64,000 bases of DNA from Citrobacter amalonaticus (GTDB taxonomy: Bacteria; Pseudomonadota; Gammaproteobacteria; Enterobacterales; Enterobacteriaceae), in NCBI RefSeq assembly GCF_018323885.1, contig NZ_AP024585.1, forward strand, positions 3,844,001 to 3,908,000, in the 5' to 3' direction. How positions within the stretch are numbered: the first letter of the stretch is position 1; the number at the start of each line of letters is the position of its first letter. Below are positions 1-64,000 of this stretch, in pieces. The position numbers and the translations under genes were made by a program. The notes below the pieces were generated by a model, which made no database searches, was not told the origin of the DNA, and worked only from the letters and a program-made list of their open reading frames with translations.

Positions 1-1141
1 GCATCAAGGGCATATCGCCAATTTCATCGAGAAACAGCGTTCCACTGTTTGCCGCCTGTATCAGGCCCGTTTTCCCATTGGCGGAGGCGCCGGTGAATGC
101 GCCTTTAACATAGCCAAACAGTTCACTTTCCAGCAACTGCTCCGGTATCGCCGCGCAGTTGATGGCGATAAACGGTTTATTGCGTCGATCGCTGAGTTTG
201 TGAATGGCGCGCGCGACCACCTCTTTTCCGGTGCCGCTCTCCCCCACAATCATGACGCTGGACGGACTGGGGGCAATACGGCCGATCAGCCGCTTAAGCT
301 GGCGCATAACCCGGCATTCACCCACCAGTTGTTCAATATGCGGTTCATCGGTGGCAATCGATACAGAGGAACTGGTATGCGACTGATGGAAGGCCATCAG
401 GAATAACTGCCGTCCCTGCACATGATGCAACTGACCAATGATCAGTTCACTTTTATCATCCCAGGAGACGATATGCTGCATATGCCCGTGCGTGAAATTA
501 CTTTCAAACGTTAATGGCCGAAACCTGACCGACTTTCCCACCATATTATTCTGCACCGCACCAAGAATTTTTAACGCGGTTTGATTCGCGAACTGTACGC
601 GGTTGTCTTCATCAATGACCAATACACCTTGATCCATATTCTCGATCATTGTCGAAAATATTTTACTGATGTTGTCACTCCCACTCTGATCTTCAAGAAG
701 TTTTGAAACAAAAATAGTGGATATATGGCGAACATAGTCTGAAAACTCGCGCAGGTTGTCATTGATATGTTCCTGCTGTTCATGCGTTACGGCAATCAAA
801 CTGATCACTCCTACACAGCGGTCCTGCAGAATGACGGGGGTTCCCAGAAAAGCCTTCTCGCGACAGTTATCTTTGCTATCGCAGCCTTCACAGAGCGGGT
901 CAAAGCGGGAATGCGTCACAACCTTTTCTTTTTTACTTTCCAGTACATAGCGCAACAGTCTGGAGTTACCGCTCAACGGGCGTCCGAGGTATTTCCCGTA
1001 AGCGCCGGTTCCCGCGACGCGGCAGAGGTTATCATCGACGATCTCAACTTCGAGTTGCAAAACGCTGGCAAGCATTCTGGCGAAACGCTGAATGGTAGGT
1101 TGAATCTGCATCAAAATGGACTGCGTTGTTGCAAGCACCAT
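1..1141 (-). CDS. ygeV: Sigma54-dependent transcriptional activator YgeV (UacR), C-terminal part outside window
   Basis: Reading leftwards from an ATG at 1141-1139, an open frame runs through the window edge (about 380 residues present; the E. coli protein has about 590). The N-terminal part is a sensory region with a cysteine cluster (CEGC then C near residues 85-95), followed by a PAS-like segment ([20 protein letters not shown]). The AAA+ domain then begins with the Walker A motif GESGTGKE and the sigma54-contact loop [13 protein letters not shown]. The remaining AAA+ part and the Fis-type helix-turn-helix lie outside. The gene is divergent from ygeW, and two candidate sigma54 promoters lie in this cluster, so it is the obvious local activator. 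The family is linked to urate/purine catabolism in E. coli; the effector is not visible here. Confidence 0.95.
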
Positions 1142-1450
1142 AGTCTTACCTTCCGGAATCACTTAAATGATTGATCATTGAAGACATTGATGGTTCGTAG
1201 AATATAAGGATACTAACTCAGACAAAATTTGCTTTGATAAAAACACAGGCTCTTTATCATTTTATAATGAAAATATGCAAGAGAAATCACATTTCTATAT
1301 CAATATGAGAATCAGCGCAGTGAGTTTATCAAACTGACGGTATTTACTCTTCTTCCGGGTATTATTCTGTCAGTCAGTTCATTGACACATTGCGTTATTT
1401 ATTAAGCCAAACGTTTTCGTATATTCATGACGAATTACAGATAGCTTTAT

Positions 1451-1468
1451 TTTGTGATCAGTGCCACA
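1451..1468. promoter_or_regulatory. CRP-like / activator dyad upstream of ygeW
   Basis: TTTGTGATCAGTGCCACA reads as TGTGA-N6-CCACA, one base from the CRP consensus TGTGA-N6-TCACA. The same TTTGTGA half-site recurs before ygfK. It lies about 45 bases upstream of the -24 element, suitable for either CRP or an upstream activator such as YgeV. Confidence 0.45.
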
Positions 1469-1511
1469 TATTGCCTGATGATTTCCTATTTATCCGCCGT
1501 CGGATTCATTT

Positions 1512-1527
1512 TGGCACGCTTATTGTT
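1512..1527 (+). promoter_or_regulatory. Candidate sigma54 promoter of ygeW operon
   Basis: TGGCACGCTTATTGTT matches the sigma54 consensus TGGCACG-N4-TTGCW. The -24 half is perfect; the -12 half has GT instead of GC. Its first base is 97 bases upstream of the ygeW start codon and it faces ygeW, next to the gene for a sigma54 activator. Confidence 0.55.
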
Positions 1528-1608
1528 AGTCCCTGGTATATCGGTGATGCCGCTTGTCATTACCGCGAATAAGCCACCTTGCCGTCATTCCACTACCAGG
1601 ACCTTACC

Positions 1609-2796
1609 ATGAAAACTGTTAATGAGCTGATAAAGGATATCAATTCGCTGACCTCACACCTTCACGAGAAGGATTTTTTGCTTACGTGGGAACAGACGCC
1701 GGATGAACTGAAACAAGTCCTGGACGTCGCTGCTGCGCTGAAGATGCTGCGTGCCGAAAACATCGCGACCAAAGTCTTCAATAGTGGATTAGGGATTTCC
1801 GTTTTCCGCGATAACTCCACCCGTACCCGCTTTTCTTACGCGTCCGCCCTTAACCTGCTCGGCCTGGCTCAGCAGGATCTGGACGAAGGAAAATCACAAA
1901 TCGCACACGGCGAAACCGTCCGCGAAACGGCCAATATGATCTCCTTCTGCGCCGACGCCATTGGTATTCGCGACGACATGTATCTTGGTGCGGGCAACGC
2001 CTATATGCGTGAAGTCGGCGCCGCGCTGGATGACGGCTACAAACAGGGCGTGCTGCCGCAGCGTCCGGCGTTAGTTAACCTGCAATGCGATATCGACCAT
2101 CCAACACAGGCGATGGCGGATTTGGCCTGGCTACGTGAACATTTTGGTTCGCTGGAAAACCTTAAGGGTAAAAAAATCGCCATGACCTGGGCCTACTCAC
2201 CCAGCTACGGCAAACCCCTCTCTGTGCCACAAGGCATTATCGGTCTGATGACCCGCTTCGGTATGGACGTCACCCTGGCGCATCCGGAAGGATATGACCT
2301 GATCCCGGACGTGATTGAAGTGGCGAAAAACAACGCGAACGCGTCCGGCGGCAGCTTCCGCCAGGTCACCAGCATGGAAGAAGCCTTCAAAGATGCCGAC
2401 ATCGTCTATCCGAAATCATGGGCGCCTTACAAAGTGATGGAAGAACGTACCGAACTTCTGCGCGCCAACGATCACGCGGCCCTGAAAGAGCTGGAAAGAC
2501 AGTGTCTTGAGCAAAACGCAAAGCATAAAAACTGGCACTGCACTGAAGAAATGATGCAACTCACCCGCGACGGCGAAGCGCTGTATATGCACTGCCTGCC
2601 CGCGGATATCAGCGGCGTCTCCTGCAAAGAAGGGGAAGTCACCGACGCCGTATTCGAAAAATACCGCATCGCAACGTACAAAGAAGCCAGTTGGAAGCCC
2701 TACATCATCGCCGCGATGATCCTCTCCCGCAAATATCCGAAGCCTGGCGTACTGCTGGAGCAGTTGTTGAAAGAAGCGCAACCACGCGTGAAATAA
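1609..2796 (+). CDS. ygeW: Knotted transcarbamylase YgeW
   Basis: A 395-residue member of the aspartate/ornithine transcarbamylase superfamily. Visible motifs are the carbamoyl-phosphate loop STRTR (residues 70-74), DHPTQ, and HCLPAD near the C terminus. The start at 1609 was chosen over an in-frame ATG at 1579 because MKTVNELIKD matches the E. coli protein and an AGGA lies just upstream. The true substrate of YgeW is unsettled. Since ygeX (diaminopropionate lyase) and yqeA (carbamate kinase) are in the same operon, I infer that it runs in the catabolic direction, moving a carbamoyl group from N-carbamoyl-2,3-diaminopropionate or a similar ureido acid to phosphate. It is the first gene of the operon. 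Confidence 0.95.
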   Translation: MKTVNELIKDINSLTSHLHEKDFLLTWEQTPDELKQVLDVAAALKMLRAENIATKVFNSGLGISVFRDNSTRTRFSYASALNLLGLAQQDLDEGKSQIAHGETVRETANMISFCADAIGIRDDMYLGAGNAYMREVGAALDDGYKQGVLPQRPALVNLQCDIDHPTQAMADLAWLREHFGSLENLKGKKIAMTWAYSPSYGKPLSVPQGIIGLMTRFGMDVTLAHPEGYDLIPDVIEVAKNNANASGGSFRQVTSMEEAFKDADIVYPKSWAPYKVMEERTELLRANDHAALKELERQCLEQNAKHKNWHCTEEMMQLTRDGEALYMHCLPADISGVSCKEGEVTDAVFEKYRIATYKEASWKPYIIAAMILSRKYPKPGVLLEQLLKEAQPRVK

Positions 2797-2802
2797 CCCC
2801 CT

Positions 2803-2824
2803 GAGCCGACCTGCCGGTCGGCTC
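2803..2824 (+). other. Intercistronic hairpin ygeW/ygeX
   Basis: Perfect 9-bp arms, GAGCCGACC (2803-2811) and GGTCGGCTC (2816-2824), enclose a TGCC loop. Only a short TCCTTT follows, so this is at best a weak terminator; a role in mRNA processing or stability is as likely. Confidence 0.8.
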
Positions 2825-2852
2825 TCCTTTCCGGAGGCCAAAAGGATAGGAT

Positions 2853-4049
2853 ATGTCCGTTTTCTCACTGAAGATCGATATTGCCGATAACCGCTTTTAC
2901 AACGGTGAAACATCGCCCCTTTTTTCGCAAAAACAGGCCAAAGTGGCTCGCCAGTTCCATCAAAAGATCGCGGGCTACCACCCAACGCCGCTCTGTGCGC
3001 TGGATGACCTCGCCCAACTGTTTGGCGTGAAAAAAATCCTCGTCAAAGATGAGTCAAAACGCTTTGGACTGAACGCGTTCAAGATGCTCGGCGGGGCTTT
3101 TGCCATCGCCTGCCTGTTGTGTGAGAAATATCATCTTGATATTGAGACGCTCTCTTTCGAACAGCTCAAAAACGCCATCGGCGAAAAAATGACGTTTGCC
3201 ACCACCACCGACGGTAACCACGGTCGCGGTATTGCCTGGGCGGCACAACAACTCGGACAACATGCGGTGGTTTACATGCCGAAAGGCTCAGCGCAAGAAC
3301 GCGTGGACGCCATTCTCAACCTCGGCGCGGAGTGCATTGTCACCGACATGAACTATGACGATACCGTTCGTCTGACCATGCAGCACGCCCAACAAAACGG
3401 CTGGGAAGTGGTGCAGGACACCGCCTGGGAAGGTTACACCAAAATCCCCACCTGGATTATGCAGGGCTACGCCACGCTGGCCGATGAGGCCGTTGAGCAA
3501 ATGCGCTCCCTGGACGTCACACCGACCCACGTGCTGTTACAGGCTGGCGTTGGCGCCATGGCGGGCGGCGTGCTGGGCTATCTGGTCGACGTCTATGGCC
3601 CGCAAAACCTGCACAGCATTATCGTCGAACCGGACAAAGCGGACTGTATTTATCGTTCCGGCGTGAAAGGCGACATCGTCAACGTTGGGGGAGATATGGC
3701 AACCATCATGGCCGGTCTGGCCTGTGGTGAACCTAACCCGCTCGGCTGGGAAATTCTGCGCAACTGCGCCACCCAATTTATCTCCTGCCAGGACAGCGTC
3801 GCCGCGCTGGGCATGCGCGTGCTGGGTAATCCTTTTGGCAGCGACCCACGGGTGATCTCCGGCGAGTCCGGCGCCGTAGGATTGGGCGTTCTGGCTGCCG
3901 TCCATCATCACCCACAGCGCCAGGCCCTGATGGACAAACTGGCGTTAGATAAAGATGCCGTTGTGCTGGTCATCAGTACCGAAGGCGATACCGATGTGAA
4001 GCACTACCGGGAAGTGGTCTGGGAAGGCAAACATCCGGTCGCACTGTAA
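2853..4049 (+). CDS. ygeX: 2,3-diaminopropionate ammonia-lyase YgeX (DpaL)
   Basis: A PLP enzyme of the beta family, 398 residues, exactly the length of the E. coli enzyme. It splits 2,3-diaminopropionate into pyruvate and two ammonia. The Schiff-base lysine is K77 in [20 protein letters not shown] contributes to substrate/PLP phosphate binding, and a glycine-rich loop follows at [13 protein letters not shown]. It lies 56 bases after ygeW with a hairpin in the spacer; AGGATAGGAT precedes the ATG. In E. coli and gut anaerobes the gene belongs to the set needed for anaerobic urate use. Its reaction would yield pyruvate as the carbon end product. Confidence 0.97.
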
Positions 4050-4064
4050 CCCCCTATTGGAAAA

Positions 4065-4088
4065 CGCTCCCCAGGAGATTCGGGAGCG
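4065..4088 (+). other. Intercistronic hairpin ygeX/ygeY
   Basis: CGCTCCC (4065-4071) pairs with GGGAGCG (4082-4088) across a 10-base loop, 16 bases after the ygeX stop. There is no T-run, so readthrough into ygeY is expected. Confidence 0.75.
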
Positions 4089-4105
4089 AACACTGGAGAA
4101 AAGTC

Positions 4106-5317
4106 ATGGCTAAGCACATTCCTTTTAAACTGATTCTTGAAAAAGCAAACGACTACAAAGAAGACATGACGCGTTTCCTGCGCGACATGGTCGCCATTCC
4201 CAGCGAAAGCTGCGATGAAAAACGGGTTATCCATCGCATCAAACAAGAAATGGAGAAAGTCGGTTTCGATAAAGTCGAGATCGACCCGATGGGCAACATT
4301 CTGGGATACATCGGCCATGGCCCGCGCCTGGTCGCAATGGACGCGCATATCGACACGGTCGGTATCGGCAACATCAACAACTGGAATTTTGATCCCTATG
4401 AAGGGATGGAGACCGATGAACTGATCGGTGGACGCGGCACATCTGACCAGGAAGGCGGCATGGCGTCCATGGTTTACGCCGGGAAGATCATTAAAGATCT
4501 CGGTCTGGAAGATGAGTACACGCTGCTGGTCACCGGCACGGTACAGGAAGAGGACTGCGATGGTCTGTGCTGGCAGTACATCATTGAGCAATCCGGTATC
4601 CGTCCGGAGTTTGTTGTCAGTACCGAGCCGACTGATTGCCAGGTTTATCGTGGACAGCGCGGGCGCATGGAAATACGCATTGATGTGCAGGGAGTCAGTT
4701 GTCACGGTTCCGCCCCGGAACGCGGCGATAACGCCATTTTTAAAATGGGACCAATCCTCAACGAGTTACAGGAATTGTCACAACATCTGGCTTATGACGA
4801 ATTCCTCGGTAAAGGGACCTTAACCGTTTCCGAAATCTTCTTCACCTCGCCAAGCCGCTGCGCCGTGGCGGACAGTTGCGCCGTCTCCATCGACCGTCGT
4901 CTGACCTGGGGTGAAACCTGGGAAGGCGCGCTGGAAGAGATTCGCGCCCTGCCGGCTGTAAAAAAAGCCAATGCGGTGGTCTCGATGTACAACTATGACC
5001 GCCCTTCCTGGACCGGGCTGGTTTACCCGACCGAATGCTACTTCCCAACCTGGAAAGTGGAAGAAGATCACTTCACCGTCAAAGCGCTGGTCAATGCCTA
5101 TGAAGGTCTGTTCGGCAAAGCACCGGTGGTCGACAAGTGGACGTTCTCCACCAACGGCGTATCGATTATGGGACGTCACGGTATTCCGGTGATCGGTTTT
5201 GGTCCGGGTAAAGAACCCGAAGCCCACGCGCCAAATGAAAAAACCTGGAAATCACATCTGGTGACCTGCGCCGCGATGTACGCTGCCATTCCACTGTCCT
5301 GGCTGGCAACGAAATAA
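4106..5317 (+). CDS. ygeY: M20-family metallohydrolase YgeY
   Basis: A 403-residue zinc-dependent amidohydrolase of the M20 peptidase/deacetylase family. The first metal motif is DAHIDT (H81, D83), the shared aspartate is in RGTSDQEGG (D114), the catalytic glutamates are in GTVQEED (E148/E149), and the late histidine is in EAHAPNEK. The inserted dimerisation domain begins around [11 protein letters not shown]. The substrate is not proven. In this operon I infer hydrolysis of an amide or ureido intermediate between the ring-opening enzyme HyuA and diaminopropionate. It is co-transcribed with ygeX and hyuA. Confidence 0.95.
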
Positions 5318-5331
5318 CGATCCATCTGTCT

Positions 5332-5349
5332 CCCCCGGTTTACCGGGGG
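5332..5349 (+). other. Intercistronic hairpin ygeY/hyuA
   Basis: CCCCCGG (5332-5338) and GGGGG-terminated CCGGGGG (5343-5349) form a perfect 7-bp stem with a TTTA loop, 17 bases before the hyuA start. No T-run follows, which argues against efficient termination. Confidence 0.8.
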
Positions 5350-5365
5350 ATTTCTGGAGTGTGCT

Positions 5366-6772
5366 ATGCGCGTATTGATTAAAAATGGCATTGTCGTTAA
5401 CGCCGACGGACAGGCTAAACAGGACCTGCTGATTGAGAACGGTATCGTTCGTCAACGGGATGCGGAGATTACGCCGCCCCCTTCGTGTGAAGTGATTGAT
5501 GCTGCGGGATGTTACGTTTTTCCCGGCGGCGTGGATGTACATACGCATTTCAATATCGACACCGGCCTCGCCCGTAGCTGTGATGATTTTTTTACCGGCA
5601 CCCGCGCCGCGGCGTGTGGCGGTACAACAACCATTATTGACCATATGGGATTTGGCCCGTCAGGCTGTCGCCTGCGCCATCAACTGGAAGTCTACCAGGG
5701 GTACGCCGCGCACAAAGCGGCGATCGACTACAGTTTCCATGGCGTCATTCAGCACGTCAATCATGCCATCCTCGACGAGATCCCGATGATGGTGGAAGAA
5801 GGCATCAGCAGCTTCAAGCTCTATCTGACCTACCAGTACAAACTCAACGATGATGAAACCTTGCAGGTGCTGCGCCGTTTGCACAAGTCCGGCGCGCTGA
5901 CCACCGTCCACCCGGAAAACGACGCCGCCATCGCCAGTAAACGGGCCGAATTCATTGCCGCTGGCTTAACGTCGCCACGCTATCACGCCCTGAGCAGACC
6001 GCTGGAATGTGAAGCCGAAGCCATCGCCCGGATGATTAACCTTGCGCAGTTAGCGGGAAACGCGCCGTTGTATATCGTCCACCTGTCCAATGGCCTGGGA
6101 TTGGACTATTTACGCCTGGCGAAAGCGAATCATCAGCCCGTGTGGATAGAGACCTGTCCGCAATATCTGCTGCTGGATGAACGCCGTTATGACGGGGAAG
6201 ACGGCCTGAACTTCATTCTCAGCCCGCCGTTACGCAATGTACGCGAGCAGGACAAGCTCTGGTGCGGCATCAGTGACGGCGCCATTGACGTGGTGGCGAC
6301 TGACCACTGCACCTTCTCAATGGCGCAGCGCCAGCAGATCTCAGGCGGCGATTTCAGCCGCTGCCCGAATGGTTTGCCCGGCGTGGAAAACCGCCTGCAA
6401 CTGCTCTTTTCTGAAGGTGTGATGAGCGGGCGAATTACCCCTGAACGCTTTGTCGCGTTAACCAGCGCGACGCCTGCCAGGCTGTTCGGCGTGTGGCCGC
6501 AGAAGGGGCAACTGGCACCTGGCGCTGATGGCGATGTGGTGATTATCGATCCCCGCCAGAGCCAGACGATCCATCATGCTCACCTGCACGATAACGCTGA
6601 TTATTCGCCCTGGGAGGGGTTCCGCTGTCAGGGTGCGATTGTCAGAACGCTGTCGCGTGGCGAAACGATCTTCTGCGATGGCGTCTTTACAGGGAAAGCA
6701 GGCCGGGGCCGCTTCTTACGACGTAAGCCGTTTACCCCGCCCGGCGTGGGTGAAACAGATAACTGTGTATGA
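5366..6772 (+). CDS. hyuA: Hydantoinase/dihydropyrimidinase-type amidohydrolase HyuA
   Basis: Cyclic-amide hydrolase of 468 residues. The binuclear zinc site is visible as VDVHTHF (H59, H61), the carboxylated lysine as SSFKLYLTY (K151), and the aspartate as ATDHC. E. coli HyuA acts on D-phenylhydantoin in vitro; in this operon a ring intermediate of urate breakdown (hydantoin- or dihydropyrimidine-like) is the more likely natural substrate, by inference. The C terminus runs about seven residues past the E. coli end (GVGETDNCV tail). yqeA follows after 13 bases. Confidence 0.95.
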   Translation: MRVLIKNGIVVNADGQAKQDLLIENGIVRQRDAEITPPPSCEVIDAAGCYVFPGGVDVHTHFNIDTGLARSCDDFFTGTRAAACGGTTTIIDHMGFGPSGCRLRHQLEVYQGYAAHKAAIDYSFHGVIQHVNHAILDEIPMMVEEGISSFKLYLTYQYKLNDDETLQVLRRLHKSGALTTVHPENDAAIASKRAEFIAAGLTSPRYHALSRPLECEAEAIARMINLAQLAGNAPLYIVHLSNGLGLDYLRLAKANHQPVWIETCPQYLLLDERRYDGEDGLNFILSPPLRNVREQDKLWCGISDGAIDVVATDHCTFSMAQRQQISGGDFSRCPNGLPGVENRLQLLFSEGVMSGRITPERFVALTSATPARLFGVWPQKGQLAPGADGDVVIIDPRQSQTIHHAHLHDNADYSPWEGFRCQGAIVRTLSRGETIFCDGVFTGKAGRGRFLRRKPFTPPGVGETDNCV

Positions 6773-6785
6773 TAAGTGAGGAAAA

Positions 6786-7718
6786 ATGAGGAAGAAAATT
6801 GTTCTCGCGCTGGGTGGTAACGCGTTGGGTGAGGATCTGGCCGGACAGATGCAGGCCGTCAAAATCACCGCGCAGGCCATTGTGGATCTCATTGCGCAGG
6901 GTCATGAGGTTATCGTGACTCATGGTAACGGGCCGCAGGTGGGTATGATCAACCAGGCATTCGAAGCCGCGGCAAAAACAGAGGCGCACTCGCCAATGCT
7001 ACCGATGTCCGTCTGCGTGGCATTGAGCCAGGGCTATATCGGTTACGATCTGCAAAACGCGCTGCGCGAAGAATTGCTCTCACGCGGGATGCACAAACCT
7101 GTCGCCACACTGGTGACGCAGGTAGAAGTCGACGCCCACGATCCTGCGTTTCTGAACCCCACCAAACCCATCGGTTCATTCTTCACACAGCAGGAAGCGG
7201 AACAGCTGGAAAAACAAGGTTATACGCTTAGAGAAGATGCCGGACGTGGTTATCGTCGTGTCGTGGCCTCGCCTAAGCCGGTGGACATCATTGAGAAAGA
7301 AACCGTTAAGGCGCTGGTTGAGGCCGGACAGGTGGTTATTACCGTGGGCGGAGGCGGTATTCCGGTGATTCGCGAAGGCAACCATCTGCGGGGGGCCAGC
7401 GCGGTGATCGATAAGGACTGGGCCAGTGCCCGCCTGGCAGAGATGATCGACGCGGATATGCTCATCATCCTGACGGCGGTCGAAAAAGTGGCTATTAACT
7501 TCGGTAAAGAAAATGAGCAATGGCTGGATCGCCTGTCGTTGAGCGATGCGGAACGCTTTATCAGCGAAGGGCATTTCGCTAAAGGTTCTATGTTGCCGAA
7601 AGTGGAGGCCGCAGCGTCGTTCGCCCGCTCCCGCCCCGGTCGGGAAGCCTTGATCACGGTGCTCAGTAAAGCGAAAGAAGGGATTGAGGGAAAAACCGGA
7701 ACGGTTATCTGCCAGTAA
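6786..7718 (+). CDS. yqeA: Carbamate kinase family protein YqeA
   Basis: A 310-residue carbamate kinase homolog with the amino-acid kinase signatures ALGGNALG at the N terminus, THGNGPQVG, and the nucleotide-binding segment VGGGGIPV. It would convert carbamoyl phosphate and ADP to ATP, ammonia and CO2. Sitting last in the ygeWXY-hyuA operon, it provides a way to recover ATP from carbamoyl phosphate released by YgeW, analogous to fermentative arginine or oxalurate pathways. GAGGAAAA lies just upstream of the ATG. Confidence 0.94.
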   Translation: MRKKIVLALGGNALGEDLAGQMQAVKITAQAIVDLIAQGHEVIVTHGNGPQVGMINQAFEAAAKTEAHSPMLPMSVCVALSQGYIGYDLQNALREELLSRGMHKPVATLVTQVEVDAHDPAFLNPTKPIGSFFTQQEAEQLEKQGYTLREDAGRGYRRVVASPKPVDIIEKETVKALVEAGQVVITVGGGGIPVIREGNHLRGASAVIDKDWASARLAEMIDADMLIILTAVEKVAINFGKENEQWLDRLSLSDAERFISEGHFAKGSMLPKVEAAASFARSRPGREALITVLSKAKEGIEGKTGTVICQ

Positions 7719-7732
7719 TATGATGCGTTTTA

Positions 7733-7795
7733 TTCGCCGGGGGCGCTTTGCGTACCCGGCCTGGCGCCTCCCAGGCCGGATAAACATAGCGCCAT
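7733..7795. repeat. REP-like palindromes between convergent yqeA and yqeB
   Basis: GC-rich imperfect palindromes (CCCGGCCTGGCGCC, CCAGGCCGGATAAACA and flanking GGCGC) typical of enterobacterial REP units fill the spacer between two converging genes. They may also serve as the transcription terminator. Confidence 0.6.
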
Positions 7796-7808
7796 GTGGC
7801 CATTCGCA

Positions 7809-9434
7809 TTACGCCACTTCAAGCACCTCATTTGTTGACTTCACTCCCTGATGCATCAGCATCATGAGCGCTTCCAGCACTCCGCCGCCTATCGCTCTCG
7901 CTTTATCAGAGACGCTGGTAAAATCCGCCGTCTCGCCGCGCGGGTCGATATCGCCGATTTTAAAACCGCCCACCACCGCCAGCCCGTCACTTAACAGGCC
8001 GCGCACCATCCCCGACAGCGGTGCCATGATTTCGTTTTCGCCAATCCAGGCAATCACCTCGCCCTCTTCTACCAGATCGCCTAATTTCACTCTGGCGCGC
8101 ATGATGCCTGCGGCGGGTGCACGAATCACCCGTCGTGCGGTATGCCCCATGATATTGCCGGGTATCCCGGTATTTTCCTGTGCACAACCGGCGTAAATCA
8201 CCTGACCCAGCCAGTGTCCACGATTTGTTTCAATCACCGCATGGCAGTCTTCACCCGCAGTAAACCCAGGCCCCAACGCAATGGTCACAGGAGCCATATC
8301 TTTTCGCGTACCCAGATTTTGTTTTGCCAGAATCGCATCCACTACGCAGACGGGTTTCAGTGCGTCAATCAGCGAACCGGCTGGATCGACCAGAATCGGG
8401 ATAAAACCACGCTCGGCTAACGCCGCCGCTTCTGCTGACGAGGTGGCCAGTCTTGCCGTCACGCCTTCCACGATCATTTCACCATCAAAGACGGCCTGCG
8501 CGAACGCAACGCTGCGGCGAATGACGGTCGGTTTCTCCACTTCCAGCATGATCACTTTGAAACCGGCATGGAACAATCGCAGCGCCACGCCGCTGGCGAT
8601 ATCTCCCGCGCCACGAATCACCACCCGCTGATGGCCGGACGGATGCGCGGTGCGCATCATCAGTCCACCAGGCGCATTATTTTTAACCTGTAAGATCTCC
8701 GCCAACACGCTGACCGCAATCTCCTGCGGCGTTTCAGCACCAATGTTGTAACCCACCGGCGCATGCAGGCGGGCAATGTGCTCTTCACCGACGCCCTTCT
8801 CCCGTAACTGACGCATAAACAACTGCACTTTACGACGGCTTGCCAGCAAACCCAGCCACGCGACGGGTTGCTCGATCAATTTGTCCAGCGCTTCCCGATC
8901 CTGATTGTTCGTCGCGATAAGCACAAAGTTGTCCGGACGGATCTCCAGCGCATCCACTGCCGCGGTAAAAGAATCGGCATGTAACAACTGTACCGAGGGA
9001 GGAAAAGCGTCCGGGTTAACGCTTTCGCGATAAACATCCGCTACGGCAATATCAAACCCTAACAGCGCTGCCCCCTGGGCAATCGCCCGGTTGACATGCC
9101 CGCCGCCGATTAACACCAGTCGCGGGCGCAGGCCGTGCACGCTAATAAAAACCGACATCGCGCCGCCGCAGTCCGAGCCAACGGCATCGGCGCCGTTGCG
9201 GGCCATCCGGCCATGAAACATACGCGGCTTTCTTTCCTGTAACGCCAGCAGCGCTTCGTCGATCACCTTGCGCTCCACCATGCCTCCGCCGATAGTCCCG
9301 ACGATAGACCCATCCTGATGTACCAGCATCTGTGCCGAATGGCGGGGCGTGGACCCCCGGCTATCGACAATCTGCGCCAGCGCAAATGGGCGGTTTTGCT
9401 CTTCAAGTTTTGCAGCCTCTGTGAAAATATTCAT
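7809..9434 (-). CDS. yqeB: Selenium-dependent molybdenum hydroxylase maturation protein YqeB
   Basis: 541 residues, the same length as in E. coli. The N-terminal half is XdhC/CoxI-like: DSRGSTPRHSAQMLV, the glycine-rich IGGGMVERK, a CGGAM cysteine motif, and a Rossmann segment LVLIGGGHVN. The C-terminal half begins with a second Rossmann motif (VVIRGAGDIASG) and ends in a swivelling, biotinyl-like domain. XdhC proteins insert or sulfurate the molybdenum cofactor; this family co-occurs with orphan selD genes and is taken to mature selenium-containing hydroxylases. Its client here is presumably XdhD. It reads opposite to the hyuA operon and follows yqeC. Confidence 0.95.
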   Translation of the reverse strand: MNIFTEAAKLEEQNRPFALAQIVDSRGSTPRHSAQMLVHQDGSIVGTIGGGMVERKVIDEALLALQERKPRMFHGRMARNGADAVGSDCGGAMSVFISVHGLRPRLVLIGGGHVNRAIAQGAALLGFDIAVADVYRESVNPDAFPPSVQLLHADSFTAAVDALEIRPDNFVLIATNNQDREALDKLIEQPVAWLGLLASRRKVQLFMRQLREKGVGEEHIARLHAPVGYNIGAETPQEIAVSVLAEILQVKNNAPGGLMMRTAHPSGHQRVVIRGAGDIASGVALRLFHAGFKVIMLEVEKPTVIRRSVAFAQAVFDGEMIVEGVTARLATSSAEAAALAERGFIPILVDPAGSLIDALKPVCVVDAILAKQNLGTRKDMAPVTIALGPGFTAGEDCHAVIETNRGHWLGQVIYAGCAQENTGIPGNIMGHTARRVIRAPAAGIMRARVKLGDLVEEGEVIAWIGENEIMAPLSGMVRGLLSDGLAVVGGFKIGDIDPRGETADFTSVSDKARAIGGGVLEALMMLMHQGVKSTNEVLEVA

Positions 9435-9482
9435 ACAGACCTCAATGGATATCTTTTCAGGAACCCGGTGTTCCCGGCGTCG

Positions 9483-10250
9483 CTATCTCACAAATCTGCG
9501 CGTGATTGCAGGCGTTTCCTGTGCATTCCCCAGCCAGATAGCCTGCACATCACCGTCTGACAACAGTTGGATGAGCTCGCGTTCATCAATGGCATTCTCA
9601 GATTGAGAAAAACGATTGAGAAACCAGACGCGTCGACTGGCTGGCGGGGCATTTTTGAATGCTCCCTGTGGATGCTGAACCAGGCGAACCAGCGCCTTCA
9701 GCGATAAGGGGGATCCCTCCGTCAGGCCTGTCATCCCGGCGAACGGCGACCAACGATGCACCTGCTCTGCCCCCACGCGTTTCCCCAGCAGGTGTCCACC
9801 CATCACGGCAATCACGCAGCAACTGCTTTCAGGTATGCAAGGTTCGTGCTCATCTGGCGCTTTAAGCGGCATTCCGCGTGCGCCGTCTGCCTCGACGAGA
9901 ACCACGTCACATTCCGATCGTCTGGCTAAGGCATCGATGGCGTCGGGTGAGAAACCACGTGCTTTTCCCAATGGCGCTTTCCACGACCGAAAGCAGGTGA
10001 TGATGGGTTGCATTAACACGTGATACGGCAACCCGGCGGGCTCCCGACAGAAAAGGGTCGGCCAGGAGTGGTCAGGCAGAAACATATGCGTCGTCGTGGT
10101 GATGAATACCCGTCGACCTGATAACTGAAAGAGATGAGCGAGCCAGAAAAGCGTACTGGTTTTCCCACCCGCACCGACAATTGAAATAACCGTTGGCCGT
10201 TTCTGTGCACCTAAATCAAAGAATAAAGAAGCATGCCCCGGTATACTCAT
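9483..10250 (-). CDS. yqeC: Putative selenium-dependent hydroxylase accessory protein YqeC
   Basis: 255 residues. The P-loop-like motif VGAGGKTS near the N terminus and the D-rich ILVEADGARG-type motif (VLVEADGARGMPLKAPDEHE) are family hallmarks. The start at 10250 (MSIPGHASLF) was preferred over the in-frame ATG at 10286 because it matches the E. coli length and has AGAGAGGCTT upstream. The biochemical role is unknown; the family occurs only with Se-dependent molybdenum hydroxylase genes. It is probably co-transcribed with yqeB and is divergent from mocA, 48 bases away. Confidence 0.9.
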   Translation of the reverse strand: MSIPGHASLFFDLGAQKRPTVISIVGAGGKTSTLFWLAHLFQLSGRRVFITTTTHMFLPDHSWPTLFCREPAGLPYHVLMQPIITCFRSWKAPLGKARGFSPDAIDALARRSECDVVLVEADGARGMPLKAPDEHEPCIPESSCCVIAVMGGHLLGKRVGAEQVHRWSPFAGMTGLTEGSPLSLKALVRLVQHPQGAFKNAPPASRRVWFLNRFSQSENAIDERELIQLLSDGDVQAIWLGNAQETPAITRRFVR

Positions 10251-10298
10251 AAGCCTCTCTGAAGTGACATAACATCTAATAGACATTATGGAATCGCC

Positions 10299-10871
10299 AT
10301 GCCTGTCGTCGACTGTATAATTACTGCTGCTGGGTTATCATCCAGAATGGGAAAATGGAAAATGATGTTACCCTGGCACGCAGGAACAATTCTTGATGCA
10401 AGTATCAAAAACGCGCTGCAATTTTGTAACCGGGTGATATTAGTTTCCGGTTACCGCGCCACGGAGATACATAATCGCTATGCGAATCAGCCTAATATTA
10501 TTATTACGTACAATCCGGATTATGCTCAGGGTTTATTTACGTCAATTAAGGTTGGCGCTGCCGCCGTGAACAGCGGGCACTGCTTCATCACGCACGGTGA
10601 CATGCCTGAACTGAATAACGATATTTTCCGTAAAATCTGGGCGTTACGTAACGATAACGCACTTATCCCTTGCTATCAGGGCCAGCCCGGCCATCCTGTA
10701 TTACTTTCCAAAAAATGCCTGTTGCAGGCCATCTCACAACCGGATGTCAGCAATATGCGTCAGGCATTGCTGCGCGGAAAACATAATCTTATTGAAATAA
10801 ACGATGCCCGAATCACTCTGGATATTGATACACCAGAGGATTTTATCAATGCGCAGAATCGACACAGATAA
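10299..10871 (+). CDS. mocA: Molybdenum cofactor cytidylyltransferase MocA
   Basis: 190 residues with the MobA/MocA nucleotidyltransferase signature TAAGLSSRMG followed by K (GKWKMMLPW), the HGDMP metal-binding motif and the LDIDTPEDF end motif. MocA links CTP to molybdopterin to form the cytosine dinucleotide cofactor used by xanthine-dehydrogenase-like hydroxylases in E. coli. Its location between yqeC and ygfK fits supplying XdhD. Confidence 0.95.
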   Translation: MPVVDCIITAAGLSSRMGKWKMMLPWHAGTILDASIKNALQFCNRVILVSGYRATEIHNRYANQPNIIITYNPDYAQGLFTSIKVGAAAVNSGHCFITHGDMPELNNDIFRKIWALRNDNALIPCYQGQPGHPVLLSKKCLLQAISQPDVSNMRQALLRGKHNLIEINDARITLDIDTPEDFINAQNRHR

Positions 10872-11030
10872 ATAGGAAATACGGAGTTAAACGATTGCGT
10901 TCAAATATTTCCCGATTCATTTTTCACTTATCATAATGATAAGCGATCGCCATTTTTGAGAAAACAGAATGCGATGATGAAATACCTTATCGCCATACCT
11001 CTCCCGGCTGATTTTCATTCTCATTTAGCG

Positions 11031-11050
11031 TTTGTGAGATATTTCACAAA
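11031..11050. promoter_or_regulatory. Perfect TTTGTGA-N6-TCACAAA palindrome (CRP-type or activator site)
   Basis: TTTGTGAGATATTTCACAAA contains TGTGA-N6-TCACA, the exact CRP core. It is centred roughly 100 bases upstream of the predicted sigma54 start site, a normal distance for an enhancer too. CRP or YgeV binding cannot be distinguished from sequence alone. Confidence 0.65.
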
Positions 11051-11073
11051 GCAGACTTAAGATTAGAAGCGCC

Positions 11074-11108
11074 TCACAAAATTATATTTTTATGGCTCTG
11101 CTTTGTGA
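11074..11108. promoter_or_regulatory. Second TCACAAA/TTTGTGA pair
   Basis: TCACAAA at 11074-11080 and TTTGTGA at 11102-11108 form an inverted pair separated by 21 bases; the second half-site ends five bases before the -24 element. Same half-site as in the 11031-11050 palindrome. Confidence 0.45.
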
Positions 11109-11112
11109 GTAG

Positions 11113-11128
11113 TGGTGCGAATGTTGCT
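11113..11128 (+). promoter_or_regulatory. Sigma54 promoter of ygfK
   Basis: TGGTGCGAATGTTGCT has GG and GC at the required spacing and TTGCT exactly as in the consensus TGGCACG-N4-TTGCW. It is 122 bases upstream of ygfK. The divergently arranged activator gene ygeV lies at the start of this cluster. Confidence 0.75.
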
Positions 11129-11249
11129 CTATTTCTCCAAACCGCCGGCTTTATCAGTCCCGGTCAACCAATGACATCTATGAACACGCGCACCTTCCGG
11201 TTGTCTTGCCACGACCTGAAGAAAGCCGAGTAAAGCTAAGGAGAGGGGT

Positions 11250-14200
11250 ATGGGGGATATAATGCGTCCGATTCCGTTTGAGGAACTTTTGACGCGCCTA
11301 TTTGATGAATATCAGCAGCAGCGCTCGATCTTTGGTATTCCTGAGCAGCAGTTCTATTCACCGGAAAAAGGCAAATCGATAAGCGTATTTGGTGAAACCT
11401 GTGCCACCCCCGTCGGCCCCGCCGCCGGCCCGCACACCCAGCTCGCACAAAATATCATCACCTCCTGGCTGACTGGCGGTCGGTTTATTGAACTCAAAAC
11501 AGTGCAAATTCTCGATCGGCTCGAACTGGAAAAACCCTGTATTGATGCGGAAGATGAGTGCTTCAATACCGAATGGTCGACGGAATTTACCCTGCTGAAA
11601 GCATGGGATGAGTATCTTAAAGCCTGGTTCGCCCTGCATTTACTGGAGCAACTGCTGCAACCTTCAGGTAGCGATACCGGTAAATCGTTCATTTTTAATA
11701 TGAGCGTCGGCTATAACCTCGACGGCATCAAGCAACCGCCCATGCAGGCGTTCATCGACAGCATGATGGACGCATCCGCGCACCCTAAATTTGTGCAGTA
11801 CCGCGACACGCTACAGCGATGGCTGCATGATGAAACATTCCTCGCGCGCCACGGGTTGAACGCACATCGGGAACGTCTACAGGCGCTGCCGGGACGCATT
11901 CCCACAAAACTGGTGCAGGGCGTCACGCTGTCCACGATGCACGGCTGCCCACCGCACGAAATCGAAGCCATCTGCCGCTATATGCTGGAAGAAAAAGGGC
12001 TGAATACCTTTGTGAAGCTGAATCCGACGCTGCTGGGCTATTCACGCGTACGTGAAATTCTGGACAGCTGTGGCTTCGGTTATATCGGCTTAAAAGAAGA
12101 GTCATTTGAGCACGATCTGAAGCTCACCCAGGCGCTGGAAATGTTGCAGCGCCTGATGGCGCTGGCAAAAGAAAAGTCGCTGGGTTTTGGCGTAAAACTC
12201 ACCAACACCCTGGGCACCGTCAATAATAAAGGTGCGCTTCCCGGCGAAGAGATGTATATGTCTGGCCGGGCGCTGTTCCCGCTCTCAATCAACGTGGCGG
12301 CCGTGCTTTCCCGGGCCTTCGACGGCCAATTGCCCATCTCCTATTCCGGCGGCGCCAGCCAGTTGACCATCCGCGATATCTTTGACACCGGCATTCGTCC
12401 GATCACCATGGCGACCGACCTGTTAAAGCCAGGCGGTTACCTCCGACTCAGCGCCTGTATGCGTGAGCTGGAGTCTTCAGATGCGTGGGGAATGGAACAT
12501 GTCGATGTCGAACGACTGAATCGACTGGCGGAAGAGGCCGTCACGATGGCCTATACCCAAAAACACTGGAAACCTGAAGAGCGCATTGACGTGGCCGGCG
12601 GCTTGCCGCTGACCGACTGCTACGTCGCCCCGTGTATTACGGCCTGCGCCATCAAACAGGACATTCCGGAGTATATTCGCCTGCTGGGCGAGCAGCGTTA
12701 TGCCGACGCGCTGGAACTGATTTATCAGCGAAACGCCCTCCCGGCAATCACCGGTCATATCTGCGATCATCAGTGTCAGTACAACTGTACCCGTCTGGAC
12801 TATGACAGCGCTTTGAACATCCGTGAACTGAAAAAAGTGGCGCTGGAAAAGGGGTGGGATGAATACAAACAGCGCTGGCACAAACCCGCAGGCTCAGGCT
12901 CTCGTCATCCGGTTGCAGTCATCGGTGCGGGCCCGGCCGGGCTTGCGGCCGGTTACTTCCTTGCCCGGGCAGGACACCCGGTGACGCTATTTGAACGCGA
13001 AGCCAACGCGGGCGGCGTGGTGAAAAATATCATTCCTCAGTTCCGTATTCCGGCAGAACTCATCCAGCACGATATCGATTTTGTCGCCGATCACGGCGTG
13101 AAGTTCGAATATGGCTGTGCGCCTGATCTGACCGTACAGAGCCTGAAAGAAAAGGGGTTCCACTACGTTCTGATCGCAACCGGTACGGATAAAAACAGCG
13201 GCGTGAAGCTCGACGGCGATAACCCCAACATCTGGAAATCGCTTCCCTTCCTGCGTGAATACAATCAGGGAACTGCGTTGACGCTCGGTAAGCATGTGGC
13301 GATCGTCGGCGCGGGCAACACGGCGATGGACTGTGCCCGTGCGGCACTGCGCGTGCCGGGTGTGGAGAAAGTCACCGTGGTCTACCGCCGTTCGTTGCAG
13401 GAGATGCCCGCCTGGCGTGAAGAGTATGAAGAAGCCCTGCACGATGGGGTTGAGTTCCGTTTTCTCAACAACCCTGAACGTTTTGATGCGGATGGTACAC
13501 TCACCCTGCGCGTCATGACGCTCGGAGAGCCGGATGAGAAAGGACGGCGCCGCCCGGTTGAAACCGACGAAACGCTGACGCTGCACATCGATAGTCTGAT
13601 TACCGCCATTGGTGAACAGCAGGATACCGAAGCACTGAATGCAATGGGTGTTCCGCTTGACAGCAAAGGCTGGCCAGAGGTGAATCACAACGGCGAAACC
13701 CGCCTCACCGACGTGTTCATGATTGGCGACGTCCAGCGTGGTCCATCATCCATTGTTGCCGCCATCGGCTCTGCGCGTCGGGCCACGGATACCATCCTCT
13801 GGCGGGAAAATATCCGCTCCCACCATGGCGATAAACGCTGGAATAACGTCAGCCCCGCTGAAATCTATCAGCGTAAAGGCGAGATCGCGGTCGCGAAGGT
13901 CGATAAAGATGACCGTGACGCCTTTGTCGCCCAGGAAGCGGCCCGCTGCCTTGAATGCAACTATGTCTGCAGCAAATGCGTGGATGTCTGTCCGAACCGC
14001 GCCAATGTGTCAATTCCCGTGCCGGGATTCCAGAATCGCTTCCAGACGCTACATCTGGATGCTTACTGCAACGAATGCGGTAACTGCGCTCAATTCTGTC
14101 CGTGGCAGGGCAAGCCGTATAAAGACAAAGTCACGCTCTTTAGCCTGCCGCAGGATTTCGACAACAGCAGTAACCCGGGCTTCCTGGTGGAAGACGATCG

Positions 14201-14354
14201 GGTCAGGGTCCGGCTGAATGACCAAAGCTGGGTATTAAACATCAGCCATGATGGGCAGTTCGCCAGCATCCCGCCGGAACTGGATGACATGTGCCGCGTC
14301 ATTAGCTATGTCCACCAGCATCACCATTACCTGTTAGGCCGCGTGGAGGTGTAA
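11250..14354 (+). CDS. ygfK: Iron-sulfur flavo-oxidoreductase YgfK
   Basis: 1034 residues. The N-terminal half resembles the dihydroorotate/dihydropyrimidine dehydrogenase barrel (GETCATPVGPAAGPHTQ, GVTLSTMHGCPP). A GltD-type cysteine region follows (CYVAPCITAC, CDHQCQYNC), then two Rossmann folds for FAD and NAD(P)H (VIGAGPAGLAAG from about residue 556; IVGAGNTAMD from about 685), and ferredoxin-type cysteines near the C terminus (CLECNYVCSKCVDVCP from C900; CNECGNCAQFCP from C940). It therefore has the parts of a multi-cluster electron-transfer enzyme. It is required for anaerobic urate use in gut bacteria; its exact reaction is not established. ssnA begins two bases after its stop. Confidence 0.95.
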   Translation: MGDIMRPIPFEELLTRLFDEYQQQRSIFGIPEQQFYSPEKGKSISVFGETCATPVGPAAGPHTQLAQNIITSWLTGGRFIELKTVQILDRLELEKPCIDAEDECFNTEWSTEFTLLKAWDEYLKAWFALHLLEQLLQPSGSDTGKSFIFNMSVGYNLDGIKQPPMQAFIDSMMDASAHPKFVQYRDTLQRWLHDETFLARHGLNAHRERLQALPGRIPTKLVQGVTLSTMHGCPPHEIEAICRYMLEEKGLNTFVKLNPTLLGYSRVREILDSCGFGYIGLKEESFEHDLKLTQALEMLQRLMALAKEKSLGFGVKLTNTLGTVNNKGALPGEEMYMSGRALFPLSINVAAVLSRAFDGQLPISYSGGASQLTIRDIFDTGIRPITMATDLLKPGGYLRLSACMRELESSDAWGMEHVDVERLNRLAEEAVTMAYTQKHWKPEERIDVAGGLPLTDCYVAPCITACAIKQDIPEYIRLLGEQRYADALELIYQRNALPAITGHICDHQCQYNCTRLDYDSALNIRELKKVALEKGWDEYKQRWHKPAGSGSRHPVAVIGAGPAGLAAGYFLARAGHPVTLFEREANAGGVVKNIIPQFRIPAELIQHDIDFVADHGVKFEYGCAPDLTVQSLKEKGFHYVLIATGTDKNSGVKLDGDNPNIWKSLPFLREYNQGTALTLGKHVAIVGAGNTAMDCARAALRVPGVEKVTVVYRRSLQEMPAWREEYEEALHDGVEFRFLNNPERFDADGTLTLRVMTLGEPDEKGRRRPVETDETLTLHIDSLITAIGEQQDTEALNAMGVPLDSKGWPEVNHNGETRLTDVFMIGDVQRGPSSIVAAIGSARRATDTILWRENIRSHHGDKRWNNVSPAEIYQRKGEIAVAKVDKDDRDAFVAQEAARCLECNYVCSKCVDVCPNRANVSIPVPGFQNRFQTLHLDAYCNECGNCAQFCPWQGKPYKDKVTLFSLPQDFDNSSNPGFLVEDDRVRVRLNDQSWVLNISHDGQFASIPPELDDMCRVISYVHQHHHYLLGRVEV

Positions 14355-14356
14355 TC

Positions 14357-15685
14357 ATGTTGATTCTGAAAAATGTCACCGCCGTACAACTTCATCCGGC
14401 CAGCGTGCGTGAAGGGGTGGATATTGCAATCGACAAAGACGTTATTGTTGAGGTGGGTGACGCCCTGACGCAGCGCTATCCGCAAGCGCAATGGAAAGAG
14501 ATGCATGGGCGAATCGTGATGCCAGGCCTGGTCTGTGCGCATAACCACTTCTACTCCGGTTTATCGCGCGGGATCCAGGCCAATATCGCCCCCAGCCCGG
14601 ACTTTATCTCAACGTTGAAAAACCTGTGGTGGCGCCTGGACCGGGCGCTGGACGAAGAGTCGCTCTACTACAGCGGACTAATTTGCTCGCTGGAGGCGAT
14701 TAAGAGCGGATGCTCTGCGGTTATCGATCACCATGCTTCACCAGGCTACATCCAGGGCTCGCTCTCTACGCTGCGTTCAGCCTTTTTAAAAGTCGGTCTG
14801 CGGGCAATGACCTGCTTTGAAACCACCGACCGTAACGAAGGTATCAAAGAGCTACAGGCAGGCGTCGAAGAGAATATTCGCTTCGCCCGTCAGATAGACC
14901 ATGCGCGAGAGAGCGGTAGCGAGCCGTACCTGGTGGAAGCGCACATTGGCGCGCATGCCCCCTTTACCGTGCCCGATGCCGGTCTGGAGATGCTACGCGA
15001 GGCCATCAACGCGACCGGGCGCGGGCTGCACATCCATGCGGCGGAAGACCGCTACGATGTCTCCCACAGTCATCATCTGTACGGTAAAGACCTGCTGGTC
15101 AGGTTGGCGGAATATGGGCTCATTGACCGTAAAACGCTGGTCGCACACGGCTTGTACTTGTCTGCGGAAGATATCGCCCTGCTGAATCAGCAAGATGCCT
15201 TCCTGGTACACAATGCCCGCTCCAACATGAACAACCATGTGGGCTATAACCACCATCTTACCCATATTCGCAATTTGGCGCTGGGGACGGACGGTATCGG
15301 CTCCGACATGCTTGAAGAGATGAAATTTGCCTTCTTCAAACATCGCGACGCGGGCGGTCCTCTGTGGCCTGACAGCTTTGCGAAAGCTCTGGCGAACGGC
15401 AACGAACTGTTGCACCGCAACTTCGGAGAAAACTTTGGCCAACTGGAAGCCGGTTATAAAGCCGATTTAACCCTCCTCGACTATTCGTCGCCGACGCCGC
15501 TGATTGCTGAAAACGTTGCCGGGCATATCGCTTTCGGTCTCGGTTCAGGCAGCGTGCACAGCGTGATGGTGAATGGCGTGATGGTGTATGAAGACCGTCA
15601 GTTTACTTTCGATACCGATTCCATTTATGCGCAGGCCCGAAAAGCCGCCGCCAACATGTGGCGGCGAATGGATGCGCTGGCATAG
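14357..15685 (+). CDS. ssnA: Amidohydrolase SsnA
   Basis: 442 residues of the chlorohydrolase/guanine-deaminase-like amidohydrolase family. Metal ligands are visible in CAHNHFYSG (H62, H64), LHIHAAEDRYD, VAHGLYLS and GTDGIGSDM. The substrate is unproven; in this cluster a deamination or ring hydrolysis of a purine-derived compound is likely. In E. coli the gene was first noted for an effect on stationary-phase viability. It directly follows ygfK and precedes ygfM with a hairpin in the 45-base spacer. Confidence 0.93.
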   Translation: MLILKNVTAVQLHPASVREGVDIAIDKDVIVEVGDALTQRYPQAQWKEMHGRIVMPGLVCAHNHFYSGLSRGIQANIAPSPDFISTLKNLWWRLDRALDEESLYYSGLICSLEAIKSGCSAVIDHHASPGYIQGSLSTLRSAFLKVGLRAMTCFETTDRNEGIKELQAGVEENIRFARQIDHARESGSEPYLVEAHIGAHAPFTVPDAGLEMLREAINATGRGLHIHAAEDRYDVSHSHHLYGKDLLVRLAEYGLIDRKTLVAHGLYLSAEDIALLNQQDAFLVHNARSNMNNHVGYNHHLTHIRNLALGTDGIGSDMLEEMKFAFFKHRDAGGPLWPDSFAKALANGNELLHRNFGENFGQLEAGYKADLTLLDYSSPTPLIAENVAGHIAFGLGSGSVHSVMVNGVMVYEDRQFTFDTDSIYAQARKAAANMWRRMDALA

Positions 15686-15691
15686 CCCATA

Positions 15692-15713
15692 CCCTCTCCT
15701 GAACGGGAGAGGG
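15692..15713 (+). other. Intercistronic hairpin ssnA/ygfM
   Basis: CCCTCTCC (15692-15699) and GGAGAGGG (15706-15713) form a perfect 8-bp stem with a six-base loop. No T-run follows; the ygfM ribosome binding site AGGAA starts eight bases later, so the stem could influence ygfM translation. Confidence 0.7.
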
Positions 15714-15730
15714 AGTGATGAGGAATGATG

Positions 15731-16510
15731 ATGATTGAACAATTTTTCAGGCCCGACTCCGTTGACCAGGCGCTGGAACTCAAGCGCCGCTATCAGGAGG
15801 ACGCCGTCTGGTTTGCCGGGGGCAGCAAACTTAACGCCACGCCAACGCGTACCGATAAGCGGATTGCCATTTCATTGCAGGATCTGGAACTGGAGTGGAT
15901 TGACTGGGACAATGGCGCATTGCGTATTGGGGCGATGACTCGCCTGCAACCGTTGCATGACGCCCGCTATCTCCCGGCGGCACTGCGTGAGGCGATAGGC
16001 TTTATCTACTCCCGCCATCTTCGCAACCAGTCGACCCTCGGCGGCGAGATTGCCGCGCAACAGCAAGAGTCCGTGTTACTCCCCGTCCTGCTGGCGCTGG
16101 ACGCCCAGTTGGTGTGTGGTGATGGCGAAACTCTGTCGCTGGAAAGCTATCTCGCCGATCCACGCGATCGCCTGCTCACCGAAATTATCATTAAAGATCC
16201 CTTCCGCCCTTGCGCCACGCGCAAAGTGAGCCGTTCACAGGCCGGATTAACCGTCGTGACGGCGGCGGTCGCGTTGACTGAGCACGGTGGCATGTGCATC
16301 GCGCTGGACGGCGTGGCGGACAAAGCACTGCGCCTGCGTGACGTGGAAACACAAACGCGAGAAGGTACGGAACTGGAACAGGCGGTCGCAAACGCCCTGT
16401 TCCCACAGGATGATATTCGGGGCAGCGCGGCCTATAAGCGCTATATCACCGGCGTGGTTGTCGCCGATCTGTATGCCGACTGTCTGATGGCCGGGGAGGA
16501 CGTTGTATGA
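15731..16510 (+). CDS. ygfM: FAD-type subunit homolog YgfM of molybdenum hydroxylase
   Basis: 259 residues, homologous to the FAD subunit of xanthine/CO dehydrogenases. Three consecutive ATGs occur (15725, 15728, 15731); the last fits the E. coli length and the AGGAA spacing. The usual FAD motifs are changed: the AGGTDL-type loop reads FAGGSKLNA and the TxGGNI-type loop reads STLGGEIAA. FAD binding is thus uncertain. The stop overlaps the xdhD start by four bases (ATGA), implying translational coupling and a physical complex with XdhD. Confidence 0.92.
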   Translation: MIEQFFRPDSVDQALELKRRYQEDAVWFAGGSKLNATPTRTDKRIAISLQDLELEWIDWDNGALRIGAMTRLQPLHDARYLPAALREAIGFIYSRHLRNQSTLGGEIAAQQQESVLLPVLLALDAQLVCGDGETLSLESYLADPRDRLLTEIIIKDPFRPCATRKVSRSQAGLTVVTAAVALTEHGGMCIALDGVADKALRLRDVETQTREGTELEQAVANALFPQDDIRGSAAYKRYITGVVVADLYADCLMAGEDVV

Positions 16511-19377
16511 TGATTCACTTCACATTGAACGGCATGGCCCGTGAAATGAAGATTAACCCGGGCGAAAACGTACAGAAGCTGCTGTTTAGCCTCGGCATGC
16601 ACTCCGTGCGCAACAGTGATGACGGATTCGGTTTCGCCGGTTCGGACGCGATTCTCTACAACGGTCGCATCGTCAATGCCTCATTACTGATTGCCGCGCA
16701 GTTGGATCACGCGGAGATTCGCACCAGCGAATCACTCGGTCAATGGAATGCGTTGAGCCTGGTACAACAGGCGATGGTGGATGTCGGCGTCGTGCAGTCC
16801 GGTTATAACGATCCGGCCGCCGCATTGATCATCACCGATCTGCTGGAACGAATCGCGAATCCTACCCGTGAAGAGATTGACGATGCGTTGTCCGGCCTGT
16901 TCAGTCGTGATGCGGGTTGGCAGCAATATTATCAGGTGATCGAACTGGCGGTGGCGCGTAAAAACGATCCGCAAGCCCGTATGACTGTCGCCCCCACTTT
17001 CCGCGACGATCTCGCGGTGATTGGTAAACCCTGGCCAAAAACCGATGCGGCCAAAATGGTCCAGGCCAAACCCTGCTATGTGGAAGACCGTATCACCCCA
17101 GACGCCTGCGTAATTAAAATGCTGCGCAGTCCGCACGCCCATGCGTTGATCACTCATCTCGACGTCAGCAAAGCCGAAGCATTGCCCGGCGTGGTTCACG
17201 TGATCACCCACCGCAACTGCCCGGATATCTATTATACGCCCGGCGGGCAGAGCGCGCCTGAACCCTCCCCGCTTGACCGCCGCATGTTCGGCAAAAAAAT
17301 GCGCCATGTCGGCGATCGTGTTGCCGCCGTGGTTGCAGAGAGCGAAGAGATTGCGCTGGCCGCGCTCGAACTCATTGATGTGAAATATGATGTGCTTAAG
17401 CCGGTATTGTCGATAGACGAAGCCATGGCAGACGATGCACCCGTCGTACACGATGAACCGGTAGTGTACGTTGCAGGCGCGCCACAGACACTGGAAGAAG
17501 ATAACCGCCATGCCGCCCAACGTGGCGAGCACATGGTCATCAACTTCCCGATTGGTTCACGCCCGCGGAAAAATATCGCCGCCAGCATTCATGGTCATAT
17601 CGGCGATATGGAGAAAGGGTTTGCCGAAGCGGATGTGGTCATCGAGCGCACTTATCACTCCACACAGGCGCAGCAGTGTCCGGCAGAGCCTCACATCTGT
17701 TTTACGCGCATGGACGGCGATCGCCTGATCATTCACGCCTCAACTCAGGTACCGTGGCACCTTCGCCGCCAGGTTGCCCGTCTCGTTGGCATGAAGCAGC
17801 ACAAAGTCCACGTCATTAAGGAACGCGTCGGCGGCGGCTTTGGTTCTAAACAGGACATCCTGCTGGAAGAAGTCTGCGCATGGGCGACCTGCGTGACCGG
17901 ACGCCCGGTCTATTTCCGCTATACCCGTGAAGAGGAGTTTATTGCCAATACCTCCCGTCACGTTGCAAAAGTCACGGTCAAACTTGGCGCGAAGAAAGAT
18001 GGTCGCCTGACGGCGGTCAAAATGGACTTCCGCGCCAATACTGGCCCATATGGCAACCATTCGTTGACCGTGCCGAGCAACGGCCCGGCGCTCTCGTTAC
18101 CGCTGTACCCCTGCGACAACGTCGATTTCCAGGTCACCACCTACTACAGCAATATCTGTCCGACGGGGGCGTATCAGGGCTATGGCGCGCCGAAAGGCAC
18201 CTTTGCGATGACGATGGCGTTAGCCGAACTTGCCGAACAACTGCACATTGATCAACTGGAGATCATCGAACGCAATCGGGTTCACGAGGGACAGGAACTG
18301 AAAATTCTCGGCGCGATCGGTGAAGGGAAAGCGCCAACCTCCGTTCCTTCCGCCGCCAGTTGCGCACTGGAAGCGATCCTGCGTCAGGGACGGAAGATGA
18401 TCGACTGGTCGTCGCCCAAACCACAGGACGGTGACTGGCGTACCGGTCGCGGGGTCGCCATTATTATGCAGAAATCAGGGATCCCGGACATCGATCAGGC
18501 GAACTGCATGATCAAACTGGAGTCCGATGGCACTTTCATCGTCCACTCCGGCGGCGCAGATATTGGCACCGGGCTGGATACGGTTGTCACTAAACTGACG
18601 GCGGAAGTGCTGCACTGTGCGCCAGAGGAAGTGCATGTCATTTCCGGCGATACTGACCATGCACTCTTCGACAAAGGCGCTTACGCCTCATCCGGCACCT
18701 GCTTCTCGGGGAACGCGGCGCGTAAGGCAGCAGAAAACCTGCGTGAGAAAATCCTCTTTCATGGAGCGCAGATGCTGGGTGAACCCGTTGCTGACGTTCA
18801 ACTGGTAGCACCTGGCGTTGTACGCGGCAAGCAGGGCGAAGTGAGTTACGCTGAGATCGCGCACAAAGCGGAGACGGGAACTGGTTTTGGCACGCTGGTC
18901 GCCACGGCCAGTTACATCACCGCAGACTTCGCATTTCCGTATGGGGCGAACTTCGCCGAAGTCGCGGTGAATACCCGAACCGGCGAAATCCGTCTCGACA
19001 AGTTCTACGCACTGCTGGACTGTGGCACACCGGTCAACCCGGAACTCGCACTCGGGCAAATCTACGGGGCGTCAATGCGGGCCATTGGCCATAGTCTGAG
19101 CGAAGAGATCCTCTATGATGCCGAAGGCCATCCGCTGACCCGCGATCTGCGCAGTTACGGTGCGCCAAAAATTGGCGACATCCCTCGGGATTTTCGTGCC
19201 GTTCTGGTGCCAAGCGACGATAAGGTTGGCCCCTTTGGTGCCAAATCGATCTCTGAAATTGGCGTTAACGGCGCGGCACCGGCCATTGCCACCGCTATTC
19301 ATGATGCCTGTGGCGTATGGTTACGCGAATGGCATTTCACACCGGAGAAAATACTGACCGCGCTGGAAAAAATGTAA
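16507..19377 (+). CDS. xdhD: Selenium-type molybdenum hydroxylase XdhD with degenerate Fe-S domain
   Basis: 956 residues. Residues about 1-150 have the fold pattern of the two [2Fe-2S] domains of xanthine dehydrogenase but no cysteine at all before C190. The large molybdopterin domains follow, with GGGFGSKQD and the active-site glutamate in GPFGAKSISEIGVNG (E917). The family is called probable hypoxanthine oxidase and is associated with selenium-dependent maturation (YqeB, YqeC, SelD). It likely hydroxylates a purine in the cytoplasm with YgfM and MocA-made cofactor. The start overlaps ygfM. Loss of the cluster ligands means electrons must leave the molybdenum centre another way. Confidence 0.95.
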   Translation: MMIHFTLNGMAREMKINPGENVQKLLFSLGMHSVRNSDDGFGFAGSDAILYNGRIVNASLLIAAQLDHAEIRTSESLGQWNALSLVQQAMVDVGVVQSGYNDPAAALIITDLLERIANPTREEIDDALSGLFSRDAGWQQYYQVIELAVARKNDPQARMTVAPTFRDDLAVIGKPWPKTDAAKMVQAKPCYVEDRITPDACVIKMLRSPHAHALITHLDVSKAEALPGVVHVITHRNCPDIYYTPGGQSAPEPSPLDRRMFGKKMRHVGDRVAAVVAESEEIALAALELIDVKYDVLKPVLSIDEAMADDAPVVHDEPVVYVAGAPQTLEEDNRHAAQRGEHMVINFPIGSRPRKNIAASIHGHIGDMEKGFAEADVVIERTYHSTQAQQCPAEPHICFTRMDGDRLIIHASTQVPWHLRRQVARLVGMKQHKVHVIKERVGGGFGSKQDILLEEVCAWATCVTGRPVYFRYTREEEFIANTSRHVAKVTVKLGAKKDGRLTAVKMDFRANTGPYGNHSLTVPSNGPALSLPLYPCDNVDFQVTTYYSNICPTGAYQGYGAPKGTFAMTMALAELAEQLHIDQLEIIERNRVHEGQELKILGAIGEGKAPTSVPSAASCALEAILRQGRKMIDWSSPKPQDGDWRTGRGVAIIMQKSGIPDIDQANCMIKLESDGTFIVHSGGADIGTGLDTVVTKLTAEVLHCAPEEVHVISGDTDHALFDKGAYASSGTCFSGNAARKAAENLREKILFHGAQMLGEPVADVQLVAPGVVRGKQGEVSYAEIAHKAETGTGFGTLVATASYITADFAFPYGANFAEVAVNTRTGEIRLDKFYALLDCGTPVNPELALGQIYGASMRAIGHSLSEEILYDAEGHPLTRDLRSYGAPKIGDIPRDFRAVLVPSDDKVGPFGAKSISEIGVNGAAPAIATAIHDACGVWLREWHFTPEKILTALEKM

Positions 19378-19383
19378 CAACGT

Positions 19384-19401
19384 GGGCCGCTCAGGCGGCC
19401 C
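19384..19401 (+). terminator. Hairpin after xdhD
   Basis: GGGCCGC and GCGGCCC enclose TCAG, seven bases after the xdhD stop. The strong 7-bp GC stem lacks a following T-run; it could mark the end of the ygfK operon or stabilise its mRNA. Confidence 0.6.
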
Positions 19402-19539
19402 GCTCACATGACTCAATAACGATTAAATGCCGTCTGCGGAAATGAGATAAGCCGTTCTCAGGGCAACCTGCGCCTCAAATTCGCAGAATTTAATTCTGCT
19501 GATTCAGATGATCAAATTTACTTATTAAGGAGTGAAGGG

Positions 19540-20940
19540 ATGTCTGATATATCACGTGCAGGCTCAGATCTGATTTACGAACTGGAGGATCGCCCTCCCT
19601 TTCATCAGTCTATTATCGGCGCGATCACCCACCTGCTGGCCATCTTTGTCCCCATGGTCACGCCCGCATTAATTGTTGGCACCGCGCTACAGCTCTCAAC
19701 GGAAACCACCGCCTATCTGGTCTCAATGGCGATGATTGCATCTGGCATCGGCACCTGGCTGCAGGTCAATCGCTATGGCATGGTCGGTTCCGGCTTACTC
19801 TCGATTCAGTCGGTCAACTTTTCGTTTGTCACGGTAATGATTGCACTGGGCAGCGGGATGAAAAACGATGGATTCCACGAAGAGTTGATCATGTCATCGC
19901 TGCTTGGCGTTTCATTTGTCGGGGCATTTCTGGTGGTGGGATCGTCTTTCATTTTGCCTTACTTGCGCAGGGTCATCACGCCGACCGTCAGCGGCATTGT
20001 GGTGCTGATGATTGGCCTGAGCCTGATTAAAGTCGGGATTATCGATTTTGGCGGCGGCTTTGCGGCGAAAAGCAGCGGCACCTACGGAAATTACGAGAAT
20101 ATCGGCGTCGGGTTGCTGGTGCTGATCGTGGTGATCGGTTTTAACTGCTGCCGCAGTCCGTTACTGAGAATGGGCGGCATCGCGATCGGGCTGTGCGTGG
20201 GTTATATCGTCTCTTTGTGCCTGGGCATGGTGGATTTCAGCAGTATGCGCAATCTGCCGTGGGTCACCATCCCGACCCCTTTTAAGTACGGTTTCCAGTT
20301 CAACTTTCATCACTTTCTGGTGGTGGGGACCATTTATCTGCTCAGCGTGCTGGAAGCCGTCGGCGACATTACCGCGACCGCGATGGTGTCCAGACGCCCC
20401 ATTCAGGGAGATGAATACCAGTCACGCCTGAAGGGCGGCGTGCTGGCCGATGGGCTGGTCTCCGTTATTGCCTCTGCGGTAGGTTCACTGCCATTGACGA
20501 CCTTTGCGCAAAACAACGGCGTTATCCAGATGACCGGCGTCGCCTCTCGCTATATCGGCCGCACCATCGCCGTCATGCTGGTGCTGCTTGGACTGTTTCC
20601 CATGATTGGCGGCTTCTTTACCACTATTCCTTCGGCGGTGCTGGGGGGGGCGATGACGCTAATGTTCTCGATGATCGCAATCGCCGGGATCCGCATCATC
20701 ATCACGAACGGGCTTAAGCGCCGTGAAACGCTGATTGTTGCCACCTCGTTGGGACTGGGGCTGGGCGTCTCCTATGACCCGGAAATATTCAAAATCCTGC
20801 CGGCCTCAATTTATGTGTTGGTGGAAAACCCCATCTGCGCGGGCGGTCTGACCGCCATTCTACTGAATATCATTCTCCCAGGAGGCTACCGGCCTGAAGA
20901 AGTGCTGCCGGGCATCGTCTCCCCGGAGGAAACGGATTAA
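19540..20940 (+). CDS. xanQ: Xanthine permease XanQ (NCS2 family)
   Basis: 466 residues, identical in length to E. coli XanQ, a proton-coupled high-affinity xanthine importer of the inner membrane. It is strongly hydrophobic with about 14 membrane segments and the family signature FAQNNGVIQMTGVASR, where Q and N contact substrate. A 162-base spacer with a hairpin precedes it, and AAGGAGTG gives a strong ribosome binding site, so it probably has its own promoter. guaD follows after 17 bases. Confidence 0.96.
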   Translation: MSDISRAGSDLIYELEDRPPFHQSIIGAITHLLAIFVPMVTPALIVGTALQLSTETTAYLVSMAMIASGIGTWLQVNRYGMVGSGLLSIQSVNFSFVTVMIALGSGMKNDGFHEELIMSSLLGVSFVGAFLVVGSSFILPYLRRVITPTVSGIVVLMIGLSLIKVGIIDFGGGFAAKSSGTYGNYENIGVGLLVLIVVIGFNCCRSPLLRMGGIAIGLCVGYIVSLCLGMVDFSSMRNLPWVTIPTPFKYGFQFNFHHFLVVGTIYLLSVLEAVGDITATAMVSRRPIQGDEYQSRLKGGVLADGLVSVIASAVGSLPLTTFAQNNGVIQMTGVASRYIGRTIAVMLVLLGLFPMIGGFFTTIPSAVLGGAMTLMFSMIAIAGIRIIITNGLKRRETLIVATSLGLGLGVSYDPEIFKILPASIYVLVENPICAGGLTAILLNIILPGGYRPEEVLPGIVSPEETD

Positions 20941-20957
20941 CGGTAAAGGAGTTTACG

Positions 20958-22274
20958 ATGTCTGGAGAACACACGTTGAAAGCGGTACGCGGCAGCTTTA
21001 TTGATGTCATCCGCACCGTTGAAAACCCGGAAGAGATCGCCTCAGCGCTGCGATTTTTGGAAGACGGATTGCTGCTGATTCGCCAGGGAAAAGTCGAATG
21101 GTTTGGTGAGTGGGAAGCAGGAAAACAGCGGATCCCTGATGCCATCCGTGTCCGTGACTATCGCGGAAAACTGGTCGTGCCGGGATTCGTTGATACGCAT
21201 ATCCACTACCCCCAGAGCGAAATGGTCGGTGCCTATGGCGAGCAGTTGCTGGAATGGCTGAATAAGCACACCTTCCCGACCGAAAGACGCTATGAGGATC
21301 TGGAATACGCGCGCGAGATGTCAGCTTTTTTCATCAAGCAACTGTTGCGTAACGGCACCACCAGCGCGTTGGTTTTTGGCACGGTGCATCCGCAGTCCGT
21401 GGATGCGCTATTTGAAGCCGCCAGCCATATCAATATGCGCATGATCGCCGGCAAAGTGATGATGGATCGTAACGCGCCGGATTACCTTCTGGACGACGCC
21501 GAGAGCAGCTACCTGCAAAGTAAGGCGTTGATTGAGCGCTGGCATAAAAATGGCCGCCTGCTGTATGCCATCACGCCGCGCTTCGCCCCGACCTCGTCAC
21601 CGCAACAGATGGCGATGGCGCAGCGTCTGCGGGAAGAATATCCCGATACCTGGGTACATACCCATCTCTCTGAAAACAAAGACGAAATTGCCTGGGTTAA
21701 AGAACTCTATCCTGAACATGACGGCTATCTGGATGTGTACCACCAGTACGGGCTGACCGGCAAAAATTGCGTCTTCGCCCACTGTGTCCATCTGGAAGAG
21801 AAAGAGTGGGATCGCCTGAGCGAAACCCACTCCAGCATCGCCTTTTGTCCGACCTCAAACCTCTACCTCGGCAGCGGTTTGTTCAATCTGCAAAAAGCCT
21901 GGAGGAAGAAGATCAACGTCGGTATGGGAACCGATATCGGCGCCGGTACCACCTTCAACATGCTGCAAACGCTGAACGAAGCCTACAAAGTGGTGCAACT
22001 ACAGGGGTACCGACTCTCGGCATACGAAGCCTTTTACCTGGCGACGCTCGGCGGCGCGAAAGCGCTGGGCCTCGACGATCTGATTGGTAACTTTATGCCG
22101 GGCAAAGAGGCGGACTTTGTGGTGCTGGAACCGACAGCGACGCCGCTGCAACAACTGCGCTATGACAACTCAACATCCCTGGTCGACAAATTGTTCGTGA
22201 TGATGACGCTGGGCGACGATCGCTCAATTTACCGCACTTACGTCGACGGACGTCTGGTGTACGAACGGACCTGA
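20958..22274 (+). CDS. guaD: Guanine deaminase GuaD
   Basis: 438 residues. Zinc ligands of the amidohydrolase fold are visible: DTHIHYPQ (H81, H83), HTHLSENKDE, FAHCVHL and GTDIGAGT. It converts guanine to xanthine and ammonia, feeding the xanthine imported by XanQ and the purine pathway of this cluster. GGTAAAGGAG precedes the start. The gene lies between the two purine permease genes. Confidence 0.96.
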   Translation: MSGEHTLKAVRGSFIDVIRTVENPEEIASALRFLEDGLLLIRQGKVEWFGEWEAGKQRIPDAIRVRDYRGKLVVPGFVDTHIHYPQSEMVGAYGEQLLEWLNKHTFPTERRYEDLEYAREMSAFFIKQLLRNGTTSALVFGTVHPQSVDALFEAASHINMRMIAGKVMMDRNAPDYLLDDAESSYLQSKALIERWHKNGRLLYAITPRFAPTSSPQQMAMAQRLREEYPDTWVHTHLSENKDEIAWVKELYPEHDGYLDVYHQYGLTGKNCVFAHCVHLEEKEWDRLSETHSSIAFCPTSNLYLGSGLFNLQKAWRKKINVGMGTDIGAGTTFNMLQTLNEAYKVVQLQGYRLSAYEAFYLATLGGAKALGLDDLIGNFMPGKEADFVVLEPTATPLQQLRYDNSTSLVDKLFVMMTLGDDRSIYRTYVDGRLVYERT

Positions 22275-22306
22275 CAGAACGCTAACATCCTGCTGAGGAC
22301 ATCATT

Positions 22307-23674
22307 ATGTCTGGAGATATTCTGCAAACCCCCGGCGCGTCGAAACCACGCAGCGCGCTGGATAATTACTTCAAGATTACGGCGCGTGGCAGTACCGTGC
22401 GTCAGGAAATACTGGCCGGGTTGACCACCTTTCTGGCGATGGTCTATTCGGTCATAGTCGTGCCCGGAATGCTGGGGAAAGCGGGATTCCCACCCGCCGC
22501 CGTCTTTGTCGCCACCTGCCTCGTCGCAGGCTTCGGCTCGCTGTTGATGGGCCTGTGGGCCAACCTGCCGATGGCGATTGGCTGTGCTATTTCGCTGACC
22601 GCCTTCACCGCATTCAGCCTGGTGCTGGGACAACACATTTCGATTCCTGTCGCCCTCGGCGCGGTTTTCCTGATGGGGGTCATTTTTACCGCTATCTCGG
22701 TCACCGGCGTCCGGACCTGGATCTTACGAAACTTACCCATGGGTATCGCGCATGGCACAGGGATTGGCATCGGGTTGTTCCTGTTGCTGATCGCGGCGAA
22801 CGGCGTCGGTATGGTGATTAAAAACCCGTTGGAAGGGCTTCCGGTGGCACTCGGCGCATTTACCTCTTTTCCGGTTCTGATGAGTCTGCTGGGTCTGGCG
22901 GTCATCTTCGGGCTGGAGAAATGCCGCGTCCCTGGCGGGATCCTGCTGGTGATTATCGCCATCTCGATTATCGGATTGATATTTGACCCTGCCGTTAAAT
23001 ATCACGGCCTGGTCGCCATGCCCAGCCTGAGCGGTGAAGACGGTAAGTCTCTGATTTTCAGTCTTGATATCATGGGCGCCTTACAGCCTGCGGTGCTGCC
23101 CAGCGTACTGGCGCTGGTGATGACGGCGGTATTTGATGCTACCGGCACCATCCGCGCCGTCGCCGGACAAGCGAATCTGCTGGATAAAGACAACCAAATC
23201 ATCAACGGCGGTAAAGCGTTGACCAGCGACTCCATCAGCTCCGTATTCTCCGGTCTGGTGGGCGCAGCGCCAGCCGCCGTCTATATTGAATCCGCTGCGG
23301 GAACCGCCGCCGGTGGAAAAACAGGACTGACCGCCGCCATCGTCGGCTGTTTGTTCTTGCTTATCCTGTTCTTATCGCCTCTCTCTTACCTCATACCCGG
23401 CTATGCGACGGCGCCTGCGCTGATGTACGTCGGCTTACTGATGCTCAGTAATGTCTCAAAACTGGATTTCAATGACTTCATCGATGCGATGGCTGGTCTG
23501 GTCTGCGCGGTCTTTATCGTCCTGACCTGCAATATCGTCACCGGCATTATGCTCGGTTTCGTGACGCTGGTTGTCGGTCGCGTTTTTGCCCGGGAATGGC
23601 AGAAGCTGAACATCGGTACCGTCATTATTACCGTCGCGCTGGTGGCGTTCTACGCCGGCGGATGGGCTATTTAA
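22307..23674 (+). CDS. ghxQ: Guanine/hypoxanthine permease GhxQ (AzgA-type NCS2)
   Basis: 455 residues, hydrophobic throughout, of the AzgA-like branch of NCS2 transporters. It carries [19 protein letters not shown] near the N terminus and [12 protein letters not shown] plus a late [11 protein letters not shown] segment, as in E. coli GhxQ. It imports guanine and hypoxanthine with protons, supplying GuaD and the oxidative steps. It starts 32 bases after guaD with TGAGGAC upstream. The next gene is ygfU; the ygfS and ygfT genes that K-12 carries at this junction are absent. Confidence 0.94.
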
Positions 23675-23679
23675 GCGAG

Positions 23680-23703
23680 GCTCCGCGCCAACGCGCGCGG
23701 AGC
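23680..23703 (+). other. Intercistronic hairpin ghxQ/ygfU
   Basis: GCTCCGCGC (23680-23688) and GCGCGGAGC (23695-23703) form a perfect 9-bp stem, five bases after the ghxQ stop and occupying much of the 63-base spacer. No long T-run follows. Confidence 0.8.
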
Positions 23704-23737
23704 TGTTCTATCGGCCTCGCCATTCAGGAGAAAACGC

Positions 23738-25186
23738 ATGAGCGCCATAGATTCCCAACTTCCCTCACCGTCGGGGCAAGGCCGCGCCACCGATGAGGTC
23801 GACCGTATATTATCGCCTGGCAAGCTGGTCGTACTCGGTCTGCAACATGTGCTGGTCATGTACGCAGGCGCGGTCGCTGTACCGCTGATGATTGGCGACA
23901 GACTCGGCCTCAGCAAAGAAGCTATTGCGCTGTTAATCAGCTCGGATCTCTTCTGCTGCGGGATCGTGACCCTGCTGCAATGTATTGGCATCGGTCGCTT
24001 TATGGGGATTCGCCTGCCCGTGATTATGTCGGTGACGTTTGCCGCGGTGACGCCGATGATTGCGATTGGCATCAATCCGGATATCGGTCTGTTGGGCATT
24101 TTTGGCTCAACCATTGCCGCTGGCGCGATCACCACACTCTTAGCGCCGCTTGTCGGTCGCCTGATGCCCTTATTTCCACCGCTGGTAACGGGCGTGGTGA
24201 TCACCTCGATTGGTCTGAGCATTATTCAGGTGGGCGTTGACTGGGCTGCAGGCGGAAAAGGTAATCCTGAGTATGGGAATCCGGTCTATTTAGGGATTTC
24301 ATTTGCGGTCTTAATCTTTATTTTATTAATCACCCGATTTGCCAAAGGCTTCATGTCCAACGTCGCGGTCCTGCTGGGGATCATCTTTGGCTTTGCGTTG
24401 TCATGGATGATGAATGAAGTGAATTTGTCAGGCCTGCACGATGCCTCGTGGTTCGCGATTGTCACCCCCATGGCCTTCGGCACCCCTGTCTTTGATCCGG
24501 TGTCGATTCTGACCATGACGGCTGTGTTAATCATTGTGTTTATTGAATCGATGGGGATGTTCCTGGCGCTCGGCGAAATCGTCGGTCGCAAACTCTCATC
24601 GCAGGATATCATTCGCGGCCTGCGCGTGGATGGCGTCGGGACAATGATTGGCGGAGTATTTAACAGCTTTCCCCACACCTCATTTTCCCAAAACGTTGGC
24701 CTGGTCAGCGTCACGCGCGTGCACAGTCGATGGGTCTGCATCGCTTCCGGCGTCATCTTAATTTTGTTTGGCATGGTGCCGAAAATGGCGGTTCTGGTCG
24801 CCTCCATTCCGCAGTTCGTCCTCGGCGGCGCGGGTCTGGTGATGTTTGGTATGGTACTGGCAACCGGGATCCGCATTCTCTCGCGCTGCAATTACACCAC
24901 AAACCGTTACAACCTCTACATTGTGGCCATCAGCCTGGGCGTCGGCATGACGCCGACGTTATCGCATGACTTTTTTTCTCGCCTGCCTGCCGTTCTCCAG
25001 CCGCTCCTGCATAGCGGCATTATGCTGGCCACCTTCAGTGCTGTCGTACTGAATCTGTTTTTCAATGGCTACCACCACCATACCGGGCTGGTGCAGGAAT
25101 CCGTCTCGGATAAAAACCTGAAGGTCAGAACGGTTCGAATGTGGTTACTGATGCGCAAGTTGAAAAAAAATCAGCAGGATGAATAG
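23738..25186 (+). CDS. ygfU: Urate permease YgfU (UacT)
   Basis: 482 residues, NCS2 family, about 14 membrane segments with a charged C-terminal tail (RMWLLMRKLKKNQQDE). The motif NSFPHTSFSQNVGLVSVT is that of the urate-transporting branch. In E. coli it is a proton-gradient-driven, urate-specific low-affinity/high-capacity importer. CAGGAG precedes the ATG. Placed in a cluster for anaerobic urate breakdown, it is the likely entry point for the substrate. Confidence 0.96.
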   Translation: MSAIDSQLPSPSGQGRATDEVDRILSPGKLVVLGLQHVLVMYAGAVAVPLMIGDRLGLSKEAIALLISSDLFCCGIVTLLQCIGIGRFMGIRLPVIMSVTFAAVTPMIAIGINPDIGLLGIFGSTIAAGAITTLLAPLVGRLMPLFPPLVTGVVITSIGLSIIQVGVDWAAGGKGNPEYGNPVYLGISFAVLIFILLITRFAKGFMSNVAVLLGIIFGFALSWMMNEVNLSGLHDASWFAIVTPMAFGTPVFDPVSILTMTAVLIIVFIESMGMFLALGEIVGRKLSSQDIIRGLRVDGVGTMIGGVFNSFPHTSFSQNVGLVSVTRVHSRWVCIASGVILILFGMVPKMAVLVASIPQFVLGGAGLVMFGMVLATGIRILSRCNYTTNRYNLYIVAISLGVGMTPTLSHDFFSRLPAVLQPLLHSGIMLATFSAVVLNLFFNGYHHHTGLVQESVSDKNLKVRTVRMWLLMRKLKKNQQDE

Positions 25187-25187
25187 T

Positions 25188-25313
25188 ATGAATCTCTTTT
25201 GGCGCTGCCTGATTACCTTGCTGTTGCTCATGCTGATGTCGATACCCGCCATTTCTGACGGCATTGCGCTGGGTATCGAAAGTCGCTTCCGGTTTATGCT
25301 GCTGTTTTTCTAA
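25188..25313 (+). CDS. Possible 41-residue hydrophobic peptide coupled to ygfU
   Basis: An open frame starts one base after the ygfU stop (TAGTATG) with AGGAT eight to nine bases upstream. It starts MNLFWRCLITLLLLMLMSIP (residues 1-20), a single strongly hydrophobic segment with an arginine near the N terminus, and ends with an aromatic/basic tail (ESRFRFMLLFF). This looks like a small single-pass membrane protein made by translational coupling. I do not recognise it with certainty; small proteins are annotated near this position in K-12 but I cannot verify identity. It could still be a chance frame. Confidence 0.5.
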   Translation: MNLFWRCLITLLLLMLMSIPAISDGIALGIESRFRFMLLFF

Positions 25314-25447
25314 AATCACGCCCCGCTCCCGACATCCGTACCGCAAGATGCGGATGTCACATTCCTGTGTTAAACGCTCCCGGCGTTAATCATTTCATCG
25401 TGAGATCTCATATACTGGTGTGCGCTTGAGATTGACAGTGAGACATT
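25314..25447 (+). promoter_or_regulatory. Spacer and promoter of idi
   Basis: It contains GATGTCGGGAG/CCGCATCTT-like inverted bases (CATCCGTACCGCAAGATGCGGATG at 25334-25357, a stem CATCCG...CGGATG) that may end the ygfU transcript, then AT-rich sequence before idi with TTGAGA-type and TATACT-like elements. Confidence 0.4.
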
Positions 25448-25996
25448 ATGCGACAGGAACACGTCATTTTACTGGATGCACAGGACACCCCTTCCGGCAC
25501 GCTGGAAAAATATACCGCCCACACCGTTAACACACCATTGCATCTCGCCTTCTCCTCCTGGCTGTTCAATACAGAGGGACAGCTGTTGGTGACTCGCCGT
25601 TCGCTGGAAAAAAAAGCGTGGCCAGGCGTCTGGACTAACTCGGTCTGCGGCCACCCTCAACAAGGTGAAAGTCACGAAGAGGCTGTTATCCGCCGCTGTC
25701 GTTATGAGCTGGGCGTAGAGATTGCCAGTCTGACTCCCGTCTACCCGGCATTTCGCTATCGCGCGACCGATCCCAGTGGGATCGTCGAGAATGAGGTCTG
25801 CCCGGTCTATGCAGCACGGGTGACCAGTGAACTGCAGGTCAATCGCGATGAGGTGATGGATTATCAGTGGAGCGATCTGGAGGCGGTTTTACGCGGAATT
25901 GACGCGACGCCGTGGGCTTTCAGTCCGTGGATGGTGATGCAGGCGTCAAACGATACGGCGCGAGCGTCACTCCTTAACTTTAGCCGTCAGCAATAA
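25448..25996 (+). CDS. idi: Isopentenyl-diphosphate delta-isomerase Idi
   Basis: 182 residues, as in E. coli. Type I isomerase of the Nudix fold interconverting IPP and DMAPP in isoprenoid synthesis. The catalytic cysteine C67 and metal ligand H69 are in [12 protein letters not shown], and the Nudix helix is [15 protein letters not shown]. It has its own promoter region (25314-25447) and is followed by a clear bidirectional terminator shared with lysS. Confidence 0.97.
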
Positions 25997-26029
25997 AAAA
26001 CCCCGGCATGTCAGCCGGGGATTTTTTTA
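25995..26029. terminator. Bidirectional terminator idi/lysS
   Basis: CCCCGGC (26001-26007) and GCCGGGG (26014-26020) with a six-base loop, preceded by AAAAAA and followed by ATTTTTTTA, give a Rho-independent terminator for both converging genes. Confidence 0.92.
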
Positions 26030-26048
26030 TTAGCCGTCGCCGTGAAGC

Positions 26049-27566
26049 TTATTTGACCGGACGCATCGCCGGGAACAGGATCACGTCGCGGATGGTGTGG
26101 CTGTTGGTGAACAGCATCACCATACGGTCGATACCAATACCCAGACCCGCGGTCGGCGGCAGACCATGCTCCAGCGCGGTAACGTAGTCTTCGTCGAAGA
26201 ACATCGCTTCGTCGTCGCCCGCCGCTTTCGCGTCAACCTGATCCTGGAAGCGCTGCGCCTGATCTTCCGCATCGTTCAGCTCGCTAAAGCCGTTACCGAT
26301 CTCACGACCGCCGATGAAGAACTCAAAGCGATCGGTGATTTCCGGGTTCTCGTCATTACGACGCGCCAGCGGAGACACTTCTGCCGGGTATTCGGTAATG
26401 AACGTCGGCTGAATCAGATGCGCTTCGGCCACTTCTTCGAAAATTTCCGTCACGATACGGCCCAGACCCCAGCTCTTCTCGACCTTGATACCAATGGATT
26501 CAGCAATCGCTTTGGCGGAGTCGAAGTTATCCAGTTCAGCCATTTCCGTTTCCGGACGGTATTTCTTAATAGCCTCGCGCATAGTCAGTTTTTCGAACGG
26601 TTTGCCGAAGTCGAACACTTCATCGCCGTAAGGCACTTCCGTTTTACCCAACACGTCCTGCGCCAGCGTACGGAACAGAGACTCGGTCAGTTCGATCAGA
26701 TCTTTATAGTCCGCATAGGCCATGTAGAGTTCCATCATGGTGAACTCTGGGTTATGACGCACGGAGATCCCTTCGTTACGGAAGTTACGGTTGATTTCGA
26801 ATACGCGCTCGAAGCCGCCAACCACCAGACGCTTCAGGTACAGTTCCGGCGCAATACGCAGGTACATGTCCAGATCCAGCGCATTGTGATGGGTGATAAA
26901 CGGACGCGCAGACGCACCGCCTGGGATCACCTGCATCATCGGGGTCTCAACTTCCATAAAGCCGCGACCGACCATGAACTGGCGGATGCCTGCCAGGATC
27001 TGAGAACGCACTTTAAAGGTGTTGCGGGATTCATCGTTAGAGATGAGATCCAGATAGCGCTGACGATAACGCGCTTCCTGATCCTGCAAACCGTGGAATT
27101 TATCCGGCAGCGGACGCAGCGCTTTGGTCAACAGACGCAATTCGGTGCAGTGGATAGACAGTTCGCCGGTTTTGGTTTTGAACAGCTTTCCTTTGGCGCC
27201 GAGGATGTCGCCGAGATCCCATTTTTTGAACTGCTCGTTGTAAACACCTTCCGGCAGATCGTCACGGGCAACGTACAGCTGAATGCGGCCACCCACGTCC
27301 TGCAACGTCACAAAGGACGCTTTCCCCATGATACGACGGGTCATCATGCGGCCTGCAACGGACACCTCGATGTTCAGCGCTTCCAGCTCTTCGTTCTCTT
27401 TCGCATCGAAGTCAGTATGCAGTTGGTCTGAGGTGTGATCGCGACGGAAATCGTTCGGGAAGGCGATACCCTGCTCACGCAGGCCAGCCAGTTTCTCACG
27501 ACGCGTTTTCAGTTCGTTATTAAGATCGGCTACCGCGTCAGCGCCCTGTGCGTGTTGTTCAGACAT
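26049..27566 (-). CDS. lysS: Lysyl-tRNA synthetase, class II (LysS)
   Basis: 505 residues, the E. coli LysS length. Anticodon-binding OB fold comes first ([19 protein letters not shown]), then class II motifs: motif 2 [18 protein letters not shown] and motif 3 [12 protein letters not shown] near the end. It charges tRNA-Lys. The gene follows prfB on the same strand with a nine-base gap, the conserved prfB-lysS operon. A long antisense frame over it (26097-27431) is a composition artefact. Confidence 0.98.
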
Positions 27567-27575
27567 GTTGGTTCC

Positions 27576-28674
27576 TCATAACCCTGCTTTCAAACTTGCT
27601 TCGATAAATTGATCCAGGCTGCCATCCAGCACCGCCTGCGTGTTGCGGGTTTCAACCCCGGTACGCAAGTCTTTAATGCGGGAGTCATCAAGGACGTAAG
27701 AACGGATCTGGCTTCCCCAGCCGATGTCGGATTTAGTGTCTTCCATCGCCTGCTTCTCAGCGTTTTTCTTCTGCATTTCCAGTTCATAAAGCTTCGCTTT
27801 CATCTGCTTCATGGCCTGGTCTTTATTCTTGTGCTGGGAGCGGTCGTTCTGGCACTGCGTCACAATCCCGGTCGGGATGTGGGTAATACGCACCGCGGAT
27901 TCCGTACGGTTAACGTGCTGACCGCCCGCACCAGATGCGCGATACACGTCGATACGCAGGTCCGCCGGGTTGATTTCGATATCAATATCGTCATCCACTT
28001 CCGGGTAAACGAACGCGGAGCTAAACGAGGTATGGCGACGACCACCGGAGTCGAACGGGCTCTTACGCACCAGACGGTGAACGCCGGTTTCCGTACGCAG
28101 CCAGCCGTAGGCATATTCGCCAGAAATCTTAATGGTCACGGACTTGATCCCGGCCACTTCCCCTTCTGACTCTTCAATAATTTCGGTCTTGAAGCCGCGT
28201 GCTTCTGCCCAGCGCAAATACATACGCTCCAGCATGCTTGCCCAGTCCTGCGCTTCAGTACCGCCGGAACCGGCCTGGATATCGAGGTAGCAATCGGCGC
28301 TGTCATATTCGCCGGAGAACATACGGCGGAACTCCAGTTGCGCTAGTTTTTCGTCAAGCGTATCGAGTTCAGCAACGGCTTCGTTAAAGGTTTCTTCGTC
28401 GTCGGCTTCTACAGCCAAATCCAGCAGGCCGGAAACATCTTCCAGACCCTGAGACATTTGGTCGAGGGTGTCGACAATCGCTTCAAGCGAGGAACGTTCC
28501 TTACCCAGCGCCTGTGCGCGTTCGGGTTCGTTCCAGACGTCAGGCTGTTCCAGCTCGGCGTTTACTTCTTCCAGACGCTCTTTCTTGGCATCATAGTCAA
28601 AGATACCCCCTAAGAACGTCAGAGCGCTCCGTGAGGTCCTGAATGCGGTTTTTTACCGGATTAATTTCAAACAT
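27576..28674 (-). CDS. prfB: Peptide chain release factor RF2 (PrfB), expressed by +1 frameshift
   Basis: RF2 recognises UGA and UAA stop codons. The gene starts at ATG 28674, reads 25 codons ([10 protein letters not shown]...), meets an in-frame UGA at codon 26 and continues in the +1 frame to 27576, giving 365 residues. The tripeptide anticodon SPF ([12 protein letters not shown]) and the catalytic GGQ (GAGGQHVN) are present. Residue 246 is Ala (YRASGAGG), the usual form, not the Thr of K-12. Frame-restricted gene callers would start falsely at 28457 (MSQGLEDV). It forms an operon with lysS. Confidence 0.98.
28596..28611 (-). promoter_or_regulatory. Programmed +1 frameshift site of prfB
   Basis: Read on the minus strand: AGGGGGTATCTTTGAC. 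It combines an internal Shine-Dalgarno (AGGGGG), the slippery CTT, the UGA stop and a following C, the classic autoregulatory site at which low RF2 levels favour slippage. Confidence 0.98.
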
Positions 28675-28779
28675 GGTCTGATTTCTTTTATTGGACTTGT
28701 CAAAATGCGGTGATAAGAGCGGGATTGTACCCAATCCACGCGCTTATTTATAGAGAATAGTGACGGGAAATTGGTCAGA

Positions 28780-30513
28780 TTACACGGGCCAGATATTATC
28801 GATGATGATCTGCAAACTGCGGTTGCCGCGAAATTCGTTAATATCCAGTTTGTAGGCCAGCTCGACTTCGCGCACGCCGTTATCCGGCCAGCAGGCAGTG
28901 TCGACGTTAAAGGCGATGCCGTCTAACAGCGGTCCTCCGCCAACGGGTTCGACCATCACTTTCAAATGTCGCTCGCCAACCAGACGCTGCTGAAGCAGGC
29001 GAAAACGCCCGTCAAACAGCGGTTCCGGGAACATTTGCCCCCACGGACCGGCATCACGCAGCAGTTGCGCAACCTCCATCGTCATCTCCGCGGCGCTGAG
29101 CGGGCCGTCAGAGACCACTTCCCCCTGTAACAGCGAGGGATCCAGCCATTCCGTGACCAGCTCGCCAAAACGCTGCTGGAACAGGTCGAATTTTGCCTCT
29201 TCCAGCGACAGTCCCGCCGCCATCGCATGGCCGCCGAATTTAATCATCAACCCCGGATGCAACGTATCCAGCCGCTCCAGCGCATCACGCATGTGCAGTC
29301 CCTGAATGGAACGTCCGGAGCCTTTTAGCGTGCCATCGCCAGCCGGTGCGAAAGCGATCACCGGGCGGTGAAAACGCTCTTTAATGCGCGAGGCGAGGAT
29401 CCCGACCACCCCCTGATGCCACTCAGGATGATACATCGCCAGACCTCCGGGCAGCGTTTCGCGACTGCGTTCCAGCTTCTCGCACAGGGTCAGCGCTTCC
29501 GCCTGCATTCCCTGTTCAATCTCTTTACGGGTCTGGTTTAACGCATCCAGTTCGTTAGCCAGTACCCGCGCTTCGCCAATGTTATCGCACAACAGCAGCG
29601 CCACGCCGACGGACATATCATCCAGCCGACCCGCCGCATTCAGACGCGGGCCAAGCGCAAACCCTAAATCGCTGGCGGCGAGTTTTTGCGCATCACGGTT
29701 GGACACTTCCAGCAACGCTTTGATCCCCGGACGGCATTTCCCGGCACGAATGCGGCTTAAGCCCTGCCAGGTGAGGATTCGGTTGTTGGCATCCAGCGGC
29801 ACCACGTCCGCCACAGTGCCCAGCGCGACCAGATCGAGCAGATCCGCCAGGTTTGGCGGCGCAATGCCGCGTTCGTCAAACCAGCCTTTGTCGCGCAGGA
29901 AGGTACGCAGGGCGAGCATCAGGTAAAACGCCACGCCCACACCGGCCAGCGATTTCGAGGGGAAATCACAATCGGGCAGATTCGGGTTGATGATGGCTTC
30001 GGCGGCGGGCAGCGTCTCGCCCGGCAGGTGGTGATCGGTGACCACGACCGGGATCCCCAGCGCCCTGGCGTGATCCACACCGGCATGGGAAGAGATACCG
30101 TTATCGACGGTGACGATCAGCTGCGCGCCACGCGCATGGGCCTGATCGACCACTTCCGGACTTAAGCCGTAACCATCCTCAAAGCGGTTTGGCACGAGGT
30201 AGCTGATGTTATCGCAGCCCAGAGCGCGCATACCCAGCACGCTCAGGGCGGTACTGGTCGCCCCATCCGCATCGAAATCGCCGACAACAATGATGCGCGT
30301 CCCCTCGCGAAAGGCGTTATAGAGAATTTCGACCGCTTTTTCGACGCCGCTCAGTTGCTGCCATGGCAGCATGCCTTTGACGCTGCGCTCAAGATCCTGA
30401 GCACTGCGTACGCCACGACTGGCATACAGGCGACGTAGCAGCGGCGAAAGGTCGGCAGGCAGTTCTACCGACTCATCGACTTCCCGCCGACGAAGTTGTA
30501 TCTGTTGTTTCAC
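28780..30513 (-). CDS. recJ: Single-strand-specific 5'-3' exonuclease RecJ
   Basis: 577 residues, the E. coli length. DHH-family nuclease motifs are visible: GDFDADGATST, VTVDNG, VVTDHHLPG and later the DHHA1-type FGGHAMAAG. RecJ acts in RecF-pathway recombination and mismatch repair. It is downstream of dsbC with only five bases between stop and start, in the xerD-dsbC-recJ-prfB-lysS series. Confidence 0.97.
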   Translation of the reverse strand: MKQQIQLRRREVDESVELPADLSPLLRRLYASRGVRSAQDLERSVKGMLPWQQLSGVEKAVEILYNAFREGTRIIVVGDFDADGATSTALSVLGMRALGCDNISYLVPNRFEDGYGLSPEVVDQAHARGAQLIVTVDNGISSHAGVDHARALGIPVVVTDHHLPGETLPAAEAIINPNLPDCDFPSKSLAGVGVAFYLMLALRTFLRDKGWFDERGIAPPNLADLLDLVALGTVADVVPLDANNRILTWQGLSRIRAGKCRPGIKALLEVSNRDAQKLAASDLGFALGPRLNAAGRLDDMSVGVALLLCDNIGEARVLANELDALNQTRKEIEQGMQAEALTLCEKLERSRETLPGGLAMYHPEWHQGVVGILASRIKERFHRPVIAFAPAGDGTLKGSGRSIQGLHMRDALERLDTLHPGLMIKFGGHAMAAGLSLEEAKFDLFQQRFGELVTEWLDPSLLQGEVVSDGPLSAAEMTMEVAQLLRDAGPWGQMFPEPLFDGRFRLLQQRLVGERHLKVMVEPVGGGPLLDGIAFNVDTACWPDNGVREVELAYKLDINEFRGNRSLQIIIDNIWPV

Positions 30514-30518
30514 GCGAA

Positions 30519-31232
30519 TTACTTACCACTGGTCTGTTTTTGGTGCTCGTCAAGAAACGCTTTCATCTCTTTCGGTCCCTGATAGCCTGGCACGACATAG
30601 CCGTTGCTCAGCACAATCGCCGGTGTACCGCTTACGCCAAACTGTACGCCCAGCGCATAGTGATCCGCGATGTTCACCTCGCAGGTCGCCGCTTTCACGC
30701 CTTTGCCTGCCATCGCGTCGTCAAACGCTTTGGCTTTGTCTTGCGCGCACCAGATTGACTTCATATCCTGCTCGGCCTGACTATCCAGTCCCTGACGCGG
30801 GAAGGCGAGATAGCGCACGGTAATGCCCAGCGCATTGTAGTCCTTCATCTCTTCATGCAGCTTGTGGCAGTAGCCGCAGGTGATATCGGTAAAGACGGTA
30901 ATGACGTGTTTTTCCTGCGGCGCCTTATAGACGATCATTTCGTTTTCCAGCGCGTTCAGATGCTTCATCAGCAGCTGGTTGGTCACGTTGACTGGCGTCG
31001 CGCCGCTGACATCGTACATTGGCCCCTGAATGATGTGTTTACCGTCTTCTGTCACATACAGCACGCCGCTGTTGGTCAGCACCGTTTTCATCCCGGCAAC
31101 CGGGGCGGGTTGAATATCCGTGCTCTGCACGCCCAGTTTCGTCAGAGACTGACGGATCGCGGCGTCGTCGGCGTGTGCCAGGCCGGAAAACGCAGTGGTC
31201 AGCAGGGTAAACAGCATTAAACCTTTTTTCAT
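30519..31232 (-). CDS. dsbC: Periplasmic thiol:disulfide isomerase DsbC
   Basis: 237-residue precursor. A signal peptide (MKKGLMLFTLLTTAFSGLAHA, cut before DDAAI) precedes the dimerisation domain and a thioredoxin fold with the CGYC active site at C119/C122 of the precursor (98/101 of the mature protein). The cis-proline loop is SGTPAI. The start at 31232 was chosen because it begins the signal peptide; the in-frame extension to 31259 overlaps xerD. It reshuffles wrong disulfides with DsbD as electron donor. Confidence 0.97.
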   Translation of the reverse strand: MKKGLMLFTLLTTAFSGLAHADDAAIRQSLTKLGVQSTDIQPAPVAGMKTVLTNSGVLYVTEDGKHIIQGPMYDVSGATPVNVTNQLLMKHLNALENEMIVYKAPQEKHVITVFTDITCGYCHKLHEEMKDYNALGITVRYLAFPRQGLDSQAEQDMKSIWCAQDKAKAFDDAMAGKGVKAATCEVNIADHYALGVQFGVSGTPAIVLSNGYVVPGYQGPKEMKAFLDEHQKQTSGK

Positions 31233-31255
31233 AACCTTTCCTGTTCGCTCAGCAT

Positions 31256-32152
31256 TCACGCTCTTGGGTGATGCTGTTGATGAAGTTGACGCAGGCGCGC
31301 TGTCGCAACATGAGTATAAATCTGCGTGGTGGAGAGATCGCTGTGACCCAGCAACATCTGCACCACGCGTAAATCGGCGCCATGATTGAGCAAATGCGTG
31401 GCAAATGCGTGGCGTAAAACGTGCGGCGACAGCTTTTCACTGTCGATTCCCGCTAAGACGGCATAGTGCTTAATGCGGTGCCAGAAGGTCTGGCGCGTCA
31501 TCTGCTGCGCGCGCTGGCTGGGAAACAGCACGTCAATCGATACGCCGTTCAGCAGCCACGGACGCCCATGTTCCAGATACGTCTCCAGCCAGTACACCGC
31601 CTCTTCGCCCAATGGCACGAGACGCTCTTTATTGCCTTTACCAATCACCCGCACTACGCCCTGACGCAAGCTGACATCGCTCATCGTCAGTCCGACCAGT
31701 TCAGACACGCGCAGTCCAGTGGCATATAAAATCTCAAGCATGGCTTTATCGCGTAACTCCAGCGGTTGGTCAACCACGGGAGCTTGTAATAACCGTTCTA
31801 CTTGCGCTTCACTGAGATCCTTCGGCAGACGCTGCGGGAGCTTGGGCGATGCCAGCGTCGCGCTTGGATCGTCGGTGCGAATTTTCTCGCGGTAAAGATG
31901 CTGGAATAGCCGCCGCACCGCGCTCAGCAGTCGTGCGGTACTGGTAGCTTTATACCCACCGTCCATCCGCTCGGCCAGCAAGGCCTGCAGATCGTCACTT
32001 TGCGCGGTTTCCAGCGACACCTGACGGTGCGCGAGCCACTCCACCAGCATGGTCAGATCGCGGCGATAGGCGCTCAGCGTATTTTCCGCCAGATTTTTCT
32101 CCAGCCAGAGCGCATCAAGGAATTGTTCGATGCGCGCAAGATCCTGTTCCAC
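31256..32152 (-). CDS. xerD: Site-specific tyrosine recombinase XerD
   Basis: 298 residues from a GTG start at 32152 with AAAGGAG upstream; longer in-frame starts do not match the family. Catalytic residues of the integrase family are visible: R in ATGLRVSEL, the HxxR motif in SPHVLRHAFATHLL, and the tyrosine in LSTTQIYTHV. With XerC it resolves chromosome dimers at dif under FtsK control. It is the first gene of the xerD-dsbC-recJ run and divergent from fldB. Confidence 0.97.
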   Translation of the reverse strand: MEQDLARIEQFLDALWLEKNLAENTLSAYRRDLTMLVEWLAHRQVSLETAQSDDLQALLAERMDGGYKATSTARLLSAVRRLFQHLYREKIRTDDPSATLASPKLPQRLPKDLSEAQVERLLQAPVVDQPLELRDKAMLEILYATGLRVSELVGLTMSDVSLRQGVVRVIGKGNKERLVPLGEEAVYWLETYLEHGRPWLLNGVSIDVLFPSQRAQQMTRQTFWHRIKHYAVLAGIDSEKLSPHVLRHAFATHLLNHGADLRVVQMLLGHSDLSTTQIYTHVATARLRQLHQQHHPRA

Positions 32153-32252
32153 ATCTGCTCCTTTGATTCTGCAGTCTGCCATTATGACTCAATGATACGG
32201 GTTTCTGGTACACTACGCGCAAAGTCATAGCAAGTATTGAGACGTTTACGCG

Positions 32253-32774
32253 ATGAATATTGGTCTTTTTTACGGTTCCAGCACCTGCTACACCGAGATG
32301 GCTGCGGAGAAAATTCGTGACATCATCGGCCCGGAACTGGTGACGCTGCATAATCTGAAAGATGATGCCCCGGCCCTGATGGAGCAGTACGATGTGCTGA
32401 TCTTAGGCATTCCCACCTGGGATTTCGGTGAAATTCAGGAGGACTGGGAAGCCGTCTGGGATCAACTGGACGAACTCAACCTCGAAGGCAAAATTGTCGC
32501 GCTTTACGGTATGGGCGACCAGTTAGGCTACGGCGAGTGGTTCCTTGACGCGTTGGGCATGTTGCATGACAAACTGTCGACCAAAGGCGTCAAATTCGTC
32601 GGTTACTGGCCTACCGAAGGCTACGAGTTCACCAGCCCTAAACCGGTCATTGCCGATGGGCAGTTGTTCGTCGGTCTCGCACTGGATGAAACCAATCAAT
32701 ACGATCTCAGCGATGAGCGTATTCAGGCGTGGTGCGAGCAGATTCTCGGTGAAATGGCCGAGCACTATTCCTGA
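32253..32774 (+). CDS. fldB: Flavodoxin 2 (FldB)
   Basis: 173 residues, long-chain flavodoxin. The FMN phosphate loop is GSSTCYTE and the flavin-stacking region includes GIPTWDFGE and [13 protein letters not shown]. It is a low-potential electron carrier; E. coli fldB belongs to the SoxRS regulon. It is divergent from xerD and followed by a REP element. Confidence 0.97.
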
Positions 32775-32784
32775 TAACCGTTTT

Positions 32785-32820
32785 GCCGGATGATGGCGTG
32801 AACGCCTTATCCGGCCTACA
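32785..32820. repeat. REP element after fldB
   Basis: GCCGGATGATGGCGTGAACG...CCTTATCCGGCCTACA forms the typical REP palindrome in the spacer between convergent fldB and cptA. Confidence 0.85.
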
Positions 32821-32874
32821 TGACACACCGCATAGTAGACCTTAAAGCTGCCCGCCATCAGGCATTCGTCGGCG

Positions 32875-33544
<670 letters not shown>

Positions 33545-33785
33545 TCACTCAAATGAACTACCCGGCTATTGTAACGTGTTTTTCATCCTGTTTTGCGGGA
33601 ATATCCATAACCACAAGCGCGATCGCTAATTAAATCCCCAATAAGTCAATGGGTTCATGTTTTCTGGATGCCGCCTCGCAATCTGTAAGATAAGGCACAA
33701 ATGGGACTATCAAAGCGCTTGCATTGGGCCATAGCTCTTTTACCATTAGTCATTATCACTGCGTTAAGCAAATCAGGACATTTTT

Positions 33786-34766
33786 ATGGCATTTACTCCA
33801 TTTCCACCTCGTCAACCCTCAGCTTCAGCGCGTTTGCCCTTGACGCTGATGACGTTAGATGACTGGGCGCTGGCCACGATTACCGGGGCTGACAGCGAGA
33901 AGTATATCCAGGGTCAGGTGACAGCTGACGTGAGTCAACTGACTGAACACCAACACGTCCTGGCCGCCCACTGCGACGCTAAAGGAAAAATGTGGAGCAA
34001 CCTGCGGCTGTTCCGCGACGGCGACGGTTTTGCCTGGATTGAACGCCGTAGTCTGCGTGATGCGCAGGTGGGCGAACTGAAAAAATACGCTGTGTTCTCG
34101 AAAGTGACGATTGCCCCAGACGACGAACGCGTACTGCTCGGGGTGGCAGGTTTCCAGGCGCGTGCCGCACTGGTGAATCTGTTCAGCGAACTGCCCGACA
34201 GCGAAAAGCCTGTCACGCATGAAGGAGCGACGACCCTGCTGTGGTTTGAACATCCGGTAGAACGCTTCCTGTTGGTTACCGATGTGGCAACCGCGGAAAC
34301 CGTAACCGAAAAACTGCGTGGTGAAGCCGAACTGAATAACAGTCAGCAATGGCTGGCGCTGGATATCGAGGCCGGTCTGCCGGTGATTGATTCAGCAAAC
34401 AGCGCGCAGTTTATCCCGCAGGCGACTAATCTCCAGGCGCTGGGCGGTATCAGCTTTAAGAAAGGCTGTTATACCGGTCAGGAGATGGTGGCACGAGCGA
34501 AATTCCGCGGGGCGAACAAACGCGCGTTATGGTCTCTGGCGGGTAAGGCCAGTCGTGTACCGGAAGCGGGTGACGATCTTGAAATGAAAATGGGTGAGAA
34601 CTGGCGTCGTACTGGCACCGTCCTCGCGGCAGTGCAACTGGATGACGGTCAGCTACGGGTACAGGTGGTGATGAACAACGATATGGAGGCCGACAGCGTA
34701 TTCCGCGTGCGCGACGATGCCAACACGTTGCACATCGAACCGCTGCCCTATTCACTGGAAGAGTAA
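33786..34766 (+). CDS. ygfZ: Folate-binding Fe-S maintenance protein YgfZ
   Basis: 326 residues, GcvT-like fold. The diagnostic KGCYTGQE motif with its cysteine is present ([20 protein letters not shown]). YgfZ uses folate to support repair or assembly of certain iron-sulfur enzymes such as MiaB. It has its own promoter in the spacer to sdhE and is followed by REP sequences. Confidence 0.96.
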
Positions 34767-34778
34767 TTCATCAGCACT

Positions 34779-34835
34779 TGATGTCGCTTCGCTTATCCGG
34801 TCTACGGGGAAAAGTCGTAGTCCGGATAAGACGGT
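34779..34835. repeat. REP pair between ygfZ and yqfA
   Basis: Two inverted REP-type units (CGCTTCGCTTATCCGGTCTA and TAGTCCGGATAAGACG) lie between the convergent genes. Confidence 0.75.
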
Positions 34836-34846
34836 AAAGCATCACA

Positions 34847-35509
<663 letters not shown>

Positions 35510-35668
35510 TTACTCCGGAGAAACGAACTTGTTCGTGATTGCGCCTCTAGCGTAACTGAGAATGGTTCCAGTGAACACCTGTTAGCTAAAATAAATATCA
35601 TTTTAAAACTAATCGTTATAAATCAAAATGTTGAAACGAATTTTTCAACTAACAGTTGTTCATTTAAT

Positions 35669-35980
35669 TCAAAGGCATTTAAAATCAATCACATAAAACT
35701 GTGACTGATTCGGGTAAATCTCGCCAATCACCCGCTTCAGTTCCTCCAGCGTCATGTTTTCCTGTTGTGCATGTTTTTCCGTCAACGTGTCGAGCGTGAC
35801 GGTTGACGTTCCCAGCACCTCAATTGTGCAAAAATAGCCATCGTCCTCGAAACGCCCTACCCGCAGAATGTCACCGGTCCTGAAGTGAGATTCTGACTCA
35901 TCACGAATAGTGATCGTTTTACGCCCTGCCAGAATGTCGTCCTGGAAACGCTGAAAAAAAGTGATGTCATTTGGCTGCAT
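35669..35980 (-). CDS. yqfB: N4-acetylcytidine amidohydrolase YqfB
   Basis: 103 residues, ASCH domain. The start at 35980 ([10 protein letters not shown]) matches E. coli; longer in-frame starts are rejected. Key family residues appear in [13 protein letters not shown] (lysine and the TIRD motif) and in the C-terminal [17 protein letters not shown]. The E. coli enzyme hydrolyses N4-acetylcytidine. It is divergent from the RpiR-type regulator gene. Confidence 0.95.
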
Positions 35981-36032
35981 GTTATTATTCCCTTTAGGTA
36001 AAATCTGATGAGTGAGTATTGCCATAGTGAGT

Positions 36033-36761
36033 ATGTTCTCCCACGCTGCCATCGCCAGTCTCAACAACATTGAGATGTTGGTCTACAACTATGTCATCAA
36101 GAACCGTGACAAAGTCATGTACATGACCATTCGGGAGCTGGCTGAAGCGGCGGGTGTATCGACCACCACCGTGTTGCGTTTCTGTCGCAAGCTTAACTGT
36201 GAAGGCTACTCTGAATTTCGCGTACGCTTTAAATTATATTTAGAGCAGAACGAACCGCAACAGGCTAATTTTGGCGCCAGCGAAATTATCAGTTTCTTTA
36301 AAGGCGTAAATAACGATGAATTTGATCAATTACTCGATCAGGCTGTAGAGATTATTTTATCGTCCGAGCGCATTATATTTGTCGGTGCCGGTACCTCAGG
36401 TGCCCTGGCGAAATATGGCGCGCGTTTTTTCTCAAACGTCGGGAAATTCAGCAACCACATTGATGATCCTTATTTCCCGGTGACGAACGATATGGCACGT
36501 AATGCGCTGGCGATTGTGTTATCGGTCTCTGGCGAAACCGAAGAGATCCTGCGCTTTGCCAGCCAGTTCAGCCTGCATAACTGCAAAGTGCTTTCGATTA
36601 CCAGCCATGAACACTCGCGCCTCGCCAAACTGGCGGACTTTAATCTCTCCTGGCATGTGCCGCAAACCCGCATTGCTGGCGTGTACGATATCACCACGCA
36701 AATTCCCGTTATTTATATTCTCGAATCCCTTGGCCGAAAGCTGGCGAAAAAAATAGCGTAA
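36033..36761 (+). CDS. RpiR/MurR-family transcriptional regulator next to bglA
   Basis: 242 residues from ATG 36033 (an in-frame GTG at 36012 would add seven). An N-terminal HTH_6 domain ([24 protein letters not shown]) is followed by a SIS sugar-phosphate-binding domain ([19 protein letters not shown] ... [11 protein letters not shown]). K-12 has no such gene between yqfB and bglA. It reads in the same direction as bglA, 119 bases upstream; two inverted repeats in that spacer could be its operators. I infer a regulator of bglA responding to a phosphorylated glucoside or sugar phosphate; the symbol is unknown to me. Confidence 0.9.
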
Positions 36762-36779
36762 AAAAACAGACTGTTTTTT
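36760..36779 (+). terminator. Short A/T stem after the RpiR gene
   Basis: AAAAAAC-AGACT-GTTTTTT directly after the stop could act as a weak Rho-independent terminator. Confidence 0.45.
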
Positions 36780-36781
36780 GG

Positions 36782-36797
36782 CGGTAACAAATTACCG
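36782..36797. promoter_or_regulatory. Perfect palindrome upstream of bglA
   Basis: CGGTAACAAATTACCG has perfect 6-base arms and lies about 85-100 bases before the bglA start. Candidate operator for the adjacent RpiR-type regulator. Confidence 0.5.
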
Positions 36798-36843
36798 TTT
36801 CGCTATTTTGTTATATCGTGACATTTACCTTCCCTTTGTTAGA

Positions 36844-38314
<1,471 letters not shown>

Positions 38315-38320
38315 GCTTTT

Positions 38321-38409
38321 GCCGGATGACGGTGTAAACGCCTTATCCGGCCTACATGCTCTTTCGGGAAAGGGAATATAAGCCGGATATCGCGCAGCGT
38401 TATCCGGCA
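38321..38409. repeat. Pair of REP elements (BIME) after bglA
   Basis: GCCGGATGACGGTGTAAACG...TTATCCGGCCTACA and the inverse AGCCGGATATCGCGC...GTTATCCGGCA bracket a short linker between convergent bglA and ygfF. Confidence 0.85.
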
Positions 38410-38418
38410 AACATTACA

Positions 38419-39162
38419 TTACTTCCCGCCCGCCAGTTCCAGAAAACTGCCCGTGACATACGACGCTTTCTCGCTCAGCAGCCAGGCTATGGCCTGCGCC
38501 ACCTCTTCCGGCTGTCCGCCGCGCTGCATAGGTAACATCGACTTCACGCGATCCACCCGTCCAGGCTCGCCACCGGAGGCGTGGATTTCGGTGTAAATTA
38601 ACCCCGGACGTACACCGTTGACCCGTATACCCTGCGCCGCCACCTCCAGCGCCAGTCCCGTCGTCAGAGAATCGACAGCCCCTTTCGACGCCGCATAGTC
38701 AACATATTCCCCCGGCGCGCCCAGCCGCGACGCCGCTGACGACACGTTCACAATCGCCCCGCCGTGACCGCCGTGTTTGTGCGACATCCGCTTGACCGCT
38801 TCGCGACAGCAGAGGAAATACCCCGTCACGTTGGTCGCTAACACGCGGTTAATCCGCTCGGCAGAGAGGTTTTCGATTGTACTTTGTTCAAACAAAATTC
38901 CGGCATTATTGACCAGCGCCACCAGCGGCTCATTTTCACGGTCGATCGATTCGAACATCGCCACGACCTGCGCTTCGTCACTGATATCTGCACGCAGGGT
39001 AAACGCGTTCCCGCCGGCGGCGACTATCTTATTCACCACCTCGGTGGCAGCCCGAATATTATGATGAAAATTAACGGCAATCGTGTAACCCTCATCTGCC
39101 AGCTGCAACGCGGTCGCGCGCCCAATGCCACGACTGCCGCCGGTAACCAGTGCGATTCCCAT
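38419..39162 (-). CDS. ygfF: Short-chain dehydrogenase YgfF
   Basis: 247 residues, classical SDR. Cofactor motif TGGSRGIG near residue 7, NNAG further on, and the catalytic Tyr/Lys in YAASK with the serine in VNVSSAAS. NAD(P)(H)-dependent oxidoreductase of unknown substrate; the family includes glucose dehydrogenase-like enzymes. It lies downstream of gcvP on the same strand, separated by a REP element. Confidence 0.9.
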   Translation of the reverse strand: MGIALVTGGSRGIGRATALQLADEGYTIAVNFHHNIRAATEVVNKIVAAGGNAFTLRADISDEAQVVAMFESIDRENEPLVALVNNAGILFEQSTIENLSAERINRVLATNVTGYFLCCREAVKRMSHKHGGHGGAIVNVSSAASRLGAPGEYVDYAASKGAVDSLTTGLALEVAAQGIRVNGVRPGLIYTEIHASGGEPGRVDRVKSMLPMQRGGQPEEVAQAIAWLLSEKASYVTGSFLELAGGK

Positions 39163-39184
39163 AGCGTTCTCCCGATATGAAAAA

Positions 39185-39218
39185 GCCGGGTGGCGGCTTC
39201 GCCTTACCCGGCCTACAA
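39185..39218. repeat. REP element ygfF/gcvP
   Basis: GCCGGGTGGCGGCTTCGCC...TTACCCGGCCTACAA, a Y-type REP palindrome in the gcvP-ygfF spacer. Confidence 0.85.
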
Positions 39219-39240
39219 ATGATTTACTACCGTGGCAAAA

Positions 39241-42114
39241 TTACTGGTATTCGCTCATCGGCACGCAGGAGCAGAACAGGTTACGGTCGCCATAAACGTC
39301 ATCAAGACGCTTCACGGTTGGCCAGTACTTGTTCGCTACACCCGCCGGGAAGACCGCCACTTCACGGCTGTAACCGTGATTCCACTCTGCTACCAGCTCG
39401 TTTTGGGTATGCGGCGCGTTAACCAGTGGGTTATCTTCCAGCGTCCATTCACCGCTCTGCACGCGATCGATTTCCGCACGAATCGCCAGCATCGCGTTGA
39501 TAAAGCGATCCAGTTCCACTTTGCTTTCTGATTCCGTTGGCTCAACCATCAGCGTACCCGCGACCGGGAACGACATGGTCGGCGCATGGAAGCCGTAGTC
39601 GATCAGGCGTTTGGCAATATCCAGTTCACTGATACCGGTCGCTTCTTTCAGCGGACGGATGTCGAGAATACACTCGTGCGCCACGCGACCATCGCGGCCG
39701 GTATACAGAACCGGGAATGCGTCTTTCAGACGGCTGGCAATGTAGTTGGCATTCAGAATTGCCACCTGACTTGCCTGCTTCAGTCCTTCGGCGCCCATCA
39801 TGCGGATGTACATCCAACTGATTGGCAGAATTGATGCGCTGCCGAACGGTGCGGCAGACACCGCGCCCTGACGGGTCAGCATCCCTTCAATCTGCACCAC
39901 ACTGTGGCCTGGTACAAACGGCGCAAGGTGCGATTTCACGCCAATCGGTCCCATGCCTGGGCCACCGCCGCCGTGCGGAATGCAGAAGGTTTTGTGCAGG
40001 TTCAGGTGCGAAACGTCAGCGCCGATAAATCCCGGCGAGGTGATACCCACCTGAGCATTCATATTTGCGCCGTCGAGATAAACCTGACCACCGAATTGAT
40101 GCACGATCTCGCACACTTCGCGGATCGTCTCTTCGTAAACGCCGTGGGTAGACGGATAGGTCACCATGATGCAAGAGAGATTTTCGCCCGCCTGAGCGGC
40201 TTTTTCACGCAGATCGCCAAGATCGATATTCCCGTTCTTATCACAGGCCACGACCACTACCTGCATCCCCGCCATCTGTGCGGAAGCCGGGTTAGTCCCG
40301 TGCGCAGAGGCCGGGATCAGGCAGATATCGCGATGCCCTTCATTGCGGCTTTCGTGATAATGGCGGATCGCCAGCAGACCGGCGTATTCCCCTTGTGCAC
40401 CAGAGTTCGGCTGCATACAGACGGCGTCGTAACCGGTCAGTTTGACCAGCCAGTCAGAAAGCTGACCAATCATCTGATGGTAGCCTTCCGCCTGTTCTGG
40501 CGGGCAGAACGGATGCAGTTCGGCAAATTCCGGCCAGGTAATTGGGATCATTTCCGCTGCCGCATTCAGCTTCATGGTGCAGGAACCCAGCGGGATCATC
40601 GCCTGATTCAGCGCCAGATCTTTGCGCTCCAGCGAGTGCATGTAGCGCATCATCTCAGTTTCACTGTGATAGCGATTGAATACCGGGTGGCTCAGGATGG
40701 CGTCATCACGCAGCATACTTTCCTGAATTGAACGACTGTCGTGCGCCACCTCTTTGTCCAGGGTGTCGATGTTCAGACCGTGGCCGTCACCCAGCAGAAC
40801 CGTAAACAACTGCAAGACATTTTCACGGGTGGTGGTTTCGTCAAGCGTAATGCCGACTGCGTTATGGATATCACTGCGCAGGTTGATTTCTGCCGCTTGC
40901 GCACGCGCCAGCACTGCGGCTTTGTCCGCCACTTCCACGCACAGTGTGTCAAAATAGTGGGCATGACGCAGTTTCAGCCCTTTTTGTTGCATGCCCACGG
41001 CCAGGATATCGGTCAGACGGTGGATACGATTCGCAATGCGTTTCAGGCCAACCGGGCCATGATACACGGCATACAGACTGGCGATGTTTGCCAGCAGTAC
41101 CTGTGAGGTACAAATGTTGGAGTTCGCTTTCTCGCGGCGAATATGCTGCTCACGCGTCTGCATCGCCATACGCAGCGCGGTATTGCCCGCCGCATCTTTC
41201 GATACGCCGATAATACGACCCGGCATGGAGCGTTTGAATTCATCTTTTGCTGCAAAAAATGCCGCGTGTGGACCGCCATAGCCCATCGGTACGCCAAAGC
41301 GTTGCGCAGAGCCGAAAACAATGTCCGCGCCCTGTTTGCCCGGCGCGGTCAGCAGCACCAGCGCCATAAAATCGGCAGCAACGCTGACGATCACTTTGCG
41401 TGATTTCAGTTCGCTAATCAGCGTGCTGTAGTCGTGGACTTCACCGGTGGTACCCACCTGCTGTAACAGCACGCCGAACACATCCTGGTGATCCAGTACT
41501 TTCGCCGCATCATCCACAATCACGTCAAAACCAAAAGTTTCCGCACGCGTACGCACAACGTCCAGCGTTTGTGGATGCACATCTGCGGCAACAAAGAAAC
41601 GGTTCGCGTTTTTCAGTTTGCTGACGCGCTTCGCCATTGCCATCGCTTCTGCAGCCGCAGTGGCTTCATCGAGCAGCGAAGCGGAAGCCATGTCCAGACC
41701 GGTCAGATCCAGTGTCACCTGTTGGAAGTTCAGCAGTGCTTCCAGGCGGCCCTGAGACACTTCCGGCTGATAAGGCGTATAGGCGGTGTACCAGCCCGGG
41801 TTTTCCAGCATGTTACGCAGGATAACCGGTGGCAGTTGCACGGCGGTATAACCCATGCCGATGTATGACGTGAAGCGCTTGTTACGCCCGGCGATGGCCT
41901 TTAATTCTGCCAGCGCGGCGTATTCGGTCGCCGCCTCGCCCACCTGCGGCGGGGTTGCGAGCTGAATGTCTTTCGGCACAATCTGGCCGATCAGCGCGTT
42001 TAACGACCCGGCACCAACGGCATTCAGCATCTCTTGCTGTTGCGTGGCGTCCGGTCCGATGTGGCGTTCAATGAAAGCGCCGCTGTTTTCAAGCTGGCTT
42101 AACGTCTGTGTCAT
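39241..42114 (-). CDS. gcvP: Glycine dehydrogenase (decarboxylating), P protein GcvP
   Basis: 957 residues, the E. coli length. PLP-dependent decarboxylase of the glycine cleavage system. The PLP lysine is in [17 protein letters not shown] in the C-terminal half. It releases CO2 from glycine and transfers the aminomethyl group to the lipoyl arm of GcvH. It is third in gcvT-gcvH-gcvP; a REP pair separates it from gcvH. Long plus-strand frames over it are antisense shadows. Confidence 0.98.
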
Positions 42115-42164
42115 GGGCGATGGTTCCTGAAACGTGCAGTGAATCGTGATTGTCTCTGTCTGCG

Positions 42165-42237
42165 AGCCCGGTGGCGCTAACGCTTACCGGGCCTACGCAT
42201 GCCTTCCAGGCCGGATAAGCGCAGCGCCATCCGGCAA
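42165..42237. repeat. REP pair between gcvH and gcvP
   Basis: AGCCCGGTGGCGCTAACGC...ACCGGGCCTACG and CAGGCCGGATAAGCGCAGCG...CCGGCA sit inside the operon, a usual position for REP-mediated mRNA stabilisation. Confidence 0.85.
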
Positions 42238-42245
42238 AGGCAGAT

Positions 42246-42635
42246 TTACTCGTCTTCTAACAATGCTTCGTACGCAGTGGCATCCAGCAGCGAGTCCAGT
42301 TCGCTCTCATCACTGGCTTTGATTTTGAAAATCCAGCCATCGGCGTACGGCTCGCTGTTCACCAGTTCCGGGGAGTCGCTCAGGGCATCGTTAACGGCCA
42401 CGATCTCACCGCCGATCGGCGCATAGATATCAGAAGCGGCTTTGACCGATTCGGCAACCGCGCAGTCATCACCCGCACTCACGGTCGTGCCGACTTCCGG
42501 CAGGTCAACAAAAACCATGTCGCCCAACAGTTCCTGAGCGTGTTCGGTAATGCCAACGGTGTAAGAGCCGTCAGCTTCTTTGCGCAGCCATTCGTGTTCT
42601 TTACTGTATTTCAGTTCTGCTGGTACGTTGCTCAT
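42246..42635 (-). CDS. gcvH: Glycine cleavage system H protein GcvH
   Basis: 129 residues from ATG 42635 ([10 protein letters not shown]), with TCTGGAGATTG upstream. The lipoylated lysine is in [15 protein letters not shown]. It shuttles the aminomethyl group between GcvP, GcvT and the L protein. Lipoate is attached here by LipB/LipA or by LplA, whose gene also lies in this window. Confidence 0.98.
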
Positions 42636-42660
42636 CAATCAATCTCCAGAAAAGGATGAA

Positions 42661-43755
42661 TCACGCGACGGCTTTGCCGTTACGCACAAAAACAGGTTTA
42701 GTGACTTTTACCGGCATTTCGCGGTTGCGAATCTGCACAATGGCCGTTTCGCCAATGCCCGCTGGTACGCGCGCCAACGCAATACTGTAGCCCAGCGTCG
42801 GAGAGAAGGTACCGCTCGTGATAACGCCTTCCAGTTGATTACCCTGGGCGTCAGTGAAACGTACCGGCAGTTCGTTACGCAGCACACCTTTTTCGGTCAT
42901 GACCAGGCCAACCAACTGTTCGTGGCCTTTTTCACGCTGCGCTTCCAGTGCTTCACGACCGATAAAGTCGCGATCGGCGGGTTCCCAGGCAACAGTCCAG
43001 CCCATATTAGCCGCCAGTGGAGTGATCCCCTCATCCATCTCCTGGCCATACAGGTTCATACCCGCTTCCAGACGCAGCGTATCGCGCGCGCCCAGACCAC
43101 ACGGTTTCACCCCCGCTTCCACCAGCGCACGCCAGAAATCCGCCGCCTTTTCATTCGGCATCGCAATCTCATAGCCCACTTCACCGGTATAACCGGTCGT
43201 GGCGATAAACAGGTCGCCGGCCTGCACGCCGAAGAACGGTTTCATGCCTTCAACGGCTTTGCGCTGCTCATCAGTAAACAGAGATGCCGCCTTCGCCTGC
43301 GCGTCAGGCCCCTGCACCGCGATCAGCGACAGGTCATCACGCACGGTAATGTCGATGGCATAAGGTTCAGCGTGTTGGGTAATCCAGGAGAGGTCTTTTT
43401 CGCGAGTGGCGGAGTTAACAACGAGGCGGAAGAAGTCTTCGGTAAAGTAATAGACAATCAGGTCATCTATCACGCCGCCCGAGGCGTTAAGCATACCGGA
43501 ATAAAGCGCCTTGCCGGTTTTCGTGAGCTTTGCCACATCGTTCGCCAGCAGATAACGCAAGAACTCCCGAGTGCGACTGCCGCGTAGATCGACGATGGTC
43601 ATGTGCGACACATCAAACATTCCGGCATCGGTGCGAACCGCATGGTGTTCATCGAGCTGAGAACCATAATGCAGCGGCATCATCCAGCCGTGGAAATCGA
43701 CCATGCGTGCGCCGCATAGCGTGTGTTGTTCGTACAAAGGCGTCTGTTGAGCCAT
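42661..43755 (-). CDS. gcvT: Aminomethyltransferase, T protein GcvT
   Basis: 364 residues, the E. coli length. Folate-binding T protein that forms 5,10-methylene-THF and releases ammonia from the H-protein arm. Motifs include [20 protein letters not shown] and the aspartate region [11 protein letters not shown]. It is the first gene of gcvTHP. A PurR-type box lies about 90 bases upstream. Confidence 0.98.
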
Positions 43756-43846
43756 CTTGTCCTCATTGAATAAGCGGGGCTGACCACCCTTTCGCAGCGA
43801 AAATTGTCGCCACGAAACCCGGCATCGACGTCACTCCTGGACTCCG

Positions 43847-43862
43847 ACGCAAACGTTCTCTT
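43847..43862. promoter_or_regulatory. PurR operator of gcvTHP
   Basis: ACGCAAACGTTCTCTT matches the PurR consensus ACGCAAACGTTTNCNT at nearly every position. PurR repression of gcvTHP is established in E. coli and ties one-carbon supply to purine status. Confidence 0.85.
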
Positions 43863-44140
43863 TGCCCCTGAACTTACCACCGAAATCCACGCTAAACCAT
43901 AAAACAAAATTAACCATCACATTAGCTTATGACCAAAAACCGCCAAAACACCATCAGCATAAAAAACCATTGAAAAGGCCATTAATACAGATAAATGATA
44001 AGCACTCATCCATAACAGCCGCACATATCAATATTAAACGCTAAAAAAATGTCAAAACTGGCGTTGCGAGAAAATCATGACATTAGAAAATATAATGCGA
44101 AAAGAAGAGTGAAATTAGTTTATTTCAAATGAGGGAAGCC

Positions 44141-44162
44141 TCCCGGCGAAGACGCCGGGAGA
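44141..44162 (-). terminator. Hairpin after ubiI
   Basis: CTCCCGGCG-AAGA-CGCCGGGAG is a perfect 9-bp stem 45 bases beyond the ubiI stop. There is no good T-run on either side, so it may be a stability element. Confidence 0.5.
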
Positions 44163-44206
44163 AGGAAATGTGACGGGTTTCAAATTCTTTAAAAAGAGGG
44201 GAATGC

Positions 44207-45409
44207 TTAGCGAAGCCACTCAGGCAGATCGTTTAATCCCATTGCCTGACGGAGAAGTTGCGGTTTAACGCCAGGGAGCGTATCAGCCAGTTTCAGCCCT
44301 ATATCACGCAGCAGTTTTTTCGCCGGATTCGTCCCCGCAAACAGCTCGCGGAATCCCTGCATGCCCGCGAGCATCATCGCGGCGCTGTGCTTACGGCTAC
44401 GCTCATAGCGACGCAAATAAAGGTACTGACCGATATCTTTACCCTGACGATGCAGACGTTTGAGTTCATCCACCAGTTCTGCTGCATCCATAAAACCGAG
44501 ATTTACGCCCTGTCCGGCCAGCGGATGGATAGTATGCGCAGCGTCGCCCACCAGCGCCAGACGATGCGCGGCAAACTGACGCGCATAGCGTCCTGTCAGT
44601 GGAAACACCTGGCGGTCGCTTTCCACCTGACACAGCCCCAGACGATTATCAAACGCGATGTTCAGCGCCTGATTAAATTGCTCATCGCTAAGCTGCTGCA
44701 TCCGTTCAGCCGCTTCCGGCGCAAGCGACCAGACGATGGAGCACAAATGCGGATCGCTGAGCGGCAAAAACGCCAGAATGCCTTCACCGTGAAACGCCTG
44801 ACGGGCAACAGCACCGTGCGCTTCTTCGGTGCGAATAGTCGCGACCAGCGCATGATGGCGGTAATCCCAGAAGGTCAGCGGAATGTCTGCCTTATTGCGT
44901 AGCCACGAATTCGCCCCATCGGCGCCAATCACCAGACGCGCGGTGAGCATTGCGCCATCTTTCAGCGTCAGGAAGGCTTCGTTTTCCCCCCACGCCACCT
45001 GCTGCAATTCGGCAGGCGCCATCAGCGTGATATCGGAGGATTGCTGCGCTTTTTGCCACAGCGCGTAATGGATCACGGCGTTCTCTACGATATGGCCCAG
45101 ATGGCTGTAGCCCATGCTTTGGTCATCAAATTCAATGCGGCCAAAGCTGTCCTTATCCCACACTTCCATCCCGTGATAACAACTGGCGCGACGAGCCACA
45201 ATGTCTGACCAGACGCCCAGACGGGTAAGCAGTTTTTCACTGGCGGCATTGATTGCCGACACGCGAAGCGCAGGATCGGCATCCATCGCCAACGGCTGCG
45301 GTTCGCGCTGTTCGAGCACAGCGACACGTAAACCGCTGCCCTGTAACCCGCACGCGACAGCCAGGCCAACCATGCCTCCACCCACGATTGCTACATCAAC
45401 ACTTTGCAC
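44207..45409 (-). CDS. ubiI: Ubiquinone C5 hydroxylase UbiI (VisC)
   Basis: 400 residues, FAD-dependent monooxygenase. GxGxxG motif VAIVGGGMVGLAVA at the N terminus, VIGADGANSWLR (DG motif) in the middle and ALVGDAAHTIHPLAGQG (GD motif). It hydroxylates the C5 position of the ubiquinone ring using oxygen. Last of the ygfB-pepP-ubiH-ubiI series; a REP unit lies between ubiH and ubiI. Confidence 0.97.
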   Translation of the reverse strand: MQSVDVAIVGGGMVGLAVACGLQGSGLRVAVLEQREPQPLAMDADPALRVSAINAASEKLLTRLGVWSDIVARRASCYHGMEVWDKDSFGRIEFDDQSMGYSHLGHIVENAVIHYALWQKAQQSSDITLMAPAELQQVAWGENEAFLTLKDGAMLTARLVIGADGANSWLRNKADIPLTFWDYRHHALVATIRTEEAHGAVARQAFHGEGILAFLPLSDPHLCSIVWSLAPEAAERMQQLSDEQFNQALNIAFDNRLGLCQVESDRQVFPLTGRYARQFAAHRLALVGDAAHTIHPLAGQGVNLGFMDAAELVDELKRLHRQGKDIGQYLYLRRYERSRKHSAAMMLAGMQGFRELFAGTNPAKKLLRDIGLKLADTLPGVKPQLLRQAMGLNDLPEWLR

Positions 45410-45454
45410 TGTTTACTCCTGGAAATCGGAAACCGCCATCGGGCGTCATGTTCG

Positions 45455-45492
45455 TATAAATACCGGATGGCGCTTCGCTTATCCGGTCTGGA
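45455..45492. repeat. REP element ubiH/ubiI
   Basis: TACCGGATGGCGCTTCGCTT...ATCCGGTC, a single REP palindrome in the 88-base spacer. Confidence 0.8.
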
Positions 45493-45497
45493 GATGT

Positions 45498-46676
45498 TTA
45501 CCGCGCCACCCAGCCTAACGTCCGCTGCGCAAACGCATTGCGGGCGGGAGGGCATAATTCCATGGTCATCAGTCCCATGTTGCGCCCAACAACCAGCGGC
45601 GCCCAGCGGTTGGCAAACAGATGGACCAGACTGTCCGTCACGCCGACCGTAGCCTGGCGATCCTCCTGACGACGCTGTTGATAGTGCGAGAGCACGGCGT
45701 AATCACCGACGTCCCTGCCCGTTGCCTGCGCTTCAGTCAGCGTTTCGGCGAGGCTCATGACATCGCGCAGTCCGAGGTTGAACCCCTGCCCTGCAATCGG
45801 ATGCAGCGTCTGCGCGGCGTTACCCACCAGCACGGTACGGTGCGTGAATGCCTTCGCCGCCGTGGTGAGCGACAGCGGATACGCGCTCCGTTTGCCTGCG
45901 TGCGTGATTTTCCCCAACCGCCAGCCAAATGCCGTCTGGAGTTCGCGACAGAAACGTTCATCTGACCAGCTCAGAATCTCCTCACGGTGTTCCAGCGGAT
46001 GGCACCACACCAGCGAACTGCGCCCTTCAGACATCGGCAGCATCGCCAATGGTCCATGCGCCGTAAACCGTTCAAACGCGCGGCCATTATGTGCAACGGC
46101 GGTTGAGACGTTAGCGATCACCGCCAACTGCTCATAGGGTTCCTGTTGCCAGTCAACGCCGCAGGCGGTGGCCAGCGCTGAACGGGTACCATCCGCTGCC
46201 ACCAGAACGCGTCCGACGATCGTTTCGCCCGTCTCCAGCGTGACATTCACCTGGTCTTCGGTACGCGACACGCTGGCAACCCGATCCGGGCAGTGCAACG
46301 TGACGCCAGGCGCTTTTCGCAGCAGAGCAAACAGGCGTAACCCCACGTCATGCAGCTCAACCACCTGACCCAGCGCCGGAATGCGATAGTCCTCAGCGTG
46401 GAGCGTCACAAAACCGGCATGACCCCGATCGCTGACGTGGACGGTATTGATCGCGGTGGCGCAGTCGGCAATTGCCTGCCAGACGCCAATGCGTGCCAGT
46501 TGTTGGCAGGTCCCCGCCGCGAGCGCAATCGCCCGGGCATCAAACCCGGGATGACTGTCCGCTTCGGGGGCAGTCGCTTCAATCAGATGAACCGGCAGCA
46601 TCCCCTGACTCAACCGGGAAATCGCCAGCGCCAGCGTCGCGCCCACCATGCCACCGCCAACAATGATCACGCTCAT
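45498..46676 (-). CDS. ubiH: Ubiquinone 4-hydroxylase step enzyme UbiH
   Basis: 392 residues, same flavin monooxygenase family as UbiI. N-terminal VIIVGGGMVGATLALA, VAADGTRSALA and VLVGNAAQTLHPIAGQG are the FAD motifs. UbiH hydroxylates C1 of the ubiquinone precursor ring in the Ubi complex. Its start overlaps the pepP stop (ATGA), so the two are translationally coupled. Confidence 0.97.
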   Translation of the reverse strand: MSVIIVGGGMVGATLALAISRLSQGMLPVHLIEATAPEADSHPGFDARAIALAAGTCQQLARIGVWQAIADCATAINTVHVSDRGHAGFVTLHAEDYRIPALGQVVELHDVGLRLFALLRKAPGVTLHCPDRVASVSRTEDQVNVTLETGETIVGRVLVAADGTRSALATACGVDWQQEPYEQLAVIANVSTAVAHNGRAFERFTAHGPLAMLPMSEGRSSLVWCHPLEHREEILSWSDERFCRELQTAFGWRLGKITHAGKRSAYPLSLTTAAKAFTHRTVLVGNAAQTLHPIAGQGFNLGLRDVMSLAETLTEAQATGRDVGDYAVLSHYQQRRQEDRQATVGVTDSLVHLFANRWAPLVVGRNMGLMTMELCPPARNAFAQRTLGWVAR

Positions 46677-47989
46677 GCCTTTTTCGCCGCCGCCATTAAC
46701 GCTTCAATCTCATCCGCCTTTTTGACGACGCCAGCGGTCAGATTTTCGTTGCCGTTTTCGGTGATCAGAATGTCATCCTCAATACGGATCCCGATCCCCC
46801 GATACGCTTCCGGGACATCGGCATCAGGCGCAATATACAGCCCTGGTTCAACGGTAATCACCATTCCTGGCTTCAGGATGCGGGAACGATCCTGCTCATA
46901 TTCGCCGACATCATGGACATCCAGCCCCAGCCAGTGGCTCAAACCGTGCATAAAGAACGGACGATGCGCATTATCGGCGATCAGTTGATCCACTTCGCCC
47001 TGCAAAATACCCAGCTTCACCAGCCCGGTAATCATAATGCGCACGACTTCGCCGGTGACTTCCTGAATCGAGGTGCCCGGACGGTACAGACGCAGGCTGG
47101 TTTCCAGTGATTCCAGGACGATGTCGTAGATTTCACGTTGCGCCGGGGTAAATTTGCCATTCACCGGGAACGTTCGGGTGATATCCCCGGCATAGCCCTG
47201 GTATTCACAACCTGCATCAATCAGCACCAAATCGCCGTCGCGCAGTTCACTTTCATTTTCGGTGTAATGCAGAATACAGCCATTTTCACCGCTGCCCACA
47301 ATGGTGTTGTAGGACGGATAGCGTGCGCCGTGGCGAGTAAATTCGTGGTGAATTTCGCCTTCCAGGTGATACTCAAACATCCCCGGACGGCATTTCTCCA
47401 TCGCCCGGGTATGCGCGAGTGCCGTAATTTCTCCGGCGCGACGCATCACCGCAATCTCTTCAGGCGACTTAAACAGGCGCATTTCATGCACCATCGGCCG
47501 CCAGTCGATCAGGGTCGACGGCGCTTTCAGGTTCTGGCGTGAGCCTTTGCGCAGTTTTTCCAGCGCGGTGAAGACAATCTCATCCGCATACGCATATTCG
47601 CCCTGCGCGTGATACACCACGTCCAGACCGTTAAGTAGTTGAAAAAGCTGTTGATTAATTTCGCTGAAGGCCAGCGCGCGATCCACCGCCAGTTTTTCCG
47701 GCGCGGCATCTTGCCCCAGACGTCGACCAAACCAGATTTCTGCAGTCAGATCGCGAACGCGGTTGAACAACACGCTGTGGTTATGGGTATCGTCGCTTTT
47801 AATCAGTACCAGAACGGCCTCCGGTTCGTTAAAACCGGTGAAATACCAGAAATCGCTGCTCTGGCGATACGGGTATTCACTGTCCGCGCTGCGCGTTACT
47901 TCCGGCGCGGCAAAAATCAGCGCGGCGCTGCCTGGCTGCATTTGCGCAAGCAGTGCCTGGCGACGACGTTGGTATTCCTGCGGTGTCAT
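46673..47989 (-). CDS. pepP: Xaa-Pro aminopeptidase PepP
   Basis: 438 residues, three shorter at the N terminus than E. coli PepP. Dinuclear-metal pita-bread peptidase; ligands are visible in LIDAGCEYQGYAGDITRTF, HGLSHWLGLDVHDVG, TVEPGLYI and GIRIEDDI. It removes N-terminal residues preceding proline. It overlaps ubiH and follows ygfB by 31 bases. Confidence 0.97.
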   Translation of the reverse strand: MTPQEYQRRRQALLAQMQPGSAALIFAAPEVTRSADSEYPYRQSSDFWYFTGFNEPEAVLVLIKSDDTHNHSVLFNRVRDLTAEIWFGRRLGQDAAPEKLAVDRALAFSEINQQLFQLLNGLDVVYHAQGEYAYADEIVFTALEKLRKGSRQNLKAPSTLIDWRPMVHEMRLFKSPEEIAVMRRAGEITALAHTRAMEKCRPGMFEYHLEGEIHHEFTRHGARYPSYNTIVGSGENGCILHYTENESELRDGDLVLIDAGCEYQGYAGDITRTFPVNGKFTPAQREIYDIVLESLETSLRLYRPGTSIQEVTGEVVRIMITGLVKLGILQGEVDQLIADNAHRPFFMHGLSHWLGLDVHDVGEYEQDRSRILKPGMVITVEPGLYIAPDADVPEAYRGIGIRIEDDILITENGNENLTAGVVKKADEIEALMAAAKKA

Positions 47990-48020
47990 GACGTGGTGGC
48001 CTCCATTATCGTTTTACTTT

Positions 48021-48599
48021 TTAGTGTAGGGTCGGTTTACGCACTTCCGGTGCGGTCGGCGGCTGACGAGTGAAGGTATCGTGGCACAGCAGCGCCGCGA
48101 CACGCACATACTCGATGATCTCTTCGAGCGACATCTCCAGCTCTTCCTGATCTTCCTCTTCGTCATAGCCGAGCTGCGCGATGTTGCGCAAATCGTCGAT
48201 AGCTTCGCCCGTTTCTCCGGTCACTTTATCAAGCTTCGGCTGCGTGACGCCGAGGCCAAGCAGGAAGTGATTAACCCATCCCGCCAGTGCGTCTGCACGA
48301 TCGAAAACGCTCACGTCATCGCCTTCAGGCAGATAAAGCTGAAAAAGGAAACCATCATCTTCCAGCGCGTCGCTGGTCGCGGAGTGCATTTTACGCAGCG
48401 CCTGAGCCAGTTCATGACCGAAGGCCAGCCCTTCGTTCGTCAGGTCGTGAAGCAGCGGCTGCCAGGAGCTGTCGTTATTACCACCGCAAATCATCCCGCT
48501 GATCAAACCGTGCATTTCCGCTGGGGTCAGTCCGGCCCCTTGTTGGTTCAAATACTGGTTCATTTCACTGTAACCAGGCATTTCGTTCTGTATAGACAT
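48021..48599 (-). CDS. ygfB: UPF0149 family protein YgfB
   Basis: 192 residues from ATG 48599 ([10 protein letters not shown]); an in-frame ATG two codons upstream is possible. All-helical acidic protein of the UPF0149/YecA-like family with conserved LIAG-type LISGMICGG and [10 protein letters not shown] segments. Function is unclear in enterics; in Pseudomonas a homolog affects AmpC-related expression. First of the ygfB-pepP-ubiH-ubiI genes, divergent from zapA. Confidence 0.93.
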
Positions 48600-48699
48600 A
48601 AGCATTCGTCATCAAAGGGAGGATATTCATGGTATGCTACCACTTTGGACCCTGGTGAACCAGAATAGGGCTTGTATCTTCACACCAGGGTAGCTATAG

Positions 48700-49095
<396 letters not shown>

Positions 49096-49137
49096 CACTT
49101 TTCGGTTTACTATGGTAGAGTGACCGTGAAGACAAAA

Positions 49138-49320
49138 ATTTCTCTGAGATGTTTGCAAGCGGGCCAGTCCCCTGAGCCGATATTTCATACCACAAGAATG
49201 TGGCGATCCATGGTTGGTGAGCATGCTCGGTCCGTCCGAGAAGCCTTAAAACTGTGACGACGCATTCACCTTGAACCAAGGGTTCAAGGGTTACAGCCTG
49301 CGGCGGCATCTCGGAGATTC
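49138..49320 (+). ncRNA. ssrS: 6S RNA (SsrS)
   Basis: A 183-base segment beginning ATTTCTCTGAGATGTTTGCA and ending GGCGGCATCTCGGAGATTC is nearly identical to E. coli 6S RNA. The ends pair (CTCTGAGATG with CATCTCGGAG), leaving the large central bubble that mimics an open promoter and sequesters sigma70 RNA polymerase in stationary phase. It lies between zapA and fau, the conserved location, and the ssrS-fau transcript is normally processed to release it. Confidence 0.98.
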
Positions 49321-49341
49321 TCCTTCTACCTGGCGACAGCC

Positions 49342-49938
49342 ATGACATTACTTTCTGAACTCCCTTTATCACGACAAACCATTCGCCAGATGATTAGGCA
49401 ACGTCGTCGTGCGCTCACACTTTCGCAGCAAATCACCTTCGGTCAGCAGGCCGCAACACGCATGCTTGCATACCCTCCCGTAGTGATGGCGCACACGGTC
49501 GCCGTGTTTTTGTCATTTGATGGCGAACTCGATACTCAGCCCCTAATCGAACAACTCTGGCACGCGGGAAAACGCGTCTATCTCCCGGTCCTGCACCCTT
49601 TCAGCCCCGGTAATTTGCTGTTTCTGCACTATCACCCGCACAGTGAACTGATCACTAATCGGCTGAAGATTCAGGAACCTAAACTCGACGTTCGTGATGT
49701 TCTGCCGCTTTCGCAACTGGACGTGCTGGTCACGCCACTGGTGGCGTTTGATGAGTACGGTCAGCGTTTAGGGATGGGTGGCGGATTCTACGATCGCACC
49801 TTGCAAAACTGGCAACAGCATGGTCTGACGCCCGTAGGGTATGCCCACGACTGTCAGCGTGTGGAGAAATTGCCGGCAGAAGAGTGGGATGTCCCCTTAC
49901 CGGCCGTCGTAACGCCGTCAAAAGTGTGGGAATGGTAA
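49342..49938 (+). CDS. fau: 5-formyltetrahydrofolate cyclo-ligase Fau (YgfA)
   Basis: 198 residues from ATG 49342; a shorter form from 49390 (MIRQRRRALT) equals the older E. coli annotation. Family motifs are the N-terminal RQRRRAL and the C-terminal ATP-binding RLGMGGGFYDRTL. It converts 5-formyl-THF to 5,10-methenyl-THF with ATP. It is co-transcribed with 6S RNA 21 bases upstream; E. coli links this gene to persister formation. Confidence 0.95.
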   Translation: MTLLSELPLSRQTIRQMIRQRRRALTLSQQITFGQQAATRMLAYPPVVMAHTVAVFLSFDGELDTQPLIEQLWHAGKRVYLPVLHPFSPGNLLFLHYHPHSELITNRLKIQEPKLDVRDVLPLSQLDVLVTPLVAFDEYGQRLGMGGGFYDRTLQNWQQHGLTPVGYAHDCQRVEKLPAEEWDVPLPAVVTPSKVWEW

Positions 49939-49990
49939 GCGCTTCTTTGCTGATTGACACCGCCGTTTTTTTGACCTAAATTTCCTCGGT

Positions 49991-50135
49991 AAGGGTGAGG
50001 GAGGCGAACCTCCCTCCTGCGTTTTCGCTGTTAATATGCTGGCCAGGCGATGATTAACAGGATAAGCAGCATGATGACATAACTCATCATCGTCCCTTTC
50101 CTTTTTAGAGCCCCTGCTTCGGTAGGGGCTTTCCC
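49991..50135 (+). ncRNA. sibC: SibC-type antisense RNA
   Basis: The segment starting AAGGGTGAGGGAGGCGAACC, with an early GAGGGAGG/CCTCCCTC stem, and ending in the terminator AGCCCCT...AGGGGCT is typical of Sib RNAs and lies between fau and serA as in E. coli. It fully covers a 19-codon Ibs toxin frame on the other strand and would repress it by base pairing. Confidence 0.88.
50031..50090 (-). CDS. ibsC: IbsC-type hydrophobic toxin peptide
   Basis: Reading leftwards from 50090 gives MMSYVIMLLILLIIAWPAY, 19 residues, with GGAAAGGGACG just before the start. The length, double methionine, single hydrophobic helix and end match the Ibs family of type I toxins, which depolarise the membrane when overproduced. 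It is antisense to the Sib RNA. Confidence 0.88.
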   Translation of the reverse strand: MMSYVIMLLILLIIAWPAY

Positions 50136-50298
50136 GTTTCAGCGCTGTGCTGCGCCTCTATCGTAAATTCCTTTTGTTGATGTACAACGCGTAGCGAAGC
50201 CTTTAATCATCAATTGCGGCAAGGCTCGAAAACAGGATGTATGCGTTACAACAAGGGATGACGATGTCGGGAAAACGAAGGGAGAAAGGAAGAAATGA

Positions 50299-50321
50299 CG
50301 GGCAGACTCAGCGCCTGCCCG
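50299..50321 (-). terminator. Terminator after serA
   Basis: CGGGCAG and CTGCCCG arms with a nine-base loop follow the serA stop by 12 bases; on the minus strand a loose T-rich stretch (TCATTTCTTCC) follows. Confidence 0.6.
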
Positions 50322-50333
50322 CATCGGTAAGAA

Positions 50334-51566
50334 TCAGTACAACAGGCGCGCGCGAATAGTGCCCGGAATGGCCTTCATCGCCAACAGCGCTTTCTCGGCG
50401 ACTGCTTCATCCGCTTCAATGTCGATAACGACATAACCCATTTGCGCCGACGTTTGCAGATACTGCGCGGCAATGTTGACGCCCTGCTCGGCAAAAATCT
50501 GGTTCAGGGAAGTCAGCACGCCAGGACGGTTTTCATGGATGTGCATCAGACGACGCCCGCCGTGGAGCGGCAGCGACACTTCCGGGAAGTTAACCGCAGA
50601 AAGCGTAGAGCCGTTATCAGAATACTTCGCCAGTTTACCTGCCACTTCCAGACCAATGTTTTCTTGCGCTTCCTGAGTGGAACCTCCGATATGCGGCGTC
50701 AGAATCACGTTATCAAAGTCGCAAAGCGGTGAAGTGAACGGATCGCTGTTGGTTGCCGGCTCGGTCGGGAACACGTCGATTGCCGCCCCTGCCAGGTGTT
50801 TGGTCGCCAGCGCATCGCACAGCGCGGGAATATCTACCACGGTGCCACGTGCGGCGTTGATCAGCAGCGAGCCAGGCTTCATCAGCGCGATCTCTTTCGC
50901 GCCCATCATGTTCTTCGTTGAGGCGTTTTCCGGCACGTGCAGGCTGACCACGTCGCTCATGTTGAGCAGTTCAGACAGATGCTGAACCTGAGTGGCGTTA
51001 CCCAGCGGCAGCTTGTTTTCAATATCGTAGAAGTAAACGTGCATCCCCAGCGATTCCGCCAGAATACCCAACTGAGTCCCGATGTGGCCATAGCCAATAA
51101 TGCCGAGTCTTTTACCACGTGCTTCAAACGAACCGGCAGCCAGTTTATTCCACACACCGCGGTGCGCTTTGGCGTTTGCTTCCGGTACGCCGCGCAGCAG
51201 CAGTAGCAGCTCACCAATCACCAACTCCGCCACGGAACGGGTGTTAGAGAACGGCGCGTTAAACACCGGAATACCGCGCTTTGCTGCCGCCTTCAGGTCT
51301 ACCTGGTTGGTGCCGATACAGAAACAACCGATAGCGACCAGTTTTTCCGCCGCGTTGATCACCTCTTCTGTCAGATGGGTACGGGATCGCAGGCCAATGA
51401 AGTGGGCATCACGGATGGACTCTTTCAGCTCTTCAGCATCCAGTGCCCCTTTGTGAAATTCGATGTTGGTATAACCTGCTGCCCGAAGGCTATCCAGCGC
51501 CTTTTGATGCACGCCTTCAACCAGCAGAAATTTAATCTTGTCTTTCTCCAGCGATACCTTTGCCAT
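50334..51566 (-). CDS. serA: D-3-phosphoglycerate dehydrogenase SerA
   Basis: 410 residues, the E. coli length. NAD-binding GYGHIGTQLG, substrate/catalytic residues in NAARGTVVD and LTPHIGGSTQEA, and a C-terminal ACT domain (MHIHENRPGVLTSLNQIF) for serine feedback inhibition. First enzyme of serine synthesis; SerB, the last enzyme, is encoded in the same window at 57.2 kb. A 266-base spacer to rpiA likely holds its Lrp-responsive promoter. Confidence 0.98.
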   Translation of the reverse strand: MAKVSLEKDKIKFLLVEGVHQKALDSLRAAGYTNIEFHKGALDAEELKESIRDAHFIGLRSRTHLTEEVINAAEKLVAIGCFCIGTNQVDLKAAAKRGIPVFNAPFSNTRSVAELVIGELLLLLRGVPEANAKAHRGVWNKLAAGSFEARGKRLGIIGYGHIGTQLGILAESLGMHVYFYDIENKLPLGNATQVQHLSELLNMSDVVSLHVPENASTKNMMGAKEIALMKPGSLLINAARGTVVDIPALCDALATKHLAGAAIDVFPTEPATNSDPFTSPLCDFDNVILTPHIGGSTQEAQENIGLEVAGKLAKYSDNGSTLSAVNFPEVSLPLHGGRRLMHIHENRPGVLTSLNQIFAEQGVNIAAQYLQTSAQMGYVVIDIEADEAVAEKALLAMKAIPGTIRARLLY

Positions 51567-51796
51567 TTCCCGACCCTGTCTTTTTATGCAATCTGATATT
51601 GTGTGTGTGGATTTGATCCGCCTTTCAACATATCAAAAATAATTATTGCGGCAATATGAACGTTTGCGTCGCTCTGTTGAGGAACGTTCATTCAGTGGCA
51701 AATGCCAGAGGAAAATGCTGGGGATAAGTTTTTCTTTGGAGAAATCAGCAGGGCAAGATTCAAAACGTGATACATGTCACCAAATTTGCCCTGCAA

Positions 51797-51827
51797 AAAA
51801 ATTTTAACCGGGGAAGCGCTCCCCTGG
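51797..51827 (-). terminator. Terminator after rpiA
   Basis: Minus strand CCAGGGGA-GCGC-TTCCCCGG followed by TTAAAATTTTTTT is a standard Rho-independent terminator just past the rpiA stop. Confidence 0.9.
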
Positions 51828-51832
51828 TCAGA

Positions 51833-52492
51833 TCATTTCACGATGGTTTTGACGCCGTCAGCGGTCCCGATTAACGCCACATCCGCGCCACGGTTAGCAA
51901 ACAGGCCGACAGTCACCACGCCGGGAATAGCGTTAATGGCATTTTCCATCGCCACCGGATCGAGGATCTCCATGCCGTGCACATCAAGGATCACGTTACC
52001 GTTGTCAGTCACCACGCCCTGACGGTATTCCGGACGACCGCCCAGTTTGACTAACTGGCGGGCCACTGCGCTGCGCGCCATTGGGATAACCTCAACCGGC
52101 AGCGGGAAGTTACCCAGAATATCCACTTCCTTGGACGCGTCGGCGATACAGATAAATTTCTTCGCCACGGAGGCAATGATTTTTTCACGGGTCAGCGCCG
52201 CGCCGCCGCCTTTAATCATCTGCATGTGACCGTTAATTTCGTCCGCGCCATCAACGTAAACGCCAAGGCTGTCCACTTCGTTGAGATCAAACACAGGGAT
52301 GCCGAGGCTTTTGAGTTTTTCGGTTGAGGCATCCGAGCTGGAAACCGCGCCTTCAATCTGACCTTTCATGGTGCCCAGCGCGTCAATAAAGTGCGCGGCT
52401 GTTGAACCGGTACCTACCCCTACAATGGTGCCGGGCTGTACATACTGAAGTGCCGCCCATCCTACTGCTTTTTTCAGTTCATCCTGCGTCAT
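51833..52492 (-). CDS. rpiA: Ribose-5-phosphate isomerase A (RpiA)
   Basis: 219 residues, the E. coli length. Motifs [15 protein letters not shown] (phosphate binding), DGADEI and [11 protein letters not shown] are intact. It interconverts ribose-5-P and ribulose-5-P in the pentose phosphate pathway. Divergent from argP across 159 bases. Confidence 0.98.
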
Positions 52493-52651
52493 GATTGTCT
52501 CGCCTTTGTGGAGAAAAATTCACGCGCATTATAGACCATTGCGCGGAAAAATCTTCCCGACCCGCTCGCAGGCTGCGGATTTCGTCTTTACCCAATGCAA
52601 ATTTATGTCATAGTGCAGAACAAGCAAAAATTTCAGGAGTGTGTCAGATCA

Positions 52652-53545
52652 ATGAAACGTCCGGACTACAGAACACTACAAGCACTGGATGCCGTTATAC
52701 GTGAACGCGGGTTTGAGCGCGCGGCGCAAAAGCTGTGCATCACCCAATCTGCCGTTTCGCAACGCATCAAGCAGCTTGAGAATATGTTCGGACAACCGCT
52801 GCTGGTCCGCACCGTTCCGCCGCGTCCGACCGAGCAGGGGCAAAAACTGTTGGCGCTGCTTCGTCAGGTCGAACTGCTGGAAGAGGAATGGCTGGGCGAT
52901 GAGCAGACCGGCTCCACGCCGTTGCTGCTGTCGCTGGCGGTTAACGCCGACAGTCTGGCGACCTGGCTGTTACCGGCTCTGGCGCCGGTACTGGCTGACT
53001 CCCCTATTCGTCTTAACCTGCAGGTGGAAGATGAAACCCGCACCCAGGAACGTCTGCGTCGCGGCGAAGTGGTAGGCGCGGTGAGTATTCAGCATCAGGC
53101 GCTGCCCAGTTGTCTGGTGGATAAACTCGGCGCGCTCGACTATCTGTTTGTGGGTTCCAAAGCGTTTGCTGAACGCTACTTCCCGAACGGTGTCACCCGC
53201 TCCGCGCTGCTGAAAGCGCCTGCGGTGGCGTTTGACCATCTGGACGATATGCACCAGGCCTTCCTGCAACAGAACTTTGATCTGCCGCCGGGCAGCGTTC
53301 CATGCCACATCGTCAACTCTTCGGAAGCCTTTGTGCAACTGGCGCGTCAGGGCACCACCTGCTGTATGATCCCGCACCTGCAGATTGAAAAAGAGCTGCA
53401 AAGCGGTGAACTGATCGATCTCACGCCAGGCCTGTTTCAGCGCCGGATGCTCTACTGGCATCGGTTTGCGCCTGAAAGCCGCATGATGCGCAACGTCACC
53501 GACGCGCTGCTGGCCTACGGTCACAAGGTGCTGCGTCAGGACTGA
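52652..53545 (+). CDS. argP: LysR-type regulator ArgP (IciA)
   Basis: 297 residues from ATG 52652 ([10 protein letters not shown]) with TTTCAGGAGTGTG upstream. Winged helix-turn-helix: [21 protein letters not shown]. Effector domain nearly identical to E. coli. ArgP controls argO, dapB, lysP and others in response to arginine and lysine. In K-12 it is followed by yggE and argO; here the next gene is an unrelated LysR gene whose stop codon lies seven bases away on the other strand. Confidence 0.97.
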
Positions 53546-53552
53546 GCCGGTC

Positions 53553-54452
53553 TCATTCTGCGGTGTAGAAGTGTCTGAGCTCATCGAACTGCATGGCAAA
53601 TTCGATGTAGCTCATCAGCGCGGGAGAGTTCAGCTTACGGCTGGGATACACCAGCCAGAGATCGTTTCCCGCCACTGTCCATGGCGCCAGTACCGGTATC
53701 AGAGCGCCCTTTTCGATTTTATCTTCCAGCATAAACGCCGGCAGCAGTGTGATCCCCGCCCCTGCGATGGCGCTTTCGCGGGCATAGACCAAATTATCCG
53801 TCAGATGCACCCGCTCAGGCATGTACTGATAGTCTTCATCACCGCGATGAAATAACCACTCAGCCCAGGCTTTGTGCGCGATGCAATGGTGTTCGACCAG
53901 TTGACGGGGATGGTTCAACGGCGCATAACGTGACAGATAATCGGGCGAGGCCAGCAAATAGCGCGGGCAATGGCCAATCATACGTCCGATCAGCGAGGAA
54001 TCCTGCGGCTTACCAGTGCGCAACGCGACGTCAAAACCGCTGTCCACCAAATCCAGCAGTTCATCGGAGATACTGACCTCAAGATAAACATCGGGGTAGC
54101 GTTGCTGGAACTGCGTGTTCAGGCGCGCGAGCAGTGTCGCGCCAATGCCTGCCGGCGACGTGATGCGCAATCGTCCGCTGGGGTTGTCGCGCAGGCGCTG
54201 AACCGCATAATCGGCGCGTTCGCTGGCAGCGAGTATTTCCCGGCAGTGCACCAGATAGTGTTCACCGGCGTAGGTCAGGTTCAGTTTGCGGGTGGTACGG
54301 TTGATCAGGCGAATGCCAACGTGCTGCTCAAGCTGGCTGATACGCTGACTGACGCTCGACTTCGGCAGCCCCGCCTTTTGCGCGGCGACGGTAAAGCTGC
54401 CGTGTTCGGCGACCAGGGCAAACAGCGCCATATCCTGCAAGTGCTTAAACAT
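53553..54452 (-). CDS. LysR-family regulator of unknown target, next to nadR
   Basis: 299 residues from ATG 54452, chosen because AGGGG lies eight bases upstream; the in-frame GTG at 54461 would sit against that site. N-terminal winged helix (FTVAAQKAGLPKSSVSQRISQLE) and a periplasmic-binding-like effector domain (GRLRITSPAGIGATLLARL). It resembles the AaeR/DsdC-like 'LTTR_CrgA' branch. It starts 21 bases after nadR on the same strand, so it is likely co-transcribed with it. K-12 has no LysR gene here. Target and ligand unknown. Confidence 0.9.
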   Translation of the reverse strand: MFKHLQDMALFALVAEHGSFTVAAQKAGLPKSSVSQRISQLEQHVGIRLINRTTRKLNLTYAGEHYLVHCREILAASERADYAVQRLRDNPSGRLRITSPAGIGATLLARLNTQFQQRYPDVYLEVSISDELLDLVDSGFDVALRTGKPQDSSLIGRMIGHCPRYLLASPDYLSRYAPLNHPRQLVEHHCIAHKAWAEWLFHRGDEDYQYMPERVHLTDNLVYARESAIAGAGITLLPAFMLEDKIEKGALIPVLAPWTVAGNDLWLVYPSRKLNSPALMSYIEFAMQFDELRHFYTAE

Positions 54453-54473
54453 CGCGTTCACCCCTGGCGAGGA

Positions 54474-55706
54474 TCACCCCTGCTCACCCATCATCTCTTT
54501 GACCAGCTCGACGCAACGCAGGAAACGGCCATCGTAATCCGCCTCTTCGACATGCACGAAGTCGATATTGTTTTCGCGCAACATCTCCACCAGCAGCGTC
54601 TGAAATTCTTTGCGATCCACTGAACTACCGAGGCTGCGCAGACCGTCCGCCACCCACGGCGTGTTATTTTCCAGCAGGATCACCAGGTCAAAGCGGTATT
54701 CATCGATCAACGCCTGCACAAACGGATGTTCTCGCCCTTCGTACTTTTTGCAGAAGGCCTGAGTCGTGACGAAGTCGGTGTCGACAAACGCCACTTTATT
54801 GGCGTACTTCACTGCAAAATCAATGTACTGCGCGTGGCCCAGCGCGATTTTATCGTAGTCAGAATATTGTAGCGCCATCTCATCCCCCCCGAGGTGAGAG
54901 AAGACATAATCCCGGCCATACTCCCACGCACTGGTGGTATTGAAGATATTCGCCAGCTTATTGACCAGCGTCGATTTCCCACTCGATTCTCCGCCCAGCA
55001 CCGCCACGGTACGCACGAAGAACGGCTTCACTTCGGTAGGAATATATTCCCAGTAGCGGAAGGGGTTTTCACGGATTTGCGCGCCGCTGATGCTCATAAA
55101 GGTCCGTTTCGGGTCGATAAGCACCGTTTCGATACCCAGATGTTCCAGGTACTGCGGGGCATCGGCTTCCTCTGAGGTATAGATCCAGTTTGGCGCAATC
55201 CCCTTCTCCGCCATAAACGCTTTGATGCCCTTACTCCAGACGTCCCAGCCGTGCGGATACGGCTCCATCCCCTCTTCGTTGAAGGCATGAATGCGGATAT
55301 TTTTCTGATATTTGAACGTTTGTAACAGCCAGCGCAGACGATCCGGCACGGTCGGTTGCTGGGACATGGCGCTGTCTTCAAACAGCGCGCGGTCGCGCGT
55401 ATCGTCATAGCCCATGATGATATGCAACTCGTCCACCTGGCTACAGGCGCGCTGAATCAGATAGATATGACCGGTGTGCAGCGGATAAAATTTGCCGAAC
55501 ACCACACCGATATTTTTCTGCTGCCGGGGAAACTCCAGCCCCAGAAAACGGTGCAACGCCTCCAGCTTTTGCGCGCTGGGGCTTTTGATCTTGGCATTGA
55601 GAAGTTGGCTGAGATAGCCCTTGGTCATTCCACTGGCATCCGCCACTTGTTGCAGGGTACAGCCCTTTTGCTTGATCGCGGTTTTCAGATAATCAAATGA
55701 CGACAT
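54474..55706 (-). CDS. nadR: Trifunctional NAD regulator/kinase NadR
   Basis: 410 residues from ATG 55706 with GGAGGT upstream, matching E. coli. Domains: N-terminal Cro-type helix-turn-helix (CTLQQVADASGMTKGYLSQLL), NMN adenylyltransferase (GVVFGKFYPLHTGHIYLI) and C-terminal ribosylnicotinamide kinase with Walker A GGESSGKST. It represses NAD synthesis genes and salvages nicotinamide riboside. radA precedes it by 21 bases. In K-12 it is followed by ettA; here a LysR gene follows. Confidence 0.97.
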   Translation of the reverse strand: MSSFDYLKTAIKQKGCTLQQVADASGMTKGYLSQLLNAKIKSPSAQKLEALHRFLGLEFPRQQKNIGVVFGKFYPLHTGHIYLIQRACSQVDELHIIMGYDDTRDRALFEDSAMSQQPTVPDRLRWLLQTFKYQKNIRIHAFNEEGMEPYPHGWDVWSKGIKAFMAEKGIAPNWIYTSEEADAPQYLEHLGIETVLIDPKRTFMSISGAQIRENPFRYWEYIPTEVKPFFVRTVAVLGGESSGKSTLVNKLANIFNTTSAWEYGRDYVFSHLGGDEMALQYSDYDKIALGHAQYIDFAVKYANKVAFVDTDFVTTQAFCKKYEGREHPFVQALIDEYRFDLVILLENNTPWVADGLRSLGSSVDRKEFQTLLVEMLRENNIDFVHVEEADYDGRFLRCVELVKEMMGEQG

Positions 55707-55727
55707 GGGTAACCTCCGTTTCACTCA

Positions 55728-57110
55728 TTATAAGTCGTCAAACACGTTTAACGCATCCGCCAGCTTCTTGACACCAAAAACCTGCATCCCTTCCGGCGGT
55801 TTTTTCGGCACGTTAGCTGCCGGAACAATTGCGCGACGGAAACCATGTTTTGCGGCCTCGGAAATACGCTCCTGACCGCTGGGCACCGGGCGAATCTCTC
55901 CTGCCAGCCCCACTTCGCCAAACACTACCAGGTCCTGCGGCAGCGGCCTGTCGCGCAGGCTGGAGACCATCGCCAGCAGCAGCGCCAGATCCGCGCTGGT
56001 CTCTGTGACTTTGACGCCGCCCACCACGTTAACGAACACGTCCTGATCGGCCATTTGCAGACCGCCGTGACGGTGCAACACCGCCAGCAGAATCGCCAGA
56101 CGGTTCTGCTCCAGCCCCACCGCGACGCGACGCGGGTTGGCCATCATCGAGTGATCGACCAGCGCCTGGATCTCCACCAGCAGCGGTCGCGTCCCTTCCC
56201 AGACCACCATCACCGAACTGCCGGAGGTGACTTCATCGCCACGACTCAGGAAGATCGCCGAAGGGTTGCTCACTTCGCGTAGTCCCTGTTCGGTCATCGC
56301 GAAGACCCCTAACTCATTCACCGCGCCAAAACGGTTTTTGTGGCTGCGCAGGGTACGAAAACGGGAATCGGCATCGCCATCCAGCAATACCGAGCAGTCG
56401 ATGCAGTGCTCAAGCACTTTTGGCCCGGCCAGCGAGCCGTCTTTGGTCACGTGGCCCACCATCACAATCGCCACGCCGCGCGTCTTGGCAAAGCGCGTCA
56501 GGTAGGCCGCCGTCTCACGCACCTGCGCCACGCTGCCGGGTGATGACTGGATATCCGCCATGTGCATAACCTGAATGGAGTCGATCACCATCAGCTTCGG
56601 CTGCTCTTCTTCTGCAATCAGGCAAATCTGCTCAATACTGGTTTCCGAAAGCATGTTGAGATTGTTGGTCGGCAAACCGAGACGGTGCGCGCGCATTGCC
56701 ACCTGCTGCAGGGACTCTTCCCCGGTGACGTACAGGGTTTTCATCTGCTCCGCGAGCTTGCACAGCGTCTGCAATAACAGCGTGGATTTACCCGCGCCGG
56801 GGTTACCGCCAATCAGAATCGCACTGCCGGGAACGACGCCGCCGCCCAGCACGCGGTCAAACTCTTTAAAACCGGTGGAAAAACGCGGCAGCTCTTCCAG
56901 GCTGATATCGGAAAGCTTCTGAACCTTTGCAACGCCAGCGCTCCCGGCATAACCACTCAGTCGCTCATTACGCGCCACCGTCGGCGATGCAGCCAGGCGC
57001 ACCTCGGTGATGGTGTTCCAGGCATGACAGGCGCTGCATTGCCCCTGCCAGCGCGGATAATCCGCCCCGCATTCATTACATACAAAGGCGCGTTTTGGAG
57101 CTTTTGCCAC
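55728..57110 (-). CDS. radA: DNA repair ATPase RadA
   Basis: 460 residues, the E. coli length. N-terminal zinc finger CNEC...CSAC, Walker A GGNPGAGKST, the RadA-specific KNRFG motif (SHKNRFGAVNE) and a C-terminal Lon-like domain (FGEVGLAGEIRPV). It promotes branch migration of recombination intermediates. In the serB-radA-nadR series. Confidence 0.98.
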   Translation of the reverse strand: MAKAPKRAFVCNECGADYPRWQGQCSACHAWNTITEVRLAASPTVARNERLSGYAGSAGVAKVQKLSDISLEELPRFSTGFKEFDRVLGGGVVPGSAILIGGNPGAGKSTLLLQTLCKLAEQMKTLYVTGEESLQQVAMRAHRLGLPTNNLNMLSETSIEQICLIAEEEQPKLMVIDSIQVMHMADIQSSPGSVAQVRETAAYLTRFAKTRGVAIVMVGHVTKDGSLAGPKVLEHCIDCSVLLDGDADSRFRTLRSHKNRFGAVNELGVFAMTEQGLREVSNPSAIFLSRGDEVTSGSSVMVVWEGTRPLLVEIQALVDHSMMANPRRVAVGLEQNRLAILLAVLHRHGGLQMADQDVFVNVVGGVKVTETSADLALLLAMVSSLRDRPLPQDLVVFGEVGLAGEIRPVPSGQERISEAAKHGFRRAIVPAANVPKKPPEGMQVFGVKKLADALNVFDDL

Positions 57111-57141
57111 GGTTTACCTCGTTATCTCTGTACCGCCTGTG

Positions 57142-57175
57142 TGCCGGATGGCGGCGGCGCCTTACCCGGCCTACA
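57142..57175. repeat. REP element serB/radA
   Basis: GCCGGATGGCGGCGGCGCCT...TACCCGGCCTACA, a REP palindrome in the spacer between serB and radA on the same strand. Confidence 0.85.
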
Positions 57176-57199
57176 CCTTAATACCAGCCGGTATCTCAA

Positions 57200-58168
57200 T
57201 TATTTCTGGTTCATGCTGCCGGAGAGAATGCAGAACACCCCCATCAGGTCAGCGTGACGGATAGTAATCTCCGTCTTTTCATTCACTTTCGGCTTGGCAT
57301 GGTACGCAATCCCCAGCCCCGCCGTTTTGATCATCGGCAGATCGTTGGCGCCATCGCCAATCGCCACGGTCTGCGCGATCGGGATTTCATATTCCTGCGC
57401 CAGTCGGGTCAGCGTTTTGGCCTTATACTGCGCATCGACGATATCGCCAATCACGTTGCCGGTAAATTTACCGTCCATGATCTCCAGTTCATTCGCCACT
57501 GCCGCCGTTAGCCGCAGTTTCTCACGCAGATATTCGGCAAAGAAGGTAAAGCCGCCGGAGGCGATTGCCACCTTCCAGCCCAGTGTTTCCAGCTTCAGCA
57601 CCAGTTGCGTCAGGCCTGGCATCAGCGGCAGACTTTCACGTACCTGATGCAAAATATTGGCATCCGCGCCTTTCAGCGTCGCCACACGACTGCGCAGGCT
57701 GGCGGTGAAGTCGAGTTCGCCGCGCATCGCCCGTTCGGTCACTTCCGCGACCCTTTCGCCGGTACCGGCCAGTTTGGCGATCTCATCAATGCACTCGATC
57801 TGAATCGCGGTGGAGTCCATGTCCATCACCAACAGGCCAGGAGTACGCAAATGCGGGATTTTCCCCAACGGCGCAACGTCTAATTGCGCATCATGCGCCA
57901 GTTTCGTCGCGCGAGGCGTGAGCGAACCGGCAAGGCGAATGACCTGATAGTCCTCGACACACCACGCCGCGACAATCACCATCGCCGCGCCCAGTTTGCT
58001 CTGGTACTGAGTGAGACGTTGTTTATCCAGCCCGCGTCCGTACAGCAGCCAGCCGCTACGTCCAGCGTGGTAATCCAGTGGCATCACCTCGTCACCACTC
58101 AAAGAAAGGGGCAAACCTGGCCATAAAGAGACATCTTCAGGCAAATCGCACCAGGTAATGTTAGGCAT
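57200..58168 (-). CDS. serB: Phosphoserine phosphatase SerB
   Basis: 322 residues from ATG 58168 (MPNITWCDLP) with AGGAGC upstream; the longer frame to 58447 overlaps the divergent ytjB and is rejected. HAD motifs: DMDSTAIQIE (nucleophile D), ASGGFTFF and GDGANDLPM. Last step of serine synthesis. Divergent from ytjB. Confidence 0.97.
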   Translation of the reverse strand: MPNITWCDLPEDVSLWPGLPLSLSGDEVMPLDYHAGRSGWLLYGRGLDKQRLTQYQSKLGAAMVIVAAWCVEDYQVIRLAGSLTPRATKLAHDAQLDVAPLGKIPHLRTPGLLVMDMDSTAIQIECIDEIAKLAGTGERVAEVTERAMRGELDFTASLRSRVATLKGADANILHQVRESLPLMPGLTQLVLKLETLGWKVAIASGGFTFFAEYLREKLRLTAAVANELEIMDGKFTGNVIGDIVDAQYKAKTLTRLAQEYEIPIAQTVAIGDGANDLPMIKTAGLGIAYHAKPKVNEKTEITIRHADLMGVFCILSGSMNQK

Positions 58169-58285
58169 TAAAGCTCCTGTAAAATCGTTCGGGCCGGGAA
58201 GGTTCACGGGGAAAATAACGCATGAGGCTACCCTGTAACCATCGCTTCTGGCAACATTAAGCCTCAAATTTTCAGCAGGTGGAAT

Positions 58286-58954
58286 ATGGCTCGCGCAAAA
58301 CTGAAATTCCGACTTCATCGTGCAGTGATTGTATTGTTCTGTCTCGCACTGCTTGTTGCGCTCATGCAGGGCGCCTCCTGGTTCAGTCAAAATCACCAGA
58401 GACAGCGTAATCCGCAGCTTGAAGAGTTGGCGCGCACGCTGGCGCACCAGGTCACGCTGAACATCGCGCCGCTGATGCGTACCGAAACGCCTGACGAAAA
58501 ACGCATCAAGACGATTCTGCAGCAGTTAACGAAGGAAAGCCGCATACTTGATGCCGGCGTTTATGATGAACAAGGCGATATGATTGCCCGCGCAGGCGAA
58601 AGCGTAAATGTGCGCGACCGTCTGGCGCTGGACGGTAAAAAAGCCGGCGGCTACTTCAACCAGCAGATTGTTGAACCCATCCAGGGGAAAAATGGCCCAC
58701 TGGGCTATCTGCGCCTGACGCTGGATACGCATACCTTAGCCACTGAAGCCCGGCAGGTGGACAACACTACTAACATTTTACGCCTGATGCTGCTGCTTTC
58801 ACTGGCCATCGGCGTGGTGCTGACCCGCACTCTGCTGCAGGGTAAACGAACCCGCTGGCAGCAATCGCCCTTCCTGCTCACCGCCAACAAGTCGGTGCCG
58901 GAAGAGGAAGAGAGCGAGAAAAAAGAGTCATTCGTTACAGGAAAGGAAAACTGA
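58286..58954 (+). CDS. ytjB: Membrane protein YtjB (Smp)
   Basis: 222 residues with an N-terminal membrane segment ([20 protein letters not shown]), a periplasmic sensor-like domain, and a second segment ([20 protein letters not shown]) followed by a basic then acidic tail. The tail ([16 protein letters not shown]) runs about eight residues past the E. coli end and stops one base before lplA. Function unknown. It is in an operon with lplA. Confidence 0.92.
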
Positions 58955-58955
58955 C

Positions 58956-59972
58956 ATGTCGACACTTCGCCTGCTTATTTCTGACTCTTATGACCCCTGG
59001 TTTAACCTGGCGGTCGAAGAGTGTATTTTTCGTCAGATGCCCGCCACTCAGCGCGTGCTGTTTTTGTGGCGCAATGCCGATACGGTCGTCATTGGGCGTG
59101 CGCAAAACCCGTGGAAAGAGTGCAATACGCGGCGGATGGAAGAGGACAACGTGCGCCTGGCGCGCCGCAGCAGCGGCGGTGGCGCGGTCTTCCACGATCT
59201 CGGCAATACCTGTTTCACCTTTATGGCCGGGAAGCCGGAATACGATAAGACCATCTCGACGTCAATTGTCCTGAATGCGCTTAACGCACTGGGCGTGACG
59301 GCTGAAGCTTCAGGACGTAACGATCTGGTGGTGAAAACGGCGGATGGCGACCGTAAGGTTTCTGGCTCAGCCTACCGCGAAACCAAAGATCGCGGTTTTC
59401 ATCACGGCACACTATTGTTGAACGCCGATCTCAGCCGACTGGCAAACTACCTGAATCCAGACAAAAAGAAACTGGCGGCCAAAGGCATTACCTCTGTACG
59501 CTCGCGCGTGGCGAATCTCACCGAACTGTTGCCGGCCATCACCCATGACCAGGTGTGTGCGGCGGTAACCGAGGCCTTTTTTGCCCACTACGGCGAACGC
59601 GTTGAAGCGGAGGTAATCTCCCCGGACAACACGCCCGATCTGCCGAACTTTGCCGAAACCTTCGCCCGCCAGAGCAGTTGGGAGTGGAACTTCGGGCAGG
59701 CACCAGCCTTCTCGCATCTGCTGGATGAACGTTTTACCTGGGGAGGCGTCGAACTGCACTTTGACGTTGAGAAAGGGCATATCACCCGTGCGCAGGTGTT
59801 TACGGACAGTCTCAATCCGGCACCGCTAGAAGCGCTGGCCGCACGTCTTGAGGGCTGCCTGTATCGTGCCACTGTCGTACAGCAGGAGTGCGAATCTTTG
59901 CCGAGGGATTTTCCGGAGCAGGAAAAAGAGTTGCGGGAATTGTCAGCGTGGATTGCACAGGCGGTGCGCTAA
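58956..59972 (+). CDS. lplA: Lipoate-protein ligase A (LplA)
   Basis: 338 residues, the E. coli length. Motifs [15 protein letters not shown] and KVSGSAYRE with the catalytic lysine are present, and a C-terminal accessory domain follows. It activates free lipoate with ATP and attaches it to GcvH and 2-oxoacid dehydrogenases. ATG lies two bases after ytjB; AGGAAAGGAAAAC is a strong ribosome binding site. Confidence 0.97.
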
Positions 59973-59973
59973 T

Positions 59974-60003
59974 AAAAAGCCCGCTGGCACTGCTCAGCGG
60001 GCC
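59974..60003 (-). terminator. Terminator of the deo operon
   Basis: GCCCGCTG (59979-59986) and CAGCGGGC (59995-60002); reading leftwards the stem is followed by TTTTTATT. It ends the minus-strand deoCABD transcript, tail to tail with lplA. Confidence 0.85.
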
Positions 60004-60011
60004 TGGAAAAC

Positions 60012-60046
60012 CGTAGGCCGGGTAAGGCGAAGCCGCCCCCCGGCAC
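60012..60046. repeat. REP element lplA/deoD
   Basis: GTAGGCCGGGTAAGGCGAAG...CCCCGGCA palindrome between the terminator and the deoD stop. Confidence 0.8.
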
Positions 60047-60054
60047 ACCAGGTC

Positions 60055-60774
60055 TTACGCTTTATCGCCCAGCAGAACGGATTCCAGCGCGATTTTAATC
60101 ATGTCGTTGAACGTGGTTTGACGTTCAGCCGCCGTCGTCTGCTCGTGCGTACGGATGTGGTCAGACACGGTGCAGATAGTCAGTGCTTTCGCGCCAAATT
60201 CTGCCGCCACGCCGTAGATACCCGCCGCTTCCATTTCCACGCCCAGGATGCCGTATTTTTCCATCACGTCGAACATTTCGCCGTCCGGAGAGTAGAACAG
60301 ATCCGCAGAGAACAGGTTGCCAACGCGTGCGTCCACACCCAGTGCTTTTGCCGCGTCAACCGCGTCACGTACCATGCTGAAATCAGCAATCGCGGCAAAA
60401 TCATGGTCTTTGAAACGAATGCGGTTCACTTTGGAATCGGTGCAGGCACCCATACCAATTACCACGTCACGCAGTTTTACGTCCGGACGCACAGCACCAC
60501 AGGACCCTACGCGAATGATTTTCTTCACGCCGAAATCGGTGATCAGCTCTTTGGTGTAGATGGAGCAGGACGGGATACCCATACCGTGACCCATGACGGA
60601 GATCTTACGGCCTTTGTAAGTCCCGGTGAAACCTAACATGCCGCGAACGTTGTTTACTTCGCGTACATCTTCAAGGAAAGTTTCCGCAATGTGTTTTGCG
60701 CGCAGCGGGTCGCCCGGCATCAAAACGACGTCAGCGAAATCACCCATTTCTGCATTAATGTGAGGAGTTGCCAT
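60055..60774 (-). CDS. deoD: Purine nucleoside phosphorylase DeoD
   Basis: 239 residues, the E. coli length. Hexameric PNP with MPGDPLRAK (phosphate binding), [19 protein letters not shown] sequence ([13 protein letters not shown]) and CTVSDHI with the catalytic aspartate. It phosphorolyses purine (deoxy)nucleosides to bases, which the purine genes of region 1 can use. Last gene of the deo operon; separated from deoB by REP and ERIC elements. Confidence 0.98.
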
Positions 60775-60800
60775 CTTCAGTTCCTTTTGTATTGTTGTTT

Positions 60801-60836
60801 TTGCCTGATGCCGGCTATGCCTTATCAGGCCTACAA
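60801..60836. repeat. REP element upstream of deoD
   Basis: TTGCCTGATGCCGGCTATGC...CTTATCAGGCCTACAA, a REP-type palindrome (one arm diverged) next to the ERIC element. Confidence 0.7.
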
Positions 60837-60846
60837 AACGTATTCA

Positions 60847-60972
60847 AATACCCTAAGGATTTCGCGTTGTAGGAAGGCGACGAATTCGTGAATCCCCGGG
60901 AGCATAGATTAACTATGTGACCGGGGTGAGCGAATGAAGTCAACGCATCTACAGCGCGAAAGACAACGGGTA

Positions 60973-60974
<2 letters not shown>
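60847..60974. repeat. ERIC (IRU) element between deoB and deoD
   Basis: The core GTGAATCCCCGGGAGCATAG...TATGTGACCGGGGTGAGCG is the ERIC consensus. The unit is bounded by AATACCC and GGGTATT, giving 128 bases, the usual size. Its right end overlaps the stop codon of deoB, so it was inserted at or near the gene end. As transcribed RNA it forms a long hairpin inside the deo transcript. Confidence 0.92.
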
Positions 60975-62208
<1,234 letters not shown>

Positions 62209-62247
62209 TCATCTGCGCTGCAAAAAAGCGATCAGATCAGTATATAG

Positions 62248-63570
62248 CTATTCGGTGATACGACGATAGACCGTTGGTGTGCTTTCAGGCGCTTTATCGT
62301 CAAGGATAATTGCCGCTTTGACGGCTTTCGCCGCGTCCTGCCAGCTGGCTTCATCTTTCGCGTGGATCACCGCCAGCGGACGCTGCCCGTCTACGCTGTC
62401 GCCAAGACGCGCCACATCGGTAAAGCCGACGCTGTAATCAATGGTATCCGACGCCTGGCGACGACCGCCACCCATCGACACCACCGCCATACCCAGCGCA
62501 CGCGTATCCATCGCGCTGACGAACCCTTCGCTATCAGCGTAAACCGCTTTACTGAGCATTGCCGTCGGCAGGTATTTCGCGTAGTTCTCCACGAAGTCGG
62601 TCGGGCCTTTCTGGGCGGCAACCATCCGACCAAAGATCTCAGCGGCTTTACCGTTATCCAGCACCGCCTGCAATTTCGCCCGCGCGTCAGCGTCGTCTTT
62701 CGCCAGATTGCCGGAGATCAGCATTTCAACACACAGCGCCATCGTCACATCGAACAGGCGTGGGTTGCGGTATTCGCCGGTCAGGAACTGCACCGCTTCG
62801 CGTACTTCCACCGCGTTACCCGCGCTGGACGCCAGTACCTGGTTCATGTCGGTCAGCAGCGCGGTGGTGCGCACGCCAGCACCGTTCGCCACGCCCACAA
62901 TCGCTTCCGCCAGCGCTTCAGAGAGCTCATAGGTCGGCATAAACGCGCCGCTGCCGACTTTCACATCCATAACCAGCGCATCCAGCCCTTCCGCCAGTTT
63001 TTTCGCCAGAATGGAGCCGGTGATAAGCGGAATGGAATCCACCGTTGCAGTAATATCGCGGGTGGCATAAAAACGTTTGTCCGCCGGTGCGAGCGAGCTG
63101 GTTTGCCCGATGATCGCCACACCCACGTCCTTAATGATTTCGCGGAAACGGTTGTCGTCCGGGAAGATGTCGAATCCCGGAATAGCTTCCAGTTTATCGA
63201 GCGTACCGCCGGTATGACCCAGCCCGCGACCTGAAATCATCGGAATGTAGCCGCCACAGGCTGCGACCATTGGGCCGAGCATCAGCGACGTCACGTCGCC
63301 CACACCGCCGGTGGAGTGTTTATCCACGATCGGGCCGTTCAGATTCAGGCTCTTCCAGTCCAGGACGGTTCCTGAATCCCGCATTGCCATGGTCAGCGAA
63401 ACGCGTTCTGGCATCGTCATATCGTGGAAGAAAATGGTCATCGCCAGGGCGGCGATCTGCCCTTCTGAAATGGTATTGTCACGAATACCATTGATAAAGA
63501 AACGAATTTCTTCATCGCTCAACGCATGACCATCACGTTTTTTACGAATAATTTCTTGTGCGAGAAACAC
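62248..63570 (-). CDS. deoA: Thymidine phosphorylase DeoA
   Basis: 440 residues, the E. coli length. Motifs [14 protein letters not shown] (phosphate site) and [18 protein letters not shown] (family signature) are intact. It phosphorolyses thymidine to thymine and deoxyribose-1-P. Follows deoC on the minus strand with a REP unit between them. Confidence 0.98.
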
Positions 63571-63625
63571 GATAACCTCCCGATTAGGGCCGGGTAAGCC
63601 ATGTGCTCCCCGGCGAGTCGTATTG

Positions 63626-63662
63626 ATGCCGGATGGCGGCTAACGCCTTATCCGGCCTACGA
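63626..63662. repeat. REP element deoC/deoA
   Basis: GATGCCGGATGGCGGCTAACG...CCTTATCCGGCCTACGA palindrome in the 106-base spacer. Confidence 0.88.
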
Positions 63663-63676
63663 TGGGCAATTCAAAT

Positions 63677-64000
63677 TTAGTAACTGCTTGCGCTCTTACC
63701 ATCGCCGTGACCCAGCGCTTTCAGCAGGCTTGCCAGCAAGCTGGATGCCCCAAAGCGATAGTGACGAGAATCCGCCCAGTCCGCGCCGAACAGTTCATCA
63801 GCGATAGCCAGGAACTGCTGAGCATCTTCGGCGGTGCGCACGCCGCCCGCAGGTTTGAAGCCCACGGTTTTGGATACGCCCATATCGCGGATCACTTCCA
63901 TCATGATGCGAGCACTTTCCGGCGTGGCGTTTACGGGTACCTTACCGGTAGAGGTTTTAATGAAATCCGCACCTGCTTTGATAGAGATTTCAGAGGCCTT
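63677..64000 (-). CDS. deoC: Deoxyribose-phosphate aldolase DeoC, C-terminal part
   Basis: Open from the window edge to the stop at 63677 (107 codons). The Schiff-base lysine is in [14 protein letters not shown] and the second active-site lysine in [11 protein letters not shown]; the end GDGKSASSY equals the E. coli end. It cleaves deoxyribose-5-P to acetaldehyde and glyceraldehyde-3-P. First gene of the deo operon; its start and the DeoR/CytR/CRP promoters lie outside. Confidence 0.97.

Follow-up and report, generated by a model that had tools for sequence, protein, structure and literature searches.

Enzymes of the xanthine oxidase family are textbook electron-transfer chains built from a molybdenum site, two [2Fe-2S] clusters and FAD, and electrons pass through the two clusters between FAD and molybdenum. 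The xdhD gene of Citrobacter amalonaticus, located in the 64,000-nucleotide stretch of DNA that we analyzed (the window), encodes a protein of this family whose iron-sulfur domain has lost the cysteines that would hold the clusters. This raises the questions of whether XdhD can hold either cluster and by what route electrons move to or from its molybdenum. The answers concern a conserved natural version of such an enzyme, with both clusters apparently gone, that E. coli also has and that belongs to a recently described uric acid pathway of the gut, and they have a bearing on the engineering of urate-degrading probiotics. We consider it likely, at roughly three chances in four, that XdhD is the cluster-free fused iron-sulfur/molybdenum subunit of a xanthine-oxidase-family enzyme, paired with YgfM; its most likely role is that of the dehydroxylase that turns urate into yanthine in the reductive uric acid pathway.

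A vestigial [2Fe-2S] domain in XdhD

The region is one of purine degradation in an Enterobacteriaceae-like genome, and xdhABC, including xdhC, lies immediately upstream of the window. DNA identity to E. coli is about 80% across xdhD and its neighbors; 5131 of 5426 E. coli genomes contain a match, and the nearest of 80 named loci (the best 80 of 90) is that of Citrobacter sp. R56, with 94% identity in XdhD. The relevant features are as follows.

10299..10871, + strand: MocA/YgfJ (TIGR03310, by profile), molybdenum-cofactor cytidylyltransferase
11250..14354, + strand: YgfK (TIGR03315, by profile), Fe-S/flavin protein; function as yanthine reductase from the available passages of PMC12507026
14357..15685, + strand: SsnA (TIGR03314, by profile), amidohydrolase of the same pathway
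15725..16510, + strand: YgfM (TIGR03312, profile match of 430 bits), predicted FAD subunit
16507..19377, + strand: XdhD (TIGR03313, by profile search), 956 aa; molybdopterin domains preceded in the same chain by a vestigial [2Fe-2S] domain
16507..16746, + strand: first, plant-ferredoxin-like half of that domain, residues 1-80, without cysteine
16603..16650, + strand: one-time cluster loop SVRNSDDGFGFAGSDA, residues 33-48, with lost ligands D38, A44 and D47; aligns gap-free with the cysteine-bearing SVRNGCDGEGSCGLCA
16681..16683, + strand: S59, in the place of the first cluster's fourth ligand
16747..16956, + strand: helical half, residues 81-150 (PF01799 match 73-145)
16795..16815, + strand: QSGYNDP, residues 97-103, with lost ligands S98 and N101; QCGYCTP in cysteine-bearing orthologs
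16891..16917, + strand: SGLFSRDAG, residues 129-137, with lost ligands S133 and D135; LCRCTG in cysteine-bearing orthologs
17569..19185, + strand: molybdopterin-binding domains, residues 355-893, with Q414, Q449, Q557 and E606; the catalytic E917 lies just beyond

XdhD matched TIGR03313 (Se_sel_red_Mo) with 2058 bits against a curated cut-off of 1101.9, and its start is overlapped by the YgfM stop over 4 bases (ATGA). Profile, sequence and predicted fold agree that residues 1-150 form a xanthine-oxidase-type [2Fe-2S] domain, with PF01799 recognized by both profile and predicted fold. The retained, homologous domain of the original prediction was thus upheld, and the N-terminal region is related to the ferredoxin domain by all three lines of evidence. 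The claim that every cluster cysteine has been lost was also correct: none of the eight is present, and the first cysteine of the protein is C190. Mapped by alignment, the lost ligands are D38, A44, D47, S59, S98, N101, S133 and D135; six residues had been assigned correctly (D38, S59, S98, N101, S133 and D135), while two had been placed one position off, F43 for A44 and S46 for D47. Given that no ligand cysteine remains, XdhD was classed as a variant rather than a typical member of the xanthine oxidase family.

From these substitutions we infer that XdhD would bind no [2Fe-2S] cluster. A replacement Fe-S site elsewhere in XdhD was considered and rejected, as the only near-invariant cysteines are C619 (92 of 92) and C536 (88 of 92 representatives), and these form no cluster motif. 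It is also very improbable that the clusters are still held, through Asp, Ser and Asn: D38, D47, S98 and N101 are almost invariant in the alignment, as such ligation would have it, but A44 is unable to ligate, and the substitutes vary at positions 59 (mainly S, N or G), 133 (mainly S, N, I, V, H or L) and 135 (mainly D, A, S or E).

Pseudogene decay was rejected on the strength of low dN/dS, fixed substitutes and high model confidence. Across 28 pairs drawn from 45 full-length coding sequences, the median dN/dS was 0.043 for residues 1-150, compared to 0.033, 0.014 and 0.031 in three other domains. The vestigial domain is evolving somewhat faster than the molybdenum domains, and it is maintained under purifying selection.

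The best structural match to the XdhD model is the Desulfovibrio gigas aldehyde oxidoreductase MOP (1sij), likewise a fused iron-sulfur/molybdenum polypeptide, which has two [2Fe-2S] clusters, no FAD subunit and an aldehyde substrate. The best PDB sequence match is 4-hydroxybenzoyl-CoA reductase (1rm6), a reductive dehydroxylase of the xanthine oxidase family whose cluster-bearing iron-sulfur subunit (1rm6_C) is a separate chain. E. coli-type XdhABC belongs to the same family as XdhD but, unlike it, has a separate XdhC with all eight cysteines (locus L141).

The molybdenum site had been described as intact, catalytic glutamate included, and this view was borne out. The MoCoBD and a/b hammerhead domains of XdhD scored 249 (PF02738), 231 (PF20256) and 107 (PF01315) bits. 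The molybdenum-site residues (Q414, Q449, Q557, E606 and the catalytic E917) were identical in all 102 cluster-free representatives, which include four with one ligand-column cysteine, and in all 80 cysteine-bearing ones. E606, thus present in 182 of 182, has been proposed as an active-site residue of the urate-to-yanthine reductase (PMC12507026, available passages).

Cluster-free and cysteine-bearing relatives

The cluster-free XdhD is real and conserved, being common to relatives in Pseudomonadota, Spirochaetota and KSB3. None of the 120 closest homologs listed has a ligand-column cysteine, with one row gapped in the first loop. The 80 named GTDB loci (best 80 of 90), a biased sample since they were found with cysteine-free motif patterns, all lack cysteine at the eight columns, many having it elsewhere; they span Enterobacterales, Aeromonas, Vibrio, Photobacterium, Shewanella, Ferrimonas, Endozoicomonas, Rhodocyclaceae and spirochaetes. 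A search with the N-terminal region, which used cysteine-free words, added 103 proteins (from the best 120 of 386), three of them with a single ligand-column cysteine. Two of 299 Pseudomonadota genomes exceeded the TIGR03313 cut-off, one being the window's own genome, and both copies are cysteine-free.

The original prediction had left it to a family alignment to say whether the loss is universal. We found that it is wide among relatives but that cysteine-bearing orthologs exist, in spirochaetes and in other groups. When 247 Spirochaetota genomes were scanned with TIGR03313, nine loci lay above the cut-off, six cluster-free (one with a lone cysteine at column 44) and three with all eight cysteines. 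A protein search from a cysteine-bearing spirochaete XdhD returned 6860 proteins, and the best 120 of these all have eight. Our least biased sample is a scan of 392 Spirochaetota genomes using a mixed profile built on the two groups together (a single match for each genome, E of 1e-200 or better), which gave 61 matches, 50 of them including the fused domain. These 50 copies have zero (32), one (6) or eight (12) ligand cysteines and never two to seven; the single cysteine is always at column 44, a variable small-residue position. The other 11 matches, which were fragments lacking the domain or more distant unfused molybdenum subunits, were not counted. Beside one such unfused subunit (G371) lies a separate iron-sulfur gene with its cysteines. 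In all, 433 members were aligned, with zero (306), one (4) or eight (123) cysteines, in a sampling biased by the cysteine-free patterns and words behind some searches and by having best-120 lists among its sources.

Cysteine-bearing XdhD (L176, L179, L180; P0224-P0343) resembles that of the window in family, fused layout, molybdenum-site residues and a one-residue loop insert, and differs from it in keeping all eight cysteines. Only 13 columns cleanly separate the two groups; the domain contains six, of which four are ligand columns. The purine gene clusters around the inspected cysteine-bearing loci (L202-L204) are of the same kind as the window's: each has YgfK, a GuaD/SsnA-like gene and YgeW; L203 and L204 also have a clear SsnA and have YgfM upstream of XdhD, and L202 has a YgfM reading. 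Two cluster-free spirochaete loci (L206 and L207) contain YgfK, a GuaD-like gene, YgfM and XdhD, and L207 also contains SsnA. With zero versus eight cysteines, the same molybdenum-site residues and a similar gene cluster, the two forms offer a matched natural comparison for the role of the clusters.

The route of electrons to molybdenum

YgfM, the predicted FAD subunit, was matched in all 80 XdhD loci (best 80 of 90); in 79 of them its end lies no more than 120 nt from XdhD, and in the 80th (L117) its frame abuts XdhD. Its FAD-type motifs, GG...N and RN..T.GG, are kept in at least 90% of 81 rows and are also seen in the partners of cysteine-bearing XdhD. We did not see a relaxation of YgfM after cluster loss: the YgfM/XdhD divergence ratio was no higher in the cluster-free group, with a median of 1.76 in 66 pairs and 2.0 in the 24 of those 66 with comparable XdhD identity, against 2.4-2.6 in three cysteine-bearing pairs.

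In solved homologs, FAD and molybdenum lie more than 25 A apart. Since XdhD has no ligands for either cluster, the usual wire to molybdenum would be absent, and a scheme running from NADH through FAD to molybdenum would have to bridge more than 25 A. By a standard formula, tunnelling over 25-28 A would run at rates between about 1e-5 and 7e-3 per second, the upper value being the best case, at 25 A.

E. coli XdhD, which is about 91% identical to the window's and shares its gene order and E606, was reported by Li et al. (2025, PMC12507026) to reduce urate to yanthine. In the available passages of that paper, a 30 kDa protein, 'putatively YgfM', came through the purification together with XdhD, yanthine was formed from urate in an assay that lists NADH, urate and enzyme (10 uM) and no YgfK, and YgfK is a separate yanthine reductase catalyzing the next step. 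The authors proposed that electrons enter from NADH at the FAD of YgfM and likened the complex to R. capsulatus XDH (PMC12507026). Another paper describes XdhD as having no FAD domain (PMC7191737, available passages). The passages of PMC12507026 contain no rate, no statement on omission of NADH and no metal analysis of XdhD, and its main text has no occurrence of '2Fe-2S' or 'cysteine'. The lost cysteines also go unmentioned in the available parts of PMC12990295, PMC2997495, PMC13246756, PMC11448449, PMC2276186 and PMC7191737, although prior notice elsewhere, for example in subscription papers, is possible. In a commentary by Percudani, the clostridial enzyme's physiological donor is given as unknown, and kinetics are said to await measurement (PMC12990295, available passages).

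XdhD had been suggested to be a hydroxylase that passes its electrons to a different partner, with YgfK as the obvious candidate. This was not supported, given the reported reductase activity, the assay without YgfK and the separate role of YgfK (PMC12507026, available passages), as well as the presence of YgfK beside cysteine-bearing XdhD in three of three such genomes. The broader point, that a route other than the usual one is needed, remains right. Instead of conducting electrons, the vestigial domain probably acts as a scaffold for packing of the molybdenum domains and docking of YgfM, and [2Fe-2S] clusters would have no part in the two-electron reduction of molybdenum. The route is the least sure part of our explanation, and most weight falls on a donor at the molybdenum site: we tentatively favor, at somewhat under even odds, direct reduction there, either by a two-electron donor that is free to diffuse or by a ping-pong reaction with a second organic substrate. 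An external protein donor and a very slow or rearranged transfer from the FAD of YgfM each seem possible but doubtful, and other routes have a small chance.

The yanthine formed in the NADH assay (PMC12507026, available passages) looks like FAD-to-molybdenum transfer without clusters, which speaks against our cluster-free explanation and for electrons passing directly from NADH through the YgfM FAD across the one-time cluster region, whether slowly or by rearranged docking. YgfM adjoins XdhD and keeps its FAD-type motifs, and at 10 uM enzyme even a few turnovers could show; still, given the distance in homologs and the slow tunnelling estimate, we regard this path as doubtful. We give about the same doubtful standing to a transhydroxylase-like, single-site mechanism, in which another organic substrate would be oxidized in the same pocket before urate is reduced. 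Xanthine oxidase family molybdenum sites run hydroxylation both ways, and such a cycle would need no clusters and would suit the fully conserved molybdenum-site residues, but no donor is known, and the FAD subunit, though conserved, would have nothing to do. Xanthine as the donor is further disfavored by an xdhA mutant that did not consume xanthine (PMC12507026, available passages).

It is unlikely that YgfK, a ferredoxin or a subunit of another enzyme, docked on the vestigial domain, gives or takes the electrons. YgfK is encoded in the same operon, has several Fe-S motifs and is above the cut-off in 23 of 27 XdhD genomes, and a PaoC-XdhD interaction observed in E. coli makes further partners possible (PMC13246756, available passages). 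YgfK nevertheless fits less well because it also occurs beside the cysteine-bearing form and its readable Fe-S cysteine motifs, in partial copies, are no different there, and the assay of XdhD and YgfM lists NADH without it. Four of the 27 genomes also have no full YgfK above the cut-off; a cut or split contig explains two, and the drafts of Propionivibrio (G358) and G359 have XdhD nonetheless. Quite improbable is a role in trans for XdhC, the separate iron-sulfur subunit of XdhABC. Its gene lies next to the window, and a further Fer2_2 match besides XdhD was found in 17 of 18 and 14 of 14 genomes in two surveys; the idea fits poorly because the place of the iron-sulfur domain would, judging from the model, already be filled by the vestigial domain, and because the Arsenophonus nasoniae draft has XdhD and YgfM and no other Fer2_2 match.

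Loss or regain of the cysteines

Trees were computed from the molybdenum part only. With FastTree (182 in-group and 11 outgroup rows), both groups formed clades, with supports of 0.83 and 0.91, requiring one change. With quick IQ-TREE runs under LG+C20 (46 rows, and 45 once two long outgroup rows were dropped), the cysteine-bearing clade fell within the cluster-free one or near its base. As both mixture-model trees nest it there, one simple loss cannot be taken as certain; an AU test nevertheless did not reject one cluster-free clade (p 0.288). A natural cluster-free enzyme that reduces urate by single-site chemistry at molybdenum, with no Fe-S wire inside the molecule, kept for very long beside cluster-bearing orthologs of the same pathway, with all eight cysteines regained together in one lineage if the mixture-model trees are right, is an unlikely but conceivable history.

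A domain swap as the source of the cysteine-bearing clade is not favored. With ligand columns excluded, the cysteine-bearing domain had a mean identity of 45.7% to the cluster-free one and 36.0% to 17 outgroup Fe-S sequences (30 of 80 cysteine-bearing and 60 of 102 cluster-free representatives compared). The one-residue loop insert (C-x5-C-x2-C) is common to both groups and absent from the 17 outgroup sequences, which points to a single fused ancestor for the two types of domain.

Cysteine positions in XdhD and YgfK

Residues 33-48 of the XdhD orthologs that keep all eight cluster cysteines (loci L176, L179 and L180) display an unusual ferredoxin-loop spacing, C-x5-C-x2-C, whereas the 17 outgroup Fe-S sequences have C-x4-C-x2-C. 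At YgfK residue 242 (window 11973-11975), we found a cysteine in all 15 YgfK proteins from loci with a cluster-free XdhD; the three copies from Cys-bearing loci have an alanine, a glycine and a gap at this position.

Gene content around YgfM-XdhD

Upstream of YgfM-XdhD, loci from Shewanella, Photobacterium, Aliivibrio and spirochaetes contain a further complete XDH-type set, located as follows.

Loci L066, L068 and L071, about 1.9-6.9 kb: second XDH-type set
Locus L126, 769-4381: second XDH-type set

Its subunits are a Mo protein of ~714-734 aa, an Fe-S protein of ~156-175 aa with cysteines present, and an FAD protein of ~283-322 aa.

In Propionivibrio dicarboxylicus (G358), YgfM-XdhD is present in locus L122, and no YgfK or SsnA match was found within this 18.9 kb locus. 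Another region of this genome has a 688-aa frame whose match to YgfK is confined to the N-terminal part of that protein; near it is an 893-aa frame with Fer2_2, a [2Fe-2S] domain.

Fusion, copy number and an alternative partner

Protein P0007 (1215 aa), which represents 43 member sequences, joins YgfM and XdhD in a single chain, apparently through a frame change where ygfM meets xdhD. Genome G300, also from Citrobacter, carries two full-length XdhD loci (C1:2789985-2792837 and C1:3459716-3462568), and since each has XdhA-type and XdhC-type matches ~17-20 kb upstream, this arrangement suggests that its purine region is duplicated. PaoC is a possible alternative partner of XdhD, and one study describes a PaoC-XdhD interaction observed in E. 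coli (PMC13246756).
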